A DNA stretch of 44,682 bases from NCBI RefSeq assembly GCF_014859525.1, contig NZ_JACUUB010000017.1, positions 1 through 44,682 of the forward strand, given 5' to 3'. The notes under the pieces were generated by a model. That model was not told the origin of the DNA, searched no databases, and was given only the letters and a program-made list of their open reading frames with translations. Origin of the DNA: Marinobacter sp. (GTDB taxonomy: Bacteria; Pseudomonadota; Gammaproteobacteria; Pseudomonadales; Oleiphilaceae). Shown here one piece after another: positions 1 through 44,682 of this stretch. Both the position numbers and the translations under genes were made by a program. How positions within the stretch are numbered: the stretch's first letter is position 1; every line of letters begins with the position of its first letter.

Positions 1-66
1 TCGGGTCATCGGCGCGCCCATCAGGCCAATGCCCAGAAACGCGATGTGAGGAAGTCTACTCGTCAT
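1..66 (-). CDS. 3-hydroxyisobutyrate dehydrogenase-family protein, N-terminal fragment
   Basis: Only the first 22 codons lie in the window; the gene runs off the left edge. Reading leftward from the ATG at 66, the peptide contains IAFLGIGLMGAPM, the Rossmann-fold dinucleotide loop (GxGxMG) typical of NAD(P)-dependent beta-hydroxyacid dehydrogenases such as 3-hydroxyisobutyrate or tartronate semialdehyde reductase. A purine-rich GGAGCGGGA precedes the start. The substrate cannot be told from this fragment. It is co-oriented with rpoH but separated from it by the 95-207 hairpin element and the rpoH terminator, so it is probably a separate transcription unit. Confidence 0.7.
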   Translation of the reverse strand, partial: MTSRLPHIAFLGIGLMGAPMTR

Positions 67-94
67 TTTTACTGGTCCCGCTCCAAAAGTTGGA

Positions 95-207
95 GAAGCA
101 GCTGGGTGGGCCTTTCCAAAACTGTGCGGAGCCATGGATGGCGGAGCCCAAGCGTCACATGGATGTGCCGAAGGAGCGTGTTTTGGAAAGGCCCACCCAG
201 TTGCTTC
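95..207. repeat. 113-bp structured intergenic inverted-repeat element
   Basis: Arms at 95-122 and 180-207 are 28 nt each and complementary at 27 positions. The 57-nt centre holds two small palindromes with the same core: GCCAT-GG-ATGGC at 131-142 and CACAT-GG-ATGTG at 156-167. There is no transposase and no T-run right after the outer arm, so this is not a plain terminator. It looks like a mobile or repetitive intergenic palindrome (REP- or MITE-like). Short open frames crossing it on the plus strand are probably by-products of the palindrome. Confidence 0.65.
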
Positions 208-240
208 TGCCCGGAAGTCTGGATTCTATAAGGTATACAA

Positions 241-278
241 ACAAAAACGCCACCAACCGCGAACGGTGGTGGCGTTTT
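241..278 (-). terminator. Rho-independent terminator of rpoH
   Basis: Stem 244-259 pairs with 264-278 around a CGAA tetraloop, with one bulged A. On the minus strand the stem is followed by TTTTTGT. It lies 23 nt past the rpoH stop codon. Confidence 0.85.
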
Positions 279-300
279 GACTTCAGCGCTCAGGGGCGGA

Positions 301-1161
301 TCAGGCTGCCTCAGTCATCTGCGCCTTGATCTTCTTCATCGCATTCTTCTCTAACTGACGAATACGCTCGGCAGAGATACCATACTTGTCCGCCAGCTCA
401 TGCAACGTCGACTTACCCTCAGTCAGCCAGCGCTCACGCAGAATATCCTGACTACGCTCATCCAGCGTACTCAAAGCCTGCATCAGCCGGCCATTGGAAT
501 CCTCCGACCAGTCCGAATTCTCCAGCTGCACCGCCGGATCACCCCGACGGTCTTCCAGATAATAAGCCGGCGCCTGATAGGCACTGTCTTCGTCGTCATC
601 GGTCGGGCCATCGAACGACGTATCGTGCGAAGACAATCGGCCTTCCATTTCACGGACCACCCTGGGCTCAACACCCAGATCCTTCGCCACCGCATTGAGC
701 TCATCGTGGCTCAACCAGGCCAGCTTCTTCTTCTGGCTGCGCAGGTTGAAAAACAACTTGCGCTGGGCCTTGGTTGTGGCCACTTTCACAATTCGCCAAT
801 TGCGCAGAATGAACTCGTGAATCTCTGCTTTGATCCAGTGCACTGCAAACGACACCAGACGAACACCGTACTCCGGATTGAAACGCTTGACCGCCTTCAT
901 CAGGCCTACATTGCCTTCCTGGATCAAATCCGCCTGAGCCAGGCCATAACCGGAGTAACTGCGGGCAATATGAATAACAAAACGCAGGTGAGACAGCACC
1001 AGGTGACGGGCAGCCTCAACGTCTCCCTCGTAATAAAGCCGTTCTGACAGCTCCCGCTCTTCGTCCACCGAGAGCACTGGAATGCGACTTGCCGCCTGAA
1101 TATAAGACTCAAGATTCGCACCCGGAACCAGTCTGTCAACCAGCTGTAAACTCATACCCAT
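301..1161 (-). CDS. rpoH: RNA polymerase heat-shock sigma factor sigma-32
   Basis: Alternative sigma factor that directs RNA polymerase to chaperone and protease promoters after heat or envelope stress. The 286-residue protein is the usual family length. Region 2 spans about 50-125 ([17 protein letters not shown] at 78-94). The RpoH box QRKLFFNLR is at 133-141; this is the segment that separates sigma-32 from other sigma-70 members and contributes to its control by FtsH and DnaK. The region 4 helix-turn-helix is at about 250-275. The ATG at 1161 is chosen because GGAGG lies 7 nt upstream; a second in-frame ATG two codons later is less well placed. It sits downstream of ftsX, as in many gammaproteobacteria, with its own promoter candidate and terminator. 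Confidence 0.97.
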
Positions 1162-1190
1162 GCATCAACCTCCGAACCTGACAGCCGTTA

Positions 1191-1219
1191 AATATAACAA
1201 CTAAACGTTAGACCGCCAA
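1191..1219 (-). promoter_or_regulatory. Predicted sigma-70 promoter of rpoH
   Basis: Read on the minus strand: -35 TTGGCG (1219-1214), 17-nt spacer, -10 TATATT (1196-1191, five of six consensus bases). It implies a short leader of about 25 nt before the rpoH ATG. A 9-bp inverted repeat (AATTCTCAG at 1239-1247, CTGAGAATT at 1270-1278) lies just upstream and could bind a regulator. Confidence 0.5.
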
Positions 1220-1365
1220 GAGCCTGTTAAGTTCCTTTAATTCTCAGTAAAACGTTAAAAATCAACAGTCTGAGAATTGGCTTTTGCTTTTCTGACACCC
1301 AGTCAGGGCACTCAAACTACGCCAGAACAAGCTGTATCTTCAATACGGTTTTCCCGCTATCCGGA

Positions 1366-2373
1366 TCACCCTCCGGCAATATCTCCCGGTTCTATGTCAT
1401 CCAGATGACGCTTCACCGCGAGCCAGGCGCCAAGCCAGCCTAACAGCATTGCGATGAGAATCAATGCCAACGCTCCGTCTATCCCCGGCCCCTGCAACGC
1501 AAACTCACTGCCATAGAGGCCGGCCAGGCGCTCAATCGGGCCATTTAACCACCACAGCGACATCTGGATCAGCAACCAGGCGACAACCCCACCGCCCAGT
1601 CCAAACCAGGTTCCGGTATACAAAAACGGCCGTCGCACAAAAGCGTCCGTCCCGCCCACCAACTTTGCCACCAGAATTTCATCTCGACGGTTTTCGATAG
1701 CCAGTCGCACGGTGTTGCCAATCACCAAAATAACCGCCGCACCGAGCAGCAGTGCCAGTGCCCAAACCGCCCTGGCAAGAATGTCGGTCATGGCATTCAA
1801 TCGCTGCAACCAGCCAAGGTCTACCTGAACCTGTGCAACCCCGTCCATTCCCTCAACAAAGGCCACCAAAGCACGAACACCCTCTGCCGAGCGGGCGCTG
1901 TCTTCCGGAGTAATCAGCAAGGTATGCGGCAACGGATTTTCATCCAGGAAATCCAGGGCGTCGTCCAGGCCGGAAGACGCTCGAAACTCGGCCAGCGCCT
2001 GATCCCGGTCAACAAGTTGCACCGACAACACCCGCCCATCAATCGCCACCTCCTCGGCGGCTTCCCGCGCCTGCTCCATGGGTATATCCATCGCCAGATA
2101 AGCGGTGATCCGGGCACTGCTCTCCCAGCCAGCACTCACGCCCTGCAAGCTGTTGAGTAACAGCAACAAAGCCAGAGGCAAAGCCAGCGCTACCCCCATA
2201 ACCGTCCAGGTCATCAGACTGGCGATCGGCGTTTTCCACAATCGCTGGGCTGAATCCCGGGCAACCTTGTGATGGTGGTCCACATAACTGCGCGCCTGGG
2301 CTTTCAAAGGTGACTTGGCACGATGGTCAGCGCCGCGCCGGGCTTCCTGCTTTTGGCGAGAGTCAGTACCCAC
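1366..2373 (-). CDS. ftsX: Cell division protein FtsX (permease-like subunit of FtsEX)
   Basis: Inner-membrane partner of the FtsE ATPase; FtsEX acts at the septum and activates cell-wall amidases through their regulators. Counting from the GTG start (335 aa), transmembrane segments lie near 54-74, 200-222, 254-274 and 300-319. A periplasmic loop lies between the first two, and the basic, His-containing N-terminus is cytoplasmic, the standard FtsX layout. The GTG at 2373 is preferred because GGGAGG (2384-2379) lies 5 nt upstream; an ATG at 2421 would add 16 residues. It overlaps the 3' end of ftsE by 11 nt, indicating translational coupling. Confidence 0.93.
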   Translation of the reverse strand: MGTDSRQKQEARRGADHRAKSPLKAQARSYVDHHHKVARDSAQRLWKTPIASLMTWTVMGVALALPLALLLLLNSLQGVSAGWESSARITAYLAMDIPMEQAREAAEEVAIDGRVLSVQLVDRDQALAEFRASSGLDDALDFLDENPLPHTLLITPEDSARSAEGVRALVAFVEGMDGVAQVQVDLGWLQRLNAMTDILARAVWALALLLGAAVILVIGNTVRLAIENRRDEILVAKLVGGTDAFVRRPFLYTGTWFGLGGGVVAWLLIQMSLWWLNGPIERLAGLYGSEFALQGPGIDGALALILIAMLLGWLGAWLAVKRHLDDIEPGDIAGG

Positions 2374-3055
2374 TGACACCTCCCATTGCCGCAGCACCGC
2401 CACCGGTAACCAGACGGCCATGATCCAGAATAAGCTGGCGCCGGCCCATTTCGTTAATCAGTGCAATATCGTGAGTCGCAATCAGGACCGTCACACCCAC
2501 CTGACTGAACTCGGTGAACAACTGCATGATGTCGGCCGACAACGCCGGATCCAGGTTACCGGTAGGCTCATCCGCCAGCAGTACCGGCGGTTTGTTGACC
2601 ACGGCCCGGGCGATGCCGACACGCTGTTGCTCCCCACCCGACAACTGAAGCGGATTCATTTTCTCTTTACTCAACAAACCGACCTTGTCCAGCGCGGCCC
2701 TTACCCGTCGACCGATGTCGTTAGGCGACGCCCCCATCACCTCAAGCGGCATGGCAACGTTGTCATACACTGAACGGTCAAACAGCAACTGGTGGTTTTG
2801 AAACACCACGCCGATGTGCCGGCGAATGTAGGGGATCTGGCGCTTGGGCAGGCTGTTGAGCTGCTGGCCGCCTACCACTACTTCACCGGCGGTCGGCCGC
2901 TCCATCACCATGATCAGTTTGAGCAGGGTACTTTTGCCGGCCCCGGAGTGCCCGGTAAGGAACGCCAGCTCGCCCCGATCCAGGTGGAAATTCACCTGGC
3001 GCAGGGCGGTATGGTCGCTGTCGTAGCGCTTGGTAACCTGGCGAAACTCGATCAT
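2363..3055 (-). CDS. ftsE: Cell division ATP-binding protein FtsE
   Basis: ABC-type ATPase that pairs with FtsX at the divisome. In 230 residues: Walker A GHSGAGKST at 35-43, Q-loop Gln86, signature LSGGEQQR at 138-145, Walker B LLADEP at 159-164 and switch His195, so it should be a competent ATPase. The ATG at 3055 (MIEFRQVTKRY) is chosen because family members begin there; an upstream in-frame extension runs back into ftsY sequence and resembles no ABC protein. It lies 28 nt after the ftsY stop and overlaps ftsX, giving the classic ftsY-ftsE-ftsX-rpoH order. Confidence 0.96.
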   Translation of the reverse strand: MIEFRQVTKRYDSDHTALRQVNFHLDRGELAFLTGHSGAGKSTLLKLIMVMERPTAGEVVVGGQQLNSLPKRQIPYIRRHIGVVFQNHQLLFDRSVYDNVAMPLEVMGASPNDIGRRVRAALDKVGLLSKEKMNPLQLSGGEQQRVGIARAVVNKPPVLLADEPTGNLDPALSADIMQLFTEFSQVGVTVLIATHDIALINEMGRRQLILDHGRLVTGGGAAAMGGVSGY

Positions 3056-3083
3056 TGGGGGCGAAGGCTCCGTTGCCGGTACT

Positions 3084-4292
3084 TCAATCGTCGAACAAGG
3101 CGTCAACAAAGGTTTCCGCATCAAAACTGCGCAGGTCTTCGGCCTGCTCACCAACACCGATAAACCGGATAGGCAGCTGCAGCTGACGGGCGATGGCAAA
3201 CACAATACCGCCTTTTGCGGTGCCGTCCAGTTTCGTCAACGTAATGCCGCTCACACCCACCGCCTGCTGGAACACCTGAGCCTGGCTCAGAGCGTTCTGG
3301 CCTGTACCGGCATCCAGTACCAGCATCACTTCATGGGGTGCGGATTCATCCAGTTTTTTCATCACCCGGACCACCTTGGTCAGCTCGTTCATCAGGTTGT
3401 CTTTGTTCTGCAGGCGGCCGGCGGTGTCGGCAATAAGCACATCGGTACCCCGGGCCTGGGCAGACTGAATGGCATCAAAGATAACCGAGGCGCTGTCTGC
3501 CCCCGTGTGCTGGGCCACGACGGGCACCTTATTGCGCTCGCCCCACACCTGCAATTGCTCAACCGCAGCCGCCCGGAACGTATCGCCCGCCGCCAGCATC
3601 ACCGATTTGCCTTCGGTCTGGAACTTGCGGGTCAGTTTACCGATGGTAGTGGTCTTGCCAACACCGTTCACGCCGACCATCAGAATCACATACGGCTTAT
3701 TGTCGGCACTGATATCCAGCGGCCGGGTAACATCCTTTAGCAGGCCATGAAGCTCACCCTTCAAGGCCTTGCGCAGAGCGGCCCCGTCTTTTAGCTGATT
3801 GCGCTCGAGCTTATCGGTCAGAGCCTCAATAATCTCAGACGTCGCCGTCACCCCGACGTCTGCCATCAACAAGGTGGTTTCGATGTCTTCCAGCAGATCT
3901 TCATCGATTTTTTTTCCAACGGCGAACAGTCCCGCTAAACCACCGGTCAGGTTCGCCCGGGTTTTCCCCAAGCCTTGCTTGATCCGCTCAAACACACTGA
4001 TCGGCGGTTCTGGTGCCGGTTCCGGCTCAGTGACCGGTTCCGGCGTAATCTCGGGCTCGGCAACAGCTGGGGCAGAGGCAGGCACCTCAGGCGCTACTTC
4101 CGTTTCAGGTTCCGCCAATGCTTGCTCAGGCAACTGCTCAGGCTTAACCGGTTCCGGACCTTCCGCAATCTCCGGTTTGCGCTGGGGCACCGGCTTCGGG
4201 CGCGGCACCCTCGTGCGGTTGCTGGCAATATCCAGCACAAAGAACAGAACAAGAAGGGCCAACAGGCCGATTGAAATCCACTCTGCCGTCAT
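3084..4292 (-). CDS. ftsY: Signal recognition particle receptor FtsY
   Basis: SRP-type GTPase that docks ribosome-nascent chain complexes carrying Ffh at the inner membrane. The 402-residue protein begins with a hydrophobic stretch (about 5-22). It is followed by a long Pro/Glu-rich acidic A domain (about 40-100) and the NG domain. G-domain motifs are GVNGVGKTTT at 207-216, DTFRAAA at 237-243, DTAGR at 289-293 and TKLD at 353-356. The ATG at 4292 is chosen over a TTG 33 nt upstream because it opens directly into the hydrophobic segment. The N-terminal hydrophobic segment could help membrane anchoring; that part is inference. Confidence 0.95.
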   Translation of the reverse strand: MTAEWISIGLLALLVLFFVLDIASNRTRVPRPKPVPQRKPEIAEGPEPVKPEQLPEQALAEPETEVAPEVPASAPAVAEPEITPEPVTEPEPAPEPPISVFERIKQGLGKTRANLTGGLAGLFAVGKKIDEDLLEDIETTLLMADVGVTATSEIIEALTDKLERNQLKDGAALRKALKGELHGLLKDVTRPLDISADNKPYVILMVGVNGVGKTTTIGKLTRKFQTEGKSVMLAAGDTFRAAAVEQLQVWGERNKVPVVAQHTGADSASVIFDAIQSAQARGTDVLIADTAGRLQNKDNLMNELTKVVRVMKKLDESAPHEVMLVLDAGTGQNALSQAQVFQQAVGVSGITLTKLDGTAKGGIVFAIARQLQLPIRFIGVGEQAEDLRSFDAETFVDALFDD

Positions 4293-4451
4293 AGTCTTAC
4301 CATCTGTCTGGAAATAGGGGGCCAAAATGAAGCGAACATTCTAGCAGACTGGCCGCCGTAAGTGATGGGCCGGCCGATTATCCTCTGCGGGCAGCTTTCC
4401 GGTAACATGACGGCCAATGACCTAACCCGCCCAGCATTCCGGAGCACACTC

Positions 4452-5084
4452 ATGGCGCGACGCAGAATGGCCCCAGGCAAACCCGGCCTGGCAACAACCA
4501 GAACCAACAGCCAAAGTGGTGTCGGAGAGCTGCGCATCATCGGTGGCGACTGGCGCAGCCGCCTGTTGCGGTTTCCGGATGCCGGTGGCGTGCGGCCCAC
4601 CCCGGCCCGCACCCGGGAAACCCTGTTCAACTGGCTGAACTTTCACATTGCCGGCAGCCACTGTCTGGACCTGTTCGCTGGGTCCGGTGCACTCGGGTTA
4701 GAGGCTCTGTCGCGAGGGGCAGCCCGTGTAACATTGATTGACCACACGCCAGCACTGGCCCGATCCCTGCGAGACAACCTGCGACTGCTGAAGTCGGAGA
4801 AAGGCGATGTGCACTGCCAGGATGTGGAGAGCTATCTGGGCACCCGCCAGGGTGCTCCTTTCGACATTGTCTTTATGGATCCGCCTTTCCGGCAAAGCTG
4901 GCTGGAACGACTGTTTCCACTGCTGGAATCCGGGCAATGGGTCAGGCCCGGTGGCTGGGTGTACGTGGAACACGAAAGCGAACTGACCACACCGGCGGCT
5001 CCACACGCCTGGCAACTGCACCGTCAGAAAACCGCCGGCCAGGTCACCTACAGCCTTTACCGGGTTAATCCCGAATCGGAATAG
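4452..5084 (+). CDS. rsmD: 16S rRNA (guanine966-N2)-methyltransferase RsmD
   Basis: SAM-dependent enzyme that methylates G966 of 16S rRNA in the assembled small subunit. In 210 residues: the conserved RPTPARTRETLFNWL segment at 48-62, SAM-binding DLFAGSGALGLEA at 73-85 and catalytic DPPF at 143-146. The ATG at 4452 is chosen because GGAG (4441-4444) precedes it by 7 nt and family members start close to here; an open frame extends 30 codons further upstream without resemblance to the family. It diverges from ftsY across about 160 bp, the common rsmD/ftsY arrangement. Confidence 0.94.
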   Translation: MARRRMAPGKPGLATTRTNSQSGVGELRIIGGDWRSRLLRFPDAGGVRPTPARTRETLFNWLNFHIAGSHCLDLFAGSGALGLEALSRGAARVTLIDHTPALARSLRDNLRLLKSEKGDVHCQDVESYLGTRQGAPFDIVFMDPPFRQSWLERLFPLLESGQWVRPGGWVYVEHESELTTPAAPHAWQLHRQKTAGQVTYSLYRVNPESE

Positions 5085-5099
5085 CCCGCACCCAAAAAT

Positions 5100-5135
5100 A
5101 ATAAGGCCGGATGAATTTCATCAACCGGCCTTATT
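5100..5135 (-). terminator. Terminator between convergent rsmD and desaturase genes
   Basis: An 11-bp perfect stem (5100-5110 with 5125-5135) has a loop that contains a further ATGA/TCAT pairing. On the minus strand it is followed by ATTTTTGGG, so it best serves the desaturase gene; it may also stop rsmD transcripts. Confidence 0.75.
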
Positions 5136-5152
5136 GGCATTCAAGACGACAA

Positions 5153-6331
5153 TCAGGCAACCGGTCGCAATGAGTACGCCCGCAAATGAGCCGCAAACTC
5201 TTCGAGATACCGGACACCGCTGCTTTCCGCTTCTTTGCACCACGCCATCAGTGCCTGCAACTTGTCCTGCGGCTTGAGACCACGCTGACGCCAAAGAGCC
5301 TGTAACTCCTGACTCTTTTCATAGATCAACCGCAGCATCTCGTTACCCGCCAGAACCGTGTCCAGATGCTCCTTTTCCCGAGGCTGGATCAAAGATACCT
5401 CGCGCGACAACAGCTTCTTGAGCTTGTGATAGCGGGGCCGGATTTCATCATCCATCAATGTTCTCTGCTGACGAAGCACAGGCTCCACCACCCGTTTGCG
5501 GTACTGACGCATGATGTCAAAACGGCTATTGGCAATGGCCTGGACTGTCTCCACATCCATATCCTGCTTACCTGGCAAGTAGTGGGCAATCGGGCGATAG
5601 CCCTTGGGCTTGGCCAGACCAAACAACTGGAACAGGCGTATATAGCCCCAGCCAATATCCACTTCAAACCAGCGCCGGGACAGTTTGGCGGAGTTCGGAT
5701 AGGTATGATGATTGTTATGCAGCTCTTCACCACCAATCAGAATACCCAGTGGCGATATATTGCGGGCGTTATCCGCACACTCGTAGTTGCGGTAACCCAT
5801 CCAGTGACCAACGCCGTTAACCACACCCGCTGCCCAGACCGGAATCCACATCATTTGAACCGCCCAGATCCAGATGCCGTGAACGCCAAACAACAACAGG
5901 TTCAAAACCGCCATCAGGCTGATACCCAGCATTCTGTGGCGGCTATAAAGATTGCGTTCAATCCAGTCTTCCGGGGTGCGCTGACCATAGCGCTCGAGGT
6001 TTTCTGGCGTCGCGGCTTCGGCGTAGAGCTCAGCACCCTCAAACAGCACCTTACGAATACCAAGCACCACCGGGCTGTGGGGATCTTCCTCGGTCTCACA
6101 CTTGGCGTGATGCTTACGATGGATGGCGGTCCATTCTTTGGTGTTCTGGGCAGTCGTCAACCATAACCAGAAACGGAAAAAGTGTTTGAGCACCGGATGC
6201 AGATCCAGCGCGTTATGAGCCGAATGACGGTGCAAGTACAGCGTTACGCTGACGATCGTAATGTGGGTGAGCACAAGACCAGTCACGATTAACTGCCACA
6301 CCGAAAGGTCAAGGAGACCGTTAAACCACAT
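5153..6331 (-). CDS. Membrane acyl-CoA/acyl-lipid delta-9 fatty acid desaturase
   Basis: Di-iron membrane desaturase that introduces a cis double bond into fatty acyl chains to adjust membrane fluidity. The three histidine boxes are HRHSAH (34-39), HRKHH (71-75) and HNNHH (205-209). Hydrophobic membrane spans lie near 12-33, 50-62 and 135-175. The 392-residue length and C-terminal helical extension match the DesA/DesB type of Pseudomonas relatives. The start at 6331 has GAGGAT about 5 nt upstream. An 18-bp palindrome resembling FabR/DesT operators (6421-6438) lies about 90 bp upstream, suggesting control by the unsaturated/saturated acyl ratio. A terminator lies just beyond the stop. Confidence 0.9.
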   Translation of the reverse strand: MWFNGLLDLSVWQLIVTGLVLTHITIVSVTLYLHRHSAHNALDLHPVLKHFFRFWLWLTTAQNTKEWTAIHRKHHAKCETEEDPHSPVVLGIRKVLFEGAELYAEAATPENLERYGQRTPEDWIERNLYSRHRMLGISLMAVLNLLLFGVHGIWIWAVQMMWIPVWAAGVVNGVGHWMGYRNYECADNARNISPLGILIGGEELHNNHHTYPNSAKLSRRWFEVDIGWGYIRLFQLFGLAKPKGYRPIAHYLPGKQDMDVETVQAIANSRFDIMRQYRKRVVEPVLRQQRTLMDDEIRPRYHKLKKLLSREVSLIQPREKEHLDTVLAGNEMLRLIYEKSQELQALWRQRGLKPQDKLQALMAWCKEAESSGVRYLEEFAAHLRAYSLRPVA

Positions 6332-6420
6332 AAATTATCCTCAAAAATCAAGCAGCTTCGAACGGCAATACAGCAGGCGTTAATCGCAAGCGCTCGAAGG
6401 GTAAGCACACCATTAACCTT

Positions 6421-6438
6421 AGCGTACACCTGTACGCA
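6421..6438 (-). promoter_or_regulatory. FabR/DesT-like operator upstream of the desaturase
   Basis: AGCGTACACCTGTACGCA contains GCGTACA and TGTACGC half-sites around a central CC. It closely resembles the palindrome I recall for the TetR-family repressor FabR in E. coli (AGCGTACA-NN-TGT[A/T]CGCT). It lies 90 to 107 bp before the desaturase ATG, within reach of its promoter. The identity of the regulator is inference; no fabR/desT gene lies in this window. Confidence 0.6.
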
Positions 6439-6515
6439 TCAACAACTGAGATTGGCGGCTTTTTTGTTACTGTTTACACTATTGGCCCTGAAACACGCCT
6501 TGCACCGGAGGCCCT

Positions 6516-7328
6516 GTGCCCGAATTACCCGAAGTTGAAACCACCCGACAAGGCATTGCACCGCACTGCGAAGGCCAGGCCATCACCAGCGTACTGATTC
6601 GAAATGGAAGGCTTCGCTGGCCCGTTCCGGACGATCTGCCCGAGCGCCTGCAAGGCCAGATCATCCGGTCCGTGGATCGCCGGGCCAAATACCTGTTCCT
6701 GAACCTGGACGCCGGCACTGTTATCATACATCTGGGCATGTCTGGCAGCCTGCGAGTAATCACCGACAGCAGCCCTGCCATGGCCCATGACCACGTTGAG
6801 ATCACGCTCGACAACGGTCGCACACTGCGCTTCAACGACCCTCGCCGGTTCGGTTGCTGGCTCTGGGCAGACGACCAGAGCCGTCACCCCCTGATCCGCG
6901 ATCTCGGCCCCGAGCCGCTGTCTGAGCACTTTAACGGTGCCGTCTTGTTCAACCGCTCCCGAGGGCGACAAACGCCCATCAAATCCTTCATCATGGATAA
7001 TCATGTTGTGGTTGGAGTGGGCAATATCTACGCTAACGAAGCGCTGTTCAAAGCGGGCATCCACCCAAAGCGCAAAGCTGGACGCATCAGCCTGGACCGT
7101 TACCACAGATTGGCCGAGGCCATACGGGAAACTCTGAGCGCAGCCATTCTGATGGGCGGCACCACCTTGCGGGATTTCGTAAACAGCGACGGCAAACCCG
7201 GATATTTTGCCCAATCTTTACTGGTTTATGGTCGAGGCGGCGCGGCCTGCCCGGACTGCACCACCACACTGAAAGAAATCCGGATGAACAACCGGTCTAC
7301 CGTCTACTGCCCTCGATGCCAGCGCTAA
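6516..7328 (+). CDS. mutM: Formamidopyrimidine-DNA glycosylase (Fpg/MutM)
   Basis: Bifunctional base-excision repair enzyme that removes 8-oxoguanine and formamidopyrimidines and nicks the abasic site. The N-terminus [10 protein letters not shown] supplies the catalytic proline (Pro2 as encoded) and Glu3; Lys58 is the conserved DNA-contact lysine. The helix-two-turn-helix includes [13 protein letters not shown] at about 166-178. A C-terminal zinc finger uses Cys245, Cys248, Cys265 and Cys268, with the catalytic-loop Arg260. The 270-residue length is typical. The start is GTG at 6516 with GGAGG only 4 nt upstream, a tight spacing, but Pro must follow the initiator so no other start is possible. 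Confidence 0.97.
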
Positions 7329-7520
7329 TTCAACACCGGGATGCCACCTGGCGCACATCTTTCAACGAAAAAGCGTTTGAAATTCGGGCAATATGATTCA
7401 TAGTTAACAGAGAATTAATGCCCACAGGTTACAATGGACCGACACATTTTCGGTTCTTGCAGACATTCCGGAGTTGAAAACTCAGGCAAACCGGGCCGAT
7501 ACGTTCAGGAGAGATTCATC

Positions 7521-7853
7521 ATGACCCGCAAAATTTCCCGCACTCTGGTTGCGACCGTTGCAGCTTGCCTGTTGGCGTTTTCATCACTCGGCCACGCCAG
7601 AGCGGTCGATGAGAGCCCCTCCGCGCTCGCCATGACAACCGATGCCGTTCTATTGCGCCCGGCCCTGCTTGCGACCACCATCGTAGGCAGTGCGGTTTAT
7701 CTGGTGTCACTGCCGTTTTCAGCCCTGGGTGGCAACGCGGGTGAAGCCGGTGAAGTGTTGGTGGTAGGCCCGGCCAAGGCGACTTTTGTTCGCTGTCTGG
7801 GCTGCTCCCGTACTGGCCGCAAACCGCAAACTGTAGAACAGTCCAACAACTGA
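7521..7853 (+). CDS. Small exported or membrane protein of unknown function
   Basis: 110 residues. A Sec-type signal peptide is visible (basic MTRKISR, hydrophobic core to about 24, probable cleavage after HARA at 28). A second hydrophobic stretch lies at about 50-68. The C-terminal region carries a Cys pair in RCLGCSRTGR. AGGAGAG (7507-7513) fixes the ATG at 7521; an in-frame extension 29 codons upstream lacks a ribosome site. Similar small proteins occur near mutM in related bacteria as far as I recall, without an assigned job. The two hairpins at 7875-7937 follow it. Confidence 0.75.
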   Translation: MTRKISRTLVATVAACLLAFSSLGHARAVDESPSALAMTTDAVLLRPALLATTIVGSAVYLVSLPFSALGGNAGEAGEVLVVGPAKATFVRCLGCSRTGRKPQTVEQSNN

Positions 7854-7874
7854 GCCTGATTGGTCATCGGTACA

Positions 7875-7899
7875 ATTCCGGCTTGCCAGCAGCCGGAAT
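7875..7899 (+). other. Stem-loop upstream of the terminator
   Basis: A perfect 9-bp stem (7875-7883 with 7891-7899) encloses a 7-nt loop. No T-run follows. It stands 6 nt before the terminator hairpin at 7906-7937 and may form part of a tandem structure in the nucleotidase leader. Confidence 0.45.
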
Positions 7900-7905
7900 C
7901 TGAGG

Positions 7906-7937
7906 CAGCCTGAAAAAAATCTTTCAGGCTGTTTTTT
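7906..7937 (+). terminator. Intrinsic terminator abutting the next start codon
   Basis: A 10-bp perfect stem CAGCCTGAAA / TTTCAGGCTG (7906-7915 with 7922-7931) has a 6-nt loop and is followed by six T residues (7932-7937). It should end transcription of the small exported gene. The T-run ends directly at the ATG of the downstream nucleotidase (7938). Confidence 0.85.
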
Positions 7938-8642
7938 ATGGTTAACTGGTCGACGCTCGATACCGTGTTCCTGGATATGGATGGAACGCTGCTGGACCTG
8001 CACTTTGATTCGCACTTTTGGCTGGAGCACCTGCCAAAGCGGTATGCCGAGCAAAACAACCTGCCCCCGGAACAGGCCAGAGAAACCCTTGTAACCATGA
8101 TCATGGCCGAACGGGGATCATTGAACTGGTACTGCACAGACTACTGGAGTGATCGGCTTTGTGTGGACATCAACCGGCTTAAAGCCGAAGTCAGTGACCG
8201 GATCGGTTACCGCCCGCACGCGCCAGATTTTCTTGCCTCGTTGCGTCAGTCTGGCCTTCGCTCGATTATTGTCACCAACTGCCATCCGGATCCACTCGCC
8301 TTGAAGCTTAGCCTGACCGGCCTCGACAAACACGTAGATGCGATCATCTCCAGTCACGAGTTGGGCAAACCCAAAGAAGACCCTCACTTCTGGCAGGATC
8401 TCGGCCGCCGAATTCCTTACCGCAGGGAAAACACCCTGATGGTGGATGACAGCTTTCCAGTGCTAGAGAGTGCCCGGCACGCCGGAATCGGCCAATGCCT
8501 GGCCATCCTCGAACCAGACAGCAAGCAAGCACCCTCACCCCAACACCCCTTCATCCCTGGCATCCACCATTTTGATGAGGTATTACCGGACCTGCAGCTG
8601 CAGCAATCTCTGCCATCAAGACGGCAGGGCGGTTATAATTGA
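7938..8642 (+). CDS. yrfG: HAD-family nucleotidase (YrfG-like GMP/IMP phosphatase)
   Basis: Haloacid dehalogenase-superfamily phosphohydrolase; E. coli YrfG dephosphorylates purine nucleoside monophosphates. Motif I is DMDGT with nucleophile Asp13 and acid/base Asp15. Motif II contains VTNCHP (about 112-117), the motif III lysine is in GKPKEDP (about 143-149) and motif IV is VDDS (about 168-171). The phrase LNWYCTDYW matches the YrfG group closely. Its place before hslR-hslO-pckA mirrors the yrfG neighbourhood of E. coli. The ATG at 7938 follows the terminator T-run with no Shine-Dalgarno sequence; the frame is closed by a stop at 7911, so a longer start is impossible except for a CTG. Confidence 0.88.
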   Translation: MVNWSTLDTVFLDMDGTLLDLHFDSHFWLEHLPKRYAEQNNLPPEQARETLVTMIMAERGSLNWYCTDYWSDRLCVDINRLKAEVSDRIGYRPHAPDFLASLRQSGLRSIIVTNCHPDPLALKLSLTGLDKHVDAIISSHELGKPKEDPHFWQDLGRRIPYRRENTLMVDDSFPVLESARHAGIGQCLAILEPDSKQAPSPQHPFIPGIHHFDEVLPDLQLQQSLPSRRQGGYN

Positions 8643-8678
8643 GATCAGTCAGGCAGCAGGCCCATCAGGTGAGGAGAT

Positions 8679-9086
8679 ATGGCGGTAACTAACGCTGACG
8701 AACACAAGATTCGGCTCGACAAGTGGCTTTGGGCAGCCCGCTTCTATAAAACCCGCGGCCTGGCCAAAGAGGCGATAGAGGGCGGCAAGGTTCACTACAA
8801 TAGCCAGCGCGCCAAGCCAGGCAAAATGGTAGAAACCGGTGCCACAGTTACTCTGCGCCTGGGCTGGCAGGAAAAAATCGTTATAGTGGACGAAATCAGC
8901 GACCGCCGTCGGGGCGCCCCTGAGGCCCAAAAGCTCTATCACGAAACCGAAGACAGCGTAAAAAAACGTGAAGATCTCGCCTGGCAGCGCAAAACCATGC
9001 AAACCGCTCAGTTGCCACCGGCACGACGACCAAGCAAGAAAGATCGCCGCACTATTCAAAAGTTCCGGGATCAGAACGGCCTGTAA
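8679..9086 (+). CDS. hslR: Heat-shock protein 15, ribosome-associated S4-domain protein
   Basis: RNA-binding protein that, in E. coli, binds dissociated 50S subunits carrying a blocked nascent chain and aids their recycling. It has 135 residues. The S4 domain covers about 10-70 (IRLDKWLWAARFYKTR, then the GGKVHYN turn), followed by a basic, lysine/arginine-rich C-terminal tail. GAGGAG lies immediately before the ATG. It lies 36 nt after the nucleotidase and 100 nt before hslO, so the three are probably co-transcribed. Confidence 0.94.
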   Translation: MAVTNADEHKIRLDKWLWAARFYKTRGLAKEAIEGGKVHYNSQRAKPGKMVETGATVTLRLGWQEKIVIVDEISDRRRGAPEAQKLYHETEDSVKKREDLAWQRKTMQTAQLPPARRPSKKDRRTIQKFRDQNGL

Positions 9087-9186
9087 AAGCAGACCCAACA
9101 GACTCTCGTCATGCCCAACACCCGCCCCGCTACTGACCATGCCCGGGCACTCACCACTCAATTGACAGACAGCTTCAGGAGACACC

Positions 9187-10041
9187 ATGGCATCCCGAGA
9201 TCAATTCCAACGTTTTATCTTTGAGCACAGTCAGGTGCGGGGCGCCTGGGTTCAGCTTGGCGACAGTTATCGAGACATCGCCACCCAGGCACCTTACCCG
9301 GAATCGATCCAACGCCTGCTGGGTGAATCCCTGGTCGCCAGTGTTTTGATGAGCAGCAGCCTCAAGTTCAAGGGCACCCTGTCACTGCAGGCGGCCGGTG
9401 AAGGCGCTTTGCGCACCCTGATGGCAGAATGCAGCCACGACCGCCACATTCGCGGACTGGCCCGCCACGATAGTGAGGCGGTCACCGGCGAAACCCTGAA
9501 TGGCCTCCTTGGCAAGGGTCGTATGGCCATCACTATTACGCCGGACCAGGGCCAACGCTATCAAGGTGTGGTCCCCCGGGAGGCAGACACCCTGAGCGGC
9601 TGCCTGGAGGAATACTTTGAGCGCTCCGAACAAATCGCCACCAGCCTGTTCCTGTTTGCCAACGAAGACACGGCTGCCGGCCTGATGCTACAGCGCTTGC
9701 CCGGCCACACCGAAGAAGACGACGATTTATGGAACCGGGTCAACCATCTGGCCCGCACCGTAGAGGCCGACGAGTTGCTGACCCTTGAAAGCGAAACCCT
9801 TTTGCACCGGCTGTTCAATGAGGAAACCGTGCGCCTGTTCGACGCCGAGCCAGTTGCCTTCCGGTGCAGCTGCTCCAGGGAGCGCACGCTGGCCGCATTG
9901 GAAGCCATCGGCAAAGATGAGTGCTACAGTATTCTTGACGAACAGGGCAATATCAATATGGACTGCCAGTTTTGCCATGCAAACTATCGCTTCGATAGAA
10001 ATGACATTGACCACCTTTTCACCGGTCATACGTTACACTGA
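9187..10041 (+). CDS. hslO: Redox-regulated chaperone Hsp33
   Basis: Cytoplasmic holdase activated when oxidation releases zinc and forms disulfides. The 284-residue protein has the usual N-terminal core. Its C-terminal redox switch has zinc ligands Cys227 and Cys229 (CxC) and Cys260 and Cys263 (CxxC). All four are present, so the sensor should work. AGGAGA before the ATG supports the start. It follows hslR as in E. coli. A 19-bp perfect palindrome straddles its stop codon. Confidence 0.96.
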   Translation: MASRDQFQRFIFEHSQVRGAWVQLGDSYRDIATQAPYPESIQRLLGESLVASVLMSSSLKFKGTLSLQAAGEGALRTLMAECSHDRHIRGLARHDSEAVTGETLNGLLGKGRMAITITPDQGQRYQGVVPREADTLSGCLEEYFERSEQIATSLFLFANEDTAAGLMLQRLPGHTEEDDDLWNRVNHLARTVEADELLTLESETLLHRLFNEETVRLFDAEPVAFRCSCSRERTLAALEAIGKDECYSILDEQGNINMDCQFCHANYRFDRNDIDHLFTGHTLH

Positions 10042-10055
10042 ACAGCCTGTTCAGT
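10037..10055. promoter_or_regulatory. 19-bp perfect palindrome over the hslO stop, upstream of pckA
   Basis: ACTGAACAG-C-CTGTTCAGT, centred at 10046. The one-base centre makes a DNA-protein operator more likely than an RNA hairpin. It lies about 60 bp before a -10-like CATAAT (10116-10121) in front of pckA. The binding protein is unknown. Confidence 0.4.
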
Positions 10056-10115
10056 TGCCTGGAAGCCTGATTTGGCGCGGCTTTCAGCGCAGTCGTTTTT
10101 TATTGGCGCGTCTGG

Positions 10116-10121
10116 CATAAT
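10116..10121 (+). promoter_or_regulatory. Possible -10 element of pckA
   Basis: CATAAT matches five of six consensus bases and is preceded by TGG. No good -35 hexamer is visible 16-18 nt upstream, so a regulated promoter is possible. It would give a leader of about 85 nt before the pckA GTG. Confidence 0.3.
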
Positions 10122-10214
10122 AGCGCGCCTGAATTGACCCGATTGTTCAGAATTCCGCCAATTTCCCAGGGGCGGCCTGAGCAGTTACGAAGACATCCCG
10201 AGGGCGAGGTCGAA

Positions 10215-11750
10215 GTGAGCAACACTTATAGTGATCTGAGTACAGCAAAACTGGTTGAAATGGCGTTGGCCAGGAACGAAGGGCAGCTGGCAGACAACGG
10301 CTCTCTGGTGGTCACCACCGGCGAACGCACCGGCCGGTCCCCCATGGACCGCTTTATTGTCGAGGAGCCCAGCACCGCTGACGACATCCAGTGGGGCCCC
10401 ATCAACCGCCCGTTTGACGCCGACAAGTTCGACGCACTCTGGGATCGTGTTGAAGCTTACATTGCTGAAAAAGACAGTTTTGTCTCCCACGTACACGTCG
10501 GGTCCGATCCCGAGCACTACCTGCCGGTGAAGATGACCACAGAAACGGCCTGGCAGAACCTGTTTGGTCGCAATCTGTTTATTCGCCCCGAATCCTATAA
10601 CTCGGCAGATAAGCAAGAATGGCAGGTGCTTAATGCCGCCAATTTCGAGTGTGTACCCGAGCGAGACGGCACCAACTCCAACGGCTGCGTTATCATCAAC
10701 TTTGCCAAACGCAAAGTCTTGCTGGCCGGCATGCACTACGCCGGCGAAATGAAAAAGGCCATGTTCTCCGTACAGAACTTCCTGCTGCCCGAGAAAGACG
10801 TACTGCCGATGCACTGCTCTGCAAACGTCAGCGAGACCGGCGAAACCTGCCTGTTTTTCGGGCTGTCCGGCACTGGCAAGACCACCCTGTCTGCCGACCC
10901 CCATCGTTTCCTGATTGGTGACGACGAGCATGGTTGGGGACCGGGCACGGTGTTCAACATTGAAGGCGGCTGCTACGCCAAGTGCATCGACCTGAGCAAG
11001 AAGAACGAGCCGATCATCTGGGACGCCATTCGCTTTGGTGCCATTGTTGAAAACGTGATGATCGATTCGGAAACCCGTGAGCCCGATTACACCGACGTTT
11101 CCCTGACCGAGAACTCCCGCTGCGCCTACCCGCTGGAGCACGTTGAGAAGCGCGTTCTGGAAAATCGCGCCGGTGAGCCTTCGCACATTATCTTCCTGAC
11201 TTGCGACATGACCGGCGTGTTGCCACCGGTCTCCATCCTGAGCCGTGAAGCCGCTGCGTACCACTTTCTGAGCGGTTACACGGCGTTGGTGGGCTCTACC
11301 GAGATGGGGTCTTCGTCCAAGCTGAAGTCTACTTTCTCCACCTGCTTTGGTGCGCCATTCTTCCCACGCCCGGCCGGCGTTTACGCCGAGCTGCTGATGA
11401 AGCGCATGGATGAGTTCGGCAGCAAGGTCTTCCTGGTCAACACAGGCTGGACCGGCGGTCCTTACGGTGAAGGCCAACGCTTCAGCATTCCGACGACCCG
11501 CGCCATTATCGCAGCCATTCAGAACGGTGACCTGGATGACGTAGAAACCGAACATCTCGATGCCCTGAACCTGAGCGTGCCCAAGCACATTCCGGGAGTG
11601 GACAACGGGCTGCTGAATCCACGCAACACCTGGACCAGCCCGGAATACTACGACGGCAAAGCCGAAGAGCTGATCAGCCAGTTCGTAGAGAACTTCAAGA
11701 AGTTTGACGTGGCAGACGCCATCGTTGCAGCCGGCCCAAAACTCAACTGA
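10215..11750 (+). CDS. pckA: Phosphoenolpyruvate carboxykinase (ATP)
   Basis: Converts oxaloacetate and ATP to phosphoenolpyruvate, CO2 and ADP, the first committed step of gluconeogenesis. From the GTG at 10215 the protein has 511 residues, the normal size. It has the substrate loop RTGRSP at 38-43, P-loop GLSGTGKTT at 216-224 and the metal-binding IGDDEHGW at 234-241. The GTG (MSNTYSDLS) is chosen because family members start at this point and GAGG lies 5 nt upstream; an open frame back to a TTG at 10134 adds 27 unrelated residues. A strong terminator follows. Growth of a marine bacterium on organic acids fits this enzyme. Confidence 0.96.
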
Positions 11751-11762
11751 GTTAACCGGAAT

Positions 11763-11799
11763 AAAAAAAAGCGCCCTGCGATAGCACGGCGCTTTTTTT
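11763..11799. terminator. Bidirectional terminator after pckA
   Basis: Stem GCGCC (11771-11775) pairs with GGCGC (11788-11792), plus an inner TGC/GCA pairing around a GATA loop. It is flanked by eight A residues on the left and seven T residues on the right. It can therefore serve both pckA and the minus-strand TRAP permease gene that ends at 11820. Confidence 0.85.
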
Positions 11800-11819
11800 G
11801 TGAACGCAGTCAATCCATC

Positions 11820-13352
11820 TCAGGTCGCGTAGAACAAGAGGGGCACGAAAGCCACCAGCAACAGCGAAATACCCATGGCGATCAACGGCATGATAATCCG
11901 CTCATAACGCTGATAGAAGGTGCCGCCTTCCTGCTGCGCAGCCAGTACCTCAGACTCTCCCACTACCTGCCGGGTGAGCAAGTGGTTCAGGGCCACCGGT
12001 GGGCTCAGATAGCCGAGCTCAAAGGCAACCAGTGTGACCATCCAAAAATGAATGGGATGAATACCGCTGGCGTAGGCAATGGTCGCCACGGTCGCCGTTA
12101 CCAGTATCACCGCACCAAAAGCGTCCATTATCATGCCCAGAATCACCAGAATCACCACCATCAGCAACATCGCCGACCAGGCACTGTCAAACGCCTGAGG
12201 GAACGCCTCCATAATGTGGGAGCGCTCAATCACACCACCAATACTGACTGACAATCCCAGCAACAGCAGCAGGGCACCGATTTCGGCCGTGGTATCGTTG
12301 GTTGCGCTCCGAATACTGCGCTCCAGGCCCTGATGTTGAACCTCACTGGTCGCTCTACCCCGCCGAGATTTCAGGCTGACGTGTTCATACACCAGGATTG
12401 CCAGCATCATCACCGGCAGCAGTCGTGGCGCAGAGAACTCGTCCATCTTCACGTCAAGCGCGAAGCGATACAGCAGCACCACACCCACCATCACCAGGGC
12501 ATAGGGCAGCAGCGGCCAAAGCGCCTTAACCGAAGCCGGAAACGCCTCAGCCGTTGGGGCCAGGTTAAACGCGCCCTGTCGGTTAACTGACATGGCCACC
12601 ACGCCAAACATGGTGGCCGTCAAGACAAACACCCAGATACCCCAACCGAATAGCTCATCGGTCGTCACCTCCCGGTTCAGGTATGCAATCACCACCACCA
12701 GCAGACAGGGTCGCAACACCACACCGAGAGAGCCAGACATTGCCGTTGCCGCGAGCGCCAGATGGCGGCGAGCACCGGCCGCACGTAACTCACTGTAAAT
12801 AACAGCGCCCACCGCAATCACAAAGATACCCGAGGCACCGGTATAGGCCGTCGGCACCGCCAGGAACGCCTGACCCAGACGGCCGCCTTGCGCAAGGTGT
12901 TCAGGGGCCCGGAACAGCCGGTACAGACTGGCAAGCGTGAGGCAGGCAAAACCGATCACCCAGAAGTTATGGAGCAACAATTCTTCGGCAGAGATTGAAG
13001 CGGTGCTGCCCATACTGGATTGCCGAAAGATTGCACTGGATCCCAATAGCATGGCATTGGCAACGGTCTGCAATGTATGGGAAACGGTGTAATCAAGGCG
13101 GGTTTCCATCGACCGCATGGGGGCATGATGGCGGGTCAGAGTGGCGGTGATCGCACACAACATCACCAGAATCGCCAGAAGATAGCGCTGTGCGGAGAGC
13201 CCGAAGGCAATCAGATCAGCCACAAACAGTTCGACGGCCCGGTAGGCTTTTACACCCGGCGTCAGCTTACCCTGAACCTCGTCAAAGTTGGCGTGGTCTG
13301 ACTGACATTCCAGCACCGAGCGCTCAATGGCCCGCCGAAAGGTACAAGACAA
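11820..13352 (-). CDS. TRAP transporter large permease, apparently truncated and internally deleted
   Basis: Membrane protein of the tripartite ATP-independent periplasmic (TRAP) type. Residues 34-150 resemble the small-permease-like region of large fused TRAP permeases. From residue 168 (TAYTGASGIFVIAVGA) to the end it matches the second part of the DctM domain, including AMSGSLGVVLRPCLL and ELGYLSPPVALN. The first part of DctM, about 100 residues with several membrane spans, should lie before TAYTGASG but is absent: VP runs straight into TAYTG. The N-terminal first span and loop also appear missing, and the start is an unconvincing TTG inside the preceding lipoprotein gene. No DctP-type binding protein gene is adjacent. 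I infer a decaying gene; identity as TRAP permease is firm, the deletions rest on family memory. Confidence 0.7.
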   Translation of the reverse strand: MSCTFRRAIERSVLECQSDHANFDEVQGKLTPGVKAYRAVELFVADLIAFGLSAQRYLLAILVMLCAITATLTRHHAPMRSMETRLDYTVSHTLQTVANAMLLGSSAIFRQSSMGSTASISAEELLLHNFWVIGFACLTLASLYRLFRAPEHLAQGGRLGQAFLAVPTAYTGASGIFVIAVGAVIYSELRAAGARRHLALAATAMSGSLGVVLRPCLLVVVIAYLNREVTTDELFGWGIWVFVLTATMFGVVAMSVNRQGAFNLAPTAEAFPASVKALWPLLPYALVMVGVVLLYRFALDVKMDEFSAPRLLPVMMLAILVYEHVSLKSRRGRATSEVQHQGLERSIRSATNDTTAEIGALLLLLGLSVSIGGVIERSHIMEAFPQAFDSAWSAMLLMVVILVILGMIMDAFGAVILVTATVATIAYASGIHPIHFWMVTLVAFELGYLSPPVALNHLLTRQVVGESEVLAAQQEGGTFYQRYERIIMPLIAMGISLLLVAFVPLLFYAT

Positions 13353-13617
13353 CGGCGAGTTGGTCCGGCTCGCTGGTTACCCGGCCAAAAGACATCAGCA
13401 GAGGCGCGGTGGCTTCGCTCATGGAACAACCCATGGCCAGATCGTCTGATTGCATCAGGTAAGGCACGGTGTGGTTCCGGGAAAACCCTTTCATCACATC
13501 ACCGGTGGTTTTGTAAACCATGTTATTGACCACACTACAACCGCCAAGGACCAGACTGGCGCCAATGACGACCATCGCGGAACGGAATCGGGACACGGTT
13601 TTCCGGAATTCTTGCAT
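13324..13617 (-). pseudogene. Truncated lipoprotein of a TRAP-type locus
   Basis: 97 codons. A lipoprotein signal peptide is visible (basic start, hydrophobic core, lipobox LGGC with Cys27). The mature part includes QSDDLAMGCSMSEATAPLL and PDQLAVVLYLSAG, then ends abruptly with His-stop. I recall longer homologues, about 300 residues, that continue past this point. At the stop the sequence passes, in another frame, into permease coding sequence, as if a deletion had joined the two genes. Function unknown; probably non-functional. Confidence 0.55.
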
Positions 13618-13888
13618 AGCATCAACACCCTTTTATTTTTGTGTGTCGTTCAAAAACCAGGAACCTCAGGTAACGACCAGCCGTTTGTTACATCCTGTAA
13701 CCGGCCCGGCATTGTCGCCAAGTCAGGCCCGGGTTAATGAGACAAGCCCCGCAATTGGCGCCACCAGGCACACATCGTTACTGAACTGGATTTGCACATT
13801 CGCAGCAAAGCCACTATAGATTGCATCAGCCGCAAGCCGAGGCGCGCGGCCAACCACAACAATCAAAATGAATAGACAGGAGTATCCG

Positions 13889-14161
13889 ATGCGCAAACCA
13901 GAGCTCGCCGCTGCCATCGCCGACCAAACCGGCCTGACCCGAGACAAAGCCAGCGAGGTGATTAGCGCCGTAACCGACCAGATATCCGCAGCAGCGGCCA
14001 GAGGCGAAGACACCACTCTGATCGGGTTCGGTACGTTCAATATCCGTGCCCGGGAAGCTCGCACCGGTCGCAATCCACAGACCGGTGCCACCATTCAGAT
14101 TCCGGCCAGCAAAACCGTTGGTTTCAAAGCCGGCAAGTCGCTCAAAGACGCCATTCGCTGA
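13889..14161 (+). CDS. HU-family nucleoid DNA-binding protein
   Basis: 90-residue histone-like protein that bends and compacts DNA. The N-terminal helices (RKPELAAAIADQTG) are followed by the core signature GFGTFNIRAREARTGRNP (about 46-63) and the beta-arm with the intercalating proline region (TIQIPASK), ending in VGFKAGKSLKDAIR. The ATG at 13889 has AGGAG about 7 nt upstream; an in-frame ATG seven codons earlier lacks one. It looks intact although it lies between damaged TRAP-type genes on the other strand. Whether it is the HU-alpha or HU-beta type, or a paralogue, cannot be decided here. Confidence 0.92.
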   Translation: MRKPELAAAIADQTGLTRDKASEVISAVTDQISAAAARGEDTTLIGFGTFNIRAREARTGRNPQTGATIQIPASKTVGFKAGKSLKDAIR

Positions 14162-14168
14162 TCAGATC

Positions 14169-14188
14169 AGCCCGCTTTACGGCGGGCT
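14169..14188 (+). terminator. Possible terminator after the HU gene
   Basis: AGCCCGC (14169-14175) pairs with GCGGGCT (14182-14188) around a 6-nt loop, 7 nt past the HU stop. No T-run follows, so this is a weak candidate. Confidence 0.5.
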
Positions 14189-14216
14189 ACTTCACTCTGC
14201 TCCGCAAATTCCTGCT

Positions 14217-14801
14217 TCAGGACGCGCACTCTGAACGGGCACCATCTACCCGGCAACGGATCGCCCGCATAAGTTTGATCGCACGCTCGTCAAAAACATC
14301 ATCTTCCAGTAGTGACATTCTCACTTGCCGCAGCATCCGATCGTACTCATCTACGTCTTCCTGAGGTGGGTGCATCCACACATGCTCCGGAATGCCTTGC
14401 TCTGCTTCGGCAATAATGTCGTAGGCCTGATCAACGCTACCGTTATTAAACTTGCCGGCGAAATTTGCGGAGTTGGACCCGACGACTGAAGCACCCACAT
14501 GCCGAACCAGGCGAACCGACGCATTGTCGTAATCCAGTGTGGCAATGCGTTTGCCCTGGAGCTTTTGAACGGAATCAATGCTTCGATCCCGGGTATGCAG
14601 ATAAATAGCACCAGCCGGGAAGACACCGGCCACCTCGTAGGGGCCCTCTATCAGAAATTGGCGTGCCTGGGGCTGGCTCAATGCGTTGTACAGCAGCCGC
14701 ATTTCTTGCTCGCCGGGCACTGCGCCCATCGCTTCGAGGCTGCCGGTAAACTTGTTGAATTCACGGGCACGGCTGGCCGCCGGCCAATATTCGTCGTCCA
14801 T
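14217..14801 (-). pseudogene. Remnant of a TRAP-associated putative solute-binding protein
   Basis: 194 codons from an ATG with no ribosome site. Segments such as SRAREFNKFTGSLEAMG, GPYEVAGVFPAGAIYLHTRD, ATLDYDN, NFAGKFNNGSVD and the C-terminal MLRQVRMSLLEDDVFDERA with RCRVDGARSEC resemble a family of periplasmic putative solute-binding proteins that I recall as about 320-340 residues. Two parts seem missing: the N-terminus (signal peptide plus about 80 residues) and an internal block between GKFNNGSVD and QAYDIIAEA, joined in frame. No signal peptide is present, so it cannot be exported as it stands. Upstream in-frame sequence ends at a stop at 14841-14843. Confidence 0.6.
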
Positions 14802-14939
14802 AGAGCGACCATAAGTGGCCGCGCCATAGAATACGTTGGCTCAAGCGCCTCTCATCAAGGCCTTTTCAGCAATATCGGGATAAACTGTGATGGTGTCGAC
14901 AGAGGCTGGGCAACCTCTGCCGCATTTGAGGTGAGGCGG

Positions 14940-16244
14940 TCAGTGCATCGCGGACCAGGCAACCCGACCGTCCACCAGTGTCAACTTCATCTCGCCGGGC
15001 AGCGCAATGCCCACCAGGGGCGCGTGAATGCCCGCTGACATCAACGTTCGGGTAGATGGCGTCCAGCGACCATCGGGATTAAAGACGCAGAGGTCGGCTG
15101 GAGCACCCACCGCCAGCTGCGCCGAACGGTTCAATACCCCGGCCGGACCACGAGTGAGCGCCCCCAACAGGCAGGGAAGACTCAGTTCGCCCGCAGCAAC
15201 CAATTGCAATCCGAGCGATAGAACGCTCTCAATGCTGGAGAGGCCCGGTTCGGTGGCCGGTAATGGCGCCTGTTTGGCGGCGCTATCATGGGGCTGATGC
15301 TGGCTCACAATCGCATCGATCACGCCATCACGGACGCCCGCCAGCAGGGCGCGGCGGTCGGCTTCAGAGCGCAATGGCGGGCGTACATGGAAGCGGCTAT
15401 CAAAGCTCGCCAGCGAGGTTTCGGTAAACACCAGCTGATGCATCGCCACATCGGCCGTTACCTGAATACCTCTCTTGCGGGCGTCCACAAGCATCTCCAC
15501 ACTGCGAGCACAAGACACCTGGCTCAGATGCAGGCGAACACCGGTTTCTTCGGCTAGCAACAGCATTTCCATCACCGCTGCAGTTTCAGCCACCTCTGGA
15601 ATACCCAACAAACCCAAACGCGTAGCGATCTGACCATCATGGGCATAGCCGTCTGCCGCCAGCGCCTGATTTTCGGGGCTGAACATCACGGTCAATCCAA
15701 AAGTCTGAGCGTAAGCCATGCAGCGACGAAGAATACGGGCATTACGAACACCCCGGGAGCCATTACCAACAGCGACGCAACCGGCGTTCTTCAGGCCCTC
15801 CATGTCGCTCAGCAGTTCGCCCTCGAGGCCGCGGGTGATGGCGCCAATCGGTAACACCTTGACCACACCGCGCGAGGCTGCGCCCTCGCGGATCAAATGG
15901 GTGACGGCCCCGGAGTCGTTCACCGGCGAGGTTTCAGGGCTGGCGCATACGGTGGTGAAGCCGCCATGGGCAGCCGCCCGTGTTTCAGAGGCAATGTTGC
16001 CTTTCTGTCCATTACCCGGCTCGCGCAAATTGCAGCACAGATCAACAAATCCAGGCGCTATGACACAACCCTCGGCATCAAACTCCCGATCAACCCCAAC
16101 ATCCAGCGCAGAGGCCCCTATTGCGGCTATTTTTCCATCACGGATCAACAGGCCAGGGTTGGTTATGGGCTCCCCAACGCCATCAAACAGAGTGCCACCG
16201 GTAATCTTCAGACTGGCGCTGTCGTGTTGCTGACTTCCACTCAT
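14940..16244 (-). CDS. pyrC': Dihydroorotase-like, catalytically inactive subunit of aspartate transcarbamoylase (PyrC')
   Basis: Member of the dihydroorotase family (434 aa) that in Pseudomonas-type bacteria lacks dihydroorotase activity and serves as structural partner of the aspartate transcarbamoylase dodecamer. The usual metal-binding D-x-H-x-H-LREPG motif reads [10 protein letters not shown] at 68-77: both zinc histidines are replaced (by Cys70 and Asn72). The rest of the barrel is kept, with the C-terminal CVFNPDGRW and DGRVAWS typical of the family. It overlaps pyrB by 4 nt (ATGA), so the two subunits are translationally coupled. A real pyrC must be elsewhere. A weak 6-bp hairpin at 14900-14919 may end the operon. 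Confidence 0.9.
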
Positions 16245-17260
16245 GCCCGGGCTCCCTCGTGATCAACCTGTTTTTGCTGCCGTTCCGCCACCTGCCCACC
16301 CATCGCCATGGACATCACGGCCATACGAATGGCAATTCCGTTAGTCACCTGATTAAGAATCACCGACTGCGGGCCATCCGCCACCGCCGACTCGATTTCT
16401 ACACCGCGATTGATCGGCCCCGGGTGCATCACAATACAATCAGGGCTGGCCAGCGCCAGCTTGTCCTGGCTCAAGCCATAGAGGCGGTAGAATTCACGCT
16501 CACTGGGCAACAATGCGCCTTCCATTCGTTCTTTCTGTAAGCGCAGCATGATGACTACATCCAGGTCTCTCATCCCTTTGGTCATATCGTATTCCACGGT
16601 ACAGCCGAGATCTTCCACATCTCGTGGCAGCAAAGTGCCAGGCGCAATCACCCGTACCTCTGCAGCACCCAACTCGTTCAATGCCCGAATCTGGGAGCGC
16701 GCTACCCGGGAGTGCAACACATCCCCGACAATGGCCACTTTGAGGCCATCAAAGCGACCTTTGTGCTGGCGAATAGTCAACATATCCAGCATGGCTTGGG
16801 TGGGGTGCGCATGACGACCGTCTCCGGCATTGATAATCGCCACGCCCGGGGTCACGCTTTCTGCAATAAAGTGCGGCGCGCCGCTTTGGGAGTGCCGGAC
16901 CACAAACATGTCGCTGGCCATGGCTTCCAGGTTAAGCAGGGTATCCGACAAAGACTCACCCTTGGAGGTGGCTGAGGTGCTGATGTCCAGATTCAGGACA
17001 TCAGCAGACAACCGTTTGGCCGCCAGTTCAAAGGTGCTGCGGGTTCGGGTGCTAGACTCGAAGAACAGGTTGACCACGGTCCGGCCCCGCAACAACGGTA
17101 CTTTCTTGATGCTGCGCTCGCCCACTTCAATAAAAGAATCTGCGGTATCCAGGATGTCGGTCAGGAGCTCCCGGCCCAGGCCATCCAGCGTGAGAAAGTG
17201 CCGCAACTGACCATCCCGGGTCAGCTGCAAATGGTTCGGGGAGGGTGCGTTCGCAGTCAT
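16241..17260 (-). CDS. pyrB: Aspartate carbamoyltransferase catalytic subunit
   Basis: Forms N-carbamoyl-aspartate from carbamoyl phosphate and aspartate, the second step of pyrimidine synthesis. In 339 residues: the carbamoyl-phosphate loop SSTRTR at 69-74, Lys100 in the mobile loop (SATSKGES), HPTQ at 152-155 and HPGPINRG at 279-286. It has the N-terminal extension of about 20 residues seen in Pseudomonas-class ATCase, which contacts PyrC'. It lies 27 nt downstream of pyrR and overlaps pyrC'. No pyrI-type regulatory subunit is present, consistent with the PyrB-PyrC' class. Confidence 0.96.
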
Positions 17261-17287
17261 GGTTTGCCTGTCGTCAATGGGAAGGGT

Positions 17288-17797
17288 TTACTGCCCGGAT
17301 TCCTGGAGTTCAATGTACAAGGGATCAGGGCCACGCAGCTTGATTCGCTGATGGGGTGCCAACGCCAGCGAACTGCCCGCCACATCAGGCTGAATCGGCA
17401 GCTCTCTTGCCCCGAGATCAACTAATGTGGCGAGTATGACACTGGCGGGACGACCGTAATCGAAAATCTCGTTCATGGCCGCGCGGATGGTGCGGCCACT
17501 CATGATGACGTCGTCGATCAGAATGATGTCCCGGCCTTCGGTATCAAAAGGCAGGCTGGAGGGCAGAACCCTGGGGTTCAGGCCAATGCGACTGAAGTCA
17601 TCCCGGTAGAAGGAAATATCCAGTTCACCGAAAGGCTCCGCAATGCCCAGGCGCTTGCCGATCACGTCGGCCAACCAGACACCTCCTGTGCGAATACCAA
17701 TCAGTGCAGGGTCTTCTATACCCCGCTCTGTCAGAATGCCGCGCAACCCCTTCTCCAGTTCGTCAAGCAACCGGTTGATATCAAGCAATGCCGTCAT
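17288..17797 (-). CDS. pyrR: Bifunctional pyr operon regulator/uracil phosphoribosyltransferase PyrR
   Basis: Type I phosphoribosyltransferase fold, 169 residues. The PRPP-binding loop ILIDDVIMSGRTIR lies at 92-105. In Bacillus PyrR binds pyr mRNA; in Pseudomonas relatives it has been linked to pyr gene control, with uracil phosphoribosyltransferase activity. It directly precedes pyrB. I see no obvious PyrR-type RNA antiterminator/terminator pair in the 27-nt pyrR-pyrB gap, so the mode of control here is open. AGAGG lies ahead of the ATG at 17797. Confidence 0.92.
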   Translation of the reverse strand: MTALLDINRLLDELEKGLRGILTERGIEDPALIGIRTGGVWLADVIGKRLGIAEPFGELDISFYRDDFSRIGLNPRVLPSSLPFDTEGRDIILIDDVIMSGRTIRAAMNEIFDYGRPASVILATLVDLGARELPIQPDVAGSSLALAPHQRIKLRGPDPLYIELQESGQ

Positions 17798-17816
17798 CAG
17801 AGCCTCTTCAGTCAGG

Positions 17817-18248
17817 TCAGCCGGCTTGCTCCCGGCACCAGGTTTCCAGTATCAATACCGCCGCTCGGTCATCCACGCCATGACGACCAAAATCCCGGCT
17901 ACCACCAACGGCCATTACATCACCTTTGGCCTCAAAGCTGGTCAGCCGTTCGTCCACCATGTTTACCGGCACATGATAACGGCCATGCAAGCGCTTGCCG
18001 AATTTACGGGCCCGGGCACACATGTCGTTTTCAGAATCGTCCATGTTCAGCGGCAATCCAACCAGCACGATGTCTGGACACCACTCAGCCAGAAGCGCCT
18101 CGATCACTCCCCAGTCTGGAATGCCATCGCGAGCCGGAATCATCGCCAATGGCTGGCCGGTGCCCAGCATTTCCTGGCCGGTGGCCACACCAATGCGCCG
18201 GGTGCCAAAGTCGAAGGCCAGGATTCTGCGCTGTCCCGGTTCAGGCAT
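17817..18248 (-). CDS. ruvX: Putative pre-16S rRNA nuclease YqgF / RuvX-like
   Basis: RNase H-fold nuclease (143 aa) that in E. coli is needed for 5' maturation of 16S rRNA; older annotation calls it a Holliday junction resolvase. The first catalytic aspartate is in LAFDFGTRRIG (Asp13). VGLPLNMD and VDERLTS follow, and the C-terminal acidic DDRAAVLILETW supplies the last carboxylate. Its start overlaps the yqgE stop by 8 nt and it is followed by pyrR 19 nt later, the conserved Pseudomonas order. Confidence 0.93.
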   Translation of the reverse strand: MPEPGQRRILAFDFGTRRIGVATGQEMLGTGQPLAMIPARDGIPDWGVIEALLAEWCPDIVLVGLPLNMDDSENDMCARARKFGKRLHGRYHVPVNMVDERLTSFEAKGDVMAVGGSRDFGRHGVDDRAAVLILETWCREQAG

Positions 18249-18807
18249 GACCCACCGAATCGCTGAGCTGGTTCAAGTCTATACCGATCAGCTTCAGCAC
18301 TGCCTCGTAACGATTTTCTACCGGGGTTCTGAACAGGATATCGGCGCTGGCTGGACAGGTCAGCCAGGCGTTACTGCCGAGCTCTTCCTCTAACTGACCC
18401 TCGCCCCAGCCGGAATACCCCAGAGCCACCAGAAATTCAGCCGGCCCTTCATCGTTACCGATACTTTCGAGAATGTCGCGCGACGTGCTCAGCAAGACCT
18501 CGTCGGTTACCCGGGCCGTGTTTTGCCAGTGCTGGTCAGGCGAATGCAGCACAAAGCCCCGCTCTGGTTGCACAGGGCCGCCTGTGAACACCGGCAAGTC
18601 CAGTTCACCGCCGTGCATATCCAGTTGTTCAAGAATGTCACCCAGGTGAACGTCTAGCAGCTGATTGATCATCAGCCCCAGGGCGCCGTCCGCCGAGTGT
18701 TCACAAAGATAAATCACGCCGCCATGAAACCGTGGGTCGGCCAGCCAGGGTGACGCCACCAGAAAATGATGCCTGAGATTGTCTGACGGTTGTGTATCTG
18801 CTGTCAT
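18241..18807 (-). CDS. algH: YqgE/AlgH family protein
   Basis: 188-residue conserved cytoplasmic protein. The family pattern is clear: HFLVASPWLADPRFHGGVIYLCEH near the start, GLMINQ at about 44-49, VFTGGPVQPERGFVLHS at about 72-88 and LGYSGWGEGQLEEEL at about 128-142. Its biochemical role is unsettled; it was named in Pseudomonas for an effect on alginate. It is coupled to tonB upstream (4-nt ATGA overlap) and ruvX downstream (8-nt overlap). The two-gene yqgE-ruvX unit is widespread in proteobacteria. Confidence 0.93.
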   Translation of the reverse strand: MTADTQPSDNLRHHFLVASPWLADPRFHGGVIYLCEHSADGALGLMINQLLDVHLGDILEQLDMHGGELDLPVFTGGPVQPERGFVLHSPDQHWQNTARVTDEVLLSTSRDILESIGNDEGPAEFLVALGYSGWGEGQLEEELGSNAWLTCPASADILFRTPVENRYEAVLKLIGIDLNQLSDSVGHA

Positions 18808-19670
18808 CCGGATGTAAGCCCCCGCTGCTGGAACGACCAGGTCCGTATGATCTCCAGCTCGTCGACCTCCTGCTGCATCTCTTCCGGGAAGGGTGCAAAA
18901 GGCGCTGCCATACGCACAATACGGATCGCGGCGTCGTCCAGCACCGCACTGCCAGACGACTGAAGAATCGCCACCTCTTTGATTGTGCCATCTTTCCTCA
19001 GAGAAACCAGCATCCGGAGGTTACCGTGCAAGCCTGCCTGACGGGCTTCGGTTGGGTAATTGATGTTACCAACGCGGGTGACCTTGCTGACCCAGTTCTG
19101 AACATACCAGGCGTTACTGGACCTCAACGTTGAGGCTGCCGTTACCCGCATGACACGAGGTTTACGGGCGTAGGCCTGCTGCTGGGCATCAAAGCGGGCC
19201 TCCAGACTGGCAATCTCGAGGCTCCGCTCCATCAGACTTCTGCGTTCAGCCGGCGGCAAGGGCTCCGGGTCTGGCTCGGTTCTCGCTTCAGGCCGTTCCA
19301 CCTGTCGCTGGGCAGGACTTTCGGTTTGCACCACCGCGCGCTCTTCTCTGGGCTGCGGCTGGGTGGTGGCCTGAGGCTCCGGCTGAACCTGCGCCACCTC
19401 TGGCTGGCTGATCTCAGCAGGTTGAGGCGTGGTCATTTCCATCGGCTCGTCTTCAGAGCCGCTGCCCTGCTGGCTGGTCTGGGCCAGAAAATCCGCCTCA
19501 TCCGGCGCCTGCTCATCGGCAAACTGGGACAGTGTGATTTCCATGGTCTGGGCCGACGACCGAGGCAGTTCCGGAGCAAATGTAATACCCAGCACCACAA
19601 TGGCGTGCACGGCCAATGCCATGAACAGAGTGAAAGACAACCGGTCGAAATCGCTTACCTGAACTGCCAT
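18804..19670 (-). CDS. tonB: TonB-family energy transducer (TonB3-like)
   Basis: 288 residues with a short cytoplasmic N-terminus and one transmembrane anchor at about 12-32. A long Pro/Gln/Glu-rich periplasmic spacer follows (about 65-145), then a coiled-coil-like region and a C-terminal TonB domain from about 200 (YPTEARQAGLHGNLRMLVSL). TonB proteins pass proton-motive-force energy from ExbB-ExbD to outer-membrane partners. The position between gshB and yqgE, beside pilG, equals that of Pseudomonas aeruginosa tonB3, whose loss impairs twitching motility and pilus assembly. No exbBD is nearby. A link to type IV pili here is inference from location. Confidence 0.88.
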   Translation of the reverse strand: MAVQVSDFDRLSFTLFMALAVHAIVVLGITFAPELPRSSAQTMEITLSQFADEQAPDEADFLAQTSQQGSGSEDEPMEMTTPQPAEISQPEVAQVQPEPQATTQPQPREERAVVQTESPAQRQVERPEARTEPDPEPLPPAERRSLMERSLEIASLEARFDAQQQAYARKPRVMRVTAASTLRSSNAWYVQNWVSKVTRVGNINYPTEARQAGLHGNLRMLVSLRKDGTIKEVAILQSSGSAVLDDAAIRIVRMAAPFAPFPEEMQQEVDELEIIRTWSFQQRGLTSG

Positions 19671-19716
19671 TACCTTTCCTGAAAGTTAATCCGTACTGGC
19701 CTGAACCGGGCGATGC

Positions 19717-20670
19717 TCAGCCCTGGCCCAGACGCCGGTCAATGGCATCCATAAGCATGCCCGCAATATCGATGCCGTAGGCCGTATCCAGCTCGCGGAT
19801 ACAGGTTGGGCTGGTGACGTTGATTTCTGTCAGGTAATCACCGATCACATCGAGCCCGACAAACATCAGCCCTTTCTGCTTGATCACTGGAGCCACTCTG
19901 GCACAGATTTCCCGATCCCGCTCGGTCAGCTCGCGACCCTCACCTCGACCGCCGGCCGCCAGATTGCCGCGATTTTCCCCGTGTGACGGAATTCGCGCAA
20001 GCGCATAAGGAACCGGCTCCCCTTCAATCATCAGGATGCGCTTATCGCCGTCGGTAATTTCAGGAATAAACTTCTGGGCCATAGCCTGATGGGCACCGTA
20101 GTTGGTCAGCGTTTCGATGATCACTCCCAGGTTGGCATCGTTTTCTTTGATCCGGAAAATCGAGCGGCCACCCATGCCATCCACCGGCTTCATGATGATG
20201 TCACCGTGCTCGGCATAAAAATCCCGGAAGCGCTTCGACGAACGGGTCACAATCAGAGGGGGCGTCAGGTCTTCAAACTGGGTGGCAAACAACTTTTCAT
20301 TGCAGTCTCTGAGTGAGGCCGCGGGATTCACCACCAGCGCACCCTGCTGCTCCGCCGACTCCAGGATATAAGTGGCCATCAGGAATTCACGATCTACTGG
20401 CGGATCCTTGCGCATTAAAATGACATCAAGGTCACCCAGAGCCCGATCCTGACCGGCACCAAAACTGAACCAGTTTTCCGGATCCATATGCACCGTCAAA
20501 TTCCGGGTGTGTGCTCGCGCCTGACCGCCCGCAAGGTACAGATCCTGCTGTTCCATATACTCGATCTGCCAGCCCCGTTTCTGTGCCGCCAGCAACATGG
20601 CGAGCGAGCTGTCTTTCTTGAAGCTGATATCTTCGATAGGATCCATCACGATCCCGAGCCGGACTGTCAT
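19717..20670 (-). CDS. gshB: Glutathione synthetase
   Basis: ATP-grasp ligase that joins gamma-glutamylcysteine and glycine, the second step of glutathione synthesis. The 317-residue protein has MDPIEDISFKKDSS at the N-terminus, LMRKDPPVD at about 85-93, the ATP-grasp loop KPVDGMGGRSIF and the active-site LTEINVTSPTC near the C-terminus, all standard for bacterial GshB. The ATG at 20670 is chosen because AGGAGA lies 5 nt upstream; an ATG seven codons earlier lacks a site. It is the first gene of the seven-gene minus-strand run to pyrC' and diverges from pilG. Confidence 0.96.
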   Translation of the reverse strand: MTVRLGIVMDPIEDISFKKDSSLAMLLAAQKRGWQIEYMEQQDLYLAGGQARAHTRNLTVHMDPENWFSFGAGQDRALGDLDVILMRKDPPVDREFLMATYILESAEQQGALVVNPAASLRDCNEKLFATQFEDLTPPLIVTRSSKRFRDFYAEHGDIIMKPVDGMGGRSIFRIKENDANLGVIIETLTNYGAHQAMAQKFIPEITDGDKRILMIEGEPVPYALARIPSHGENRGNLAAGGRGEGRELTERDREICARVAPVIKQKGLMFVGLDVIGDYLTEINVTSPTCIRELDTAYGIDIAGMLMDAIDRRLGQG

Positions 20671-20842
20671 CAGGGTCTCCTGAAATTTCAATGTGAAAAC
20701 ACGAACCGGTCAGCAGAGCGAACCAGCCATAAAGTGCTATGCTGAAAATGGTATTGTACCCGAGCCTTAATTGCACCCGGTGAAAATCACCTTTAAATCC
20801 GTGACAGCAAAGGCAGAAGTACATTTGGTCACAAACTAATAC

Positions 20843-20871
20843 TTTTTATCCGGCCACCAATACTCTATAAA
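20843..20871 (+). promoter_or_regulatory. Possible promoter of the pilG operon
   Basis: TTTTTA, 17-nt spacer, TATAAA, giving a leader of about 80 nt before pilG. The -35 is weak. A 12-bp palindrome AACCTTAAGGTT (20891-20902) falls in the predicted leader and may be a binding site. Confidence 0.3.
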
Positions 20872-20961
20872 TGAGCGGGGTTTATAGAACAACCTTAAGG
20901 TTTGTGTTAAAACCCCCGTTTGAAAATAACGACAGTCGCTAGAGCGCAAGGCAGTTGGACA

Positions 20962-21354
20962 ATGGATGACAACTTCGAGAATCTGAAGATCATGGTGATT
21001 GACGATAGTAAAACCATTCGTCGCACCGCAGAAACCCTTCTCAAAAAGGTCGGTTGTGAGGTTATCACCGCCACTGATGGCTTTGACGCTCTGGCCAAAA
21101 TTGCCGATTCCCAGCCGGACATCATTTTTGTTGATATCATGATGCCCCGCCTGGATGGCTACCAAACCTGCGCACTGATCAAGAACAATTCCTCCTTCAA
21201 AAAGACGCCGGTTATCATGCTCTCGAGCAAAGACGGTCTTTTCGACAAGGCAAAAGGCCGGATCGTAGGCTCGGACCAGTATCTGACCAAACCGTTCAGC
21301 AAGGATGAACTGCTTAATACTATTCGCCAGTACATCCCACAGGCGCACCAGTAA
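20962..21354 (+). CDS. pilG: Type IV pilus response regulator PilG
   Basis: Single-domain CheY-like receiver, 130 residues. It has the acidic pair Asp14/Asp15, phosphoacceptor Asp58 (FVDIMMPRLDG), conserved Ser88 and Lys110 in YLTKPF. In Pseudomonas PilG favours pilus extension and stimulates the adenylate cyclase CyaB through FimV. The near-identity to PilG phrases (KTIRRTAETLLKKVGC, QTCALIKNN, SKDGLFDKAKGRIVGSDQ) makes the assignment secure. The ATG at 20962 is chosen over a TTG 42 nt upstream, which would add residues not seen in the family. First gene of the pil-chp cluster. Confidence 0.96.
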   Translation: MDDNFENLKIMVIDDSKTIRRTAETLLKKVGCEVITATDGFDALAKIADSQPDIIFVDIMMPRLDGYQTCALIKNNSSFKKTPVIMLSSKDGLFDKAKGRIVGSDQYLTKPFSKDELLNTIRQYIPQAHQ

Positions 21355-21386
21355 ACCTGCTGACACCCGTAATCATCGAGGAAAAC

Positions 21387-21749
21387 ATGGCCCGCATTCT
21401 CATTGTTGACGATTCGCCAACAGAAGTTAAAAAAATTTCCACCATTCTGGAAAAGCACAAGCACGAAGTGCTGACCGCAGATAATGGTGCTGACGGCGTG
21501 GCCAAGGCCCGTGCCGAAACGCCGGATCTGGTATTGATGGACGTAGTGATGCCTGGCCTGAATGGCTTCCAGGCTACTCGCCAACTGACCCGCGCGCCAG
21601 AAACAGCCTCCATCCCGGTTGTGATTGTCACCACCAAGGATCAGGAAACTGACCGCGTCTGGGGAACCCGCCAGGGTGCCAAGGGTTACCTGGTCAAGCC
21701 GGTTAACGAAGACGACCTGATCAAAACAATCAATAGCCTGATTGCCTGA
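21387..21749 (+). CDS. pilH: Type IV pilus response regulator PilH
   Basis: Second CheY-like receiver, 120 residues, phosphoacceptor Asp52 (LMDVVMPGLNG), acidic pair Asp8/Asp9 and Lys in YLVKPV. In Pseudomonas PilH tempers PilG output and is linked to pilus retraction. GAGGA lies before the ATG; the gene begins 32 nt after pilG and is followed 20 nt later by pilI, as expected for one operon. Confidence 0.96.
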   Translation: MARILIVDDSPTEVKKISTILEKHKHEVLTADNGADGVAKARAETPDLVLMDVVMPGLNGFQATRQLTRAPETASIPVVIVTTKDQETDRVWGTRQGAKGYLVKPVNEDDLIKTINSLIA

Positions 21750-21769
21750 TCTCTAAACGTGGAGTAAGC

Positions 21770-22315
21770 ATGTCCGCCCAGGCCGCCCCCTTTGCCGTTC
21801 TGACGGATATCGCTCAGCGCAGCCGGTCGCTAGCCGCCGGCCTTCCGGAACAACAGGAAGCTGTTGAGCTTTGGAACGGTATCGGCTTCGTTCTATCGGG
21901 TGAGCGCTACGTCGCCCCCATGGGCGAAGTCACTGAAATCCTGCACGTCCCCCGGTTTACTCATATCCCGGGGGTTCGCCCGTTTCTGATGGGTGCCGCC
22001 AACGTTCGCGGTCGCCTGCTGCCTCTGGTCGACCTCGCCGGTTTCTTTGATGTCCCCCGATCTTCCCGCAGCATGCGCGAGCGTCGGGTTCTGGTCATTG
22101 AACAAAATGACGTATTCAGTGGCCTGGTAGTCGACACCGTACTGGGCATGCAATATTTCGCAAAAGACAGTTTCAGGGCAACTCCAGAGGGAGTACCCGA
22201 CAGCATTCGTCCGTTCGTAACCGGTGGTTATGAACGCAACGAGGAGGTCTGGAAAGTGTTCTCTGCTGCCGATCTGGTGGAAGACGAGCGTTTTCTCGAT
22301 GTCGCACAGTGGTAA
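21770..22315 (+). CDS. pilI: Chemotaxis adaptor PilI (CheW-like)
   Basis: 181-residue CheW-domain protein expected to couple the receptor PilJ to the kinase ChpA. The CheW core starts at about 40 (GIGFVLSGERYVAPMGEVTEIL). The typical P-GVRPFLMGAANVRGRLLPLVDLAGFF segment lies around 63-92 and a V-VD-V-G turn follows. GGAG precedes the ATG. It stands between pilH and pilJ. Confidence 0.95.
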   Translation: MSAQAAPFAVLTDIAQRSRSLAAGLPEQQEAVELWNGIGFVLSGERYVAPMGEVTEILHVPRFTHIPGVRPFLMGAANVRGRLLPLVDLAGFFDVPRSSRSMRERRVLVIEQNDVFSGLVVDTVLGMQYFAKDSFRATPEGVPDSIRPFVTGGYERNEEVWKVFSAADLVEDERFLDVAQW

Positions 22316-22411
22316 GGGTGAGAGTACCGGCAGGAACATCCACCCTGACCGTCTGAAACCCGTTACAAAAACTTGCCATTTCCAGAAAGAAAAAAGGCCG
22401 GGAGCCAGAAG

Positions 22412-24487
22412 ATGAAAAACAGAGCCGGAAGACTCAGCTTGGGACAGGGAGGCAACAGACTGGTTGCCGGCCTGATCGCCGCGCTGATTGCACTCACCGT
22501 CCTGCTCGTTGTGGTCCTGTTCATTATTAACAGGGACAGCCAGAACGATCAGGAATACATCGCCAACACCGCCGAAATGCGGGTGCTCTCCCAGGAGATC
22601 GCGAAGAACGCCACCGAGGCCGCCGGCGGAACCGCCGAAGCCTTTGACCAGCTTCGCCGCTCACGGGATGACTTCCAACAGCTCTGGTCGTTTGTATCAG
22701 AAGGCAACCCCGCCACCGGATTGCCCGCCAGTACAATGGCGCAAGAAAGCGGCGTTCAGCAGAACTGGAACACCGTGCGGGACAATGCCGACAGCATTCT
22801 GTCGACCCGTGACGCCGTTCTTGGCCTGCACGAAGTTGCCCGCACCTTGAACGAAACCATTCCGCAGTTGCAGGTAGAGTACGATGACATCGTACAGATC
22901 CTGCTTGACGGCGACGCGCCAGCCGAACAGATCGCTTTGGCTCAGCGTCAGTCGCTGCTCGCCGAGCGTATTGTACGCTCCGTTAACAACGTACTGTCCG
23001 GTGACGAAGACGCGGTTATTGCCGCTGACCGCTTTGGCCGCGACGCCAGCCTGTTTGGTCGGGTGCTGGATGGCCAGCTGAACGGCAATCAGGCCATGGG
23101 CATCTCTCGGGTAGCTGACGACGACGCCACCTATGGCCTCGAGGCCGTCGACGAGCTGTTCGAATTTGTTTCCCAAAACGTTGACGCGATTCTTGAAGCT
23201 TCTCCCGACCTCTTCAGGGTTCGCACCGCCGCCAGCGACATCTTCCAGAATTCCGAGGTTCTGCTTGCCGAGCTGTCCGTATTGGCAGAGAACTTTGCCT
23301 CCCAGTCCAGAACCCGACTGATCAGCCCGACCCTGGCCTTCTTCCTCCTGGCTGCCATGGTTGCGATTGTTGTGTTCATCGGTCTTGCCCTGTACCGCGA
23401 TGCCCAGGCTCGTCTGGCGTCGACCCAGGAGCAGAACGAACAAAACCAGAATGCGATCCTGCGACTGCTGGACGAGCTGGCTGACCTGGCAGATGGTGAC
23501 TTGACTACCGAGGCCACGGTAACCGAAGACTTCACTGGTGCCATCGCCGACTCCATCAACTACGCGATCGACCAGATGCGTGGACTGGTGCAAGCAATTC
23601 GTGGAACAGCGGTACGGGTAGCGTCCGCCGCCCAGGAAACCCAGGCGACGGCCATGCATCTGGCCGATGCGTCCGAGCACCAGGCTCAGGAAATTGCCGG
23701 AGCGTCTGCTGCGGTTAACGAGATGGCCGTGTCCATCGACCAGGTATCTTCCAACGCTGCTGAATCCTCTGCGGTTGCCGAGCGGTCGGTTGCGATCGCC
23801 AAGAAAGGCGCGGAAGTGGTACAAAACACCATCCGCGGCATGGACAACATCCGTGAGCAGATTCAGGAAACGTCCAAGCGGATCAAGCGTCTGGGTGAAT
23901 CCTCCCAGGAAATCGGCGACATCGTATCGCTGATCAACGACATCGCCGACCAGACCAACATTCTGTCGCTGAACGCCGCCATCCAAGCCTCTATGGCTGG
24001 TGACGCAGGCCGGGGCTTTGCGGTTGTTGCGGACGAAGTTCAGCGCCTGGCGGAACGCTCTTCTGCAGCAACCAAGCAGATCGAAGCGCTGGTTAAGACG
24101 ATCCAGTCCGATACCAACGAAGCCGTTATCTCCATGGAACACACCACCGCCGAAGTGGTTCGTGGTGCCCGCCTGGCACAGGACGCGGGTATCGCGCTCG
24201 AGGAAATCGAGAACGTATCCATGTCTCTGGCGGAACTCATCCAGAACATCTCCAACGCGGCTCGCCAGCAGTCGTCTTCTGCAGCGCACATTTCAAACAC
24301 GATGAACGTCATCCAGGAAATTACCTCGCAGACGTCGTCTGGTACCAACGCCACCGCGAAGTCTATCGGTAATCTGGCGGAAATGGCCTCTGAGCTGCGG
24401 TCTTCGGTTGCCGGCTTCACCCTGCCGGACGAAGAAAACGCCGATCAGATGCACGACGCAGATAATGACGTACCGGTGATCAGCTGA
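22412..24487 (+). CDS. pilJ: Methyl-accepting chemotaxis receptor PilJ
   Basis: Inner-membrane chemoreceptor of the Pil-Chp system, 691 residues. The first transmembrane helix is at about 17-39. A periplasmic region of two PilJ-type four-helix modules covers about 45-300 (the family phrase RVLSQEIAKNATEAAGG marks the first). The second membrane helix is at about 305-327, then a HAMP segment to about 385 and a long coiled-coil signalling domain. The hairpin tip (about 505-545) carries NAAIQASMAGDAGRGFAVV and DEVQRLAERS, the PilJ variant of the kinase-control region. The ATG at 22412 is preferred over an upstream TTG because GGGAG lies 7 nt before it. Confidence 0.95.
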   Translation: MKNRAGRLSLGQGGNRLVAGLIAALIALTVLLVVVLFIINRDSQNDQEYIANTAEMRVLSQEIAKNATEAAGGTAEAFDQLRRSRDDFQQLWSFVSEGNPATGLPASTMAQESGVQQNWNTVRDNADSILSTRDAVLGLHEVARTLNETIPQLQVEYDDIVQILLDGDAPAEQIALAQRQSLLAERIVRSVNNVLSGDEDAVIAADRFGRDASLFGRVLDGQLNGNQAMGISRVADDDATYGLEAVDELFEFVSQNVDAILEASPDLFRVRTAASDIFQNSEVLLAELSVLAENFASQSRTRLISPTLAFFLLAAMVAIVVFIGLALYRDAQARLASTQEQNEQNQNAILRLLDELADLADGDLTTEATVTEDFTGAIADSINYAIDQMRGLVQAIRGTAVRVASAAQETQATAMHLADASEHQAQEIAGASAAVNEMAVSIDQVSSNAAESSAVAERSVAIAKKGAEVVQNTIRGMDNIREQIQETSKRIKRLGESSQEIGDIVSLINDIADQTNILSLNAAIQASMAGDAGRGFAVVADEVQRLAERSSAATKQIEALVKTIQSDTNEAVISMEHTTAEVVRGARLAQDAGIALEEIENVSMSLAELIQNISNAARQQSSSAAHISNTMNVIQEITSQTSSGTNATAKSIGNLAEMASELRSSVAGFTLPDEENADQMHDADNDVPVIS

Positions 24488-24514
24488 TCACCGGCCCCGG
24501 ACAGATAACGGTTT

Positions 24515-25414
24515 ATGGCTCAGATGCATAACCAGCTATCACCCTCCGAGGGCATTTGGGCGCTGCGCCGACTCCCTGAGATGGATGAGGCGCAGTTCAA
24601 TCAGTGGCAGACGTTGCTGGAGCATCGCACCGGTATCTCGTTGACTGCTGAGCGCCGCTCCTTTCTGGAAACCAATCTTGGAATCCGGATGCGGGAAATC
24701 GGCTGCAACAGCTACCAGGCCTACTACGAGAAAATCGTCAATGGCCCGGATGCAGTCAGAGAATGGGCAACGTTGGTGGACCGGCTGACGGTTCAGGAAA
24801 CCCGTTTTTTCCGGGATCCGGATGCCTTCCGCCTGGTAGCAGACTATGTGCTGACACGGCCCAGGGAACAGTTCAGAAAACGGGCATTGGAAGCCTGGAG
24901 TGTTGGCTGCTCAACGGGAGAAGAACCGTACACGTTGGCCATGACCCTGAACGAATGCATGGGTCAGCTGGCGTTGCAGCCTTTGTTTGGCGTGACCGGC
25001 TCAGACATCAGCCTGCCGGCCATCGAGAAAGCACGCCAGGGCCAATTCAATGCCCGCAAATTGCTGGGCATGGACGAAGACATGAAAACCCGGTACTTCC
25101 GTCCGGCTGAACGGAACACCGTAGAAATCGTGAATAGCGTCCGTGATCGCGTTTGCTTTACCAGGCTCAATGTACTGGATCTGGATAAGGCACCGATGCA
25201 CGGCATGAACATTATCTTCTGCCAGAACCTGCTGATCTACTTTCGCCGCTGGCGTCGGCGGGAAATTGTCAAACGGCTCGCAGAGCGTCTGGCACCGGGG
25301 GGCTTACTGGTGCTTGGCCAGGGTGAACTGACCGACTGGCAGCCACCGGGCCTGCAGAGGGTTCCCTCGGAACATGTGCTGGCGTGGATAAAACGTCAGT
25401 CCGACGAAGAATAA
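24515..25414 (+). CDS. pilK: Chemotaxis methyltransferase PilK (CheR family)
   Basis: SAM-dependent glutamate methyltransferase expected to modify PilJ; it acts against the methylesterase ChpB. 299 residues. The CheR N-terminal helical domain reaches about 95 (RLTVQETRFFRDPDAF at the junction). The SAM-binding WSVGCSTGEEPYTLAM lies at about 128-143 and the catalytic-domain motif FCQNLLIYF at about 237-245. No pentapeptide-binding extension is visible. The ribosome site is weak. It is followed by chpA after 11 nt. Confidence 0.93.
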   Translation: MAQMHNQLSPSEGIWALRRLPEMDEAQFNQWQTLLEHRTGISLTAERRSFLETNLGIRMREIGCNSYQAYYEKIVNGPDAVREWATLVDRLTVQETRFFRDPDAFRLVADYVLTRPREQFRKRALEAWSVGCSTGEEPYTLAMTLNECMGQLALQPLFGVTGSDISLPAIEKARQGQFNARKLLGMDEDMKTRYFRPAERNTVEIVNSVRDRVCFTRLNVLDLDKAPMHGMNIIFCQNLLIYFRRWRRREIVKRLAERLAPGGLLVLGQGELTDWQPPGLQRVPSEHVLAWIKRQSDEE

Positions 25415-25425
25415 CCGGAGTGGTT

Positions 25426-28400
25426 ATGGGCAATCACCATGACAGTATCGCCCTCGACTGGGTTCGGGGCGAAATACAGGACACGCTGACCCAAGGCCAG
25501 CATGCACTGGAAGCGTTCGTTGATAATCGTGACGATACCGCACGCCTGCGTTTTTGCCTGAACTACCTCCACCAGGTACATGGCACCCTGCAGATGGTGG
25601 AGCTCTACGGTGCGGCACTGCTCACTGAAGAGATGGAAAAACTGACCCAGGCCATCCTCAACGAGACCGTGGTCAGCGTTGATGATGCGGTCGAAGTGCT
25701 GATGCAAGCCATCCTGCAACTGCCCCAATACCTGGAACATCTGGGCAGCAGCCGCGATGATTTCCCGATGGTGCTGCTACCGTTGCTGAACGACCTGCGC
25801 GCTGCCCGGGGCGAAGCTCTGCTGTCAGACACCTCCCTGTTCAAACCGGATCTCACGCCCTCACAGCTCGCCGTGGGCGACAAGGGCTCCGAGCGCCTGC
25901 ACGATCCCAAAGTTCTGGGTCACCTCCGCAAATTACGGCAAATGTATCAGTTTGCCCTGGCGGGCGTGGTCCGAGAGGCAGACCTGGCCGCCCATTTTGA
26001 CTACATGCAAAAGGTCATTCAGCGCCTTATCCGACTGTGCCATAAGACACCTCGCGGTGAACTCTGGAAGGCAGCCAGTGGCTTTGTCGAAACCCTTCAG
26101 GCCAACGTCAATCCGGTCAATACTGCGGTTAAATCGTTACTTCGCGAGTTGGATGCTGAAATCCGCCGGCTGACCGACGAGCACGCCGACATTCTGCAAC
26201 AGCCGGTGCCAGAAGCGCTCTTCAAACATCTACTTTACTACGTTGCTCGAGCCCGCGACTTAAACAGCCCGCAGGTAAAGGCGCTTCGTGATGCTTACCA
26301 GCTAAACAACGCCCTGCCCTCGGAAGACGACGTCAACGCGGCCCGCAGCCGCGTCTCCGGCCCAGGCCGTGATGCCATCCACTCGGTGGTCAGCGCATTG
26401 AATGAAGAGCTGGCCAGGCTGAAAGATCAGCTCGATCTGTTTGTGCGCGCAGAGCTCCGCCAGAACAGTGAGCTGGAAGACTTGCTGCCGGGCCTGCACC
26501 AGGTTGCCAACACATTGGCCGTTATTGGTCTCGGCATCCCCCGCAAAGTTGTTACCGAACAAGCCGAATTGGTTGAACGACTCTGCGGTCAGGTTGAACC
26601 CGCAGACGACGGAACCCTGATGGATATTGCCGGCGCACTGCTCTATGTTGAAGCCAGTCTTGCTGGCCTGGACAGCGATCATCGCAACGACATCGAGTCC
26701 GGATCCCAAAACGGAGACCAACCGAATATCGGCTCCATGGAACTTGGCGACGCCAGCGCGGCTCTGTTAAGGGAGTCCCGCAACACGCTGGAACAGGTAA
26801 AGTCTGCGATCGTCAACTTCATCGCGTCTCAATGGGATACCCGTGAGATCGATCACGTACCCGGACTCCTGCACAGCATCCAGGGCGGACTGAGCCTGGT
26901 TCCTCTTGATCGGGTCGCCGACATGCTCGCCTCTGCCGAGCGTTACGTGTCTGATGTGTTGCTGAGCAACAAGCAGGTTCCGGACTGGAAGCAACTGGAT
27001 ACCTTGGCCGATGCCGTCACCAGCATCGAGTACTACCTTGAGCGTCTGGCTGAAGGCATCAGCGATAACGAGTCCATTCTGAAAGTGGCTGAAGACAGCC
27101 TGGCCAGCCTTGGTTTCCCGATAGGTGAAGAACCCACCTGGAACCTGCAACAACCCGAGCCAGAGGCCGGGGTCGAAACGGCAATGGCGTCGGCTGCACA
27201 AACTGACTCGGGCGATGCCAACAAAGCCTCCGATGACGAATTGTTGGACGACGAGATTCTCGGCATCTTTGTTGAAGAAGCCGAAGAAGTCCTGCAGACC
27301 ATCCATGAGTTTTATCCTCGCCTGCATCAAAATCATGAAGACCGCGAAGCCCTGACCGAAGTCCGTCGGGCCTTTCACACCCTCAAGGGCAGTGGACGAA
27401 TGGTCGGTGCAGTCAGCCTTGGTGAACTGGCCTGGTCGGTCGAAAATCTGCTGAACCGACTGCTTGATCAGACCATTAAGCCGACAGAAGATCTGTTTGC
27501 GCTGGTAGACGAAGCGAACAACCGTATCCCGTCCTTGATCAATGAGTTCCGTAGCGGTCAACGCAGTGGTGACGTGGCAGAGCTGATTGCACGGGCCGAG
27601 GGTCTGGCAACCACACGAAGAGCAGACACAGATGCCACGGTATCGGATGATCCGGTCGAGGCAACTGAAAACGCCAATGCCGGCGAAGAAGAACCCAGGT
27701 TCGAGCCCGGGCTCCCTGCAGAATCCGAACAAGCCTCGGAACCTACAGACAATGATCTGATCGACGACGAGATCCTGGAAATCTTCATTGAAGAAGCCGG
27801 CGAAGTTCTCGACACTATCCGTGAATACCTGCCGATGCTGTTGCGCCAGCATGACGATCGTAGCGCCCTCGCCGAAGTGCGCCGCGCCTTCCATACCCTC
27901 AAGGGCAGTGGACGAATGGTCGGCGCAGACGTCATCGGTGAACTGGCCTGGTCGGTCGAGAATGTTCTCAATCGGGTTATTGACGGCAGTGTCTTCATGA
28001 ACGATGACATTGCCCAGTTGTTGCAAGACGTGACCGGCTCTGTTCCCGCTCTGGTTAGCGATTTTGAACATCGGCGCCCGGCAAGTCTGGACATTGCACC
28101 GATGGAATCCCGGGCAAAAGCTCTGGCCAATGGTGAAATTCCGGACGCCACCAGCATGCCTCCCGCCGAGACTAGCCTGGCCGACGTCGAAACGCCTGAA
28201 CCGAGTGATGACACTGTCGACCTGCACGTCGACAGTGTTGATCAGGATCAGGACGTTGACCCGGTGCTGCTGGAGATCTTTGAAAACGAGACCGAAACGC
28301 ACCTTCAGACCATCAAGGAATATCTGTCTGCGGCCGGTGATAAAACGACAGTCGCCTATACCGACGATCTGTCCCGCGCCCTGCATACTCTCAAAGGCAG

Positions 28401-31400
28401 CGCACACACCGCAGGTATCGGTCCCATCGCAGAAGTGATCACTCCGCTCGAACGCTTTGTCAAAGAATCGAGAGCACAGAACAAACGGGCGGATCACGAC
28501 GTTCTGGCGTTGCTTGAGCAAGCCAGTAATTACCTGAGCCAGGGTCTGGCACAGCTCAAAAGCAATCCCCAGGGATCGCTGGAAGGTACCGACGATTATC
28601 TGGCACGGCTGGAAAACATTAGCCAACAAACACTGTTGTCGCACGGCCAGCACAATGAGGACCAGCCATCCGCTCAGGCACCATCGCAGCTGGTCCAGTT
28701 GTTCCTTGGCGAAGGGCTCGACATCGTCCTGGACGCCGAGTCGATTCTTGACGAATGGGCCCAACACCCGGAGCGCACCGAGTCCCTCGGTACCTTGCGA
28801 GCCGAGCTTGAGCACCTGACACAAGGTGCCGCCGGCACCGGACTATTGGATCTTGCGGACCTTGCAGCGGCCCTGACTCGCACCTACACCGCGGTCGACG
28901 AGCATAACCTGACACCGGATGACGACTTCTTCAACACCGTTCATGCGGCCCAGGAACAACTGATCAATCTGATGGATCAGGTTGCCGCCGGCTTGGCCAC
29001 CGAACCCAGCGATGTTCTGATCGAAGAACTGGATGCGCTGACAGATGCTGCCGCAGCAGCCCATCAGGCAAGCCAGGGGCCGAACGAGTTCGAACAACAG
29101 TTCCCTGGCGATCTGGAAGAAATCGATCTGACCCTTGAACTGGACGACGCGGAAGAAGCCGAAACCGGCACCACTGAGCCGGAACAACCGCCTCTGCCGG
29201 AGCTGTCTTCAGAAGACAGTGACTTTGATGACGAGCTTGCCGAAATCTTCCTCGAAGAAGCCCGTGACCTGATCAACAGCTCTGCAGAGGCTCTGCAAAA
29301 CTGGAGTGAAGAAACCGGCAACTTCGATATTCTGCGACTGCTTCAGCGCGACCTGCATACACTCAAAGGTGGTGCACGGTTGGCCGATATTCCAGCAGTC
29401 GGCGACCTCTCCCACGAACTTGAGAATCTGTTTGAGGGGCTGACGGAACTAAAGCTTTCAATCAACGACACACTCTCTGACCTGCTGTTCCGGTGTCACG
29501 ATCGCCTGGCCGGCATGGTTGATGCTCTGGAAACCAAGGAACAGCCCAGGCCAGCACCCGATCTGATTGCCGAGATTCACAGCTACATCGACGGCGCCAA
29601 AGGCTCCCGTCCGGTGACCAATGTAAGTGATGCTGACACTGAATTGCCAGAGGATGACCTGGGGTTACCAGAACTCGATGTGGAGGAAGCCTCCACCGAT
29701 GAGCCCGCTACCGAAGACCTGATGGCGACAGATTTGTCCCATCTCGATCCGGAGCTGATCGGCATCTTCCTGGAAGAAGCTTACGACCTGATCAATTCGA
29801 CCGGCAGCGCGCTCCATGCCTGGAGCGAAAATCCGACTGATCGTGATGTTGCCGCGGTTCTCCAGCGCGAGGTCCATACCCTCAAAGGCGGCGCCCGAAT
29901 GGCAGGTGTCGATGCCATCGGCGATTTAACCCACGTTCTGGAAGATTTGTTCGAGAAAGTGGCCGATGGCCAGCTTGGCGCCAGTGGCGAGATGATCGAT
30001 CTGTTGTTTGCCTGCCATGACCGTCTGGCTCAGATGGTCGAACAGGTAGCCACTCAGAAACCTTGCCCCTCCGCCAATGAACTGGTCCAGGAGGTGGAGG
30101 CCATCCTCCGCGGCGAGACACCATCACCGAGCAGTGAACTGCCAATCGCTGACGTGGAAGAGCCGTCCGCCGAACCAGAGCCGAGCTTTGATACCTCGGC
30201 TGAGTTTGACGCTGAGCCGGCCGAGGCCTCGAAACCGGAGGTCGATGACGATCTGATCGGCATCTTCCTGGACGAAGGTCTGGAGATCCACGAAGCCATT
30301 ACCGAATGCCTGAACCAGTGGCGTGAAGAGCCGGATGAACTGGCAGGTATCACGCGGCTCCAGCAAGAATTGCACACGCTCAAGGGTGGTGCCCGGCTGT
30401 CGGATGTCGATCCGATCGCGGATCTTGCCGAAGCCTGGGCTGACGCTCTGGACCGGCTGGTGTCCAGCGGCAGCGGCCAACAAGGGCTGTTGGCGCTGAG
30501 CGACCAGGCTCTTGCCAGCCTCAAAGCGATGCTCGACAGCATCGAACAAGGCCTGAAACCTGCGCCAGATGCTGGCATGGTTGCCGAGCTCCAACGTGCC
30601 GACGAGCTGGAGGAGGACGTTCACAGCGCCGAGACCAACCAGACCGACGCAGACGCCGTGGACCCGGAAGTTCTCGAGATCTTCCTGGAAGAAGCCGGCG
30701 AGCTGATGGATCAACTGGAACAACTGCTGGACGACTGGCGCAAAGAACCAGCCAATCATCACTTCAACCAGGAAGCGCAACGGGCATTGCACACCCTCAA
30801 AGGGGGTGCTCGCCTATCCCAGATCAGCGATCTGGGCGACAAAGCTCACGCCTTTGAAACCCGATTGATTGATCTTGGCGGTAACGCACCTGATGACACC
30901 CAGTGGCAAGCCATCACCGGTGATCACGACGCCATCATTGCCCTGGTCAAGGAGATCCGAAACCGCTTCGAGTCCGGCGCCTCCATGACTGTCACGCCGG
31001 ACCAAAAGCCTGAGCCCGAGATCCAGCCGGAACAGCCAGCCGCCCAAGCTCAACAGCCGGAAGTAAAAGCGCCCGAGCCCATGCTGGCCGTCCCGCCGGC
31101 ACCGGAAGCACCAAGGCCGGACAAGGCGTTAGCCAAGGTTCGCAGTAAGGCCGCCGAGGCTCAGCGAGCAGCCCAGGAAACCATCCGGGTATCCGCACCG
31201 CTGCTCGACGAGCTGGTCAACCTCGCCGGCGAGACCAGTATCACCCGGGGTCGTCTGGAACAGCAAAGCAGTGACTTCAGTCATACCCTGGATGAAATGG
31301 CCGCGACCATCGAGCGTCTGCGGGAGCAGCTGCGCCGGATGGATATCGAGACCGAGGCCCAGATTCTGTTCCGGGCAGAGCAGGAGCATGGCCCGGATTA

Positions 31401-33006
31401 CGGTGATGATTTCGACCCACTGGAAATGGACCGCTACTCTTCCATCCAGCAGCTGTCGCGCGCCTTGTCAGAGTCGTCCTCTGACCTTGCCGACTTGCGG
31501 GAAACCCTGGCCGACCGGATACGAGATACCGAAACCCTGCTGGTACAACAGTCCCGGATCAACACGGAACTTCAGGAGGGTCTGATGAAGACCCGAATGA
31601 TTCCGTTTGCCTCGATGGTGCCGAGACTGCGCCGTATCGTTCGCCAGATCAGTGGCGAGCTGGGCAAGAAGGTCGAATTTGATGTCCGCAACGCCGAAGG
31701 CGAAATGGATCGCAACATTCTGGAGCGCATGATTGCGCCCCTTGAGCACATGCTGCGGAACGCCCTGGACCATGGCATCGAAACACCGGAAGAGCGCAAG
31801 CAGGCAGGCAAGCCAGTCACCGGTGAAGTCGTACTGTCACTGACCCGCGAAGGCGGTGATGTGGTTCTGCGAATGATTGACGACGGCAAGGGTATTCCAG
31901 CGAACGTGATTCGGGACAAGGCCATTCGCCAGGGCCTGATGCGCCAGGATGAAGATCTGTCAGAACGGGAAATTCTGCAGTTTATTCTTCAGCCAGGATT
32001 CTCCACTGCTCAGCAAGTCACCCAGATCTCCGGTCGTGGTGTAGGCATGGACGTCGTGGGTAGCGAAATCAAGCAGCTTGGCGGCAGCCTCGATATTGAT
32101 TCCGCCCCCGGACGTGGGACCACCTTCACCGTGCGCTTGCCGTTTACCGTTTCGGTCAACCGGGCACTGATGGTTTCTACTGGCGAAGACTTTTACGCCA
32201 TCCCGCTCAACACCATTGAAGGTATCGTGCGGGTCAGCACCTACGAGCTGGAAGAATATTACAAGCCGGATGCACCACTCTACGAATACGCAGGTCAGCA
32301 CTACCGCTTGCAGTATCTTGGCAGCCTGTTGAACAGCGACCATCATCCCAAGCTGCAGGGGCAGGCTCTGCCACTGCCGGTTATTCTGGTGCGCGGCGCG
32401 GAACAACCCATGGCACTGCAGGTAGACCAGCTGATGGGTAGCCGTGAGATCGTCGTTAAATCTCTCGGACCTCAGTTCAGTACTGTCCGGGGTGTGTCCG
32501 GGGCGACTATTCTGGGCGACGGTAACGTGGTTGTGATTCTCGACCTGCCGGCGATGATTCGCTCTGACATTCTGTCTGAACGCCAGCGCCTGGCGAACAT
32601 CGAGAAAGCACAAGAAGCCAGCCGCTACGAAGAGAAAGTCACCACTGTCATGGTGGTGGATGACTCGGTCACCGTGCGCAAGGTTACCTCCCGTTTGCTG
32701 GAACGGAATGGAATGGAAGTCATTACCGCAAAAGACGGTCTGGATGCGGTTGCACAGCTTCAGGATCATCGCCCGGACATCATCCTGCTGGATATCGAAA
32801 TGCCTCGCATGGATGGTTTCGAGGTGGCCAGCTTTGTCCGCCACGATGACAACCTGAAAGACACGCCAATTTGCATGATTACCTCGCGTACCGGTGAGAA
32901 ACACCGCGAGCGGGCCCTGTCGATTGGTGTTAATGAGTATCTGGGTAAACCCTTCCAGGAAACCGAATTGCTTGAGACCATCAAGCGGCTGACCGGGAAT
33001 CAGTGA
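25426..33006 (+). CDS. chpA: Giant hybrid chemosensory kinase ChpA
   Basis: CheA-like histidine kinase of the Pil-Chp system, 2526 residues from the ATG at 25426 (CGGAG 7 nt upstream). Seven canonical phosphotransfer motifs HTLKG place histidines at 651, 823, 987, 1311, 1484, 1650 and 1789. Degenerate, Hpt-like repeats keep a histidine but lose the lysine at 49 (HQVHG), 358, 483 (HSIQG) and 1130 (HLTQG). Acidic linkers separate the domains. Then come a dimerization region, the ATPase domain (N-box RNALDHG at about 2111-2117, DDGKG at 2152-2156, GRGVGMD at 2203-2209), a CheW-like domain (about 2245-2380) and a receiver with phosphoacceptor Asp2456. All catalytic boxes are intact. The Hpt domains at 651 and 823 are a recent-looking duplication. 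Confidence 0.96.
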   Translation: MGNHHDSIALDWVRGEIQDTLTQGQHALEAFVDNRDDTARLRFCLNYLHQVHGTLQMVELYGAALLTEEMEKLTQAILNETVVSVDDAVEVLMQAILQLPQYLEHLGSSRDDFPMVLLPLLNDLRAARGEALLSDTSLFKPDLTPSQLAVGDKGSERLHDPKVLGHLRKLRQMYQFALAGVVREADLAAHFDYMQKVIQRLIRLCHKTPRGELWKAASGFVETLQANVNPVNTAVKSLLRELDAEIRRLTDEHADILQQPVPEALFKHLLYYVARARDLNSPQVKALRDAYQLNNALPSEDDVNAARSRVSGPGRDAIHSVVSALNEELARLKDQLDLFVRAELRQNSELEDLLPGLHQVANTLAVIGLGIPRKVVTEQAELVERLCGQVEPADDGTLMDIAGALLYVEASLAGLDSDHRNDIESGSQNGDQPNIGSMELGDASAALLRESRNTLEQVKSAIVNFIASQWDTREIDHVPGLLHSIQGGLSLVPLDRVADMLASAERYVSDVLLSNKQVPDWKQLDTLADAVTSIEYYLERLAEGISDNESILKVAEDSLASLGFPIGEEPTWNLQQPEPEAGVETAMASAAQTDSGDANKASDDELLDDEILGIFVEEAEEVLQTIHEFYPRLHQNHEDREALTEVRRAFHTLKGSGRMVGAVSLGELAWSVENLLNRLLDQTIKPTEDLFALVDEANNRIPSLINEFRSGQRSGDVAELIARAEGLATTRRADTDATVSDDPVEATENANAGEEEPRFEPGLPAESEQASEPTDNDLIDDEILEIFIEEAGEVLDTIREYLPMLLRQHDDRSALAEVRRAFHTLKGSGRMVGADVIGELAWSVENVLNRVIDGSVFMNDDIAQLLQDVTGSVPALVSDFEHRRPASLDIAPMESRAKALANGEIPDATSMPPAETSLADVETPEPSDDTVDLHVDSVDQDQDVDPVLLEIFENETETHLQTIKEYLSAAGDKTTVAYTDDLSRALHTLKGSAHTAGIGPIAEVITPLERFVKESRAQNKRADHDVLALLEQASNYLSQGLAQLKSNPQGSLEGTDDYLARLENISQQTLLSHGQHNEDQPSAQAPSQLVQLFLGEGLDIVLDAESILDEWAQHPERTESLGTLRAELEHLTQGAAGTGLLDLADLAAALTRTYTAVDEHNLTPDDDFFNTVHAAQEQLINLMDQVAAGLATEPSDVLIEELDALTDAAAAAHQASQGPNEFEQQFPGDLEEIDLTLELDDAEEAETGTTEPEQPPLPELSSEDSDFDDELAEIFLEEARDLINSSAEALQNWSEETGNFDILRLLQRDLHTLKGGARLADIPAVGDLSHELENLFEGLTELKLSINDTLSDLLFRCHDRLAGMVDALETKEQPRPAPDLIAEIHSYIDGAKGSRPVTNVSDADTELPEDDLGLPELDVEEASTDEPATEDLMATDLSHLDPELIGIFLEEAYDLINSTGSALHAWSENPTDRDVAAVLQREVHTLKGGARMAGVDAIGDLTHVLEDLFEKVADGQLGASGEMIDLLFACHDRLAQMVEQVATQKPCPSANELVQEVEAILRGETPSPSSELPIADVEEPSAEPEPSFDTSAEFDAEPAEASKPEVDDDLIGIFLDEGLEIHEAITECLNQWREEPDELAGITRLQQELHTLKGGARLSDVDPIADLAEAWADALDRLVSSGSGQQGLLALSDQALASLKAMLDSIEQGLKPAPDAGMVAELQRADELEEDVHSAETNQTDADAVDPEVLEIFLEEAGELMDQLEQLLDDWRKEPANHHFNQEAQRALHTLKGGARLSQISDLGDKAHAFETRLIDLGGNAPDDTQWQAITGDHDAIIALVKEIRNRFESGASMTVTPDQKPEPEIQPEQPAAQAQQPEVKAPEPMLAVPPAPEAPRPDKALAKVRSKAAEAQRAAQETIRVSAPLLDELVNLAGETSITRGRLEQQSSDFSHTLDEMAATIERLREQLRRMDIETEAQILFRAEQEHGPDYGDDFDPLEMDRYSSIQQLSRALSESSSDLADLRETLADRIRDTETLLVQQSRINTELQEGLMKTRMIPFASMVPRLRRIVRQISGELGKKVEFDVRNAEGEMDRNILERMIAPLEHMLRNALDHGIETPEERKQAGKPVTGEVVLSLTREGGDVVLRMIDDGKGIPANVIRDKAIRQGLMRQDEDLSEREILQFILQPGFSTAQQVTQISGRGVGMDVVGSEIKQLGGSLDIDSAPGRGTTFTVRLPFTVSVNRALMVSTGEDFYAIPLNTIEGIVRVSTYELEEYYKPDAPLYEYAGQHYRLQYLGSLLNSDHHPKLQGQALPLPVILVRGAEQPMALQVDQLMGSREIVVKSLGPQFSTVRGVSGATILGDGNVVVILDLPAMIRSDILSERQRLANIEKAQEASRYEEKVTTVMVVDDSVTVRKVTSRLLERNGMEVITAKDGLDAVAQLQDHRPDIILLDIEMPRMDGFEVASFVRHDDNLKDTPICMITSRTGEKHRERALSIGVNEYLGKPFQETELLETIKRLTGNQ
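27372..27963 (+). repeat. Internal duplication in chpA, 516-bp period
   Basis: The DNA around the Hpt motifs at 27376 and 27892 contains two identical blocks: 27379-27407 equals 27895-27923 (29 nt) and 27421-27443 equals 27937-27959 (23 nt). Both pairs are offset by 516 bp, or 172 codons. Flanking acidic segments (DDEI-hydrophobic-IEEA/VEEA) are also alike. Confidence 0.8.
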
Positions 33007-34052
33007 TGGCCGGCCAGGCTGGCCGGCCATCGGTCGGAATTGTTTCCGATGTGGTTCTGCAGCGCCACCGGTTGCAGGCTGCAACCGGCAAATTCGGCCT
33101 TGATGCGTGTTTCTCCGGAGACCCATCCCGGCTGATGCAGCATCCGAAGTTCCCGGAAGCGTCGCTGTGGCTGATCACACTGGAAGACGAGGCCGATCAC
33201 CCAACCCTGTTTGATCATTTGCTTGAGCATACCGACGCCCCGGTACTTTTTGGTGTCGATCAGGCACCCAAACCCGGCAGCATCGAATACTTTCGCTGGG
33301 AGCGGAGACTGCTGGATAAGCTGGAGCAGCAACTTGGTCACCTTGAGGAGCTTGATACTGCCAGCGATCTGGAAGAGCTGGTGGCGCCTCAAGCTTCGGC
33401 AACCTCTGAACTCCCGCGCTGGATTACGCCATCAGTGCCGGGCTCAGTGGCCGAGGACATCTGGATATTGGGCGCCTCACTTGGTGGACCCGCCGCCGTC
33501 AAAACGTTTCTGGATCATTTGCCCGCGGGCCTTCCTGTCGGCTTTGTCTACGCCCAACATATTGATGGCACCTTTACCGAGGTTCTTACCCGGGTGCTTG
33601 GCCGCCATGCCCATTACCAGCTCAAGCGAGCGGAACAAGGCTACCGGGTGCTCAACGGCGATGTGGTGATGATGCCCGTCGAGCGGGAGTGGTCTGTGGA
33701 CAGTCGCGGCCGACTGACCGAGCAAGACAAGGCCTGGCCGGGTCCTTACGGGCCTTCGATAGATCAGGTACTACTCAATGTTGCCGAGTACTATGGCAAG
33801 CGTTGCCATGCCATTATCTTTTCCGGCATGGGCAATGACGGCGCCATTGCCGCGCCTATGCTGAAAGCTTACGGCAGTCATATCTGGGTGCAGGAAAGCC
33901 GAAGCTGTGGCAACAGTTCGATGCCGGATTCGGTCGCTGCGACAGGCTGTGCCAGTTTTTCCGGAACGCCGGAGCAGCTGGCTAAAGAGCTGGTAAAAAC
34001 GATTGAGAACAACTGCCTGCTGAAAGGCCGGCAAAAACGGGATTCCGCCTGA
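33006..34052 (+). CDS. chpB: Receptor methylesterase ChpB
   Basis: CheB-type methylesterase predicted to remove methyl groups from PilJ. 348 residues. The C-terminal catalytic domain has Ser158 (GASLGGP), His185 (AQHIDG) and Asp278 (GMGNDGA), the full triad. The N-terminal 140 residues do not keep an obvious receiver phosphorylation site, so control by phosphorylation is doubtful. The ATG shares a base with the chpA stop (TGATG at 33004-33008), showing tight coupling; a GTG one codon earlier is possible. Confidence 0.93.
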   Translation: MAGQAGRPSVGIVSDVVLQRHRLQAATGKFGLDACFSGDPSRLMQHPKFPEASLWLITLEDEADHPTLFDHLLEHTDAPVLFGVDQAPKPGSIEYFRWERRLLDKLEQQLGHLEELDTASDLEELVAPQASATSELPRWITPSVPGSVAEDIWILGASLGGPAAVKTFLDHLPAGLPVGFVYAQHIDGTFTEVLTRVLGRHAHYQLKRAEQGYRVLNGDVVMMPVEREWSVDSRGRLTEQDKAWPGPYGPSIDQVLLNVAEYYGKRCHAIIFSGMGNDGAIAAPMLKAYGSHIWVQESRSCGNSSMPDSVAATGCASFSGTPEQLAKELVKTIENNCLLKGRQKRDSA

Positions 34053-34063
34053 GGTAACATGCA

Positions 34064-34525
34064 ATGAAAGAAAACAGCCAGTCCCTCGCCTGCGTCATGA
34101 TTCCAGTCTGTGATCGGCAGCTGCTGCTGCCCAACGTCTCGATTGCGGAGGTGGTGGATTTCGGCAGCACAGATGCCGGCGCCAACACCCCGGAATGGCT
34201 GGTAGGATTTCTGGACTGGCGAGGTCTCAGTCTTCCGGTTATTTCTTACGATGCTGCTAACGGTGGCCGTCTTACCGTGCCCGGTGATAATCGTGGCCGA
34301 ATCATCGTACTGAACACCATCGGTTCCAGCCATCAACAGGCACCGTTCATGGCGCTCATCACCCAGGGCATACCCAGTCAGGCGCGTTTGGAAGAAAATC
34401 AGATTCGTCAGCTGGACGGTGAAGCCGGACCGGCAGACCTGATGCAGGTCGAGGTAGAAGGCGAAGCCGCGTGGATCCCGAATCTTGAATACCTGGAATC
34501 ACTTGCTCTGGAAGCGAAACACTAG
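34064..34525 (+). CDS. chpC: CheW-like adaptor ChpC
   Basis: 153-residue CheW-domain protein, the second adaptor of the Pil-Chp system. It contains LLLPNVSIAEVVDFG (about 20-34), EWLVGFLDWRGLSLPVISYD (about 44-63) and GRIIVLNT. In Pseudomonas it is an accessory component that may connect other receptors to ChpA. GAGGTAA lies ahead of the ATG. It is the last gene of the cluster; no clear terminator follows before the zur promoter. Confidence 0.9.
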   Translation: MKENSQSLACVMIPVCDRQLLLPNVSIAEVVDFGSTDAGANTPEWLVGFLDWRGLSLPVISYDAANGGRLTVPGDNRGRIIVLNTIGSSHQQAPFMALITQGIPSQARLEENQIRQLDGEAGPADLMQVEVEGEAAWIPNLEYLESLALEAKH

Positions 34526-34560
34526 AGCGGGCGCACCAACACCCATAGCCCAGCCGTCTG

Positions 34561-34583
34561 CAAATGTTATAATGTTGCAAATT
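34561..34583 (+). promoter_or_regulatory. Zur-box-like operator overlapping the zur promoter
   Basis: The first half AAATGTTATAAT matches the gammaproteobacterial Zur consensus half-site as I recall it; the second half (GTTGCAAATT) is degenerate. A perfect TATAAT (34568-34573) sits inside, so bound Zur would block the -10 region. The predicted transcription start is about 20 nt before the zur ATG. Autoregulation of zur-znuCB by zinc is the likely meaning. Confidence 0.6.
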
Positions 34584-34599
34584 TTGCAGGATCCAGACG

Positions 34600-35091
34600 A
34601 TGACGGAACGCGCGCTCCCCTATCGCCCGCACAACCATGACGCTTGTGTCAGCCACGCCCTGGCGGATGCCCGGGAGATCTGTCGCCAACACAACGCCCG
34701 CCTGACGCCGATTCGGGAACGGGTTTTGGAGTTTATCTGGCAATCCCACAAGCCACTGGGCGCTTATGACATCCTTGCCATGCTCGGCGCTGAAGGCCAT
34801 AACGCAGCGCCACCCACCGTATACCGAGCCCTGGATTTCTTGCTGCAATATGGCCTGGTACATCGCATTGCCTCGTTGAACGCCTTCATCGGATGCGCCC
34901 ACGCGGGTGAGCATCACCGGGGAGCCTTCCTGATCTGCCGTCAGTGCGGCACGGTTCTGGAACTGGCCACGCCAGCCGTCAGCAAAGCCGTCGAAGACGC
35001 TGCCGCCGCAGAGGCGTTCCTGCCTGAAGAAGTCACCCTGGAAGTGGCGGGTGTTTGCCCCCGCTGCCTGGGAGATAACAGCAATGCCTGA
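34600..35091 (+). CDS. zur: Zinc uptake regulator Zur (Fur family)
   Basis: Zinc-sensing repressor, 163 residues. The winged helix covers about 20-90 (RLTPIRERVLEFIW, APPTVYRALDFLLQYGLVHRI). The dimerization part carries two CxxC pairs, Cys113/Cys116 and Cys153/Cys156, for structural zinc. Likely regulatory ligands lie near His88, Cys99 and His101. The His-containing start PYRPHNHDAC and the operon with znuCB favour Zur over Fur. AGGAT precedes the ATG. It overlaps znuC by 8 nt. Confidence 0.93.
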   Translation: MTERALPYRPHNHDACVSHALADAREICRQHNARLTPIRERVLEFIWQSHKPLGAYDILAMLGAEGHNAAPPTVYRALDFLLQYGLVHRIASLNAFIGCAHAGEHHRGAFLICRQCGTVLELATPAVSKAVEDAAAAEAFLPEEVTLEVAGVCPRCLGDNSNA

Positions 35092-35857
35092 TCGTCTGGT
35101 ACACCTGGATCAGCTGACAATCCAGTTTGACGACCGCCCGGTGGTGGACCGGGTTGATCTGAGCGTGCGACGGGGCGACATCATTACCATCATCGGGCCC
35201 AACGGTGCCGGTAAAACTACCCTGATCAAAGCCATTCTGGGTATCCAGCGCATCAGTTCCGGTCAAATTTCACGGCCATCCCGGTTAATTATTGGCTATG
35301 TACCCCAGCACTTGTCCCTGGAAGCTACTCTGCCCCTGAGCGTTCGACGCTTCATGCTTTTATGCGGTCAGTCGGCCAGTGCATGTGAGGAAGCGTTGGA
35401 ACGCACGGGCGTCCGGCACCTGCTGGATGCTTCAGTGCATCATTTATCGGGCGGCGAAAAACAACGGCTGCTCCTGGCGCGCGCTCTGGCCCGCAGGCCT
35501 GATCTTCTGGTTCTGGACGAACCTGCCCAAGGCGTCGACATCAATGGACAAGCGGCACTGTATGAACTGATCCGCCAGCTCCGGGACGAACTGAACTGCG
35601 GTGTGATCATGATTTCCCACGATCTGCACCTGGTCATGGCGGCTACTGACAAAGTCATCTGCCTGAACCAGCATGTGTGCTGCAGTGGCTATCCGGCCGA
35701 TATTTCCCACGACCCGGCGTTCATCGAAACCTTTGGTCATCAGGTTGCAGAATCTCTGGCGGTTTATCATCACCGCCATAATCATAATCACGATCTGCAC
35801 GGCGATGTCGTGACTGCGACCGGACATCAAGGAACCTGTGACCATGAGCATCATTGA
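35084..35857 (+). CDS. znuC: Zinc ABC transporter ATP-binding protein ZnuC
   Basis: ATPase of the ZnuABC high-affinity zinc importer, 257 residues. Walker A GPNGAGKTT at 38-46, Q-loop Gln75, signature LSGGEKQR at 121-128, Walker B LLVLDEP at 141-147 and switch His179. The C-terminus is rich in histidine: HHRHNHNHDLH at 229-239 and DHEHH at 253-257. Such tails suggest zinc binding or buffering. The ATG at 35084 is chosen because GGGAGAT lies ahead and family members begin with this segment. It overlaps zur (8 nt) and znuB (14 nt). Confidence 0.95.
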   Translation: MPDRLVHLDQLTIQFDDRPVVDRVDLSVRRGDIITIIGPNGAGKTTLIKAILGIQRISSGQISRPSRLIIGYVPQHLSLEATLPLSVRRFMLLCGQSASACEEALERTGVRHLLDASVHHLSGGEKQRLLLARALARRPDLLVLDEPAQGVDINGQAALYELIRQLRDELNCGVIMISHDLHLVMAATDKVICLNQHVCCSGYPADISHDPAFIETFGHQVAESLAVYHHRHNHNHDLHGDVVTATGHQGTCDHEHH

Positions 35858-36656
35858 TTCGGTCTTGAGCGACTTTTTCTGGCGCGCTCTATTCGGTGGC
35901 CTCGGGGTGGCACTGGTCGCCGGTCCGCTTGGCTGTTTTGTCGTCTGGCGCAGGATGGCGTATTTCGGCGACACCCTGGCCCACTCGGCACTGCTGGGCA
36001 TCGCCCTAAGCTTTTTGATCAGCGTGCCCCTGAATCTTGGGGTGATTATAACCTGCGTTATTATTGCCATTGCGCTGGTTCTCTTGTCCCGAACCAAGGC
36101 CCTGGCAACCGATACGCTGCTCGGTATACTGGCGCACAGTTCACTGGCCATCGGCCTGGTCACTCTGAGCTTCATGCCGGATGTCCGGGTTGATCTGACC
36201 GGCCTGCTGTTCGGCGACTTGCTTGCCATGAACCAGCAAGATTTGCTCTGGATATACGGTGGTGCGGCTGTTGTGCTTATTCTACTGGCCATACTCTGGC
36301 GCGGCCTGCTGATGAGCACCATTCACGAAGAGCTGGCACGGGTAGAAGGCATCCCCGTAGAACGACTTCGGCTGGCGTTGATGTTGATGTTCTCTTTAGT
36401 CATTGCCGTCGCCATGAAGATTGTCGGTGTCTTGCTCATTACCGCACTGCTGATCATTCCAGCCGCCACGGCACGGCGGCTGGCCAAAAACCCGGAACAC
36501 ATGGTGGCGCTGGCCGTGGTTTTCGGTTTTATTGCCGTCACCGGTGGCCTGTCCCTGTCCTGGCATCTGGATACCCCTGCTGGCCCATCGGTAGTGGTCA
36601 CGGCATTTCTGACCTTTCTGCTGGTCTACGGCACTGCCCGTAACGCCAGCCAATAG
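35844..36656 (+). CDS. znuB: Zinc ABC transporter permease ZnuB
   Basis: Membrane subunit of the ZnuABC importer, 270 residues with about eight hydrophobic spans. Family phrases include GPLGCFVVWRRMAYFGDTLAHSALLG (about 28-53), DLTGLLFGDLLA (about 115-126) and KIVGVLLITALLIIPAATAR (about 192-211). The ATG at 35844 is chosen; a GTG two codons upstream is possible and lies nearer to AAGGA. It ends the operon; znuA, which encodes the periplasmic zinc-binding protein, is not in the window. Confidence 0.94.
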   Translation: MSIIDSVLSDFFWRALFGGLGVALVAGPLGCFVVWRRMAYFGDTLAHSALLGIALSFLISVPLNLGVIITCVIIAIALVLLSRTKALATDTLLGILAHSSLAIGLVTLSFMPDVRVDLTGLLFGDLLAMNQQDLLWIYGGAAVVLILLAILWRGLLMSTIHEELARVEGIPVERLRLALMLMFSLVIAVAMKIVGVLLITALLIIPAATARRLAKNPEHMVALAVVFGFIAVTGGLSLSWHLDTPAGPSVVVTAFLTFLLVYGTARNASQ

Positions 36657-36738
36657 GGTCTGCCGCTTTCGTATCCTGCGGACCTGGTCTAGAGTTGACT
36701 GGGTCACTGATCAGCCCTCGCTGCCGAGGTGCTCATGC

Positions 36739-36963
36739 ATGGATTGCGACCTCTCTGATATTTCAACCGCCGACCGGCGCCAGGCAATGAATGACAGTGG
36801 GTCTCGCAGCCGGGAACAGGCCCTGGCGCGCATCGATGTGAATATGCTCCATCGCACCACGGAGCGGGTGGTGCCTAGGGTTGTGCAGGTCATCGCACTG
36901 ACCAACCCGCTTCACGGTGTTACAGGTTTTCGGCTGAGCGCAGTAACGGCCTACAAAGGCTGA
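36739..36963 (+). CDS. Possible small protein of unknown function
   Basis: 74 codons in the gap between znuB and the patatin gene. The ATG has GAGGT 8 nt upstream. The first 50 residues are polar with alternating charges (DRRQAMNDSGSRSREQALAR), then VVPRVVQVIALTNPL. It has no signal peptide and matches nothing I recognise. Its last 13 bases overlap the 3' end of the minus-strand patatin gene. Real or chance cannot be decided by eye. Confidence 0.35.
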   Translation: MDCDLSDISTADRRQAMNDSGSRSREQALARIDVNMLHRTTERVVPRVVQVIALTNPLHGVTGFRLSAVTAYKG

Positions 36964-38033
36964 ACCTGATCCAGAAGTTTTCCATTTTCAACCAACTCCA
37001 GAAACTCATCTCCCAGCCGGTCGCTCTGTGCAATGGCTGCACGCCAGGAACGCTCACGGCCGGCATCGTCGCCAAGATACTTCTCGAAATCCTTCCGGTC
37101 GGGCAACTTCCGATCTGGCAGGCTGTCCAGATACGCCTTCGAGGGCGACACCAACAACACATCCTGCAGCCGGGTTGCATCACCCCGCCGCCAGGGCAAG
37201 GTTTTGTCAAACCAGCCCGGCACCACCTTATCGGTGAAATGGGGGTACAGAATGATACCCGGTTGCTCGTAGGGCAGATCAAGGTGGTAGTCCAGTAACC
37301 CGCCATCACGATAGACACCCTCCGGGGCGCCGGGAATGTTCCGGACACCGGACATCACCAACGGAATAGAGGCCGATGCCAACAGTGTTGGCATCAGATT
37401 CTCCCTCGACAGCGCCACCTCGTGACGGGGAAAATCCACCAGCTTTGCAATCGGTGTTTTGATACGGGCATCGTGCACGATACCCCGCTCCATAAACCGG
37501 CTCAGGTGACGTCGGCTGACCATGTTGGCACTGATCGCACTCATCAAGCCCAGCCCCAAACGACCCCGGGCATCGTGTTCCAGCAATCCCAGGCTTCGCA
37601 CCACCACCACATTCAAGCGGTACCATGGATGATTCAGGAGATAGTCTTCTCGCCCGCCCAGCAGTTCTTCCAGAAACAGCACGCTTTTTCGTGACACTTC
37701 GGCGGCACTCACCCCTTTGGCAAAGCGTTGGCAGGTATAGAGTTCCGCCAGCTTCGACAGCTGGGCCCTGGGATTATCAGATGAGGCAATGGCCGCAAAC
37801 CGCCAACTACCGATGGACGAGCCAATCAGGACCCGCGCCTGCGGGGCCTGAGGAAGCCAGTCCCCGAAAATGGCCTTATCCAGGCCACTAAGACCCAAGG
37901 CTTTTGGGCCACCAGCAGCGCCCGGAATAACATGAATATCCGCAGGGCTAAGTGGTCTCTCTTTGAGACGCTGCAGCGCTCGTTGGCCGGCACGAATAGT
38001 CAGAGCGGGGATTGGCATCTGGATTGCGGTCAT
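36951..38033 (-). CDS. Patatin-like phospholipase
   Basis: 360-residue patatin-fold serine hydrolase. The oxyanion/glycine-rich segment GAAGGPKALGLSG lies at about 38-50. The nucleophile elbow is GSSIGS with Ser73, and the catalytic aspartate is in DGG at 243-245 (YRDGGLLDY), so the Ser-Asp dyad is intact. No signal peptide or membrane span is seen; the protein is probably cytoplasmic or membrane-associated. Substrate unknown: phospholipid or lipid ester are options. The ATG at 38033 with AAGGAAG about 6 nt upstream is preferred to the TTG one codon before. Confidence 0.85.
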   Translation of the reverse strand: MTAIQMPIPALTIRAGQRALQRLKERPLSPADIHVIPGAAGGPKALGLSGLDKAIFGDWLPQAPQARVLIGSSIGSWRFAAIASSDNPRAQLSKLAELYTCQRFAKGVSAAEVSRKSVLFLEELLGGREDYLLNHPWYRLNVVVVRSLGLLEHDARGRLGLGLMSAISANMVSRRHLSRFMERGIVHDARIKTPIAKLVDFPRHEVALSRENLMPTLLASASIPLVMSGVRNIPGAPEGVYRDGGLLDYHLDLPYEQPGIILYPHFTDKVVPGWFDKTLPWRRGDATRLQDVLLVSPSKAYLDSLPDRKLPDRKDFEKYLGDDAGRERSWRAAIAQSDRLGDEFLELVENGKLLDQVQPL

Positions 38034-38160
38034 CAAAAGCTTCCTTTTACAGTCCCCGGAGTTTATCGAAACCGGCAGTGGCCAGCCAACAACTCCGTGC
38101 TAGACTGCAATTGACGGTGTCTCACCAACGTGTCCCAGCCATGAACCGCAGGAGTAGGCT

Positions 38161-39243
38161 GTGAATCTGTTTGCCTCGCCCGATACCATGGCTACCAACC
38201 CGACCCTGGCGGTTCTGGGATTCAAACGCCAACTGGTGTATCACCTTCACATCTGGGCGTTCATTGCGGTCGCCCCTCTTATCGTCGTCCAGTGGCAACA
38301 AGCCAACCTGCTGCTGGCGGCCTTGTTGATACTGTTCTTTGTTAACGCGGCATTAGTCGTTGTGTTGTTGCGCCTTCGCGGTGTGTATTTCCTGAAAGGG
38401 CGCCTGTTTCCAATCCTGGCCGTCATCTGTGCCGCCTATTCCACCTCCATCAACGGGCACGCCGGGCTTTACTGGGCCTATCCTGCGGCCATTGCCCTGT
38501 TTTTCCTTTTACCGCTGCGAGAGGCCATTGCCTGCAACATCGTGTTTGTCGGCGTGATGGCGGTGGTGTCTTTTCTCAAGTTTCCGGAGGCCGATTTCTG
38601 GCGAATTACCTTCTCCCTGGGCCTGAGTTGCCTGTTCGCCATGATCTTTGCCTGGTTGGTGGGTCGTCTGCAGCAGGAGCTGACCCGACTGGCGACCACC
38701 GACCCTCTTACCGGATGCCTGAACCGGTCACAGCTGGCCGATATTCTGAACGGCCAGATCCAGATGCGCGAACGTTATGAGCGAGTGTCCAGCCTGGTGC
38801 TGATTGATCTGGATTATTTCAAGACCATCAATGATCGTTGGGGGCACCTGGCAGGGGATCGTGTACTCAAAGAAATGACGGGCCGGCTACGTAAGCGGCT
38901 GCGTGAGAGCGACAAACTGTTCCGGATCGGCGGTGAAGAATTCATGGTGGTATTACCGGAAACCCGGCAGAAAGACGCCGACACTCTTGCCCATCAATTA
39001 CTGACCAGCATCAGCGCCAGGCCGTTTCTGGACGATATCAAACTGACAGCAAGTGCCAGTGTTGCCGAAGTCTACCAGGGAGAAACCTGGTCTGTTTGGC
39101 TGAATCGTGCCGATCAGGCGTTGTACGAGGCCAAAGCGAGAGGTCGCAATCAGGTGATCAACGCTCCGCGCCCGTCTCGTGACCCGGATGAGCCCCTGAT
39201 CGATCTGACCTCGCCCGTTGCCGATAACGGTGTAACACCCTGA
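38161..39243 (+). CDS. Membrane diguanylate cyclase (GGDEF)
   Basis: 360 residues. About six hydrophobic spans fill residues 28-168, then a GGDEF domain starts at about 178 (TTDPLTGCLNR). The active site is GGEEF at 257-261, a functional variant, with metal-binding Asp in LIDLDYFK (216, 218). The product-inhibition I-site RESD at 248-251 lies exactly five residues before GGEEF. So it should make c-di-GMP with feedback inhibition. The start is GTG with GGAG 7 nt upstream. The membrane part has no recognised sensor domain. Confidence 0.9.
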   Translation: MNLFASPDTMATNPTLAVLGFKRQLVYHLHIWAFIAVAPLIVVQWQQANLLLAALLILFFVNAALVVVLLRLRGVYFLKGRLFPILAVICAAYSTSINGHAGLYWAYPAAIALFFLLPLREAIACNIVFVGVMAVVSFLKFPEADFWRITFSLGLSCLFAMIFAWLVGRLQQELTRLATTDPLTGCLNRSQLADILNGQIQMRERYERVSSLVLIDLDYFKTINDRWGHLAGDRVLKEMTGRLRKRLRESDKLFRIGGEEFMVVLPETRQKDADTLAHQLLTSISARPFLDDIKLTASASVAEVYQGETWSVWLNRADQALYEAKARGRNQVINAPRPSRDPDEPLIDLTSPVADNGVTP

Positions 39244-39264
39244 GCCTCGTCAGTCACCGAGGCT
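39243..39264. terminator. Shared hairpin at convergent gene ends
   Basis: AGCCTCG (39243-39249) pairs with CGAGGCT (39258-39264) across an 8-nt loop, covering the stop codons of the diguanylate cyclase and the hydrolase, which are only 6 nt apart. No T-run is present on either side. Confidence 0.4.
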
Positions 39265-40170
39265 GGCACGAAAATCCCGATACGCCGAGAACACATCCCA
39301 TGGGCTTTCAAAGTGTGGGTAGTGGCCAACGTTCCGGAGGCTAACGACGTCTGGGGCAGGTATCAATTCACGGTAACGTCGCGCCATAGCGCTACCGGAG
39401 ACGGGGTCTGCTGTTCCGGTAATCAGACGCATAGGTTGTGACGCATTCCGAAGCGCACCAACCCAACGATTGCGATGGCAACGGCGTTCTTCCATAAACT
39501 GGATCAGCTGATGCAAAATGCCCCTGCCATTGTTGTAGGTTAGCAGATGCCAGAAGTCTTCCATATCTTGCTGCATTGGCGGGTTACGATCACCAAAGAG
39601 TCGGCGGAAATTACGCTCGAACGCACTGCGGGTCAGCCCCCGGCTGATCAGACCACCCAGAGGACTTTTCAGAACCTTTTGTATGAACAACGGGTTGTGT
39701 ACCTCAGGAAATAACCCGCCATTAAGCAAGCAAACGCTCTCAACCCGAAAGGGCAAAGCCCCATCCTGATCCCGTGCCAGCAGCTCCTGAACAACCGTGG
39801 AACCGTAATCGTGAGCCAGCAAATGCACCGAGGTAAGGCCAAGCCCTTCAACCCAGCCCTGAACAAGATCCGTCTGATCTTCTATGCTGTAGGCATAATC
39901 CCGGGGCTTATCGGAAAAGCCGAAACCCAGCATATCCAGACTCAGCAATTGATAGCTCGACGCCAACATCGGCCAGATCCGGTTCCAGTCCCAACTGGCG
40001 GTGGGGAAACCGTGCAAAAGCACCAAGGGTTCACCCATGCCGGCCATCCGGCTGAAAATGGCATGGCCATCGTAGCTGAACCATTTGCCTGCCTGCTGCC
40101 AGGCCTCAAGGGTATAGGTGTCCTGACGTTGTTCTGCCTTGCTTCCTGACCCGGGTATAACCTGTTCCAT
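39250..40170 (-). CDS. Alpha/beta hydrolase with Asp nucleophile (epoxide hydrolase/haloalkane dehalogenase-like)
   Basis: 306 residues. Oxyanion motif HGFP at 53-56. The nucleophile elbow is HDYGST with Asp121 in place of serine, as in haloalkane dehalogenases, epoxide hydrolases and fluoroacetate dehalogenases. The catalytic histidine is His283 in VGHYPHFE. The general fold is clear but the substrate is not. The ATG at 40170 is chosen because GGGA lies 7 nt upstream; an ATG at 40191 has none. No signal peptide. Confidence 0.85.
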   Translation of the reverse strand: MEQVIPGSGSKAEQRQDTYTLEAWQQAGKWFSYDGHAIFSRMAGMGEPLVLLHGFPTASWDWNRIWPMLASSYQLLSLDMLGFGFSDKPRDYAYSIEDQTDLVQGWVEGLGLTSVHLLAHDYGSTVVQELLARDQDGALPFRVESVCLLNGGLFPEVHNPLFIQKVLKSPLGGLISRGLTRSAFERNFRRLFGDRNPPMQQDMEDFWHLLTYNNGRGILHQLIQFMEERRCHRNRWVGALRNASQPMRLITGTADPVSGSAMARRYRELIPAPDVVSLRNVGHYPHFESPWDVFSAYRDFRASLGD

Positions 40171-40254
40171 CTGTCTGTCCCGACACGCCATCAAAGCCAA
40201 TCACTTTAGTGCAAACCCGCAATGGTCGCCAGATGGATAAATGGCTATCGTGAA

Positions 40255-40272
40255 CTGGTCCATAATGACCAG
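40255..40272. promoter_or_regulatory. Short dyad in the divergent hydrolase/folE region
   Basis: CTGGTC-CATAAT-GACCAG, a perfect 6-bp dyad with a 6-nt centre, about 85 bp before both start codons. Possible operator; no regulator is known. Confidence 0.3.
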
Positions 40273-40348
40273 GACCGCGTAAAGCGTAGAGATAGCTTAT
40301 AAATTCCCTTAAGCTTGCGCCTGTATCAGACAGCAACCGGAAAAGACT

Positions 40349-40918
40349 ATGACGTTACCTGTGGACGAGCTGGCCGGTTTTTACCGTGCCCTCATCGAAG
40401 GCCTTGGCGAAAACGCAGACCGCGAAGGACTGCAAGATACCCCCATGCGAGCAGCCAAAGCCATGCAATTTCTCACCCGTGGTTACCAGCAGGATCTCAA
40501 TGAGCTGGTGAATAATGCGGTGTTCGAGTCCGCCATGGATGAGATGGTCGTCGTTCAAGACATCGAGCTTTACAGCATGTGTGAGCATCATATGTTGCCC
40601 TTTATCGGCAAGTGCCACATTGCCTATCTGCCCCAAGGCAAGGTGTTGGGCTTGTCCAAGTTTGCCCGCATTGTGGATATGTACGCCAGGCGATTACAGA
40701 TTCAGGAAAACCTGACCCGCCAGATCGCCGAGGCTGTGGAAAGCGTAACCAACGCCAAAGGCGTGGCCGTGGTGATCGAGGCCCAGCACATGTGCATGAT
40801 GATGCGGGGAGTAGAAAAACAGAACTCCCGCATGAAAACATCGATGATGCTGGGGCAGTTCCGCAAGTCCCAGGCTACGCGCAGTGAGTTCCTTAACCTG
40901 ATCAGCAGCAATCGTTGA
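40349..40918 (+). CDS. folE: GTP cyclohydrolase I
   Basis: Zinc enzyme that turns GTP into 7,8-dihydroneopterin triphosphate, the entry step to folate and pterins. 189 residues. Zinc ligands Cys78 and His81 (MCEHHMLPF) and Cys149 (HMCMMMRG) are all present. Other family marks are [23 protein letters not shown] and [13 protein letters not shown]. It is the homomeric zinc-dependent FolE (type IA) class. The ribosome site (GGAAAAG) is modest. It precedes folX by 25 nt. Confidence 0.96.
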
Positions 40919-40943
40919 TTTCGCCATTCCTCAGGGGGGTTTC

Positions 40944-41318
40944 ATGGCAGATATGACCGGAGATCATCTGGCCCGGGTCAGGATCAAGAACCTTTTACTT
41001 CGCGCATACATTGGTATCAAAGAAGAAGAGATCAATAACCAGCAGGACGTCGTGATCAACGTAACGCTTCGTTATGACGCTTCCGAAGCCATCGTGCGCA
41101 ATGAGATTTCGGCCGCCCTGAACTACCGAACCATCACCAAGCAAATCATCGGTCACGTAGACGGCAATCGGTTCGCCCTGCTGGAGCGGCTGACCCACGA
41201 AGTGCTCGCGATTGTGATGGAGCACCAGGCGGTGCAGTGGGCACAGGTAGAAATCGACAAGCCACACGCGTTACGCTATGCCGAATCGGTCTCCGTTTGC
41301 CTTGAGGCCCACCGTTAA
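40944..41318 (+). CDS. folX: Dihydroneopterin triphosphate 2'-epimerase FolX
   Basis: 124 residues of the tunnelling-fold family that includes dihydroneopterin aldolase FolB. FolX-type phrases are seen: [22 protein letters not shown] (about 13-34), [10 protein letters not shown] (about 59-68), [14 protein letters not shown] and [15 protein letters not shown]. These resemble E. coli FolX more than FolB. FolX epimerises the folE product toward tetrahydromonapterin. GGGGGG precedes the ATG. The folE-folX pair in one operon supports a monapterin branch. Confidence 0.9.
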
Positions 41319-41338
41319 TCCGTTGAGATTCGCAATCC

Positions 41339-41776
41339 ATGCCCAGCAACCATCCTGATCAGATCAAAGCCATTCTTGAGTCGGTACACACCATTGCACT
41401 GGTTGGCGCCAGTGCAAAAACCGACCGGCCGTCTCACGAAGTGATGGATTATCTGCAACGGCAAGGTTACCGGGTGATCCCGGTTAACCCCAGACTTGCT
41501 GGCCAGCAAGTTCTTGGCGAGACCGTTTACGCCGACCTGGCCTCGTTACCAGAGCCAGTGGATATGGCGGAGCTGTTTCTGGCACCCGAACGCACTGAGG
41601 CGGTAATCCAGCAGGCTATTGAGCAGAAAATACCGGTCCTCTGGTTGCAGATTGGCGTGATCAACGAATCCGGGGCGGCGCGCGCCGAGGCTTCCGGATT
41701 AAAGGTCGTGATGGACCGCTGCCCCAAACAAGAGATCCCGAAGCTGGGTGTTGTGCCGGCTTCAGCACGCGCGTGA
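41339..41776 (+). CDS. CoA-binding domain protein (YccU-like)
   Basis: 145-residue Rossmann-fold protein with a CoA-binding domain. Marks are IALVGASAKTDRPSHEVMDYL (about 18-38), GYRVIPVNPRLAG (about 43-55) and a C-terminal VMDRCPKQEIPKL. E. coli YccU and relatives bind CoA or NAD-like ligands; the function is unknown. It begins 20 nt after folX and may be co-transcribed. The ribosome site is weak. Confidence 0.9.
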   Translation: MPSNHPDQIKAILESVHTIALVGASAKTDRPSHEVMDYLQRQGYRVIPVNPRLAGQQVLGETVYADLASLPEPVDMAELFLAPERTEAVIQQAIEQKIPVLWLQIGVINESGAARAEASGLKVVMDRCPKQEIPKLGVVPASARA

Positions 41777-41895
41777 CCCGCAATACGCTAGAATTCGAAG
41801 TACTCCGTGGCCAAACCGCATGATAATGCCTCATAATCGGATCTGACCGGCCGTTAACCCTCTTCAGCCTGTCGATTAATCCAGCGGAGCCGCTT

Positions 41896-44163
41896 GTGGA
41901 AAAACCTGAACCTCTCACCAGACTTTTTGTACGATGGCTGATGAGCCCGGTGTTTGTGTTGGTGATCTTTGTGGTTTTTCTTGCCATTGCCGCAGGGCTC
42001 CGTGAGGGCCTGATTCAACAAGACAGTCATCAGATTCAAGCCAACCTCCGCAACGAAGCCCGCGCCCTGACGAACAATCTGGAGCGGGAGTTCATGGTGC
42101 ATGTTCAAGCCATCGGGCGCATGGCCAACCGGCTGCACGTCGAGCCAGAAACCCCGGAACAGCAGTGGCGCCTTGACACCCAAAACTACCTCAACGACTT
42201 CGGTGTATACCAGGCGATTGAATGGGTCGACAGCCATTTCATCATTCGCTGGCTGGAGCCACTGACCGGTAATCCGGATGTGATTGGTTATAACGTTGCC
42301 TACAATGATCAGCGCCGAAAGGCTCTGGAACAGGCCGCCGCCACCGGAGCATACGACCTTTCGGGCATTATTGATCTGCGCCAGGGCGGCCAGGGTATGG
42401 TCATCTATTACCCGGTGGGGGCTGGCGAAGCCAATAACGGCTTTATCGCCGGCGTGTTCCGAATGGAAGTGCTGGCAGAACAACTGCTGACCAGTCGGGT
42501 GCTTGAACACTTCCAGATTGAGATTCAGGAAAGCGGCGAACCTGCCTACCTTCTTGATTCACCTGTTGATAATGATCAGGCCTTTATTTACTCCCTACCC
42601 ATACAACTGCCAACCCTGGACTGGTCTCTAACCTTACGGCCCAGCCAGGCCTGGGTCAGCAATCAGCGCAGCCATTGGCCCGGCACGACCTTCGCCAGCC
42701 TGGTAATGATGGGCCTGCTGACAGCACTGACAGCACTGCTGGTGCAACTTATTCTGAAACGCAATCAGGCCCTGCTGAAAACCCGGCGCGAGCTGGAGCA
42801 GGAAATCGATCAGCGCGTTGCCATGCAGGTGGATCTGGAACGGCTCGAGTCCACCGACACCCTGACCGGCCTGGCCAATCGTCGTTTTTTCATGGAAGAC
42901 CTGGCCCATACGCTCAACATTGCCGATCGCCAGATGCGCCAGGTCGGTCTGGTGATGCTTGATCTGGACCGGTTCCAGATGCTCAATGATTCTCTGGGCC
43001 ATCAATTCGGCGACGAACTCCTGATCAAAGTATCCGAGCGTTTAAACGGCCTCAGTAATGAGAAGATCCTGGTGGCTTATGCCGGCGGCGATGAGTTCAT
43101 GCTGTGCCAGCAACAGGTGGACAATATCGATGACGTTATCCATTTGCTGGGCCAGATCAAGCAATGCTTTGCGGAACCCTTCGAGGTTCAGGGTGATGCT
43201 CACAGCATAACCGCCACTATGGGTGTGGCGGTCTATCCCCAGAGCGGCCTGGATGCCGACACCCTGATGCGTAATGCTGACATCGCGCTATACAGAGCCA
43301 AAGGCCAGGCCCGCAACACCTATCAGTTTTATACCGAGGGCATGCAGGATCGCGAGGTTATGCGCCTGGAACTCGACAAGGATCTGAGCCAGGCTCTGGC
43401 CAACAATGAATTTGTGTTGTTCTATCAACCCCAGCTCGACTTGGCGACGGGCGAGATCAAGAGCGTAGAGGCGCTGATTCGCTGGCAGCACCCACGCCGG
43501 GGGCTGCTGGCACCTATCGAGTTTATTCCGCTGGCAGAGGAAAGCGGGCGAATCACCGAGATTGGTCGCTGGGTGGTTCTGGCCGCCTGTCGCCAGCTCG
43601 CACAGTGGCGCAACACACCCTGTGAGCAACTGCGGGTAGCGGTCAACCTATCGGGCCGGGAGCTGGATGATGAATCGCTGATTGATCATGTTCGTGACGC
43701 TCTGGCGTCTGAGAACATTGACCCTGGCAAGCTTGAGGTTGAGCTGACGGAAGAAATTTTCATTCAGAACATTGAACACAACCTGAACCAGTTAGCGCAG
43801 CTGCGTGAGCTGGGTGTGCAACTGGCCATTGATGATTTTGGTGTGGGCTATTCGTCTCTGGGGTACCTGCGCGATTTCCCGGTGGATTTACTGAAGATCG
43901 ATCGCTCGTTCATTACCCATGTGACCGATCGGCATGATGATGCGGTGATTACCCGGGCGGTGATCAATCTGGCCCACAACCTGGGCATTCAGGTGGTGGC
44001 TGAGGGCGTAGAAACAGAAGACCAGCTGAATTTCCTGAGAGCACATCGGTGTAATCTGGCGCAAGGCTATCTGATCAGTCGCCCAATTCCCGCTGCGGAT
44101 CTGGAGACAGCACTTAACGAGGGTATTCTGTTTACCGGGTATTCGGTAAGTTCCGATTTGTAA
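41896..44163 (+). CDS. Membrane GGDEF-EAL protein with CHASE-like sensor
   Basis: 755 residues. A transmembrane helix (about 16-36), a periplasmic CHASE-like region (about 45-255) and a second membrane helix (about 265-285) lead to a short coiled coil. The GGDEF domain has AGGDEF at 396-401; no RxxD I-site is found five residues before it. The EAL domain has EAL at 525-527, ELTEE, DDFG at 646-649 and VAEGVE, so phosphodiesterase residues appear complete. Both activities may be present, or GGDEF may regulate EAL. Start GTG with GGAG 6 nt upstream. Signal and net activity unknown. Confidence 0.9.
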   Translation: MEKPEPLTRLFVRWLMSPVFVLVIFVVFLAIAAGLREGLIQQDSHQIQANLRNEARALTNNLEREFMVHVQAIGRMANRLHVEPETPEQQWRLDTQNYLNDFGVYQAIEWVDSHFIIRWLEPLTGNPDVIGYNVAYNDQRRKALEQAAATGAYDLSGIIDLRQGGQGMVIYYPVGAGEANNGFIAGVFRMEVLAEQLLTSRVLEHFQIEIQESGEPAYLLDSPVDNDQAFIYSLPIQLPTLDWSLTLRPSQAWVSNQRSHWPGTTFASLVMMGLLTALTALLVQLILKRNQALLKTRRELEQEIDQRVAMQVDLERLESTDTLTGLANRRFFMEDLAHTLNIADRQMRQVGLVMLDLDRFQMLNDSLGHQFGDELLIKVSERLNGLSNEKILVAYAGGDEFMLCQQQVDNIDDVIHLLGQIKQCFAEPFEVQGDAHSITATMGVAVYPQSGLDADTLMRNADIALYRAKGQARNTYQFYTEGMQDREVMRLELDKDLSQALANNEFVLFYQPQLDLATGEIKSVEALIRWQHPRRGLLAPIEFIPLAEESGRITEIGRWVVLAACRQLAQWRNTPCEQLRVAVNLSGRELDDESLIDHVRDALASENIDPGKLEVELTEEIFIQNIEHNLNQLAQLRELGVQLAIDDFGVGYSSLGYLRDFPVDLLKIDRSFITHVTDRHDDAVITRAVINLAHNLGIQVVAEGVETEDQLNFLRAHRCNLAQGYLISRPIPAADLETALNEGILFTGYSVSSDL

Positions 44164-44216
44164 TGAGTGGTTGATCACCCCAAAATTCTAGGCAGGCTTT
44201 TTACTGGGTAACGCGT

Positions 44217-44537
44217 ATGTCGTCTAAGTATTTGTCTCCGGAGCAGGATGCCAAGATTCGCCGCTGGGAGCGGTGGAACCGGAATTATTTTGTATTTGCG
44301 TTTGTGGCGCTAACGTTGGTGCTGGTGTTCAGCAGTCAGTTGGGGATTTCGAGTGGCGATGAGTGGGGCTCGCTCGGTTTTCTACTGGTGTTGCTGGTGG
44401 CACCGATTGTGGTGCTTCAGTTGCGGCTGCATTGTCCGGCGTGCGGTGTGAAGATTGGCTGGCAGGCAAAGCTCATGGCGCCTGACCAGTGTAAGTCTTG
44501 TGGTGTGTTTCTTCGTTCCAAGAACTCCTCTTCCTGA
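44217..44537 (+). CDS. Small membrane protein with C-terminal zinc ribbon
   Basis: 106 residues. Two hydrophobic helices at about 24-40 and 53-70 are followed by a cytoplasmic tail with CPAC (Cys73, Cys76) and CKSC (Cys92, Cys95), a zinc-ribbon pattern. No family is recognised. Codons end in G or T more often than in neighbouring genes. A hairpin follows the stop. Confidence 0.75.
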   Translation: MSSKYLSPEQDAKIRRWERWNRNYFVFAFVALTLVLVFSSQLGISSGDEWGSLGFLLVLLVAPIVVLQLRLHCPACGVKIGWQAKLMAPDQCKSCGVFLRSKNSSS

Positions 44538-44548
44538 TATCCTGTCTG

Positions 44549-44582
44549 AAAACCTTTGACCTGTGAGTTGGTCACAGGTTTT
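44549..44582 (+). terminator. Terminator after the zinc-ribbon membrane protein gene
   Basis: A 13-bp stem with one mismatch (44549-44561 with 44570-44582), 8-nt loop, ending in TTTT. It lies 11 nt after the stop codon. Confidence 0.65.
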
Positions 44583-44682
44583 ACTCTGACCTCTGTGTTT
44601 TGGAGATGGACGTGCCGCGGCTGGGGTAACTTTAATCGTGGATTCTTTGTACATCCGTGAACATTGGTGAGTACGCCGTCAT

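Follow-up and report, generated by a model that had tools for sequence, protein, structure and literature searches.

A local tract of DNA identity between two old Hpt modules of ChpA in Marinobacter

ChpA of the Pseudomonas aeruginosa Pil-Chp system belongs to the Tfp-class CheA kinases with multiple Hpt modules. As described in two papers (PMC10542144, PMC12632253), it is encoded in a pil-chp cluster and combines many N-terminal Hpt modules with a kinase core, a CheW domain and a C-terminal receiver. A third (PMC5812489) describes PilG and PilH as receiving phosphate mainly from Hpt2 and Hpt3, and it reports phosphate exchange of Hpt2-6 with the receiver. Multiplication of Hpt domains in this CheA class is already known, with duplicated domains numbering up to fourteen in Oleiphilus messinensis (Berry et al., PMC10542144), and the reason for the many relay modules in ChpA-like kinases is described as poorly understood (PMC12632253).

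The chpA locus and its two HTLKGSGR modules

The ChpA analysed here is encoded in a stretch of 44,682 nucleotides from Marinobacter sp. (contig NZ_JACUUB010000017.1), the whole of which is referred to as the window. Its nine Pfam Hpt stretches, dimerisation, ATPase and CheW domains and C-terminal receiver agree with the composition of a Tfp-class CheA, and it lies in a pil-chp cluster containing genes for PilG/PilH-type receivers, PilI/ChpC-type CheW proteins, PilJ, CheR and CheB (Table 1). The cluster was assigned at the level of domains, and the individual gene names follow from order and homology. Full-length ChpA ORFs of the genus (n = 90) have seven motif-bearing Hpt modules in 76 cases, five in 2, six in 5 and eight in 7. 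An extra HTLKGGARMA[E/D]I module is present in the M4/M5 interval of some genomes and absent from most.

The two HTLKGSGR modules, M1 and M2, usually have the motifs HTLKGSGRLVGA and HTLKGSGRMVGA, respectively. By homology, they would act as relay modules in a pilus chemosensory kinase, and the pair may give it an extra phosphodonor module. In contrast to the window, the Pseudomonas and Stutzerimonas loci among the best 80 named loci listed contain one HTLKGSGR module.

Table 1. Coordinates of chpA, its paired modules and neighbouring genes in the window.
Feature	Position	Strand	Remark
Receiver genes, pil-chp cluster	20920 and 21387		
CheW genes, pil-chp cluster	21770 and 34064		
PilJ-domain receptor gene	22433		
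CheR gene	24515		
chpA	25384..33006	+	GTG start at 25384, 2540 codons; hybrid CheA-type kinase
Hpt module M1	27253..27522	+	First HTLKGSGR module
Phospho-His codon of M1	27376..27378	+	CAC
29-nt identity block, M1 copy	27379..27407	+	Codons +1 to +10
M1 codon +8	27400..27402	+	ATG, M2-type residue; Leu in 97/112 genomes
23-nt identity block, M1 copy	27421..27443	+	Codons +15 to +22
Hpt module M2	27769..27993	+	Second HTLKGSGR module; Pfam model match
Phospho-His codon of M2	27892..27894	+	CAT
29-nt identity block, M2 copy	27895..27923	+	
23-nt identity block, M2 copy	27937..27959	+	
Hpt module M3	28267..28527	+	HTLKGSAHTA, next after M2; not homogenised with M1/M2
CheB gene	33003		

An earlier note on this DNA had reported exact repeats of 29 and 23 nt at an offset of 516, and both runs were found in chpA, where they are the two longest among the exact repeats of at least 15 nt listed for the 7623-bp gene. 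The histidines that it numbered His651 and His823 fit a start at ATG 25426 and become His665 and His837 when counted from GTG 25384. The 29-nt run starts immediately after the phospho-His codon, which is CAC in M1 and CAT in M2. Sequence matches to solved structures include CheA P1 domains, in which the 29-nt block aligns directly after the phospho-His. The third-ranked repeat listed is an exact one of 20 nt in two later Hpt modules (29755-29774 and 30253-30272, offset 498).

Distribution and age of the module pair

The genus sample comprised 124 genomes, of which 112 formed the main set of M1-M2 pairs. Outside this set were G004, which has a single chimeric module, four genomes (G026, G062, G081 and G096) with an M1 motif, HTFKGSG, that was missed by the search pattern, and G150, of which a short locus was taken. 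The last five were added in a repeat of the analysis with 117 genomes, and the results were little changed. Three genomes were excluded as broken or too near an end (G058, G070 and G162) and three for want of a usable pair (G033, G045 and G077), two of these last three assemblies being less than 85% complete. Smaller subsets underlie the M1-M2 core identity (90 of the first 100 genomes), the independent-pairs test (111) and the own-minus-cross comparison (78). From 39 genomes of the family outside the genus, 37 loci were taken and 36 used, G135 having been dropped for a broken frame; G105 and G115 gave weak matches only and fall outside the 37 loci.

When the two-module stretch was used as query, matches were found in 99/100 genus genomes and in 121/121 genomes of the family sample, a few of them weak or partial. 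Besides the 112 genus genomes, 36 genomes of the family, belonging to 14 other genera, had usable M1 and M2 pairs. When a tree was built from 138 modules, sorting them into five groups by position cost 6 label changes compared with 84 after shuffling, and modules thus grouped by position rather than by genome. The DNA identity of M1 and M2 over the ungapped core was 0.692 in the window, the mean for 90 genomes being 0.685. The pair is therefore neither confined to close relatives nor alike over its full length. A tandem duplication that arose recently in this lineage, as the earlier note proposed, would account for the identity of the blocks, and the block-level identity alone speaks for it. 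Because of the wide distribution of the pair, the positional grouping and the average core identity, recent duplication is excluded, and we regard its probability as negligible. These results indicate that M1 and M2 are an old tandem duplication that predates the split of most genera in the family.

The earlier note had also held that its proposal would fail if distant genera had orthologues with both modules diverged and with no identity blocks. Such divergence was largely observed outside the genus, where the median longest M1-M2 run is 14 nt (36 genomes, 14 genera), but three genomes of genus g15 of the family carry longer runs: G130, G113 and G137 (loci L150, L153 and L149) have M1-M2 runs of 41, 36 and 32 nt, respectively, at overall identities of 0.66 to 0.72.

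For other families of the order, 25 loci were read, taken with about 1.5 kb on either side from the best 30 matches in 140 order-level genomes. These loci contain one HTLKGSGR module, which is followed by an HT[L/V]KGSA module in 24/25. Among the best 80 named loci listed, two HTLKGSGR modules were found in 7/8 loci of Moraxellaceae (L269, L271-L274, L292 and L294) and in 4/4 of Competibacter type (L278, L288, L301 and L324). Sequence identities do not decide whether these pairs and M1/M2 have a common origin. To date the duplication relative to other families, five AU tests were made, each with a different set of modules held together as a clade (M1+M2, M1, M2, M2+X or M1+X, where X denotes the one module found in other families), and they gave p values from 0.48 to 0.77.

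Identity of the blocks compared with chance and constraint

Third codon positions in the blocks could be held by a constraint other than that on ChpA, for example by an antisense gene that overlaps them or by a DNA or RNA signal. An antisense ORF of 685 aa (26767-28824, minus strand) indeed spans the module region. However, its frame is open across the M1-M2 pair in only 23/112 genomes, so that it is probably not a gene, and orthologues use between 2 and 10 different codons at the block positions, except for Trp and for Met at +8 of M2. On these grounds the antisense gene was rejected, and we consider any constraint of this kind highly improbable.

In 5000 synonymous-codon shuffles of chpA, a run of at least 29 nt appeared in 0.10% and a two-run sum of at least 52 in 0/5000, and M1 and M2 use identical codons at 17/23 shared residues compared with a shuffled mean of 8.4. 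As a stricter null, M1 of one genome was compared with M2 of another, an arrangement in which mutual conversion is impossible while residues and codon preference are kept. Runs of at least 29 nt were present in 4/112 comparisons within genomes and in 111/12432 between genomes, and sums of at least 52 in 3/112 (the window, G047 and G076) and 13/12432, respectively. With 117 genomes, the corresponding frequencies were 4/117 versus 120/13572 for runs and 3/117 versus 13/13572 for sums. The between-genome comparison thus indicates that the identity is due in part to residue conservation and codon preference, with an excess left over. The claim that third positions are kept beyond what selection on the protein would explain was right in kind, but runs of this length occur in about 0.9% of comparisons in which the two modules could not have converted each other.

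The same comparison bears on an explanation with no conversion at all, in which residue conservation and shared codon preference produced the blocks by chance and the window is simply an extreme case among more than 100 genomes. The 111 long runs between genomes are what it would lead one to expect, and the block codons CTC, AAG, GGC and AGT are common in both modules across the genus. Against it, two-run sums of at least 52 are about 26-fold less frequent in comparisons between genomes than in those within a genome.

A log-odds tract score for codons +1 to +9 of the window gave p = 0.0030 with M1 as acceptor and p = 0.0027 with M2 as acceptor (0.0023 and 0.0013, respectively, in GC3-matched sets), values of about 0.003 that make the signal of the window moderate and do not survive correction for more than 100 genomes. 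When M1 of the window was scored with M2 of other genomes, its own score was beaten in 1/111 cases (rank p = 0.018). Scores with p < 0.01 were obtained in 5/112 genomes for transfer from M2 to M1 and in 9/112 for transfer from M1 to M2, where about one is expected, and in 7 and 9 of 117 genomes in the repeat; because the genomes are related, these counts are not independent.

Averaged over 78 genomes, the own-minus-cross excess of shared codons was +0.024 for M1-M2. Non-adjacent modules showed an excess as well (M3-M5, +0.045; M3-M7, +0.044), indicating that such averages are inflated by genome habits or relatedness. Homogenisation of the whole Hpt array was rejected, as the differences were small, uneven and not special to M1-M2. 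The small genus-wide mean, which is no property of M1-M2 in particular, also fits the explanation without conversion.

Direction of sharing and a chimeric module

The nearest relatives of the window share about 78% DNA identity with it, too distant for placement on a short branch, and five of them were used as reference. Relative to these, M1 of the window has 20 derived codons between -44 and +43. Derived codons matched the window's own M2 in 4/5 cases in codons 0 to 20 and in 3/15 outside (Fisher p = 0.03, range set by the script), and in 6/7 cases in +3 to +23 compared with 1/13 elsewhere, the latter range having been picked post hoc. In each of the five relatives, AAG at +3 and ATG at +8 are the state of M2, and their presence in M1 of the window points to transfer from M2 to M1. 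The opposite direction is indicated by CGA at +7, which is the derived state in M2. For GCA at +11 and AAT at +23, the codon is derived in M1 as well as in M2. These two doubly derived codons, and the M2-type AAG and ATG of M1, all lie inside the tract and speak against an explanation without conversion. M1 and M2 are not alike at codons +12 to +14, which lie between the blocks, and at least two tracts or a later repair are therefore needed. Identity between M1 and M2 is raised over some 65-75 bp surrounding the active-site helix, on a core that is average as a whole. The earlier note's alternative, gene conversion or homogenisation, is thus favoured for this short region and does not extend to the module as a unit.

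Across the genus, derived codons of M1 matched the genome's own M2 more often than the M2 of others by a factor of 1.30 in codons -4 to 12 (68/210) and 1.32 in codons 12 to 28 (40/220), compared with 0.92 to 1.02 in other stretches. When M2 was taken as acceptor, the excess was weak: the ratios lay between 0.72 and 1.23 with no clear peak, and those within -4 to 28 were 1.06 and 1.23.

Codon +8 of M1 was chosen as a trait after the sequences had been seen; it encodes Met in 15/112 genomes and Leu in 97. Synonymous codons near +8 were shared with the genome's own M2 at a frequency of 0.642 in Met genomes (n = 15) versus 0.445 in Leu genomes (n = 97), while sharing in a control stretch was 0.569 versus 0.528. 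The repeat with 117 genomes (15 Met, 102 Leu) gave 0.642 versus 0.458. The Met/Leu state changed 8 times on the tree, and the means of Met lineages exceeded those of their nearest Leu relatives in 7/8 (Wilcoxon p = 0.016). An independent-pairs test on 111 genomes showed the same lean but was not significant (median p = 0.25 and 0.125).

A product of recombination between the two modules was found in a related genome. G004 (locus L101, a single-contig assembly) has one module where four similar genomes of the genus (G026, G062, G081 and G096) have two, and query residues 658-819, approximately one repeat unit, are missing from the matches to its chpA. Its codons are M1-like up to -1 and M2-like from +1, with few exceptions, which places the junction at the His codon. 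We read G004 as an in-frame deletion by exchange within the same block. The chimera shows that M1 and M2 do recombine at this spot and that the block is a real pairing site, at which conversion is plausible. Recombination at the very position of the shared tract is a further point against the explanation without conversion, to which we still give some weight but which we consider unlikely. Psychrobacter urativorans (L275) was considered as a second chimera and rejected, its first module reading HVLKGAGRT; unlike it, the other Psychrobacter loci read retain HTLKGSGRM.

Our preferred reading, to which we assign a probability of roughly two in three, is an old M1/M2 pair with local, sporadic homogenisation around the phospho-His helix. 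Strong constraint on the residues of the helix that carries the phospho-acceptor (RRAFHTLKGSGR.VGA..GELAWSVEN) would keep the DNA of M1 and M2 alike there and so allow them to pair about 0.5 kb apart. A tract of tens of bases would then occasionally be copied between the modules, in the window mostly from M2 to M1 and at about codons +1 to +11 and +15 to +23, probably through replication-template switching or small-heteroduplex recombination. If the same pairing were resolved by exchange, a whole module unit would be lost in frame, as in G004. The long runs in the three g15 genomes are possibly independent cases of the same homogenisation.

A more far-reaching reading is that repeated M2-to-M1 copying of about 30-75 bp makes the phospho-acceptor helices of the two modules evolve together and is kept by selection, M1 and M2 having to dock the same receivers. 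We think this rather doubtful. If true, it would amount to concerted evolution of a signalling interface below the level of the domain, with the rest of each module remaining distinct and occasional module loss, as in G004, arising as a by-product.

Sporadic homogenisation of an old pair would share with gene conversion and concerted evolution of duplicates, as described in titles and abstract openings, a patchy identity of paralogues on an older background, and would differ in acting inside one gene, between domains and over tracts of tens of bases. Compared with the Hpt multiplication described in CheA, it would be an exchange between two old modules; conversion is not discussed in the accessible portion of that study (PMC10542144), and no paper on conversion between Hpt modules was found among titles and abstract openings of the open-licence literature.

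If no exchange took place, the case warns that conserved motifs can mimic recent duplication. If the active-site helix is exchanged between neighbouring modules, likeness of the helix would not be evidence of recent birth, and module trees built from it would be unreliable. The G004 chimera would then be a natural one-module variant bearing on the need for both modules, and it suggests that M1 and M2 are redundant.
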